A stretch of 28,802 nt of DNA, taken from assembly GCA_934754775.1 (NCBI GenBank), contig CAKVIM010000017.1, positions 1 to 28,802 on the forward strand, given 5' to 3'. The position numbers and the translations under genes are program-made. This document shows, piece by piece, positions 1 through 28,802 of this stretch. Under the pieces are notes generated by a model. That model ran no database searches and was not told where the DNA came from. It saw nothing but the letters and a program-made list of their open reading frames with translations. The stretch is from an uncultured Candidatus Melainabacteria bacterium (lineage in GTDB: Bacteria; Cyanobacteriota; Vampirovibrionia; Gastranaerophilales; Gastranaerophilaceae). How positions within the stretch are numbered: the first letter of the stretch is position 1; each line of letters begins with the position of its first letter.

Positions 1-32
1 ATTCCCTTATTACCCTATTACCTTATTCCCTT
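1..32. repeat. Right arm of ribosomal-operon inverted-repeat element (copy D, cut by window edge)
   Basis: The first 32 bases match the right arm of the three complete elements at 1741-1877, 2311-2447 and 2866-3003, and are identical to that of the copy ending at 1877. The arm consists of four degenerate octamers (ATTCCCTT, ATTACCCT, ATTACCTT, ATTCCCTT). It lies just downstream of the rpoA stop, so the rest of the element should be found left of the window, probably between rpoA and the next gene, which is usually rplQ. Confidence 0.85.
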
Positions 33-39
33 CATCTGC

Positions 40-1041
40 TTACTCAGCAGATTCGATAACCATACCTTCTTCATCCATTTCAGGGTTTGGAGCTAAGTCT
101 AAACCGAAGTGGTGTAATCTTTCGATTACTTCATCAGAAGATTTTTTACCGAAGTTTTTAATGTTCAACAAATCATGTTCTGATTTCTTCAACAATTCTG
201 CCATTGAATTGATGCTAGCTCTTTTCAAGCAGTTGTATGCACGAACTGAAAGTTCCAATTCATCAATAGTGATTGATGGTTCTTGTTCAGCAGTTTCTGC
301 AACTTCATCTTGAACAACAGCTTTTTCTTCAACATCTTTATGATTTGACTTACCAGCAATAGCTGAGATTTGAACAAAATGATCAATCAACAAATCAGCA
401 GCTTGAGTTAATGCTGTTGTTACATCAACTGTACCATTTGACCAAATTTCTAAAGTCAATTTATCAAAATCGATGCTATCACCAACACGAGTATTTTCTA
501 CTTCGTAGCTAACTCTCTTGATTGGCATGAATGTTGCATCAATAGGAAGCATATCAATAGGAGTTCCTGCCTTAGCATTTCTTGGAACGTCATGAGCTAC
601 ATAGCCCTTGCCTGTTTCTACAGTTACATCAGCGTGGAATGAACCACCGTCTGCAATTGTACAAATCAACCAATCAGGATTTACAACCTTAACGCCTGCA
701 GGTAACTGGATATCACTTGCTAATACCGGCCCCGGTTTATCGATATCAATTCTTAATTGTTGAGGTTCTTTTGAATCCGTCTTGATTGCCAAACCTTTTA
801 GGTTCAACATAACATCAATAACATCTTCCAAAACACCTGGAATTGCAGTATATTCGTGAGTAATACCTTCAATTCTGCAAGAAGTTACTGCTGTACCTTC
901 CAAGCTTGAAAGTAAAACACGTCTAAGTGCATTACCGATAGTGGTTCCAAAGCCTCTTTCCAATGGTTCGATAGTAAATTTACCATATTGTGAACCATCT
1001 GAGCTGGTCATTGTATTAACGGTTTTGATTTTTAATTCCAT
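40..1041 (-). CDS. rpoA: DNA-directed RNA polymerase subunit alpha
   Basis: This gene encodes the alpha subunit, which dimerises to start RNA polymerase assembly and whose C-terminal domain contacts promoters and activators. From the chosen start the protein has 333 residues. The N-terminal domain (about 1-230) shows the conserved GNALRRVLLSS helix near residue 36. An acidic linker follows, then a C-terminal helix-hairpin-helix domain (SVRAYNCLKRASI, NFGKKSSDEV). I start at the ATG at 1041 because GGAG lies 8 nt upstream and the protein then begins MELKIKTVN. An ATG 13 codons further upstream would run into the rpsD stop and has no ribosome binding site. It is the last gene of the infA-rpmJ-rpsM-rpsK-rpsD-rpoA run in this window and begins 19 nt after rpsD, the only downstream spacer here without the repeat element. 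Confidence 0.97.
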   Translation of the reverse strand: MELKIKTVNTMTSSDGSQYGKFTIEPLERGFGTTIGNALRRVLLSSLEGTAVTSCRIEGITHEYTAIPGVLEDVIDVMLNLKGLAIKTDSKEPQQLRIDIDKPGPVLASDIQLPAGVKVVNPDWLICTIADGGSFHADVTVETGKGYVAHDVPRNAKAGTPIDMLPIDATFMPIKRVSYEVENTRVGDSIDFDKLTLEIWSNGTVDVTTALTQAADLLIDHFVQISAIAGKSNHKDVEEKAVVQDEVAETAEQEPSITIDELELSVRAYNCLKRASINSMAELLKKSEHDLLNIKNFGKKSSDEVIERLHHFGLDLAPNPEMDEEGMVIESAE

Positions 1042-1060
1042 ATTTTTTTCTCCTATCAGC

Positions 1061-1663
1061 CTATTTTGAATAGTACTCAATTACAAGTTGTTCTTTGAAA
1101 TCAGGATCTAATTCTTCTCTTTGAGGAATTCTTTCGAATGTAATTTTTAATGCATCTTTATCAACTGTAATCCAAGCTGGAGCACAAGATAAATCAATAG
1201 CACTCATAACTGTCTTCAAGTATTCGTTGCTTCTTGCTTTAATAGTAATTACATCGCCTGCTTTTACTAAATATGATGGAATATCTACTTTCTTACCGTT
1301 AACTAATACGTGACCGTGGTTAACGATTTGTCTTGATTGTTTACGAGTTACGCCGAAACCAGCTCTGAATAAAATGTTATCTAATCTTGTTTCAAGAATT
1401 TGTAACAAAATTGTACCTGTAACGCCTTTTTTTCTTGCTGCTTCGTTATAATATTTAGCAAATTGTTTTTCACTTACTAAGTATGTTAATCTGATTTTTT
1501 GTTTTTCATTTAGGTGGATTGCATATTCAGAAAGTTTTTTTCTAACAGCACCATGTTGACCTGATGCAGTTTGCTTCATTGAAGAAGTTAGTTTTCTGTT
1601 AGACAAATCCTTTACACCGTAATTACGGAATAATTTATTGGTTGGTCCTGTGTATCTTGCCAT
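1061..1663 (-). CDS. rpsD: 30S ribosomal protein S4
   Basis: S4 is a primary 16S rRNA binder that nucleates 30S assembly. The 200-residue product has an N-terminal domain that starts MARYTGP and lacks the zinc-binding cysteines of C+ forms. The S4 RNA-binding fold follows at about 92-155 (RLDNILFRAGFGVTRKQSRQ, HGHVLVNGKKVDIPSY). The start at 1663 has AAAAGGAG upstream. An in-frame ATG at 1693 would add ten basic residues but has no ribosome binding site and falls inside a predicted leader hairpin, so I reject it. In many bacteria S4 represses its own synthesis by binding an mRNA structure. The hairpin at 1685-1730 is a candidate site here, though this is only inferred. Confidence 0.97.
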   Translation of the reverse strand: MARYTGPTNKLFRNYGVKDLSNRKLTSSMKQTASGQHGAVRKKLSEYAIHLNEKQKIRLTYLVSEKQFAKYYNEAARKKGVTGTILLQILETRLDNILFRAGFGVTRKQSRQIVNHGHVLVNGKKVDIPSYLVKAGDVITIKARSNEYLKTVMSAIDLSCAPAWITVDKDALKITFERIPQREELDPDFKEQLVIEYYSK

Positions 1664-1684
1664 TATTTTTCTCCTTTTTCTTGT

Positions 1685-1730
1685 GTTGGGCATCTATGGT
1701 TTGTGCTTTTGGCGGAGCACAAGCCCCAAC
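1685..1730 (-). promoter_or_regulatory. Structured leader just upstream of rpsD (candidate S4-responsive element)
   Basis: Read on the mRNA strand, GTTGGG (1730-1725) pairs with CCCAAC (1690-1685). Inside it, TTGTGCT (1722-1716) pairs with AGCACAA (1707-1701) around an 8-nt loop, CCGCCAAA. One further C-G pair can extend the outer stem with a bulged G. The structure ends 21 nt before the rpsD ATG and is not part of the repeat element next to it. It is the only strong GC-containing hairpin in the operon spacers outside the repeats. Autoregulation by S4 through leader RNA is established in other bacteria, but assigning that role here is inference. Confidence 0.45.
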
Positions 1731-1740
1731 GTTTTTACAT

Positions 1741-1877
1741 AAGGGAATAGAGGAATAAGGTAATGAGGAAATAAGTGATTATTATTTTCTTCTGTATTAA
1801 CTGCGTTTTACCTTGGTAATATGAGCGAAGCGAATTTTTTCTCTTATTCCCTTATTACCCTATTACCTTATTCCCTT
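1741..1877. repeat. Inverted-repeat element, copy A (rpsK-rpsD spacer)
   Basis: This 137-bp element has 35-nt imperfect terminal inverted repeats (1741-1775 and 1843-1877) that match at 29 of 35 positions. Three of the mismatches become G-U pairs on the operon mRNA strand. The core holds a small hairpin TTAC-CTTG-GTAA (1808-1819) and the motif GAGCGAAGCG followed by a T run. The right arm is built of four degenerate octamers. It has no coding capacity and no obvious target-site duplication. It is co-transcribed with the operon. A MITE- or REP-like element, or an RNA processing signal, would both fit. Confidence 0.9.
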
Positions 1878-1882
1878 CCTAA

Positions 1883-2269
1883 CTATACTCTACGTTTTTT
1901 AGGTGGACGACATCCGTTGTGAGGAATTGGTGTTACGTCCTTAATCAAAGTGATTTCCAAACCTGCTGCTTGGATAGCTCTGATTGCTGTTTCACGACCT
2001 GAACCAGGTCCTTTGATGTGAACTTCAACTTTCTTCATACCTTGGTCAATTGACTTTTTAGCAACCAATTCTGCTGCTGATTGAGCTGCAAACGGAGTAC
2101 CTTTTCTAGCACCCTTGAAGCCGGTAGCACCAGCTGTTGCCCAAGCAATAGCATTACCTTGTGTATCAGTAGAAGTTACAATTGTATTGTTAAAAGTAGA
2201 TTGAATATGCACAACCCCTTGCAATACATTTTTCTTTTCTTTTTTCTTTGTAGTTTTTGGTCTTGCCAT
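1883..2269 (-). CDS. rpsK: 30S ribosomal protein S11
   Basis: S11 sits on the 30S platform and helps form the mRNA exit and Shine-Dalgarno region. The 128-residue product has the usual length. It has a lysine-rich N-terminus ([13 protein letters not shown]), the core [13 protein letters not shown], and the ending [13 protein letters not shown] that is typical of the family. The start at 2269 has a weak AGGAA upstream. The gene lies between two copies of the inverted-repeat element, copy B 41 nt before its start and copy A 5 nt after its stop, so both spacers around it are repeat-filled. Nothing in the coding sequence is unusual. Confidence 0.97.
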
Positions 2270-2310
2270 TTTTGTATTCCTTTATGTTTCTATTATTTTA
2301 TTTCTTTTTG

Positions 2311-2447
2311 AAGGGATTAAGGGAATAAGGTAATGAGGAAATAAGTGGTTTTTAATTTCTTCTTTTTTACTTATGTTTTACTTTGGTAATATGAGCGAAG
2401 CGAATTTTTTCTCTTATTCCCTTATTACCCTATTGCCTCTTTCCCTT
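2311..2447. repeat. Inverted-repeat element, copy B (rpsM-rpsK spacer)
   Basis: This 137-bp element lies in the same orientation as copies A and C. Its terminal arms (2311-2345 and 2413-2447) match at 28 of 35 positions. The internal hairpin is TTAC-TTTG-GTAA (2378-2389). Upstream it shares about 13 further bases (ending TTTCTTTTTG) with copy C, which suggests that duplication included some flank. The element ends 5 nt before the rpsM stop codon. Confidence 0.9.
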
Positions 2448-2452
2448 TTTAA

Positions 2453-2821
2453 TTATTTCTTCTTACCGGCGATAGGTCCAGTCTTTTTACCACGTCTGGT
2501 TCTAGCGTTAGTCTTAGTTCTTTGACCTCTACAAGGAAGTCCTCTTTTGTGTCTCATCCCTCTGAATGAGTTGATTTCTTGAAGACGTTTGATGTTCATT
2601 GTAACTTCACGTCTCAAATCACCTTCAATATTGTATTCAGATAATGCGTTACGCAATTCTCTGATATCATCTTCTGTTAAATCATCTGTTCTTAAATCAG
2701 GTGAAATACCAGTTTTTTCAAGAATTTTTTTGCTTCTTGCAGGTCCTATACCATAGATATAGGTTAAAGCGATTTCTAGTCTTTTGTTACGAGGTAAGTC
2801 TACCCCAACTAATCTTGCCAT
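2453..2821 (-). CDS. rpsM: 30S ribosomal protein S13
   Basis: S13 lies in the head of the small subunit and touches the large subunit and P-site tRNA. The 122-residue product shows the family start ([20 protein letters not shown]), the helix-hairpin-helix around [17 protein letters not shown], and the ending [20 protein letters not shown] followed by a basic tail. The start at 2821 follows AAAGGAAAC. In E. coli the S4-binding pseudoknot of this operon lies before rpsM. Here the spacer before rpsM is occupied by repeat copy C, and I see no E. coli-like pseudoknot. Confidence 0.97.
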
Positions 2822-2865
2822 GTTTTGTTTCCTTTATTTTTTTGTACTTAACTTATTTCTTTTTG

Positions 2866-3003
2866 AAGGGAATAGGGGAATAAGGTAATGAGGAAATAAG
2901 TGGTTATTCTTTTCTTCTGTATTAACTGCGTCTTGCATTGGCAATATGAGCGAAGCGAATTTTTTTCTCTTATTCCCTTATTACCCTATTGCCTCATTCC
3001 CTT
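2866..3003. repeat. Inverted-repeat element, copy C (rpmJ-rpsM spacer)
   Basis: This 138-bp element is one T longer than copies A and B, in the T run after GAGCGAAGCGAA. Its terminal arms match at 29 of 35 positions. Its internal hairpin is TTGC-ATTG-GCAA (2933-2944). Relative to copies A and B the second stem pair has changed on both sides (A-T to G-C), a compensatory change that keeps the stem. It lies 4 nt beyond the rpmJ stop. Confidence 0.9.
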
Positions 3004-3007
3004 TAGA

Positions 3008-3121
3008 TTAACCTTGTCTTTGTTTGTGCTTAGGGTTTTCGCAAATTACAGCAACTCTGCCTTTTCTTTTGATAACCTTGCATTTGTCGCACATAGGTTT
3101 TACTGATGATCTTGTTTTCAT
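3008..3121 (-). CDS. rpmJ: 50S ribosomal protein L36
   Basis: Translating the minus strand from the ATG at 3121 gives a 37-residue protein that begins [20 protein letters not shown] and ends KHKQRQG. It has the zinc-ribbon ligands of the C+ form of L36: Cys11, Cys14, Cys27 and His32. L36 is a small late-assembling protein of the 50S subunit. AAAGGAAAA precedes the start. It is placed between infA (40 nt upstream) and rpsM, the usual order. The zinc-binding form implies dependence on zinc supply. Many genomes carry a second, zinc-free copy, but none is seen here. Confidence 0.95.
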
Positions 3122-3161
3122 TGTCTTTTCCTTTATTTTATGTCGTACATTTTAATTTCTT

Positions 3162-3377
3162 TTATTTTAAGCGGAATGTAATTCTTCCTTTGCTTAAATC
3201 ATAAGGTGTCATCTCTACTTTTACTCTGTCACCGGGAAGAATTCTAATAAAATTCTTTCTAATTTTTCCTGATATGTGTGCCAAAATTTCATGATCATTT
3301 TCCAACTTTACTCTGAACATTGCATTCGGCATGGATTCGAGAATCGTTCCTTCTATTTCTATTACGTCTTTTGCCAT
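3162..3377 (-). CDS. infA: Translation initiation factor IF-1
   Basis: IF-1 binds the A site of the 30S subunit during initiation. The 71-residue product is a single OB-fold domain of normal length, with the family signatures [39 protein letters not shown] and [12 protein letters not shown]. The start at 3377 has GAGG 8 nt upstream. It is the first gene of the ribosomal run in this window. Its promoter should lie in the divergent gap at 3378-3714, where a candidate is listed. The upstream genes often found before infA (adk, map, secY) are not adjacent here, so the operon starts at infA or is split at this point. Confidence 0.97.
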
Positions 3378-3714
3378 ATTGGTCCTCTATTTTCGGCTTT
3401 CAATCAGATGCCATTTTGACACCTTATAATTAATCATACTTGCTAAAAAACTGAATGCAAGCAATTTTATTATATTTTAGCGACTTTATGAAGAATTATT
3501 ACTGATTGTTTTTATATTATTTAGTTAGTTTTATGTTTTATCAATTCTGCGTTTCCTTCAACTATAAGGAGACTTCAGCAAATCTTATTTTTTATTCATT
3601 TCCTTTATAAATAAAAACAATCATATTTAAATCGTTACAATTCGTTACAATTAAGGCAATTTTTTGCAAAAAAATAACTTTATAAATATGTGTAGTAAAT
3701 AAAGGTGTATTATC
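3378..3714. other. Divergent intergenic region between infA and the Met-rich small gene
   Basis: This 337-bp AT-rich gap holds no gene that I can support. It contains a candidate infA promoter (3433-3460). It also has a perfect 13-bp inverted repeat (TGATTGTTTTTAT at 3503-3515 and its complement at 3611-3623, 95 nt apart), and a perfect tandem duplication of TCGTTACAAT (3632-3641 and 3642-3651). The last two look like binding sites or remnants of a rearrangement. A 16-codon open frame in the infA leader lacks a ribosome binding site. Confidence 0.6.
3433..3460 (-). promoter_or_regulatory. Candidate promoter for the infA operon
   Basis: On the minus strand TTGCAT (3460-3455) and TATGAT (3438-3433) are 16 nt apart, about 55 nt upstream of the infA start. 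The -10 box is good (five of six bases) but the -35 box matches only three of six. A strong ribosomal promoter might also lie further upstream in the gap. Confidence 0.35.
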
Positions 3715-3945
3715 ATGATGAATATCGGCGGAATGGGAATGTACAACATGAGCAGCATGGGCGGCATGAATTCTATGTCTGGCGGAGGAAATGTTTTACA
3801 ATCCTTCGAAAACAAATACGGATGCGAAGCTTGTTTTAGAAAAGGTCCTTACTATCAAGAATACAACAAGCCTGTACCTCGTCTTGTTATGAAAAGTGTA
3901 AATCTTTCATTTTGGCAACAAATAAAAAATAGACTTTTAGGTTAA
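3715..3945 (+). CDS. Small Met/Gly-rich protein of unknown function
   Basis: I do not recognise this 76-residue protein. Its first 25 residues are low in complexity, with eight methionines in 21 positions spaced by Gly, Ser and Asn. A Cys37-x2-Cys40 pair follows in the sequence YGCEACFRKGPYYQEY. The C-terminus is a short amphipathic stretch with one Trp (SFWQQIKNRLLG). There is no signal peptide or membrane segment. AAAGGTG lies 9 nt before the ATG, a good ribosome binding site, which supports real translation. It is followed by a strong dyad and then yajQ. Met clusters plus a CxxC could bind a soft metal such as copper, but this is a guess from composition only. Confidence 0.7.
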   Translation: MMNIGGMGMYNMSSMGGMNSMSGGGNVLQSFENKYGCEACFRKGPYYQEYNKPVPRLVMKSVNLSFWQQIKNRLLG

Positions 3946-3949
3946 CCCC

Positions 3950-3992
3950 ATAATATTTATTCATGTTATCATTAACATGTAATAAATATTAT
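3950..3992 (+). promoter_or_regulatory. Long AT-rich dyad immediately upstream of the yajQ ribosome binding site
   Basis: The arms ATAATATTTATTCATGTTA (3950-3968) and 3973-3992 are complementary over 19 pairs with one bulged A and a 4-nt loop (TCAT). The dyad ends directly at the AGGAG of yajQ. It has no following T run, so it is not a classic terminator. An operator, an mRNA stabiliser or a translational control hairpin are the likely options. Confidence 0.6.
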
Positions 3993-4005
3993 AGGAGTAT
4001 TAAAC

Positions 4006-4506
4006 ATGGCAAAAGATTGTAGCTTTGATGTCGTATCTGAATTTGATAAACAAGAGCTAGTTAACGCAATGGATCAGGTTAAGAGAGATTTGACTTCAAG
4101 ATTTGACCTTAAGAATTCTAATTCTTCTGTAGAATTGGAAGCTGATAAATCAATCACAATTACTACAAATGACGACATGAAACTCAGAAATATTTACGAC
4201 ATTCTTCAATCAAAGCTCGTAAAAAGAGGAATCAGTATTAAGATATTAGACGCACAACCAGTAGAAAATGCTCTAGGCGGCAACGTAAGACAAGTTTTTA
4301 ACTTACGTAAGGGATTAACACAAGAATTAGCTAAAAAAATTGTTGCTGACATAAAAGATTCTAAGCTAAAAGTTCAAGCATCAATTCAAGGTGAACAAGT
4401 TAGAGTTTCAGGCAAAAGCAGAGATGATTTACAAGCTGTAATTCAGATTTTGCGTTCTAACGAAGATAAATATGATGCTCCGTTACAGTTCACAAATTAC
4501 AGATAA
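4006..4506 (+). CDS. yajQ: YajQ family nucleotide-binding protein
   Basis: The 166-residue protein is full length for the YajQ family (UPF0234). It shows the start MAKDCSFDVVSEFDKQELVNA, the SRFDLKNSNSSVELE segment, and the repeated ferredoxin-like half around FNLRKGLTQELAKKIVADIKDSKLKVQ. The ending LQFTNYR is also typical. Members bind nucleotides or RNA, and in Xanthomonas a member was reported as a cyclic di-GMP effector. The binding ligand here is not known. AGGAG lies 8 nt before the ATG. A long dyad (3950-3992) sits directly before it. mgtE follows after 21 nt, so the two are probably co-transcribed. A PilZ protein is encoded at 16208-16858, so c-di-GMP signalling is plausible in this organism. 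Confidence 0.93.
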   Translation: MAKDCSFDVVSEFDKQELVNAMDQVKRDLTSRFDLKNSNSSVELEADKSITITTNDDMKLRNIYDILQSKLVKRGISIKILDAQPVENALGGNVRQVFNLRKGLTQELAKKIVADIKDSKLKVQASIQGEQVRVSGKSRDDLQAVIQILRSNEDKYDAPLQFTNYR

Positions 4507-4527
4507 AAATAAAGTTTGGAAGATAAA

Positions 4528-5895
4528 ATGACAAATATTGAAAACACAATAGACAGAATTCAAGAACTGATTGAAAACGGCGAAGAGCAGCAACTCCGTG
4601 ACGAGTTAAACAGCTACCACTCCGCCGACTTAGCTGATATCTTCCAAAAATTAAAACCGGAAGAAAGGCTTGAATGCATACAGAAAATTGATGAAGAAAA
4701 AGCTGCAGATGTTATCGAGTATCTGCCGCCACAACTTCAGGTAGAAATACTTGGCGACATCAACACAGAATTGGCATCAAGATTAATCTCAAAACTTCCA
4801 CACGATGAAGCAGCCGATGTCCTAGGGGATATGGAAGAGGACGAATCGCAAGCTTATTTAAACCAATTGCCTAAGAAGTTTTCATCCGAAGTCCGAGAAC
4901 TATTAACATACAACGAAGATACTGCCGGTGGTATTATGACCCCGTTGGTTCTAACAGTTTACGATAATATGACAGTAAAAGAAGCACTCGAAACAATCCG
5001 AATCAAGGCTGAAAAAGAAAATATGGAACTGTATTACGTCTATGTTGTTGATAAAAACAACCACCTAGTAGGCGTTGTTTCACTAAGGACATTAATCACA
5101 ACCCCAATGGATTTGAACATTTCGGACATTATGTCAAAAGACTTGGTAAAAGTCCACGTTGATGATTATCAGGGTCATATCGCTGATATTTTCATGAAAT
5201 ATCAATTCAATGCACTTCCGGTTGTTGACTTATATAACCACCTCAAAGGTATCGTAACTTGGGATGACGTTCAAGACATCGTCGAAGAAGAAACTACAGA
5301 CGAGATTTTGACATCTTCAGGTATCGTTACCGATTTAGGTGATGAAGATGATGACATCTTAACAGGTAGTCTTGCCCACTCAATAAAAGCAAGAATTCCA
5401 TGGTTATTTATCACTCTTATTGGAGAGTTTATAGCCGTAACCATTACCAACAAATATGACAAAACATTCACAGCTCTGCCAATTATCGCAGCATTTATGC
5501 CACTACTTGCAGGCTTGGGCGGTAACATCGGTACTCAGAGTATAACACTTATGGTTCGTGGTATGTCAACCGGACAAATCACCTTGAATTCCGGCTGGCA
5601 CCATATTATGCGTGAAACAATAACAGGTTTGAGCATCGGTGTAATATTCGGGCTTTTGGTAACATTTGTAACTTGGGGTTGGCAGCATAACCTTGAGCTG
5701 GGTTTAATCGTAGGTATCGCAATGTCGCTCAACATGACAATCGCAACAATGATTGGAACATGCACACCATTAGTTTTAAAGAAAATGAAGATTGACCCGG
5801 CAGTCGCATCTGGTCCTGTAATTGCAACAACAATCGACGTTATCGGGCTTGCAGTTTATTTAACACTTGTAACTTGGTATTTAATTAGCCTTTAA
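4528..5895 (+). CDS. mgtE: Magnesium transporter MgtE
   Basis: MgtE forms a dimeric Mg2+-gated channel in the inner membrane. The 455-residue product has the usual order. A helical MgtE-N domain (about 1-135) includes the stretch DIFQKLKPEERLECIQKID. Paired CBS domains (about 140-255) act as Mg2+ sensors. Five membrane helices follow in the last 170 residues, with the signature GGNIGTQS. I chose the ATG at 4528 because GGAAG lies 5 nt upstream. A TTG at 4516 in the same frame would add four residues and remove that site. The gene follows yajQ and its last 15 bases overlap the end of the convergent gene at 5881. No M-box-like magnesium riboswitch fits in the 21-nt spacer, so any Mg2+ control must act elsewhere. 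Confidence 0.95.
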   Translation: MTNIENTIDRIQELIENGEEQQLRDELNSYHSADLADIFQKLKPEERLECIQKIDEEKAADVIEYLPPQLQVEILGDINTELASRLISKLPHDEAADVLGDMEEDESQAYLNQLPKKFSSEVRELLTYNEDTAGGIMTPLVLTVYDNMTVKEALETIRIKAEKENMELYYVYVVDKNNHLVGVVSLRTLITTPMDLNISDIMSKDLVKVHVDDYQGHIADIFMKYQFNALPVVDLYNHLKGIVTWDDVQDIVEEETTDEILTSSGIVTDLGDEDDDILTGSLAHSIKARIPWLFITLIGEFIAVTITNKYDKTFTALPIIAAFMPLLAGLGGNIGTQSITLMVRGMSTGQITLNSGWHHIMRETITGLSIGVIFGLLVTFVTWGWQHNLELGLIVGIAMSLNMTIATMIGTCTPLVLKKMKIDPAVASGPVIATTIDVIGLAVYLTLVTWYLISL

Positions 5896-6312
5896 TTTCT
5901 TCTTAGGAAACTTTGCAGGGGTATAAACATATTTATAAGTGTTGTTTGAAACGTATTTCACAGGAACTTCAACATCCTTTGAAGCTTCTTCAACTTCGTC
6001 ATTCTGAATACGAGCTTCTTGAACAGTTTCCTGAGCTTCCTTAACTACGGTTGCGGCTTCTTTTGCGGGAATTTGAGCCTGTTTTTTAGCAGAAGTTCTA
6101 ACTGCAGCCTTAGTTTGTTTATTCGTTTCAACAGTTTTAGTGGATTCAACTTTTTCCGGAACAGTTTCAGCCGTTTCTTTCTGTTCTTCCTGTTGAACAG
6201 TTTCTTGTATCTCATTATCAAGTTTTTCTGCCCTATACATAAACAGAAATATCAGACCTAGTGCCAACAAAGCTGCCAATAAAATTGTTAATATAACTTT
6301 TTTCTTTTCCAT
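5881..6312 (-). CDS. Membrane-anchored Lys/Glu/Ala-rich protein of unknown function
   Basis: I do not recognise this 143-residue protein. It starts MEKKKVILTILLAALLALG, a short basic stretch followed by one membrane helix (about residues 6-26), so it should be a single-pass inner-membrane protein with the rest outside. Residues 30-115 are low-complexity Glu/Lys/Thr/Ala/Val and probably form an extended or coiled linker (VQQEEQKETAETVPEKVEST, EAATVVKEAQETVQEA). The last 30 residues are Tyr/Val/Lys/Pro-rich (NNTYKYVYTPAKFPKKKLKAN) and may be the binding part. GGGAG precedes the start. The anchor plus linker layout resembles periplasm-spanning adaptors in general, but no function can be assigned. 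Its end overlaps mgtE tail to tail by 15 bp. Confidence 0.75.
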   Translation of the reverse strand: MEKKKVILTILLAALLALGLIFLFMYRAEKLDNEIQETVQQEEQKETAETVPEKVESTKTVETNKQTKAAVRTSAKKQAQIPAKEAATVVKEAQETVQEARIQNDEVEEASKDVEVPVKYVSNNTYKYVYTPAKFPKKKLKAN

Positions 6313-6383
6313 ATCTAAACTCCCAGTTTAAATACAGTTTATATGATAACCAAAATTTTTAAATCAGCGAAATTGCGTATTTT

Positions 6384-7487
6384 TCAAGAATATTGTTTTT
6401 TATTTTTGTTTTGCACCATTTTAGCTAACAAAGCTAAAATAAACACTACTGCTACACCACCAGCTATATATTTATACTTGTTAGTTTTATTAGTAGCAAT
6501 TTTCAGTTTTTTATTATAAAGTTTTTTCGCATTATTGTAAAATAAATCGTCTATAATTTTATCCGCTTCAGACGCTAAATCCTTGTCATTTTTGATAGCA
6601 AATTTTATATCATCAATAAAAGTTGTGTATTCTTTTAGCCTGTTATTTTTATCAGAAAATCTATCTAAAGGAGCGTCGGAGCCGAACATCAAACGATAAG
6701 ACTGATCGCCATATTTCCAATCGTTTTCTCCAATTCCTTTTAATCTTTTTATTGCTTTCAGAATATGATCTTTGCTTCTATGCTCGTTCGGGTCAAAGTT
6801 TCCAGAATGTTCCAGCCCAATATCAACCCAAGAAATATCTGCGTACAAATTTGCGTCACCATTCTTGACTGATTCAATTAAAATCTCTATTGCTTTATCA
6901 TGTGATTCTTGCCAGCCAGCACCCAAATGAGCCATAACGAAAGGCGTTTGGTGGTATTGTTTTGCAAGCTTATAAATTGATTCCGGATCAGACACATCTT
7001 TCACGGTCGGATTAATTTTACCATCAATTAGAGTAACTGCAGAATGGAAAAGGCAAGGAATTTTATTTTTTTTTGCAAACTCTAAATAAGGAATGTATCT
7101 TGAATCTGACAAATCAAGATTTTGCAACGTCGGATGAAACTTTAAGCCTATAAATTTATCAGGATTTTCTTTAACTAAATTTTTGATATTGTTCACATTC
7201 CCGTCTTTTGGCGAGCAAGCCAAAAATAATTCATACTTATTAGAATTCCCAAACTTATCCAAAAGTTCTCTATTGCCTTCTAATTCAGATTTTTTAGACG
7301 TTAGAACATCCAAGTTTGAGACATACATTTTCTCTACATCATCATTATTGGGCAATGTAGTTTTTACAAACACGTCCAATTGGGATTTGGTATAAGTTTT
7401 ACCGTTCAAATCACCAATATGTGCATGAGAATCTATAATTTTTCTCATAAATGAAACATTTTGGTTATTAACAGGAACTATAAACAC
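6384..7487 (-). CDS. Amidohydrolase-family protein with C-terminal membrane anchor
   Basis: This is a TIM-barrel metal-dependent hydrolase of the amidohydrolase superfamily (amidohydrolase-2 or TatD-like). Metal-site motifs are visible in order: the DSHAHIG pair of histidines, GLKFHP, CLFHSAV, MAHLGAGW and FGSDAPLDRF. The substrate is unknown. Beyond the barrel is a basic linker and one membrane helix (about residues 340-358, YIAGGVAVVFILALLAKMV) followed by a charged tail. This suggests the enzyme is held on the membrane by its C-terminus. I chose the GTG at 7487 because GGGGTG lies 7-8 nt upstream and the N-terminus becomes MFIVPVNNQNVSF, similar to two other proteins in this window. Alternatives are the ATGs at 7448 (MRKIIDSHAH, no ribosome binding site), 7502 and 7538. 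The next upstream gene, at 7629, has its own terminator before this one. Confidence 0.8.
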   Translation of the reverse strand: MFIVPVNNQNVSFMRKIIDSHAHIGDLNGKTYTKSQLDVFVKTTLPNNDDVEKMYVSNLDVLTSKKSELEGNRELLDKFGNSNKYELFLACSPKDGNVNNIKNLVKENPDKFIGLKFHPTLQNLDLSDSRYIPYLEFAKKNKIPCLFHSAVTLIDGKINPTVKDVSDPESIYKLAKQYHQTPFVMAHLGAGWQESHDKAIEILIESVKNGDANLYADISWVDIGLEHSGNFDPNEHRSKDHILKAIKRLKGIGENDWKYGDQSYRLMFGSDAPLDRFSDKNNRLKEYTTFIDDIKFAIKNDKDLASEADKIIDDLFYNNAKKLYNKKLKIATNKTNKYKYIAGGVAVVFILALLAKMVQNKNKKQYS

Positions 7488-7566
7488 TATTACACACCCC
7501 ATAAACAAGTTATAACAAAGGGTATTATAAAACAACATAATGTAATGATTTATTACAAGATTTTAT

Positions 7567-7602
7567 AAAAATAGAGCGGGCGAAAACTAAAGTTTTCGCC
7601 CG
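7567..7602 (-). terminator. Rho-independent terminator after the acetyl-CoA synthetase gene
   Basis: The perfect 12-bp stem CGGGCGAAAACT (7577-7588) and its complement (7591-7602) is followed on the minus strand by CTCTATTTTTAT. It lies 27 nt after the stop of the gene at 7629-9794 and separates it from the amidohydrolase gene. Confidence 0.85.
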
Positions 7603-7628
7603 TCCCAATTTTTTAATTCACCTACAAA

Positions 7629-9794
7629 TTATAGGCTGCAAGCACAAACGCCATCTTTGCAAGAATAGTTCAAAGCTTGTTGAGCTTCTTCCATTCTAAC
7701 TTTGATACGTCCGTCTACTGCAATACCTTCACCTGTTTTTTCAGAAATCAACAATGGGTTGATGTCTAATTCGTCGATGAATTTGAAATCGTGAACTAAT
7801 TGAGATAATCTCAACAATGTTTCTTCGATTTGTTCCATTTGAGCAGGTTTAGTACCTCTTGCACCTTCTAACAATTTGTATGCCTTAACTGATTTAATCA
7901 TTTCTTTAGCATCAACATCAGTAAGAGGAGCGATTCTGAATGTTACGTCTTTCATAACTTCGATGAATACACCGCCTAAACCAAACATCATCATTGGACC
8001 GTATTGAGGGTCTGTTGCGATACCGCAAACCATTTCTCTGTTACCTTTAACCATTTCTTGGATGATAACACCTTCAAGACCTTCAAGAAGTCCTTTTTCT
8101 GTCAACTTAGCAATTAAGTCTTGGTATTCAGCTCTTAATTGTTCAGCAGATTGAATGTTAACTCTTACACCGCCAACATCAGTTTTGTGAGAAGTTGTTT
8201 TAGAAGTCATCTTCATAACAACTGGGTAACCGATTGAATCAGCGATTGAAACAGCTTCATCTTCAGATTTTGCAAAGCCTGATTTACATACTCTGATACC
8301 GTAAGCATCCAATACGTCGATTGATTCACGAGTTGTAAGTTGTGCTCTGCCTTCGTTAACTGATTTAGCGATAATTTCTTGAGCGCGTTTATAGTCAACA
8401 TCAAATGTAGGAATTTTGCCTTCCGGTCTTTCCATCCATTTTCTTTGTTGGTTCAATCTGTTCAAACCGTCAGCAGCTTCTTCTGCATACATAAAGAATG
8501 GCATGTTAACTTCCATATCTGATAATGTTGAGAAGAATTCAGACTTAGTCATGAATACACCAATAACCGGTTTTTCAGGGTGCTCAGCCTTAATTTCCAT
8601 AAGAGCTTTAGCAACATCAATATCTTTCAAGCCTAAGAATGGAAGATAGATTGTGATAATCATATCAACATTTTCATCAGCGATAACTGTTTCTAATGTT
8701 TGCTTATAGTGTTCGATTGGAGCTGAAGCAATCATATCGATAGGGTTTTTAACTGATGCTGCAGAAGGTAAGAAGCTTCTTAATTTTTCTTTAGTTTCAT
8801 CAGAAATCTTAGCGATTTGCATACCGTGTTCGCAGATTGCGTCTGTAGCCATGATTCCAGGACCACCTGAGTTTGTAATAATAGCAACTCTATCACCCTT
8901 TGGAATTGGGCAGTTAGCAAAAACTTTAGCTGTTGCGAACAAATCTTGCAAAGAGTATTCTCTAATAACACCTGATTGGTTTAACAATGCGTTTGCAGCT
9001 TTATCAGCACCTGCTAAAGAACCTGTGTGAGAAGATGCTGCACTAGCACCTGCAGCTGAACGTCCAGCCTTAAGAGCCAAAATAGGTTTCTTCTTAGAAA
9101 TTCTTGAAGCTAATTTTCTGAAATTAGCAGGGTTTTGGATTGATTCCATGTAAAGTAGAATTTGTTCTACGTCTTTTTCATCTTCCCAATATTCCAATGC
9201 TGTTTCAGCGTTAACATCAGCTTGGTTACCAATTGAAATGAATTGAGCAAAACCAAGGTTCAAGTCTTTAAGGATGTTCAAAATACCGCCACCTAAAGCA
9301 CCTGATTGAGAAACGAAACCGATATTACCACGTTCCGGTAATGATTCAGCAAAACATCCATCCATTCTAATTTCTGGGTGAGTGTTTACAACGCCTAAGC
9401 AGTTAGGACCAACGCATCTCATACCGTATTCTCTAACTTTAGCCAATAATTGTTTTTCAGCTTCTGCACCTTCTTTACCAGTTTCTTTGAAGCCGGCTGT
9501 AATGATACAAAGACCTTTGATACCCTTTTCGTGGCATTGGTCAATTGTTGAAAGTACGAATTTAGCATTTACAACGATAATTGCTAAATCTACTTCACCA
9601 GGAATTTCCAAAACTGAAGTATATGCTTGTAATCCTTCGATAACTCCACCCTTAGGGTTTACCGGATAAATGTTACCGTTAAATTTGTATTCTTGTAATC
9701 TTTTCATGATGTCTGAACCAATTGTGTGTTCTTTAGTAGAAGCACCAACGACCGCAATTGATTTTGGTTTCATGATTTTGTCTAAAACGTTCAT
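7629..9794 (-). CDS. Acetate--CoA ligase (ADP-forming), alpha-beta fusion
   Basis: This enzyme converts acetyl-CoA, ADP and phosphate to acetate, CoA and ATP, a substrate-level phosphorylation used by archaea and many anaerobic bacteria and protists. The 721-residue protein contains both parts in one chain. First come a CoA-binding Rossmann domain (about 1-130, start MNVLDKIMKPKSIAVVGAST) and two succinyl-CoA-synthetase-like flavodoxin domains (about 150-460). The phospho-accepting His256 sits in SSHTGSLAG. An ATP-grasp domain follows (about 490-700, with GYPVVMKMTSKTTSHKTDVGG and MMFGLGGVFIEVMKDVTFR). It ends in an unusual Cys-rich tail, CKDGVCACSL. AAAGGAAG lies upstream of the ATG. It is monocistronic, with a promoter candidate and a terminator. 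Homologous acyl-CoA ligases and the Pat acetyltransferases share these domains, but no GNAT domain is present here. Confidence 0.92.
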   Translation of the reverse strand: MNVLDKIMKPKSIAVVGASTKEHTIGSDIMKRLQEYKFNGNIYPVNPKGGVIEGLQAYTSVLEIPGEVDLAIIVVNAKFVLSTIDQCHEKGIKGLCIITAGFKETGKEGAEAEKQLLAKVREYGMRCVGPNCLGVVNTHPEIRMDGCFAESLPERGNIGFVSQSGALGGGILNILKDLNLGFAQFISIGNQADVNAETALEYWEDEKDVEQILLYMESIQNPANFRKLASRISKKKPILALKAGRSAAGASAASSHTGSLAGADKAANALLNQSGVIREYSLQDLFATAKVFANCPIPKGDRVAIITNSGGPGIMATDAICEHGMQIAKISDETKEKLRSFLPSAASVKNPIDMIASAPIEHYKQTLETVIADENVDMIITIYLPFLGLKDIDVAKALMEIKAEHPEKPVIGVFMTKSEFFSTLSDMEVNMPFFMYAEEAADGLNRLNQQRKWMERPEGKIPTFDVDYKRAQEIIAKSVNEGRAQLTTRESIDVLDAYGIRVCKSGFAKSEDEAVSIADSIGYPVVMKMTSKTTSHKTDVGGVRVNIQSAEQLRAEYQDLIAKLTEKGLLEGLEGVIIQEMVKGNREMVCGIATDPQYGPMMMFGLGGVFIEVMKDVTFRIAPLTDVDAKEMIKSVKAYKLLEGARGTKPAQMEQIEETLLRLSQLVHDFKFIDELDINPLLISEKTGEGIAVDGRIKVRMEEAQQALNYSCKDGVCACSL

Positions 9795-9825
9795 GAGTCT
9801 CTTCCTTTCTTTTAATTACATAAAA

Positions 9826-9854
9826 ATTATATTACAAACACTATATTGGGTGTA
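9826..9854 (-). promoter_or_regulatory. Candidate promoter for the acetate-CoA ligase gene
   Basis: A consensus -10 TATAAT (9831-9826) lies 31 nt before the start codon. The sequence 17 nt upstream of it (TACACC, 9854-9849) is a poor -35. The call rests on the -10 box and position only. Confidence 0.35.
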
Positions 9855-9921
9855 GTTATTGTTAAAAATTTTTAAGAAAATTTTAATATAACGTTTTATA
9901 ATTCCCTTCAAAAAACATTTG

Positions 9922-9930
9922 TGCTAGAAT
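9922..9930 (+). promoter_or_regulatory. Extended -10 promoter candidate for mtnP
   Basis: TGCTAGAAT (9922-9930) matches an extended -10 (TGnTAnAAT) and is 39 nt before the mtnP ATG. No good -35 is seen, which is common with extended -10 promoters. Confidence 0.4.
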
Positions 9931-9969
9931 TGAACATACTCGGAAATATTTTAGAAAGGAAACGATTAA

Positions 9970-10767
9970 ATGGAAAAATTAGCAGACATTGGCGTATTTG
10001 GCGGTTCAGGATTTTACAAGTTTTTAGAAGATATTAAGGAAGTTAAAATCGAAACTCCTTATGGTATGCCATCTGACAGTTTATTCATCGGCAAAATCGG
10101 CGAACACAAAGTTGCATTCATGCCTCGTCACGGCAGAAGCCACACTATTTTGCCTCATTTAATCAACTACAGAGCAAACGTTTGGGCAATGAAAGAAGTT
10201 GGCTGCAAACGAGTTATTTCACCATGTGCAGCAGGAAGTTTGCAAAAACATGTTGAACCGGGAAGCTTTGTAATCTGTGACCAATTCGTTGATTGGACAG
10301 ATGGCAGAAAAACGACTTTCTTTGAAGGCCCTATCGTAACTCACCCGTCTGCAGCTGAAACTTATTGTCCTGAATTAAGACAACTAGCAATCAATACAGC
10401 TAAAGAATTGGGAATTAAAGTTCACGAAACAGGAACTGTTGTCGTAATTAATGGCCCAAGATTTTCTACAAAAGCTGAGTCTAAATTCTTCACTTCGCAA
10501 GGTTGGGAAGTTATCAACATGACGGCTTTCCCTGAAGCTTATTTGGTTAAAGAAATGGATATGTGCCCATTGAACATATCTTTAATCACAGACTACGACG
10601 CAGGACTGGTAGGAGATGTGCCTCCGGTTTCTCACCACGAAGTTATTCAGGTATTCAACAACAATTTGGATAACTTGAAGAAATTGTTATTCACTATGAT
10701 TGAAAGAATTCCTGCTGAAAATAACAACTGCGAGTGTGTTAATACCAGAAAAAATTCACAATTATAG
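9970..10767 (+). CDS. mtnP: S-methyl-5'-thioadenosine phosphorylase
   Basis: The enzyme cleaves 5'-methylthioadenosine with phosphate to adenine and 5-methylthioribose-1-phosphate, in polyamine by-product removal and methionine salvage. The 265-residue protein is of normal length for the PNP/MTAP family. It shows the phosphate-binding start IGVFGGSGFYKF, FMPRHGRSHTILPHLINYRAN, the SPCAAGSL loop, INGPRFSTKAES and the substrate-specificity segment NMTAFPEAYLVKEMDMCP followed by TDYDAG. Having NMT and PEA here, rather than the GMS seen in purine nucleoside phosphorylases, favours methylthioadenosine over inosine or guanosine. AAAGGAAA precedes the ATG. The C-terminal 20 residues are polar and probably disordered. 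No other methionine-salvage gene is next to it. Confidence 0.92.
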   Translation: MEKLADIGVFGGSGFYKFLEDIKEVKIETPYGMPSDSLFIGKIGEHKVAFMPRHGRSHTILPHLINYRANVWAMKEVGCKRVISPCAAGSLQKHVEPGSFVICDQFVDWTDGRKTTFFEGPIVTHPSAAETYCPELRQLAINTAKELGIKVHETGTVVVINGPRFSTKAESKFFTSQGWEVINMTAFPEAYLVKEMDMCPLNISLITDYDAGLVGDVPPVSHHEVIQVFNNNLDNLKKLLFTMIERIPAENNNCECVNTRKNSQL

Positions 10768-10771
10768 TATG

Positions 10772-10812
10772 AGGGTGGACACCTCACCCTAACCCTCTCC
10801 TCAAGGAGAGGG
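10772..10812. repeat. Palindromic intergenic repeat, intact copy (CACCTCACCCT family)
   Basis: There are two dyads in tandem: AGGGTG/CACCCT (10772-10777 and 10785-10790), then CCCTCTCC-TCAA-GGAGAGGG (10793-10812). The segments ACACCTCACCCT and CTCTCCTnnnGGAGAGGGAA recur at 19678-19766. Its local GC content is far above that of its neighbours. It lies between mtnP and the YggT gene. It has no T run after it on either strand, so I do not call it a terminator. Confidence 0.75.
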
Positions 10813-10833
10813 AACTATGTTAAAGAGGTTTAT

Positions 10834-11097
10834 ATGATATCAAGAGCTGTAAACACATTATTTTATTTTTATTACATCTTAATTATTTTAAGAATATTCT
10901 TAAGTTGGATACCGTCAATTGATTGGACAAGCCAACCGTTTAACTGGGTGCGTTCTATAACAGACCCGTTTTTGAATATATTTAGAGGGGTGATTCCGCC
11001 AATTGGTATGCTTGATGTATCACCGATTGTGGCAATTATTCTACTACAGATTCTACAAGGAATTGTTGTTGGCTTTATTTCCGGTATGGGATTATGA
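10834..11097 (+). CDS. YggT family membrane protein
   Basis: This 87-residue integral membrane protein has the two-helix YggT layout: a first hydrophobic helix (about 8-25), the conserved segment LRIFLSWIPSIDWTSQPFNW, the short motif DPFLNIFRGVIPPIG, and a second helix ending in GFISGMGL. The family occurs in bacteria and chloroplasts (YlmG), where it has been linked to membrane or division functions; its biochemical role is unsettled. AAAGAGG lies upstream of the ATG. Its stop codon overlaps the start of the next gene (ATGA, 11094-11097), so the two are translationally coupled. Confidence 0.9.
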   Translation: MISRAVNTLFYFYYILIILRIFLSWIPSIDWTSQPFNWVRSITDPFLNIFRGVIPPIGMLDVSPIVAIILLQILQGIVVGFISGMGL

Positions 11098-12677
11098 TTG
11101 ATTTTGAAGCAATAAATAAAGCTGTAGCTTTGACTCAACAAGGTCAATTTGAAGCCGCAGAAGAGATTTATCACGAAGTATTGGAAAAGAACCCGAATGA
11201 CGCAGGGGTTCTATCTCTTGTCGGGCTTTTTTATGTAAACATCGGCAATTTTGATAAAGCAAGCGAGTTCTTAACTAAAGCCTGCTCTATTAAAGAAACA
11301 TTGGGAACAGTTTCAGCCCTCGGGTTTGCCGAATACGAACGAAGAGATTACAAAAAAGCTAGTGAATATTTAGAAAAAGCATTGAGTTATAAAGAAACTG
11401 CGGATGTTTATGACAAATTAATTTCGAGCTTATTTGAAATAAAAAATTACAAAAAAGCAGTCAAATTTACAGACAAAATGTGCGAAAAATTTCCGGATAA
11501 TTTGAGAAGCAAGTTTAACCGCATAAAAGCCCTAACTTATTCTGGCAAAATGCTTGAGGCAGAAAAATTGTGCGTCGAAGCATTGAAACAAAATCCCGAG
11601 ATACCGATGTTTTGGTTTCAGTTAGGATATCTTAATGAATTGATTTACAGCGATGATAAAAAGGCGTTGCAATGCTACGAGGCAGCGGCAGAGCTTGGAA
11701 GCAAGCAAGCATATTATAATATTGCAGTGAGTTACATGAAACTACAGGATTTTGAGAAAGCTGAAACTTATTACAAAAAAATGCTTGAATATTACCCAAA
11801 TAACAATGACACAATCTCTTCACTCGGAATGTGTTATCTCAAGCAAAAGAAGTTCAAGGCGGGGTATAATCTCTTTTTTCAACGCCATACACCAATGTTA
11901 GCTAGATTCAGCAAAAATCCTTGGAAAGTCGGCGACAAGATTGAAGATGAAGTTGTTATTCTATGTGACCAAGGTTTTGGAGATCACATCCAATTTTTAA
12001 GATACCTGCCTTTTATTCCTGCTAAAAAAATCCATGTAGCATCTCAACCGGCTTTAATAGATTTATTTAAGTCGAACTATCCGCAGTTTGATTTTATAGA
12101 GTTTAGTCAAATTGATGCAAATATGCAGTCGATGCTTATTACTGATTTAGCTTATATTTTGGGGATAGATTTTGAACATATACCATCTTCGGCAGGATAT
12201 TTAAAATCCGAAGCAGCTGATATTAAATCAGAGAAGCTCAAAGTCGGGCTATGCTGGGAAGCAGGTTCTGCCGGCATAAGGACGATGATAAATCGAACGA
12301 TTAACATTAGGTGCTTTGCACCGCTTATCCAAAAAGAAAATCTGCAAATTTATTCATTACAAGTAGAGGACACTCTTAAAGGATGCGAACAGTTCCCTCA
12401 AATGATTAATCTGGGGAAAGATTTCAAGAATTTTTCAGATACAGCAAAAGCGATAATGGCAATGGATGCTGTTGTTACAGTAGACACATCCGTAGCACAT
12501 CTTGCAGGAGCCTTGGGTGTAAAAACCTTGCTACTTTTACCTTACGCAAGCGATTGGAGATGGTTCTCAGATACAAAAACAACTCCTTGGTACGACAGCA
12601 TTAAAATATTCAAGCAAATCAACAGCATCTCTTGGGAAGAACCTATCAACGATATTATCGCAGAGTTAGAAAAATAA
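11094..12677 (+). CDS. TPR-repeat protein with C-terminal glycosyltransferase-9-like domain
   Basis: The 527-residue protein has two parts. Residues 1-265 are tandem tetratricopeptide repeats (for example AVALTQQGQFEAAEEIYHEV, NIGNFDKASEFLTKA, MKLQDFEKAETYYKKMLEYYP). Residues 280-527 resemble GT-B glycosyltransferases of family 9 and related TPR-linked domains, with VILCDQGFGDHIQFLRYLP, LKVGLCWEAGS and VTVDTSVAHLAGALGVKT. The last of these is the usual nucleotide-sugar binding region in heptosyltransferase-like proteins. It probably acts in cell-surface glycan synthesis, but donor and acceptor are unknown. No signal peptide is seen, so it is likely cytoplasmic. It is coupled to the YggT gene by a 4-bp overlap. 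It ends 1 nt before the convergent acyltransferase gene without a visible terminator. Confidence 0.85.
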   Translation: MIDFEAINKAVALTQQGQFEAAEEIYHEVLEKNPNDAGVLSLVGLFYVNIGNFDKASEFLTKACSIKETLGTVSALGFAEYERRDYKKASEYLEKALSYKETADVYDKLISSLFEIKNYKKAVKFTDKMCEKFPDNLRSKFNRIKALTYSGKMLEAEKLCVEALKQNPEIPMFWFQLGYLNELIYSDDKKALQCYEAAAELGSKQAYYNIAVSYMKLQDFEKAETYYKKMLEYYPNNNDTISSLGMCYLKQKKFKAGYNLFFQRHTPMLARFSKNPWKVGDKIEDEVVILCDQGFGDHIQFLRYLPFIPAKKIHVASQPALIDLFKSNYPQFDFIEFSQIDANMQSMLITDLAYILGIDFEHIPSSAGYLKSEAADIKSEKLKVGLCWEAGSAGIRTMINRTINIRCFAPLIQKENLQIYSLQVEDTLKGCEQFPQMINLGKDFKNFSDTAKAIMAMDAVVTVDTSVAHLAGALGVKTLLLLPYASDWRWFSDTKTTPWYDSIKIFKQINSISWEEPINDIIAELEK

Positions 12678-12678
12678 A

Positions 12679-13497
12679 CTAGACGCCAGAGCCTTTAACT
12701 TCAATCTTCTTAAGACGTTGTTCTATGCGTCTGTACCACTTTAGTTTACGTTGGAACAGAGTATCATACCCTTTAAAATTAGCTTGGCTAATTTCATAGA
12801 ACTGCTTATCGCACAAGTCTTGCAGTTTATGTGCTAAAAATTCAGTATATTGCTTTCTATCCGGTTTATCATTATCAAGTTCAATAGCTTCACCGAACTC
12901 TACAAGAACTTCCGGACGATTATCTCTTAAGAACATATAATTAACCGCTACCGGCATGAGTGCAACTCTACCGTATTTTTTAGCAGCTTTTTCCGCAATA
13001 TAAGTTAAACCTGATTGAAACTCAATCGGTCTATAGTTTGGCGGCTTGATAATACCTTGAGGAAAAATGTAGAGAATGTTATTCAAATCGCCCAACACAT
13101 CAACAGAATATTTAAGAGCCTGCATTGAAGCTTGAGCAGATTTTTTATTCACGTTATAAGCACCGCCCCTTCTTAAGAGAGGAAAACGATTCAGCTCTTC
13201 TACCATCAAACGGATTTCTTTTTTAAAGATTCTGTTTGTAATGTTATAACCGACAATTCCATCCCACCAGTTACAGTGTGGAGCAAAAAGAATTATAGGA
13301 GTATTTGGAGTTCTATTATAAAAATTTTCTGCACCTTTATAACGGAAAGCATAAAATCTGTTTTCCAACATTCCATAAAAAAACCTGTCTGCAACCCATA
13401 ACCAGAATGGTGAAGTAGCTGCCGGACGGAACTTTTCGTCTATATTTCTAAGTTTCGTCGGCGGAACCTCCGAATATAAATCCTCTAAATTTATCAT
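12679..13497 (-). CDS. PlsC-like 1-acylglycerol-3-phosphate acyltransferase family protein
   Basis: This protein should transfer an acyl chain to a glycerol or glycolipid acceptor at the membrane. The 272-residue product shows the acyltransferase block I HCNWWD (the H-x4-D catalytic pair) within IILFAPHCNWWDGIVGYNI, block III IFPQGIIKPP, and block IV ALMPVAVNYMF. The C-terminal 40 residues are basic. I start at the ATG at 13497. There is no Shine-Dalgarno sequence, but a strong promoter (13504-13532) would begin transcription at or within one base of this ATG. A GTG at 13512 in the same frame would overlap the -10 box. The acceptor is not known. Relatives with this wide spacing often act on lysophospholipids or lipid A-like or glycolipid substrates. 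Confidence 0.85.
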   Translation of the reverse strand: MINLEDLYSEVPPTKLRNIDEKFRPAATSPFWLWVADRFFYGMLENRFYAFRYKGAENFYNRTPNTPIILFAPHCNWWDGIVGYNITNRIFKKEIRLMVEELNRFPLLRRGGAYNVNKKSAQASMQALKYSVDVLGDLNNILYIFPQGIIKPPNYRPIEFQSGLTYIAEKAAKKYGRVALMPVAVNYMFLRDNRPEVLVEFGEAIELDNDKPDRKQYTEFLAHKLQDLCDKQFYEISQANFKGYDTLFQRKLKWYRRIEQRLKKIEVKGSGV

Positions 13498-13503
13498 ATA
13501 ACT

Positions 13504-13532
13504 ATAATACACATTTTGCAGCCGTTTGTGAA
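13504..13532 (-). promoter_or_regulatory. Sigma-70-type promoter placing the start site at the plsC-like ATG (leaderless)
   Basis: TTCACA (13532-13527), a 17-nt spacer and TATTAT (13509-13504) match the -35 and -10 consensus at five of six bases each. Only six bases separate the -10 box from the ATG at 13497, so transcription should start at the start codon. No ribosome binding site exists. Confidence 0.65.
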
Positions 13533-13574
13533 CACCCTAACGGCTATTTTAAACAAATATTTACAATTTATAAC

Positions 13575-13605
13575 AAAAAAGAAAACGGGAATTAATCCCG
13601 TTTTC
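13575..13605 (-). terminator. Rho-independent terminator after the prepilin gene
   Basis: The stem GAAAACGGGA (13581-13590) pairs perfectly with 13596-13605 around a 5-nt loop, followed on the minus strand by TTTTTTG. It lies 3 nt beyond the prepilin stop codon. Confidence 0.85.
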
Positions 13606-13608
13606 TTT

Positions 13609-14334
13609 CTAAAAGTAATTTATTTTAAATCCTTCGTCTACGACACGCCCTGCACAAGACTCACCGCTTACGCTTGGATTTTTACCTTGGCATCCTTCTT
13701 CGGTATCCCATTCAGGAATATCACTTCTAAACTCATGCACCGCTTTGCTTCCATATGGATATACAAAACCATTTTCGCCCAAGTCTAAGTAATAAATATC
13801 TTTACCTATAGTATTTGGTCCTTTATCGCCATTAACGTCAAGAATAATTGATGCGACCGGATTACAATAGTTTTGTTCTGAAGTACAAGCAGTTCTGCCG
13901 TTATCTTCCAAGAAAGTCATCATTAAAATAGCTGAATTACCTAAATAAAAACGAATAGCCCCAGCAGGTAATGTTCGCTCTGTATTGTTAAACTCATAGA
14001 ATTTCTTTGATGACTCTTGAGCTAGCTCAACTTTATCGAATTTAAAGAACTTACTCATCTCTACTTTCATATCTGTAGTTATATCAGGAGTGCCGGCAAT
14101 CGGACGCAGATAATCAATCCAAAGTGTAGTATTTCGCATATCATCAGTATCGTCATTTACCATGATTTGTCTAAAACCATTGTTTAAAATAGATATATTT
14201 GTCTTTAAAGCTGTTGCAAAAGCTGTCTTATCAACATCAGACCTTAATGCGGGAAGCGTAATTGCAGCAACCACACCAATGATAACAAGTGTTATAAGAA
14301 CTTCTGCCAGAGTAAACGCTCTTTTAAATTTCAT
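13609..14334 (-). CDS. Type IV / type II pseudopilin-like prepilin
   Basis: The 241-residue protein begins with a class III signal peptide: a short basic leader MKFKRA, cleavage expected before Phe7, then FTLAEVLITLVIIGVVAAI with Glu at mature position 5, the residue needed for methylation and assembly. One hydrophobic helix is followed by a globular domain. Four cysteines could form two disulphides (CTSEQNYC and CQGKNPSVSGESC). AGAGAGG precedes the ATG. It starts 44 nt after comM ends, and may be co-transcribed with it; it has its own terminator. It is probably a pilus or pseudopilus minor subunit in adhesion, DNA uptake or secretion. Which machine it belongs to cannot be told because no pilus assembly gene is in the window. 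Confidence 0.9.
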   Translation of the reverse strand: MKFKRAFTLAEVLITLVIIGVVAAITLPALRSDVDKTAFATALKTNISILNNGFRQIMVNDDTDDMRNTTLWIDYLRPIAGTPDITTDMKVEMSKFFKFDKVELAQESSKKFYEFNNTERTLPAGAIRFYLGNSAILMMTFLEDNGRTACTSEQNYCNPVASIILDVNGDKGPNTIGKDIYYLDLGENGFVYPYGSKAVHEFRSDIPEWDTEEGCQGKNPSVSGESCAGRVVDEGFKINYF

Positions 14335-14378
14335 ATAAAACCTCTCTTAAAATTTACTATCATATTGTAACAAATTTT

Positions 14379-15902
14379 TTAGTTCATATCAACTCTGTAC
14401 TGCAAAGCCAAAGTCAGGTGCTGCAAAGAAATATTTTCTGCACCTTTTAAATCCGCAATAGTACGAGCAAGCTTTAGTATACGGTTAAATTTTCTACCTG
14501 AAAGTTGATACTTCTGAGCAGCAGCTTTCATGAATTCTGCAGAACTTTCGTCCAATTTGCAATATTGTTTTATTTGTTTATTATTGAGTTCGGAATTAGT
14601 AAAAATACCCTCATTCTTATATCTTTCACTTTGAATTTTTCTTGCTCTTATTACCCGCTCACGAATCTTTGCCGAAGGTTCTGCCTCTTCCTTAATTTGT
14701 ACTAGTTCATCAGGAGTCAATCTCGGGACATTAACAACCAAATCAATTCTGTCCATCAAAGGTCCAGATAGCTTAGAAACGTATTTTTGAACCTGATAAT
14801 CCGCACAAGTACATTGCTTTTCTTTATCACCCAAATACCCGCAAGGGCAAGGATTCATCGCTGCAACCAGCATAAATTTAGCAGGATATTTAACAGAAAC
14901 CTTAGCTCTTGAAATACTGACTTCACCGTCTTCTAGCGGTTGCCTTAAAACTTCCAAAACTTGTCGAGGGAATTCCACAATCTCATCTAAAAATAAAACG
15001 CCCCTATGAGCAAGTGTGATTTCCCCTGGCTTTGGATTTGAACCACCACCAATAATTCCGTTTGAAGACGCCGTGTGGTGAATTGAACGGTAAGGACGTT
15101 TTGTCATCAAAGGTTCATCATCCTGCAACAATCCGCTGATACTATAAATTTTAGTCAACTCTAGAGCTTCTTCTAATTCCAACGGGGGAAGAATTGACGC
15201 CAAGCATTTCGCCATCAAAGTCTTACCAGACCCCGGAGCTCCTGACATAAGAACATTGTGCCCACCTGCAGCAGCAATTTCCAGTGCCATTTTAGCCTTT
15301 TGTTGACCTTTTACATCTTTAAAATCAAAAACAAAATCCGATTCCAGAGCATTATTAAGATATTCATTAACATCAACAACGGTGGAATCAAGTGGTGTGC
15401 CATTAAAATGATTAACTATATCCGCCAAGTGTTCTGCTCCAAAAACTTTCATATCTTGAGCCAAAGCTGCTTCTTTAGCATTTTCCCTTGGAACAAAAAC
15501 CGTCTTAACGCCAGCATCCTTCAAACCGTTTACAAGTGGTAAAACACCGGTAATTTTTCTCAAAGAACCGTCCAAAGACAGTTCACCTAAAAATCCCATA
15601 GTACTATCATCCGGAATAGATATACCCTGTTCTTTTAAAATTCCAATCGCAATCGGTAAATCAAAATTTGTTCCTTCTTTCCTAATGTCCGCAGGGGCAA
15701 GATTTACTACAACACGTCCTGTAGGGAATGAAAAACCAGAGTTTTTGATTGCAGAACGAACACGCTCTCTTGCTTCATTAACAGCATTGTCAGGAAGTCC
15801 TACAATAGTAATATTAGGAAGCGAATTGATAACATCAACTTCTACTTCTATTTTACAAGAATTAATCCCTATTGTAGTTGCAGTAATCGCTTTTGTAACC
15901 AT
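14379..15902 (-). CDS. comM: YifB/ComM family Mg-chelatase-like AAA+ ATPase
   Basis: ComM is a hexameric helicase that promotes branch migration during natural transformation in Vibrio and Acinetobacter. The 507-residue protein is full length. The N-terminal S5-fold domain (about 1-170) has GLPDNAVNEARERVRSAIKN and NLAPADIRKEG. The AAA+ core has Walker A GAPGSGKT (221-228) and Walker B GVLFLDEIVEF. The cysteine-rich loop CPCGYLGDKEKQCTC may hold zinc. The C-terminal domain contains SGRKFNRILKLARTIADL. The ATG at 15902 is 2 nt after the stop of the small gene upstream, so they form one operon. With the prepilin next to it, competence is a plausible context, but YifB proteins occur in organisms not known to be competent. 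Confidence 0.93.
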   Translation of the reverse strand: MVTKAITATTIGINSCKIEVEVDVINSLPNITIVGLPDNAVNEARERVRSAIKNSGFSFPTGRVVVNLAPADIRKEGTNFDLPIAIGILKEQGISIPDDSTMGFLGELSLDGSLRKITGVLPLVNGLKDAGVKTVFVPRENAKEAALAQDMKVFGAEHLADIVNHFNGTPLDSTVVDVNEYLNNALESDFVFDFKDVKGQQKAKMALEIAAAGGHNVLMSGAPGSGKTLMAKCLASILPPLELEEALELTKIYSISGLLQDDEPLMTKRPYRSIHHTASSNGIIGGGSNPKPGEITLAHRGVLFLDEIVEFPRQVLEVLRQPLEDGEVSISRAKVSVKYPAKFMLVAAMNPCPCGYLGDKEKQCTCADYQVQKYVSKLSGPLMDRIDLVVNVPRLTPDELVQIKEEAEPSAKIRERVIRARKIQSERYKNEGIFTNSELNNKQIKQYCKLDESSAEFMKAAAQKYQLSGRKFNRILKLARTIADLKGAENISLQHLTLALQYRVDMN

Positions 15903-15904
15903 AA

Positions 15905-16156
15905 TTACACATCCGGCAACATTGAAGATATTTCTGCAACAATTCTTGAAATATCCGGACCGCCAAAAATAGCTTCCAATATCAATGAAGAATTGATTAT
16001 CACGGATTCTCTATATTCCATTGTATCAATATCAATAATATTAAATTCTACGTAGTCATCACCGACATAAGTAATCTTGCCATACTCCGCTCCGGTTGCC
16101 CAACGCAAAAACACATACTTCTGTTCAAATACCTTGAGTCTGTTAATTAATTTCAT
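15905..16156 (-). CDS. Small conserved-looking protein of unknown function upstream of comM
   Basis: I do not recognise this 83-residue protein. It starts MKLINRLKVFEQKYVFLRWA. A central stretch of alternating hydrophobic residues (YGKITYVGDDYVEFNIIDID) suggests a small beta barrel, and the C-terminal half (INSSLILEAIFGGPDISRIV) looks helical. The pattern of a short strand-rich domain with 'VGDDYVEF' recalls small SH3- or Sm-like folds, but I can see no diagnostic motif. GAAGGTG lies upstream of the ATG, and the stop is 2 nt before the comM start, so the two are translated together. A promoter candidate lies before it (16178-16206). Confidence 0.75.
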   Translation of the reverse strand: MKLINRLKVFEQKYVFLRWATGAEYGKITYVGDDYVEFNIIDIDTMEYRESVIINSSLILEAIFGGPDISRIVAEISSMLPDV

Positions 16157-16177
16157 TTAAACACCTTCGTATATAAT

Positions 16178-16206
16178 ATTATTAGTTTTATTTTTTCTAA
16201 AGTCAA
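16178..16206 (-). promoter_or_regulatory. Promoter candidate for the small gene-comM operon
   Basis: TTGACT (16206-16201), a 17-nt spacer and AATAAT (16183-16178) each match the consensus at five of six bases. The predicted start is about 15 nt before the ATG at 16156, leaving room for GAAGGTG. The -35 box lies next to the stop codon of the PilZ gene. Confidence 0.5.
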
Positions 16207-16207
16207 G

Positions 16208-16858
16208 CTAGTCTAATTTAATCAAATATTGTTTCAAAATCATCTCGTCTTCTGATGATAGTCCTATGAAACGGAAAACATTCAAATGCTCATTTTCATT
16301 ATAACTATCTACGACATCCTTCTCCCGAACAAACTTTGTTTCAACAGTCAACTTCCCATCAGGGAAATTTATCACACTATTTGACGGGAACTGAACAGTC
16401 AATATACCTGTAATCTTTTTGTAAATACTTGACAGTTCTTGAGTCGAAATATAAGAAATACCTCCCATTGATAAGTCATAAGAAGTAGCATCTATAGTAA
16501 ATCCATCATTAAACTTAACAGTCAATGGTAGTTGAGCCTGTTTTCTTGAACTTGTTCTAAGTTGGATAAATTCCCATCTTTTAGGAATACTTACTTCATA
16601 TAACAAATCATTGAATGAAAGATTCGCTCCGAGTATTGAAACTTTTGCTCTATAAACGCCATCAGGAGTATACACATAAATATCTGCAGGCGTTTTTCTC
16701 TTTGGTTTTACGAAATTTACAGGCATAGTAGCAGCAAATAGACATGTCTTGTTATCCATAAAACGCAATTTTACTGATTCACGTTTTCTTGAACCATTAT
16801 TTACATAAATCAAAAAAATCTTCGTTACATTGCTATCTCTTAATATATTAGTCTGCAT
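16208..16858 (-). CDS. PilZ domain protein (predicted cyclic di-GMP binder)
   Basis: PilZ domains bind cyclic di-GMP and alter motility, pili or polysaccharide output. From the chosen start the protein has 216 residues. An N-terminal beta-rich domain of the YcgR type (about 1-95, with DNKTCLFAATMPV and DIYVYTPDGVYRAKVSI) precedes the PilZ domain. The two c-di-GMP motifs are both present: R-x3-R as Arg101 and Arg105 (RTSSR), and D-x-S-x2-G as Asp128, Ser130 and Gly133 (DLSMGG). I chose the ATG at 16858 because GGAG lies 10 nt upstream; a further 23 residues upstream would cover the promoter. It is divergent from the glutamate synthase operon. The neighbouring comM and prepilin genes suggest a pilus target, but this is inference. 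Confidence 0.88.
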   Translation of the reverse strand: MQTNILRDSNVTKIFLIYVNNGSRKRESVKLRFMDNKTCLFAATMPVNFVKPKRKTPADIYVYTPDGVYRAKVSILGANLSFNDLLYEVSIPKRWEFIQLRTSSRKQAQLPLTVKFNDGFTIDATSYDLSMGGISYISTQELSSIYKKITGILTVQFPSNSVINFPDGKLTVETKFVREKDVVDSYNENEHLNVFRFIGLSSEDEMILKQYLIKLD

Positions 16859-16888
16859 ATTCGTATCTCCTATCAGAAATGATAACAT

Positions 16889-16897
16889 ATTATAACA
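16889..16897 (-). promoter_or_regulatory. Extended -10 promoter for the PilZ gene
   Basis: TGTTATAAT (16897-16889) is an extended -10 with a perfect TATAAT. The -35 region is poor. A small dyad TATCA-GAAA-TGATA (16871-16884) lies in the leader just before the ribosome binding site and could be an operator. Confidence 0.5.
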
Positions 16898-16914
16898 AAA
16901 AAGACAACAAACTC

Positions 16915-16943
16915 TTGACGCCAACACGCTAAAGCTGTAAAAT
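16915..16943 (+). promoter_or_regulatory. Sigma-70-type promoter of the glutamate synthase operon (leaderless start)
   Basis: TTGACG (16915-16920), a 17-nt spacer and TAAAAT (16938-16943) each match the consensus at five of six bases. Seven bases separate the -10 box from the ATG at 16951, so transcription should start on or one base before the start codon. There is no ribosome binding site. Confidence 0.65.
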
Positions 16944-16950
16944 CAAACGT

Positions 16951-18057
16951 ATGTGTAGAATCGGAGCTATAAAATCAAGAAAAAAATTACATCCTTCTAT
17001 AGCACTAAAGCTTATGCGTAGTCAACAAGAAGGACATGATGATTCGGGGTTTGCTTTTGTAATGCAAGATTTGGGTGGGATTTTTGAGAATTACAAAGAC
17101 CTGCCGCTTCTTTCTATGGCAGCAACAGTTGAAGGAACCCGACTGGCTGAAGATATCTTAAGAGAAATCGGTTTCTCAAGAGTTATGCAATGGTCGCCAA
17201 ATATTAACAACATCAAAGGGCTTCAAATTGAAGCTATGCCTAATTATATATTTGAAGTTCTGCAATACCCGAAAAGTTACAAGCACGCTACAAAGGAAGA
17301 AAAAGAAGAACTTCTTATTGACACTTCAATTAAGCTTAGAAAAATGCTGGAAGAAAATAATGCAGGCTTTATTTATTCTTTCTGGCCCGATGTCTTGACT
17401 CTAAAAGAAATCGGAAGTCCTCGAGATATCGGAACCTATTTTGACCTATGGAAAGAAAATAAAGAACTTACTTCCAGCATAATTACAGCACAATGCAGGC
17501 AAAATACGAATTACGATATCGTAAGATATGCTGCTCACCCGTTTTTCTTGGAAGGCTACACCGCACTTGTGAACGGCGAAAACACTTTTTACGAAAAGAA
17601 CAGGGATTATCAACAGAAATTATACAAAGGCTATCTCGGGTTTGAATCAGATTCGCAATGTCTTTTATACACACTTCACTACGTTCATAAGATTTTAAAA
17701 TGGCCACTACAGTACTTCAAACACACAATTACACCGCTCGAATATAATGAAATCATTAAACGAGCCGATAAAGAAATTTTGTTGAGAATAAAAGCTTCAC
17801 TTGCGAATTTGGAAATCAACGGCCCAAACACGATGTTAGCAGTTACTCCGGATAAAGAGCTGCTATGCGTTTGCGATTCCAAAAAGCTAAGACCGGTAGT
17901 AATAGGCAGGGACAAAGATACGGTGATTATGACGTCTGAAGTTGTCGGCATAAATGATTTGATGCCGAATAGGAACACCTCAAAAGATATTTATCCGAAT
18001 GAGCACGAAACAGTAATTATAAAAAATGATTTAACGGTGGAAAGATGGCATCAGTAA
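16951..18057 (+). CDS. Glutamate synthase, glutaminase (class II amidotransferase) subunit
   Basis: This subunit hydrolyses glutamine and supplies ammonia for reductive amination of 2-oxoglutarate. The 368-residue protein corresponds to the N-terminal domain of ordinary GltB as a separate chain. Cys2 (MCRIGAIKS) becomes the N-terminal nucleophile when Met is removed. Downstream family features include SQQEGHDDSGFAF, TAQCRQNTNYDIVRYAAHPF, LVNGENTFYEKN and GFESDSQCLLYTLHYV. No ribosome binding site precedes the ATG, but a strong promoter predicts a leaderless message. Its stop overlaps the next start by 13 bp, so the two are coupled. Together with the genes at 18045 and 19829 it makes a complete split large subunit, as in archaea and Thermotogales. 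Confidence 0.9.
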   Translation: MCRIGAIKSRKKLHPSIALKLMRSQQEGHDDSGFAFVMQDLGGIFENYKDLPLLSMAATVEGTRLAEDILREIGFSRVMQWSPNINNIKGLQIEAMPNYIFEVLQYPKSYKHATKEEKEELLIDTSIKLRKMLEENNAGFIYSFWPDVLTLKEIGSPRDIGTYFDLWKENKELTSSIITAQCRQNTNYDIVRYAAHPFFLEGYTALVNGENTFYEKNRDYQQKLYKGYLGFESDSQCLLYTLHYVHKILKWPLQYFKHTITPLEYNEIIKRADKEILLRIKASLANLEINGPNTMLAVTPDKELLCVCDSKKLRPVVIGRDKDTVIMTSEVVGINDLMPNRNTSKDIYPNEHETVIIKNDLTVERWHQ

Positions 18058-19670
18058 AAGTTAACGAGTTACACAAAAGTGATTTGCCTTGGATTATCGA
18101 ATATGATGAATCCAAATGTATCGGCTGCGGGAAATGCACTGCAACTTGCTCTTTCAATGCAATAAAGCCATTTATTGAAACAAGGAAATCAAACTCAATA
18201 ACTGCAGGACGAAAAACAGAAAAAGTCCTCGTAATTAAGCAAAATATATCACTTGATAATTATTGCCACGGCTGTGGTATGTGTGCAAACGTTTGCCCGA
18301 ACGGAGCAATTAAAGCGGTTCGAAACAAAGATGACAAGTATTCCGTAGCTTACAGAGCACAAAAAGCCGACTCATTTAAAAAAGGCGGGCGTTCTAACCT
18401 AAATACAGAAGGACGAACACTCGATAAAATAAAAATCGGCAGAATTTCTCAAATGACTGACCCGTCTTTAGATGCACAAAGGCACACATTTGAGCTTAAA
18501 ACTCCGTTTGGGCGAGTACTAAAAGCCGACAAATTAAATTTTGACACAAAAGACGGGAAAATTATTGAAACTACACCACTTCCGCCTAACAGATGGATTT
18601 ATCCGATAATTTTCGGTGACATGTCAATAGGTGCGGTCTCTTGGCGTATGTGGGAAGCTCTGGCGATTGCAACGGCTTACTTAAACGAAGTTATGGGTAT
18701 TCCAATCCGTATGTGCACGGGAGAAGGCGGGATTCCGACAAAACTGCTTAAATCAAGGTATGTAAAATACATGATTTTGCAAATCGCATCAGGACATTTT
18801 GGCTGGAACAGAATTATAAAATCTTTACCGGAAATGACCGAGGACCCAGCGGGAATTCTAATTAAAATCGGACAAGGTGCTAAACCCGGGGATGGTGGTC
18901 TACTGTTAGCCAGCAAAGTCGCAAAATACGTACAGGAAATCCGAGGTGTGCCAAAAGCCGATTTGCTTTCACCGCCAACACATCAAGGTTTATACTCAAT
19001 AGAAGAAAGCGTTCAAAAGATGTTTTTATCAATGAATGCGGCGTTCAATTTCCAAGTTCCGGTTGCAATAAAAGTTGCGGCATCCGTAACGAGCGTATCT
19101 GTCTACAATAACCTGTTAAGAGATCCATATAATATCGTTGGCGGATTCTTTATCGACGGGCTCGCAGGCGGAACAGGAGCTGCTCACGAGATTTCGCTAA
19201 ACCACACAGGGCATCCGATTACATCAAAACTTCGGGACTGCTACCTTGCAGCTGTTCACCAAGGCAGACAAGGCGAGATTCCTCTTTTTGCAGGTGGTGG
19301 CTTAGGACAAACAGGAAGCTTCGCAGCAGATGCGTTTAAGCTGATTTGTCTGGGAGCAAACGGAGTATTCACAGGTAGAATGCTTATGGAAATTGCAGGC
19401 TGTGTAGGAAACGATACGGGAAGATGCAACGCTTGCAACACAGGGCTTTGTCCTGCCGGAATTGCTGCACAAAAAGAGTGTTTAGTGAAAAGATTGGATG
19501 TCGATAAGGTCGCACAAAATTTAGTTAACTACATTTTGGCGACTGACATTGAACTAAAAAAGCTTATGGCTCCTGTCGGTTGTTCAACACTACCGGTCGG
19601 ACGTTCAGACGCTCTTATCACGGTTGACAAGCACATTTCAAACAGGTTGGATATTCAGTATAGTTGTTAA
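18045..19670 (+). CDS. Glutamate synthase, FMN-binding synthase subunit with N-terminal ferredoxin domain
   Basis: This is the catalytic subunit that forms two glutamates from 2-oxoglutarate and ammonia at FMN. The 541-residue protein starts with two [4Fe-4S] motifs: Cys25, 28, 31, 35 (CIGCGKCTATC) and Cys74, 77, 80, 84 (CHGCGMCANVC). The FMN-binding TIM barrel (about 150-520) contains PPTHQGLYSIEE, VAIKVAASVTSV, GLAGGTGAAHEIS, FAGGGLGQTGSFAADAFK and the Cys-rich cluster loop CNACNTGLCPAGIAAQ, equivalent to the 3Fe-4S site. GGTGG precedes the ATG at 18045. A fused ferredoxin suggests that reduced ferredoxin or an Fe-S partner gives the electrons. No GltD-type NAD(P)H subunit is encoded nearby. 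The intergenic segment that follows holds a repeat. Confidence 0.92.
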   Translation: MASVKVNELHKSDLPWIIEYDESKCIGCGKCTATCSFNAIKPFIETRKSNSITAGRKTEKVLVIKQNISLDNYCHGCGMCANVCPNGAIKAVRNKDDKYSVAYRAQKADSFKKGGRSNLNTEGRTLDKIKIGRISQMTDPSLDAQRHTFELKTPFGRVLKADKLNFDTKDGKIIETTPLPPNRWIYPIIFGDMSIGAVSWRMWEALAIATAYLNEVMGIPIRMCTGEGGIPTKLLKSRYVKYMILQIASGHFGWNRIIKSLPEMTEDPAGILIKIGQGAKPGDGGLLLASKVAKYVQEIRGVPKADLLSPPTHQGLYSIEESVQKMFLSMNAAFNFQVPVAIKVAASVTSVSVYNNLLRDPYNIVGGFFIDGLAGGTGAAHEISLNHTGHPITSKLRDCYLAAVHQGRQGEIPLFAGGGLGQTGSFAADAFKLICLGANGVFTGRMLMEIAGCVGNDTGRCNACNTGLCPAGIAAQKECLVKRLDVDKVAQNLVNYILATDIELKKLMAPVGCSTLPVGRSDALITVDKHISNRLDIQYSC

Positions 19671-19677
19671 AGATTCA

Positions 19678-19766
19678 ACACCTCACCCTTTACACTACAC
19701 TTCCAGACTTGTAAGTAAAACTACTAGTGTAAAAGTAAAGTGCAAAACTCTCCTAAGAGGAGAGGG
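19678..19766. repeat. Palindromic intergenic repeat, interrupted copy
   Basis: ACACCTCACCCT (19678-19689) and CTCTCCT-AAG-AGGAGAGGG (19748-19766) match the intact copy at 10779-10812, where only four bases separate the two parts. Here 58 bases intervene, and they carry their own inverted repeat: TTTACACTA (19689-19697) and TAGTGTAAA (19725-19733). This looks like a small insertion into the element. It lies between the second and third glutamate synthase genes. Confidence 0.7.
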
Positions 19767-19828
19767 AATGACCAAAACTTGTTTACTAAAAACTTCACAC
19801 TAACTTCTTCAGTAAAAAAGGAAACATA

Positions 19829-20869
19829 ATGACAGTTTGCAAAATAAAATCTTTAAAAAATAATAACGAAAGAATGTCTACTCAAGAACTGCTTCAGACA
19901 ATTTACAACAAAATTGAAGAAGGAGTTTGCGAGTTTGAAATAGAGGCTTGCGGTCAACACGATATTGGCGGCGGTTGCAAGCACTCTGTTAACAACAATT
20001 TGATGTTCCACATAACCAACCCAGGACAAAGAGTCGGTGCTATGGGTATGGACGGAACAAAAATTATCGTAGAAGGTTCCGCTCCTGCTGACATCGGCTG
20101 GCTTAATTCCGGAGCAGAAATCATCGTTAAAGGTGACGGCGGAGATACAGCTGCTCATTGTGCTGCCGGCGGGAAAATTTATATTGCAGGACGTGTTGGA
20201 ACCCGCTCCGGAGCATTAATGAAACATGACCCGAAATTTGAGCCGCCGCAATTTTGGGTACTTAAAAATACAGGCTCATTTAGCTTTGAATTCATGAACG
20301 GCGGAATTGCAGTAATTTGCGGATACAATTGCGACAACGTAGAGTCAATACTCGGAAATCGTTCTTGCGTCGGAATGGTTGGCGGAACGGTTTATGTAAG
20401 AGGGAAGGTCAACGGACTTGCAAAGTGTGTTGAGCAAATAAAATTGGATAAGTTTGACAAAGATTTTCTTAAATCCGGCATGAAAGAGTTCTTAAAAGAA
20501 ATTGGCAAATCCGAGTTAGAATCAGAGCTTTTGGATTTTTCGGAATGGACAAAAATCGTCCCTCTTGATAAAACAGCTAAAGCTAAGAAAATTTCAGTAA
20601 AAGAATTTAAAGATGCAGAATGGTTTAAAGACGGGTTATTTGGTGATTTAGTCGAAGATAGCGGAGAAGTATACGCACTGGCAGAATCAGGAGATGCAAG
20701 ACTCCACAAACCGGTTTGGCATAAAGAACTTTGTATCAACTGCAAACTCTGCATAAATAATTGCCCTCAAAGAGCTATCAACGAAAAATTTAACGCAGAG
20801 CCAACTAAGTGTATCGGTTGCGGTATCTGTAGTGCAGTTTGTCCGAAAAATGCTTGGACTATGGTTTAA
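19829..20869 (+). CDS. Glutamate synthase, GXGXG-domain subunit with C-terminal ferredoxin domain
   Basis: The GXGXG domain is the structural beta-helix of the GltB large subunit. Here it is a separate 346-residue protein. The helix covers about residues 20-200, with the repeated glycines in NPGQRVGAMGMDG, GADIGWLNSGAEIIVKGDGGDTAA-type turns, MNGGIAVICGYNC and GGTVYVRGKVNGLAK. The last 46 residues form a two-cluster ferredoxin: Cys302, 305, 308, 312 and Cys328, 331, 334, 338 (CINCKLCINNC, CIGCGICSAVC). AAGGAAAC lies before the ATG. The gene follows the FMN subunit after 158 bp that contain the interrupted repeat, so it may be on the same or a separate message. It overlaps the end of the convergent YkgJ gene by 11 bp. 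Confidence 0.9.
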   Translation: MTVCKIKSLKNNNERMSTQELLQTIYNKIEEGVCEFEIEACGQHDIGGGCKHSVNNNLMFHITNPGQRVGAMGMDGTKIIVEGSAPADIGWLNSGAEIIVKGDGGDTAAHCAAGGKIYIAGRVGTRSGALMKHDPKFEPPQFWVLKNTGSFSFEFMNGGIAVICGYNCDNVESILGNRSCVGMVGGTVYVRGKVNGLAKCVEQIKLDKFDKDFLKSGMKEFLKEIGKSELESELLDFSEWTKIVPLDKTAKAKKISVKEFKDAEWFKDGLFGDLVEDSGEVYALAESGDARLHKPVWHKELCINCKLCINNCPQRAINEKFNAEPTKCIGCGICSAVCPKNAWTMV

Positions 20870-21329
20870 TCCAGTCGTACAGATTTCTGATTTCGCCCGC
20901 CGGCATGCCGGAAAGAATATTTGGGGTGTCAAGATTTTCCAATACAGGATTTATGACGATTTCGCCATCTTTATAAACAGAAGAATAATTTTTACCGCAA
21001 GTCGCACAATAAGGAAGCTTCACAGTCTTATCCTTGCAAAGATATGCTAAACCGTGGACTCTGCAAACAATTGGACGATAAGCGTAAATTGAGCAGATAT
21101 TATTTATCAAAAATGGACAAATCCCACCTTTTGTCATTGATTTAACATTCGCTTGAACTTGACATTTTTGTTCATTATCAAGTTCAACAAAGCCTTGCAT
21201 CACATACTCAAGTTCAATTTGGGATAAGGGGTAATCTCCTTTTTCACAACAAGCAGAACATCCGGCTTTACATTGGACATAAGCACTATGGGCTTGAAAA
21301 TAACTTTCAAGCCTTTTATCAAGCTCCAT
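20859..21329 (-). CDS. YkgJ family cysteine cluster protein
   Basis: Members of this family (UPF0153, putative Zn- or Fe-chelating) have unknown roles. From the ATG at 21329 the protein has 156 residues. Eight or more conserved cysteines are arranged as CKAGCSACC near the start (Cys20, 24, 27, 28), then CPFLINNICSIYAYRPIVCR, and CATCGK later; this is the family layout. The start is uncertain. A TTG at 21368 would give 13 more residues and overlap the upstream gene by 28 bp. The ATG at 21329 is 20 nt after a strong AGGAGG, with a small hairpin ATAAAA-GCT-TTTTAT between. It is probably translated after the gene at 21341. Confidence 0.85.
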   Translation of the reverse strand: MELDKRLESYFQAHSAYVQCKAGCSACCEKGDYPLSQIELEYVMQGFVELDNEQKCQVQANVKSMTKGGICPFLINNICSIYAYRPIVCRVHGLAYLCKDKTVKLPYCATCGKNYSSVYKDGEIVINPVLENLDTPNILSGMPAGEIRNLYDWIKP

Positions 21330-21340
21330 ATAAAAAGCTT

Positions 21341-21979
21341 TTATTTTCCCCTCCTGAATCTTGACCAAAAGCTTCTTGAAGCATGACTTTCAAGCTGCTC
21401 AATACGATCAGAGAGTTGTTTATTATGTTCTAACAAATCCTTAACCTGTTTCGCCAAAATCTCGTTATCACGCTTATAACCACCGGCTTCAATCAAGCGT
21501 GTTGCCATATCAGAGTTTGTGATATCATCGCTAATTTTCTTAGCAACAGCTTCTGCAAGCATTTGGAGAGTTTGACTAGAAACATCCAGCGTAAAGCTTT
21601 TGCCCTGTTGAACTTGCTGCGGAACAGTGTTTTCGTCTTGCGGAACGACTTCACATCCGGTTTCTGCAGAATTATTGTTCAAAAGTTCACTTACCATAAG
21701 AGGTTGAACCGGTTGTTGAGGTTCATCGTCATTTTTTTCTACTTTTGCTTCCATACGCCCAAGTTTTGTAATAATTTGTTCATCACTATATCCTTGAGCT
21801 TTCAACGAAATACCTTTTTTGATTTTTTCCAGAGCTAAATCATCATAGAATTCCAAACCGTCATCATCTTCATAGATAGATTCGATTTTCCAATCCTCTA
21901 AAAACAAATCAAGCGAATGCTTGTCTATATAATAATTTTCCGTATTAAGACTTTTTAAAATACTTTCTCTATTAAACAT
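21341..21979 (-). CDS. Protein with MerR-like N-terminus and C-terminal coiled coil, unknown function
   Basis: The 212-residue protein has three parts. Residues 1-75 resemble a MerR-type winged helix (DGLEFYDDLALEKIKKGISL, AQGYSDEQIITKLGRM). Residues 80-130 are a Gln/Pro/Asn-rich linker. Residues 130-200 are helical with a coiled coil (NEILAKQVKDLLEHNKQLSD), ending in a basic aromatic tail FWSRFRRGK. The layout recalls DNA-binding proteins with a dimerising tail, such as those of the RacA or plasmid-partition type, but I cannot name a family. GGGGTG lies 8 nt before the ATG. It overlaps or abuts the YkgJ gene downstream, whose ribosome binding site is inside its last codons. Confidence 0.8.
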   Translation of the reverse strand: MFNRESILKSLNTENYYIDKHSLDLFLEDWKIESIYEDDDGLEFYDDLALEKIKKGISLKAQGYSDEQIITKLGRMEAKVEKNDDEPQQPVQPLMVSELLNNNSAETGCEVVPQDENTVPQQVQQGKSFTLDVSSQTLQMLAEAVAKKISDDITNSDMATRLIEAGGYKRDNEILAKQVKDLLEHNKQLSDRIEQLESHASRSFWSRFRRGK

Positions 21980-22015
21980 CCGCTACACCCCAATTTTATC
22001 AATAATTTATACACA

Positions 22016-22462
22016 TTATTTTTTCATAAGTCTGGCGATATCTCTATCTTGCGTCTTTTTAGCAATCGCCTCACGTTTATCGTAAAGTTTTTTACCCTTC
22101 GCCAAACCCAGTTCTATTTTAGCAAAACCATGAGTTAAAAACAATTCTAACGGTACAATTGTTACACCATCTTTTTTAACTTTGTCCTGAATCTTCAAGA
22201 TTTCACGTTTTTGCAGCAATAATTTTCTCACCCTGTCAGGTTTATGATTGTAACGATTTCCCTGCTCATAAGGTGAAATATGCATTCCATATAAGAAAAT
22301 CTCATTATCCTCAATCTTTGCAAACGAATCTTTTAGGTTTAACATTCCTTTGCGGATAGATTTTATTTCCGTTCCCGTTAACACAATCCCCGCAATAAAT
22401 TTGTCAAAAATTAAGAAATCATGAAAAGCTTTTCTGTTTGTAGATATGACTTTCTTATCCAT
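22016..22462 (-). CDS. smpB: SsrA-binding protein SmpB
   Basis: SmpB binds tmRNA and brings it to stalled ribosomes for trans-translation. The 148-residue product starts MDKKVISTNRKAFHDFLIFD and has the conserved GIVLTGTEIKSIRKGMLNLKDSFA, GMHISPYEQGNRYNHKPDR and C-terminal LAKGKKLYDKREAIAKK followed by the basic tail that acts in the decoding centre. An open frame extends 32 codons upstream, but it runs into the end of the radical SAM gene and does not resemble SmpB. The ATG at 22462 has no ribosome binding site. A perfect TATAAT ends six bases before it (see promoter), which predicts a leaderless message. No ssrA gene is in the window. Confidence 0.95.
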   Translation of the reverse strand: MDKKVISTNRKAFHDFLIFDKFIAGIVLTGTEIKSIRKGMLNLKDSFAKIEDNEIFLYGMHISPYEQGNRYNHKPDRVRKLLLQKREILKIQDKVKKDGVTIVPLELFLTHGFAKIELGLAKGKKLYDKREAIAKKTQDRDIARLMKK

Positions 22463-22468
22463 ATGAGC

Positions 22469-22497
22469 ATTATAATTCAAAACTTTGTGTTTGAAAA
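22469..22497 (-). promoter_or_regulatory. Promoter placing the start site at the smpB ATG (leaderless)
   Basis: TTTTCA (22497-22492), a 17-nt spacer and a perfect TATAAT (22474-22469) lie directly before the ATG at 22462, six bases apart. The -35 box matches four of six. It begins 5 nt past the stop codon of the upstream gene, giving smpB its own promoter. Confidence 0.65.
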
Positions 22498-22502
22498 GCA
22501 GT

Positions 22503-23429
22503 TTATTTATTAAACCTGCTACCTTGGCTAGTGTCACGTTTAAGGAATTCTCTATCAATTTTATTCAAGCAATCAAGTTTTTTACCTATCCAACGAGGGG
22601 CAACAAGTTCTGTCCTTAAACCATTCCCTGCTAATCTGTGAATAGTTGTTTTTGGTGGCAAATATTCCAAAAAGTCGCAAACTGTTTTGACATACTCATC
22701 TTCTGACATAAATTCCAACTCACCACGGTTATACATATCTGCAACCTTTGTTCCTTCTAAAGCACAAAGCATGTGAATTTTCACTCCTTCAGGTTCAAGT
22801 TTTGCAATTGTTTGGGCAGTTTCCATCATCTCATCATAGTTTTCAAAAAGGTTCAAAATAACGTGCAAACAAGTATTTATCCCATATTCCTTCGTCTTTT
22901 CATAAGCATTTAAAAAGCATTTGTAATCATGCCCACGATTAATTTTCTTTAGAGTTTTGTCATGCACCGATTGTAAACCATACTCAACCCATGTATAATA
23001 ATCCGGAACAAAGCCGGAAATAAGCTTCAACTTATCATCATCAACACAATCAGGACGAGTCCCTATAGAAATCCCTACTATATCAGGATGGTTTAATGAC
23101 GCTGTATAGATTTTTTCCAACTCATCAACAGGTTTATACGTATTAGAAAACGCCTGAAAATATGACATAAATTTTTGAGCCTTAAAGCGTTTGGCAAGAG
23201 TTTCCGCTCCGACTGCTACTTGTTCTTCAACGCTTAATCTGTTTGAATGAGCTTGAGAAAAACTCCCGCCATCATCACAGAATATACATCCGCAATTTGA
23301 TATTGTACCATCTCTATTTGGGCAGGAAAAACCTGCATCTATAGTTATCTTATAGACTTTTGCTCCAAATTTATTCTTTAAGTGTTGACTAAATTGGTTA
23401 TACCTTTTATCAGTTCCGTTGTATTCCAT
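22503..23429 (-). CDS. Radical SAM protein of the YtqA/YhcC family (TIGR01212-like)
   Basis: This 308-residue protein is a radical S-adenosylmethionine enzyme. The [4Fe-4S] ligands lie near the start in GFSCPNRDGTISNCGCIFC (the family's widely spaced CxxC ending). Further features include FQAFSNTYKPVDELEKIY, VGISIGTRPDCVDDD, EYGLQSVHDKTLKKINRGHD and LPPKTTIHRLAGNGL. In Bacillus a homologue (YtqA) has been linked to wobble-uridine tRNA modification; I recall the name MnmL but have not checked it. No YtqB-like methyltransferase is next to it. The ATG at 23429 lacks a ribosome binding site and I could not find a good promoter at a leaderless distance. It is divergent from the GH13 gene with a gap of only 56 bp. 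Confidence 0.9.
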   Translation of the reverse strand: MEYNGTDKRYNQFSQHLKNKFGAKVYKITIDAGFSCPNRDGTISNCGCIFCDDGGSFSQAHSNRLSVEEQVAVGAETLAKRFKAQKFMSYFQAFSNTYKPVDELEKIYTASLNHPDIVGISIGTRPDCVDDDKLKLISGFVPDYYTWVEYGLQSVHDKTLKKINRGHDYKCFLNAYEKTKEYGINTCLHVILNLFENYDEMMETAQTIAKLEPEGVKIHMLCALEGTKVADMYNRGELEFMSEDEYVKTVCDFLEYLPPKTTIHRLAGNGLRTELVAPRWIGKKLDCLNKIDREFLKRDTSQGSRFNK

Positions 23430-23485
23430 ATTAAAAGTTTAACATTAATATGCAGAAAAATATTTATTTGGTAAAATTTATATAT

Positions 23486-25006
23486 ATGAAAAAGGGAATT
23501 TTATTATTATTAGCATTATCATTGTTCACAAGTGGCACGTACGCAAGCGAAAACAATGACCTTAGAAGTTTATTTTTAAACAACAAAGCAACTATTTGCG
23601 GCATCAACATAAGAACGTTTAACGCAAAAGACACAAACGGGAACGGAATTATTGATAACGGCGAAGAGAGCGGGAATTTTATCAACGCTATTGAACGTTT
23701 GGACGAGATAAAATCACTCGGCATCAACACTTTACACGTACTTCCGATTACACCGGTAGGAAGACTTAAAGCTCTTGGAACAGCAGGTTCTGTTTACGCT
23801 ATATCTGATTTTTGGAGCGTAAACCCTCAGCTTGTAGACAAGAATTCTGGACTAAGTGATATCGAACAAGCAAAGAAATTTATCAACGAATGCCACAAAA
23901 GAAATATCAGAGTAATCATAGATTTACCTAGCTGCGGAGCTTATGACTTATTCTTAACTCATCCGGAACTCTTTATCAAGGACGAAAGACAATGCTCAAT
24001 CGTTCCGACTGATTGGACGGACGTTAGATTATTAAATACAGGAAACAACAAAAAGCTTAACGAAGATGTTCTTAACGCACACAAGAAGTTTGTAGACTTA
24101 GTGCTTGACTTAGGAGCAGACGGAATTAGAGCTGATGTTGCGACAATAAAACCATCTGCATTTTGGGAAGAAATTATCAAATACACCAGAGCCAAAGATA
24201 ACGAATTTATGTTCTTAGCAGAAGCTTCTGACTCCTGGAGAGAGCCTCCAAGCAAATATGCAGAATTCACGCCGTATGACAAATTGCTTTTAGCAGGTTT
24301 TGACGGGTATTACGGAAGTTTCTTCAACCTGAAAGAATGGAACGCTCAACAGTTTATGGAACATGTGAAATTTAATCAGAAACTACTTAACTCTTATAAA
24401 GAGCCAAAGAGCGTGATATTAAGCTTCTCAACTCACGACGAAGTTAGCCCGATAATTTTGCATGGGAAAAATTTCTCCAACATGATTATTTGGCTGAATG
24501 CAACACTGCCATACAATCCGTACTGCATTGACGGATTCTTTAGCGGAGACGATTATATCTACCCTTGGGCAAACACAAAGGCACCAGAAACAAGCACTGA
24601 TGACGATTATTACTTCGTACACAGAGGCAAGCTTGATATCTTCAATTTTTCAAGAAAACCGGAAGGTAAAGACGAAAAAATACTCAACAGTTTCAAAAAA
24701 GCGTACGCATTTAGAGCTGATAATGAAAATATCATAACAAAGGGTGATTTTACAGTTCTTAAAACACACAACAATCAAGTATTCGCATTCGAAAGAACAC
24801 TTGAAAAAGAACATATAATTGTTATTGGGAACTTAGATTTTAAGAATATTCAAAACAAAGTTATAATAAACGCTCCGAGCATAAAACATAATGAAAATAT
24901 GTCCGTGATAACAGGTGATGAGAACATAAAATCCGGACATCACAAATTGTTTGCGGATTTAGAAGCCGGAGAAATTAAAGTCATAAAATTTAGCGAAAGG
25001 AAATAA
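23486..25006 (+). CDS. Secreted GH13 (alpha-amylase superfamily) protein with EF-hand-like loop
   Basis: The 506-residue protein begins with a signal peptide (MKKGILLLLALSLFTSGTYA, cut near residue 20), so it acts outside the cytoplasm. It then has a GH13 TIM barrel. The predicted nucleophile is Asp217 (GIRADVA), the acid is Glu246 (FLAEAS), and the transition-state Asp is at 318 (STHDE). Early in the barrel is a canonical EF-hand loop, DTNGNGIIDNGEE (residues 49-61, ligands at loop positions 1, 3, 5, 9, 12). A C-terminal beta domain starts near residue 410. It probably acts on an alpha-glucan or related sugar. The substrate cannot be deduced. I chose the ATG at 23486 because it begins the signal peptide; an ATG at 23450 adds 12 residues. 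Neither has a ribosome binding site. The stop is 2 nt before trpS. Confidence 0.88.
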   Translation: MKKGILLLLALSLFTSGTYASENNDLRSLFLNNKATICGINIRTFNAKDTNGNGIIDNGEESGNFINAIERLDEIKSLGINTLHVLPITPVGRLKALGTAGSVYAISDFWSVNPQLVDKNSGLSDIEQAKKFINECHKRNIRVIIDLPSCGAYDLFLTHPELFIKDERQCSIVPTDWTDVRLLNTGNNKKLNEDVLNAHKKFVDLVLDLGADGIRADVATIKPSAFWEEIIKYTRAKDNEFMFLAEASDSWREPPSKYAEFTPYDKLLLAGFDGYYGSFFNLKEWNAQQFMEHVKFNQKLLNSYKEPKSVILSFSTHDEVSPIILHGKNFSNMIIWLNATLPYNPYCIDGFFSGDDYIYPWANTKAPETSTDDDYYFVHRGKLDIFNFSRKPEGKDEKILNSFKKAYAFRADNENIITKGDFTVLKTHNNQVFAFERTLEKEHIIVIGNLDFKNIQNKVIINAPSIKHNENMSVITGDENIKSGHHKLFADLEAGEIKVIKFSERK

Positions 25007-25008
25007 AT

Positions 25009-26013
25009 ATGCGAAATGAAATAGTATTTACAGGTATGCGTCCTACCGGAAAACTTCACCTTGGACATTACCTCGGTGTAATCGAAAATATGGTTAAACT
25101 TCAAGACGAATACAACTGCTACTACTTTATCGCTGATTGGCACGCTTTAACTACAAAATACGACAAAACAGAAGGCTTAAGACAAGATGTAATCGACGTT
25201 GCTACAGATTGGTTAGCTAGCGGAGTTGATCCGGAAAAAGCTACTATCTATGTACAATCACTTATTCCTGAAACTGCGGAATTACATATATATTTGAGTA
25301 TGATTACACCTCAAAACTGGGTAGAAAGAGATCCTAACCTTAAAGATATGGCAAAGATTTTGCGTTCAAAAGAAGGTTTCGCCTCTCAAATTAATTACGG
25401 CTTGATGGGCTATCCTGTACTTATGACAGCTGATATTCTTACATTTAACGCTGATTATGTACCGGTAGGTATTGACCAAGTTGCTCACGTTGAATTAACA
25501 AGAGATATCGCAAGAAGATTCAATAATATTTATAAAACAGATTTCTTCAAAGAAACAAAACCGCTTCTAAACAACTGCTCACTGATTTGCGGATTAGACG
25601 GCAACAAAATGGGCAAGTCATTCAACAACGATATCAAGATTGCCGACACAGAAGAAGTTACCGCTAAAAAAGTGATGTCTGCTATTACAGACAGAAGCCG
25701 AATGAGAAAAGACGATTTAGGACATCCGGATGAATGCGAAGTTGCTTTCAAATATTGGCAAATATTTGGCAGTGAAGACGAAGTTTGTGCAATTCGCTCA
25801 GAATGCGAAAAAGGTCAGCGTGGTTGTGCAGACTGCAAAAGACAACTCGGTGCTAAGATTAACGAACGCTTCCACGAAATCAGAGAAAAGAGAAAATACT
25901 ACGAAGCACACCCTGAAATCGTTGAAAAGATTCTTAATGAAGGTTCTGCACGTGCAAGAGTCGAAGCTCAAAAAGTATTAAAAGAAGTTAGAAAATTGGT
26001 TAGAATGTATTAA
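25009..26013 (+). CDS. trpS: Tryptophanyl-tRNA synthetase with iron-sulphur-type cysteine motif
   Basis: This class Ic synthetase charges tRNA-Trp. The 334-residue protein has the HIGH motif as HLGHYLG (17-23) and KMSKS as KMGKS (200-204), with DITPVG-like FNADYVPVGIDQVAHVELTRDI between them. The C-terminal region carries Cys243-x22-Cys266-x6-Cys273-x2-Cys276, the exact spacing of the [4Fe-4S] site described for the Thermotoga maritima enzyme. Most bacterial TrpRS lack it. AAAGGAAA precedes the ATG. It lies 2 nt after the GH13 stop and is therefore in one message with it, an odd pairing. No T-box leader is possible in such a spacer. A terminator follows. Confidence 0.95.
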   Translation: MRNEIVFTGMRPTGKLHLGHYLGVIENMVKLQDEYNCYYFIADWHALTTKYDKTEGLRQDVIDVATDWLASGVDPEKATIYVQSLIPETAELHIYLSMITPQNWVERDPNLKDMAKILRSKEGFASQINYGLMGYPVLMTADILTFNADYVPVGIDQVAHVELTRDIARRFNNIYKTDFFKETKPLLNNCSLICGLDGNKMGKSFNNDIKIADTEEVTAKKVMSAITDRSRMRKDDLGHPDECEVAFKYWQIFGSEDEVCAIRSECEKGQRGCADCKRQLGAKINERFHEIREKRKYYEAHPEIVEKILNEGSARARVEAQKVLKEVRKLVRMY

Positions 26014-26014
26014 T

Positions 26015-26043
26015 AAAAAGGTGAGATTTTTCTCACCTTTTTT
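26015..26043 (+). terminator. Rho-independent terminator after trpS
   Basis: The perfect 12-bp stem AAAAAGGTGAGA (26015-26026) pairs with 26031-26042 around TTTT. The T run is within the stem and runs on to 26043. It ends the GH13-trpS unit. Confidence 0.85.
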
Positions 26044-26044
26044 A

Positions 26045-26074
26045 TTAGCAAATTATTTTTTTAGGCGTTATAAA
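26045..26074 (+). promoter_or_regulatory. Promoter candidate for the L,D-transpeptidase gene (leaderless start)
   Basis: TTAGCA (26045-26050) and TATAAA (26069-26074) are 18 nt apart. Five bases separate the -10 box from the ATG at 26080, so the start is at or next to the ATG. No ribosome binding site precedes this gene. The -35 box sits against the trpS terminator. Confidence 0.5.
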
Positions 26075-26079
26075 TCAAT

Positions 26080-26688
26080 ATGAAGATTTTTAATAACATA
26101 CCTAAATTTGGCATCGCACTTACACTAATCACGGCACCGTTTTTATCAAATGCAGCAAATCAACTGGAAAAAGAACCGACACAAGATGTATATGTAGCTA
26201 AAACACCATCAGTTAAAGGAAGTAATGATTCAATCTTTATTGCTAAAGCCCCAAGCCCAGCAATTAAAATCCAAGGTAAAATGAAGAATGCAAAATTTGT
26301 CGTTGATTTAAGTTCAAATATTTTATACAAATACGACAACGATGGCAATCCTGAAACAGCATACCTTGTAGCGAGCGGGAAAAAGAGTACGCCGACTCAC
26401 AAGGGCGTTAGAATTGTAACTCACGTAGAAACATATCCTTATAATATGGCTCCAAAATACTCAAAGCGTCGCAGAAATCCGTCAGAATACGGCCCCCAAA
26501 TTATCTGCGTCAACAAGCTTGACCCTAAAACAGGAGCACAATCCCCAACCGGTGAATTTATCCACGGCAACAATGACCCTGAATCGTTAGGCAAATATTC
26601 TTCTCACGGCTGTATCAGAATGGACAACGAAATTATCCAAGAACTGGCTAAAGAAGTAAAAGCAGGCGACATCGTTATCCTACAATAG
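26080..26688 (+). CDS. L,D-transpeptidase (YkuD domain), exported
   Basis: These enzymes cross-link or attach proteins to peptidoglycan by 3-3 linkage. The 202-residue protein has an N-terminal signal peptide (MKIFNNIPKFGIALTLITAP, cleavage after SNA near residue 25). A linker follows, then a YkuD domain (about 70-200) with the active-site sequence HGNNDPESLGKYSSHGCIRM: His162, His176, Gly177, Cys178 (catalytic), Arg180. The start AKFVVDLSSNILYKY is typical of the family's first strands. It ends 11 nt from the stop of the convergent AAA gene. No ribosome binding site precedes it. The acceptor, peptidoglycan or a lipoprotein, cannot be told from sequence. Confidence 0.92.
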   Translation: MKIFNNIPKFGIALTLITAPFLSNAANQLEKEPTQDVYVAKTPSVKGSNDSIFIAKAPSPAIKIQGKMKNAKFVVDLSSNILYKYDNDGNPETAYLVASGKKSTPTHKGVRIVTHVETYPYNMAPKYSKRRRNPSEYGPQIICVNKLDPKTGAQSPTGEFIHGNNDPESLGKYSSHGCIRMDNEIIQELAKEVKAGDIVILQ

Positions 26689-26699
26689 CCGTTTACACT

Positions 26700-27851
26700 C
26701 TATTTTGACAACTCGCCATCTGAAAGTTGCAACTTTGTTTCCGCTTTTTTCAGATATTCAAATTTAAAATCATTATTATTACCATTAATTTTGTCTTCTA
26801 AATGGTAGCTTTTTGCTTCATTAACAACGTATTCCAAGTTTCTAAAAGAAAATTTTCGTTCTTCCATCCTTTGAGCTAAACTTTTTAATTCTTCATCATT
26901 GTTTTTTACAAAAGAATCATTACTCTTTATTTTATTCAAATTCATTTTTAACGCCTCATACAAACAATCTTTGTTTGGAAGCGGAACTTCTATAAGATTT
27001 TGAAAACGACTTATTGCTGCACTATCTAATTTATTATTTTTAGGCGAGATATTAGTCGTTCCTATTATTGTAACATTAGGAGTCCTTTCTTTTAACATTT
27101 CTAAATAATTCAAAAATACTGAACGTTCTTCTAATATACTAACCCAGTGTGTCCCTTTTGTTTTTTCAGTTATTTTATCGGCAGGAGCAAGCATAGCATC
27201 GATTTCATTAAATGTTACAACATAGCGTTTATTTGGATTATTTTCTGCTGTCTTTAATATTGTTTCAAATATACTTTTAAAATTTTGAACACCTTCACCT
27301 GCCCACATAGAATTATAATCCGAATTCATCACTTCTAAATATTCTGCATCTATTGATTTTGCAAAAATTTTAGAAAAAAATGACTTACCAGTACCCGGAG
27401 TTCCATATAATAATATGCGATTAGAAGCTTTTGGCTCACCTGTTTCTTTCAGTAAATTATTATCTGCCTTTAATTGATTTACCTGCCGCTTTAAAACATT
27501 TTTCAAATCAATATTAAGAGTTTTACAGTCTTCAATCGTTGGAATTGAGCTATTATTTTTTAAAGATTCAAATTGGCGAATATTTGCAGATATTGTTTTT
27601 TTCTTATTTTTAAACAACTCTAAAATTGTTTTCAAATTCCACACAAACATACCACCCAATATAATTATCCCAGTCAAACCAGAAATAAAAATTTGTCTCT
27701 CCTGTTGTTCTACAATCTTTCTTTTGTAATCTAAATCCGTATTTATTTGCATAGCTGCATTTTTGCCAATAAGAGAATAGTCACCCTTTTTGTCAAAGTT
27801 TTTATATGCAATATAATTACTATTAGAATTTGAATTGATTGGGAGAATCAT
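26700..27851 (-). CDS. Membrane-anchored AAA ATPase with Asn in Walker B
   Basis: The 383-residue protein has a polar N-terminal region that begins MILPINSNSNSN (about 1-50) and one membrane helix (54-72, IFISGLTGIIILGGMFVWN). Then comes a linker and a classic AAA domain (about 140-300). Walker A is GTPGTGKS (150-157), sensor 1 is TTN267, and an SRF motif gives Arg282 as a finger candidate. Walker B reads VVTFNEID (211-218) with Asn215 in place of the usual Asp, although Glu216 remains. A C-terminal helical lid follows (about 300-383). The nearest resemblance is to the FtsH, Cdc48 or Bcs1 type, but no protease motif exists. AAGGA lies 10 nt before the ATG. The glycine-zipper gene is 54 nt upstream on the same strand. 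The role is unknown; remodelling of a membrane protein is a reasonable guess. Confidence 0.85.
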   Translation of the reverse strand: MILPINSNSNSNYIAYKNFDKKGDYSLIGKNAAMQINTDLDYKRKIVEQQERQIFISGLTGIIILGGMFVWNLKTILELFKNKKKTISANIRQFESLKNNSSIPTIEDCKTLNIDLKNVLKRQVNQLKADNNLLKETGEPKASNRILLYGTPGTGKSFFSKIFAKSIDAEYLEVMNSDYNSMWAGEGVQNFKSIFETILKTAENNPNKRYVVTFNEIDAMLAPADKITEKTKGTHWVSILEERSVFLNYLEMLKERTPNVTIIGTTNISPKNNKLDSAAISRFQNLIEVPLPNKDCLYEALKMNLNKIKSNDSFVKNNDEELKSLAQRMEERKFSFRNLEYVVNEAKSYHLEDKINGNNNDFKFEYLKKAETKLQLSDGELSK

Positions 27852-27905
27852 AAGATGTGGTATCCTTAGATGTTTAATACTTTAAATTTAAGATAATAAA
27901 TAGGA

Positions 27906-28247
27906 TTATTCAGGTTTATTTTTATCATTTTCATCCAATTTATCTTCAATTAAACCACCCGCAATGCCACCGACATGTGCACCTACTCCGGCACCACAGG
28001 CTCCAACTCCAGAGAATCCAACAGCGGCTACTGCAGCACCTAGCCCTCCTGTTGCAACTACAAAAGCAGCAGCACCAACTCCAACCAGAGCACCACCTAT
28101 CATTCCAATTAAGGCACCTCTGTCACCCTTAAAAGAAACCGTTTGTTGAGAAACATTATTTATTGTTTTATTTGTATTTACTCTATCAAAACTTTTTCTC
28201 TTTTGCATATTACCATAATAATTTTGATTAATAGCCTGAATTCTCAT
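27906..28247 (-). CDS. Glycine-zipper small membrane protein of unknown function
   Basis: This 113-residue protein begins MRIQAINQNYYGNMQKRK. A polar stretch ends in VSFKG at residues 37-41. Then comes a Gly/Ala-rich region (44-100: GALIGMIGGALVGVGAAAFV, FSGVGACGAGVGAHVGG) with GxxxG spacing, able to pack as membrane helices or a hairpin, and a short acidic tail. AAGGAG lies 9 nt before the ATG at 28247. An open frame reaches 28313 but its extra residues have no binding site. It precedes the AAA ATPase gene by 54 nt in the same direction. Both proteins share an N-terminal pattern. Glycine zippers occur in outer-membrane lipoproteins, bacteriocin immunity proteins and pore-forming toxins, so its job is open. 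Confidence 0.8.
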   Translation of the reverse strand: MRIQAINQNYYGNMQKRKSFDRVNTNKTINNVSQQTVSFKGDRGALIGMIGGALVGVGAAAFVVATGGLGAAVAAVGFSGVGACGAGVGAHVGGIAGGLIEDKLDENDKNKPE

Positions 28248-28399
28248 TTTTATACTCCTTAATAAATTAACACATCTAAGATATATCACAGAAACTAAAT
28301 ATGCACAATACACAAAAACGCATATTGTAACATATTTTAATGTGTATTCATAGAAAAATCAAAATTACATAATAAAATATTGTTTATTAATTATTTATT

Positions 28400-28802
28400 T
28401 TACTTTTTCTTTTCACTTCTTGTTCTTATGGAAAGTCTGATTGGCGTTCCCATAAATCCAAACGCTTCTCTTAGTTTGTTTTCCATATAACGTTTGTAGT
28501 GATCTTTCATCAAATCTTCATTATTCGCAAACAAAATGAATGTTGGCGGTTTAATCGCAGCCTGAGTCGAATACATAATTTTCAAACGCTTGTTGCGTAT
28601 AGTTTGTGGTGGATTAAGAGCATAAGCTTCATTAACAACTTTGTTAAGCAAACCTGTAGAAACTCTCTTAGTACGTTCGTTTTGAACTTCTACAACTCTT
28701 GTAAAAATCTGATTTAATCTCAAATGAGTTAACGCACTGATATAGATTTTTGGAACATAATCCAAGAACGGGATTTCATGTGCAATTTTTTGCTCAAACT
28801 TA
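28400..28802 (-). CDS. der: Ribosome-associated GTPase Der, C-terminal part (runs off window)
   Basis: Der (EngA) is a two-GTPase-domain protein needed for 50S assembly. Only the last about 133 residues are visible; the frame stays open to the right edge. The visible part begins KFEQKIAHEIPFLDYVPKIY in the end of the second GTPase domain, whose G5-like loop is ISALTHLRL. The KH-like domain follows: NERTKRVSTGLLNKVVNEAY, PPTFILFANNEDLMKDHYKR, and the ending FMGTPIRLSIRTRSEKKK, typical of the family. The start codon and GTPase motifs lie to the right of the window. A gap of 152 bp separates it from the glycine-zipper gene; in it is a perfect 7-bp inverted repeat, AATATGC/GCATATT (28298-28304 and 28320-28326). 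Confidence 0.93.
   Translation of the reverse strand, partial: KFEQKIAHEIPFLDYVPKIYISALTHLRLNQIFTRVVEVQNERTKRVSTGLLNKVVNEAYALNPPQTIRNKRLKIMYSTQAAIKPPTFILFANNEDLMKDHYKRYMENKLREAFGFMGTPIRLSIRTRSEKKK

Follow-up and report, generated by a model that had tools for sequence, protein, structure and literature searches.

Palindromic repeats between cistrons have been known since REP and, to our knowledge, it is unsettled whether they act as parasites, as RNA signals or in both ways. The ERIC (IRU) sequences of enterobacteria are imperfect palindromes of about 127 bp located between cistrons and in untranslated regions, and the STRR of cyanobacteria are heptamers arranged between genes in direct arrays. 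NEMIS, which are MITEs, are short and non-coding, bear terminal inverted repeats and form hairpins that are cut by RNase III, an enzyme for which a 35-nt imperfect duplex would be a suitable substrate. Two reports (PMC3733652, PMC12306157) describe REP, BIME and REPIN sequences as dispersed palindromes near gene ends, also within operons, and add that GTAG REP ends often supply the stop codon to flanking genes. According to a third report (PMC4679880), TAACTGA heptamer arrays are also found in putative ribosomal protein operons, and in the best-studied genome most of these repeats lie just upstream of start codons.

The window considered here, that is, the whole stretch of 28,802 nucleotides analysed, belongs to a Gastranaerophilales bacterium, a relative of the cyanobacteria that lives in the gut, and carries palindromic elements in the spacers of its alpha operon. 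They resemble REP, BIME and REPIN sequences as dispersed palindromes near gene ends, also within operons. REPs, however, measure 20-40 bp and carry a GTAG or CGTC tag, whereas the window elements measure 137-138 bp, with arms composed of 7- or 8-nt units, and inspection by eye revealed no unpaired GTAG or CGTC tag at the ends or in the immediate flanks of the window copies. REP is associated with RAYT, which is inconsistent among the relatives studied here (PF01797 proteins in 8 of 12 genomes, none in the element-rich genome G290). ERIC sequences are imperfect palindromes of similar size that share the operon-spacer location (15 of 15 elements between co-directional genes in the related genome G087), but they have one conserved sequence, while the arms found here are wholly family-specific, with at most a short common core. 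STRR and TAACTGA repeats form direct arrays, whereas the present units are arrayed as inverted arms behind stop codons. With NEMIS and other MITEs the elements share their short, non-coding nature and their terminal inverted repeats, and many dispersed copies occur as well, the dispersal being that of the relatives' families; they differ from a NEMIS-type MITE in that no target duplication was seen and the arms are not conserved. Our literature searches yielded no description that we recognised as these elements in Gastranaerophilales. We class them as a variant of intercistronic palindromic repeats that departs from REP in size and tag.

Results

Organisation of the window copies

All genes of the operon considered here lie on the minus strand, in the order rpmJ (3008..3121), rpsM (2453..2821), rpsK (1883..2269), rpsD (1061..1663) and rpoA (40..1041), the first four being named from their sequence. 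The first-pass annotation had reported three copies of an inverted-repeat element with imperfect arms of 35 nt in this operon. Re-measurement returned the same coordinates and lengths: copy 3 (2866..3003, minus strand, 138 nt, arms 2969-3003 and 2866-2900) occupies the rpmJ-rpsM spacer, copy 2 (2311..2447, minus strand, 137 nt, arms 2413-2447 and 2311-2345) the rpsM-rpsK spacer, and copy 1 (1741..1877, minus strand, 137 nt, arms 1843-1877 and 1741-1775) the rpsK-rpsD spacer. The recomputed arms likewise matched at 29, 28 and 29 of 35 positions in copies 1, 2 and 3, and the infA-rpmJ (40 nt) and rpsD-rpoA (19 nt) spacers of the window are empty, as had been stated. The annotation had overlooked a further filled spacer. 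Window positions 1..33 (minus strand) are identical to the end of copy 1 (33/33), so that the rpoA-rplQ spacer holds a fourth copy, within which the window opens and of which the first arm alone is present, truncated by the window edge; rplQ lies beyond the window and its position was taken from relatives. Read in operon sense, the copies begin 4 nt behind the stop codon of rpmJ, 5 nt behind those of rpsM and rpsK, and 6 nt behind that of rpoA. No further element of this design was retrieved from the window by the inverted-repeat detector. Elsewhere, between two minus-strand genes, positions 7563-7616 form an inverted repeat that is GC-rich at its centre, has a loop of 2 nt and is possibly a terminator.

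Ungapped identity to copy 1 over 146 nt, as given by a direct-repeat search, was 87% for copy 2 and 76% for copy 3, the latter value being an underestimate, as copy 3 has a 1-nt indel relative to copy 1. Each arm consists of four to five degenerate octamers (AGGGAATA, AGGTAATA, GGGTAATA), and arm self-identity at a shift of 8 amounts to 0.75-0.76. When the mRNA strand was folded, as the annotation had proposed, a long duplex was predicted in the transcript of the copies, with energies of -44.0, -39.1 and -45.5 kcal/mol for copies 1, 2 and 3 and z values, all of them -6.0 or below, of -7.9, -6.2 and -6.0 against 200 dinucleotide shuffles. Predicted antisense folds were also strong (-42 to -48 kcal/mol; z -5.6, -5.1 and -5.6). 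The window had no Rfam match above the gathering score; in the region 1650-3020, with E values of up to 1, the sole hit was a 22-bit miRNA match (cut-off 107). Viral contigs contained no exact match to a 21-nt piece of the loop.

A shared core

The three copies have in common a core motif, which reads AATTCGCTTCGCTCATA in copy 1, at 1820..1836 (copy 1), 2390..2406 (copy 2) and 2945..2961 (copy 3), in each case on the minus strand. Generalised as AATTCGCT-N(1-4)-GCTCATA, it had 10 distinct matches in 3.69 Mb, repeats of one place being counted once, and none in shuffled DNA. All 10 lie directly behind a 5' arm, with four different arm words involved; eight are enclosed by inverted repeats that the detector found, and two adjoin unit arrays (one cut by the contig end at locus L040, one in a composite at L361). 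Among 288 genomes of the family, 35 core matches were found in 16 genomes, and the reversed pattern had none. Among 30 such loci, the core by eye follows a unit array in 11, from six genomes, eight of these 11 having a detected inverted repeat, while in the other 19 the core sits at the tip of short stems in other palindromes or in ordinary sequence. The core is therefore a recurrent module, often located at the tip of a hairpin, that is not exclusive to these elements.

Occupancy of the alpha-operon spacers among relatives

A search with the 333-aa RpoA of the window returned 377 relatives, many titled Candidatus Gastranaerophilales, with identities of up to 95%, and the best 80 loci were used. 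A profile of the three window copies matched in one of these 80, L040, from goat colon, at a contig end, where the genome holds a copy 84% identical to the window element over 112 nt. Copy 1 had matches in 28 of the 288 family genomes, the best of them mostly confined to the 35-nt arm. In many relatives the corresponding alpha-operon spacers are long and contain inverted repeats of the same design in different unit words, such as AGTGACTA, GTGACTAGTGAATA, GGCACTAA, TGGAAAG, GTGAAGC and GTTAATAA.

We scored a spacer as occupied if it had a period of 7 or 8 and a score of at least 9, with at most 1 in 60 shuffles as good. In the window and L001-L052, the 53 nearest loci among the best 80 of 377 (several operons being incomplete), occupancy was 16/40 for rpmJ-rpsM, 9/42 for rpsM-rpsK, 20/44 for rpsK-rpsD and 9/51 for rpoA-rplQ, with 1/40 for infA-rpmJ and 0/51 for rpsD-rpoA; in L053-L080, rpsK-rpsD alone was occupied (3/27). 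At least one element was present in 26 of the 53 loci, mostly with unrelated 7- or 8-nt units, and nine loci had three or four; L040 has two unit types in adjoining spacers. The remaining 27 loci have none. They include L001, the closest by RpoA (95%) among the best 80 of 377, whose genome also lacks a match to the window element. At L010 and L016, alpha-operon spacers are short or none is significant. By comparison with this 26/53, elements fill 15 of the 368 co-directional gaps of G087; thresholds differ between the two figures, and species are not independent. Around rpsK (about 1.5 kb on each side), under a stricter threshold, elements were found in 2 of 41 family loci and in none of 20 outgroup loci (0/16 from the order and 0/4 from the class, two of the four class loci repeating L326 and L327), which makes them a feature of some lineages.

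A second repeat type, richer in GC and with the approximate ending GCGGAGCGTGAAGGAATAAT, takes up some of these alpha-operon spacers in L012, L018, L019, L020 and L025. L019, L028 and L034 are titled uncultured Acinetobacter, yet their RpoA is 86-90% identical to that of the window, and the titles look wrong.

Genome-wide distribution

Relatives searched with their own element gave 16 (G289), 49 (G290) and 17 (G087) match rows, which merged into 12, 34 and 8 sites, query included; seven rows in G290, again including the query, were near full length at 78% or more. When 788 kb of G087, the genome of L015, were scanned de novo, 15 elements belonging to three unit families were detected. All 15 lie between co-directional genes (368 such gaps), and none in the 104 convergent and 148 divergent gaps (252 together). 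The probability of this outcome, given the co-directional share, is 7e-4 if gaps are taken by number and 3e-5 if they are taken by length. Of the other intergenic inverted repeats in the same sample, 22 were co-directional, 22 were not and 1 was unassigned, and 15/0 against 22/22 gives p 0.0004. As a detector control, block-shuffled G087 DNA yielded no inverted repeat with a 7- or 8-nt period. Read in sense, fourteen elements start no more than 30 nt from the stop codon of the gene upstream, which one of the fourteen overlaps, and the fifteenth lies 62 nt behind a doubtful reading frame. In a wider, biased set of 69 elements, 62 were co-directional, 4 divergent, 2 convergent and 1 unassigned; three of the divergent cases concern the rpmJ-rpsM spacer, where the gene caller missed rpmJ because of its shortness, and the true exceptions are L061, L063 and G039 C1:23188. 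G outnumbers C in the 5' arm of 68 of these 69 elements.

Pfam named the flanks in G087, with 18 of 20 flanking proteins matched. The boundaries filled include TGT-NDK, DUF520-MgtE, EFP-AccB-AccC and S2-EF-Ts, together with four consecutive spacers of a flagellar row, FlgI-Rod-binding-x-FlgH-FlgN. The accB-accC spacer is filled by different words in G087, G290 and G129 (in the latter two, the names were read from protein starts). Putative flagellar spacers of G290 contain other palindromes, headed by GTAG, next to single arms, and 400 kb of G007 provided one borderline AT-rich candidate only.

Of 20 contig starts from G039 and G097 inspected for element ends, a few (L155, L167 and L170) begin in unit arrays, as judged by eye, and are too few for a claim. 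At the start of L167, and near position 1500 of L083 and L084, the C-rich arm of unit-array elements continues directly into apparent type IV pilin N-termini (KAAFTLAE...), and the junction apparently lies in an open frame, the frames being read by eye.

Presence, absence and possible mobility

The yajQ-mgtE spacer offers a clean case of presence and absence between relatives: it is an empty site of 21 nt in the window (4507..4527, plus strand) and of 11 nt in L388, whereas in G087 it measures 102 nt and contains an element. In the other 28 loci, mgtE was not found adjoining yajQ. In 15 aligned copies from the three families of G087, no target-site duplication was seen by eye. The alpha-operon copies of G290 are 83-88% identical to the query, as compared with 71-79% for the other near full-length copies, and three flagellar copies of G087 have one common loop; together these likenesses point to copying over short distances. 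In G289, neighbours have no clear excess of likeness over other copies (86% within the operon against 83-86% elsewhere).

PF01797 proteins were detected in 8 of 12 relatives' genomes tested, with no match in G290, which has 34 element sites, nor in G018, G179 and G007; G001 has one PF01797 match and no match to the window element. In G087, pairs of GTAG-headed palindromes (L421, 2002-2100 and 2963-3054) adjoin a Y1/RAYT gene; this is a separate REP system in Gastranaerophilales.

The comparison with a REP-like element or a MITE that had been put forward from the window alone holds for behaviour (copies elsewhere in relatives, presence and absence, location at gene ends) and is limited by the lack of a visible target duplication, by a length and lack of tag that do not suit REP, and by the inconsistent REP transposase gene. 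The test proposed to separate a mobile element from a processing signal gave both answers, as copies are dispersed and the same spacers are repeatedly filled by different sequences.

Possible selection at the RNA level

The rpsB-tsf spacer was examined in the best 30 of 58 tsf matches (L255-L284), together with L237 and L252, which were included for the elements they contain. Of 31 spacers, 27 (25/29 without the two added loci) had a predicted fold with z < -2, compared with 53 of 147 for co-directional control spacers between 45 and 200 nt long (p 1.6e-7 or 6.8e-7). The folds are formed by many unrelated sequences, among them short GC hairpins, palindromes of unit arrays, which by eye make up about a third of the 31, and other long hairpins. 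The antisense strand reached z < -2 in 25 of 31. For alpha-operon spacers of at least 45 nt in the nearest loci, the corresponding counts were 18/36 (rpmJ-rpsM) and 18/37 (rpsM-rpsK), both hardly above the control, 28/39 (rpsK-rpsD), 16/21 (rpoA-rplQ) and 2/11 (infA-rpmJ).

Arm mismatches in 67 distinct operonic elements comprised 79 G.U and 72 A.C (p 0.63), with no excess of G.U, and a first set of 55 elements had given 64 and 60; there is thus no sign of pairing kept on the mRNA strand. None of the six variable arm pairs of the window copies is compensatory. Arm matching in register was 18.8, compared with 14.5 (sd 0.5) after unit permutation, a difference inflated by detection. That every frame of the 5' arm contains a stop codon in 47/69 elements was rejected as a design feature, since 36.6 are reached when the unit columns are permuted. 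The bias in position and the hairpin present almost universally at rpsB-tsf suggest some function. The elements may also be an RNase III processing cassette, as had been proposed: all 15 in the unbiased G087 sample lie between co-directional genes, and the 35-nt arms would form a suitable duplex, but strand-specific, RNA-level selection was not demonstrable.

A different structure, a conserved hairpin ahead of rpsD (1664-1733, minus strand; GGGGCTTG ... GCC ... CAAACCATAGATGCCC), is a candidate S4 autoregulatory leader. In 36 aligned leaders (of 51 distinct ones extracted, loci lacking GGGGCTT being excluded), 94.2% of cells are paired. Cells with changes on both sides numbered 75, compared with 28.6 in shuffled and 3-11 in slid alignments; pairs with changes on both sides were not in excess (7 against 6.1 shuffled). 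The hairpin has no Rfam match.

Discussion

On balance, the window copies are probably a proliferating, non-coding intercistronic palindromic repeat, REP- or ERIC-like in behaviour and of its own make. It looks like a rapidly evolving counterpart of the palindromic repeats of other bacteria. In favour of this reading are the dispersed copies in relatives, the 84% copy in L040, the co-directional placement of all 15 elements in G087, the occupancy of the alpha-operon spacers, the presence and absence at yajQ-mgtE, the filling of the same spacers by different unit families in different species, and the internal core that elements with different arms can have in common. Copies would spread from spacer to spacer by copying, and old ones would decay or be overwritten by new families; survival would occur mainly inside operons, where a transcript hairpin may be harmless or helpful, the likeliest benefit being that the 3' end of the upstream message is shielded from exonucleases or that a cut site is supplied between cistrons. 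Against it count the lack of visible target duplications in 15 aligned copies, the element-free alpha operon of L001, the scarcity at rpsK (2/41 family and 0/20 outgroup loci), the core that follows a unit array in only 11 of 30 loci, the exceptions to co-directional placement in the wider set of 69, and the neighbouring copies of G289, whose likeness does not clearly exceed that of distant copies. It is possible, if less probable, that selection acts on an RNA signal at the cistron boundary, so that the spacer needs a hairpin of any sequence (for 3' end protection, cutting by RNase III or otherwise, or insulation) and unit arrays are one way to supply it. The 27 of 31 rpsB-tsf spacers folded by unrelated sequences, against 53/147 controls, the placement of all 15 G087 elements between co-directional genes and the detection-inflated in-register matching (18.8 against 14.5) agree with such a signal, but the balance of G.U and A.C mismatches (79 and 72, p 0.63), the lack of compensatory pairs (0/6), antisense folds of about equal stability, and the hairpin-free yajQ-mgtE spacers of the window and L388, together with the short or non-significant alpha spacers of L010 and L016, do not. 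A proliferating repeat kept between cistrons is ranked first and a selected structure second, and both can hold. More tentatively still, the hairpin might be kept at given cistron boundaries irrespective of sequence, with its stem rewritten in a genome-specific 7- or 8-nt word; position, polarity (the 5' arm being G-richer) and at times the internal core would then be what is fixed.

Mobility as a classical MITE, in which a transposase acting in trans recognises the 35-nt terminal repeats, would account for the inverted termini, the near-constant length in the window and the dispersed copies in relatives; we regard it as unlikely, given that the 15 aligned copies have no visible target duplications, that arms differ wholly between families with a common core and that all 15 G087 elements lie between co-directional genes. 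Mobilisation of REPIN or REP elements by a RAYT (Y1) transposase is very improbable: PF01797 occurs in 8 of 12 genomes, and GTAG-headed palindromes adjoin one such gene in G087 (L421), but the domain had no match in G290, G018, G179 and G007 and occurs in G001 without a match to the window element, and the copies have no GTAG or CGTC tag and measure 137 rather than 20-40 bp. Just as improbable are partial terminators or attenuators that tune downstream expression, in spite of the stable hairpins predicted behind stop codons within operons, for inspection of the window copies by eye showed no T-run behind the palindrome, and none of the G087 elements lies in a convergent gap, although such gaps are rich in other inverted repeats (18). 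That the window starts inside a copy might suggest an assembly artefact, an explanation we find scarcely credible when copies differ by substitutions and many relatives with different isolate names have the same architecture in the same spacers.

Conclusions

Repeats of this kind may break assemblies at essential operons, as the start of the window and the end of the L040 contig both fall within one. If a hairpin is indeed kept at given boundaries with its stem rewritten, a given operon boundary would keep one structure, spelt differently from species to species. As several unrelated spellings of one design are found in the same spacers, comparative genomics by itself could tell apart selection that acts on place, on structure or on sequence.
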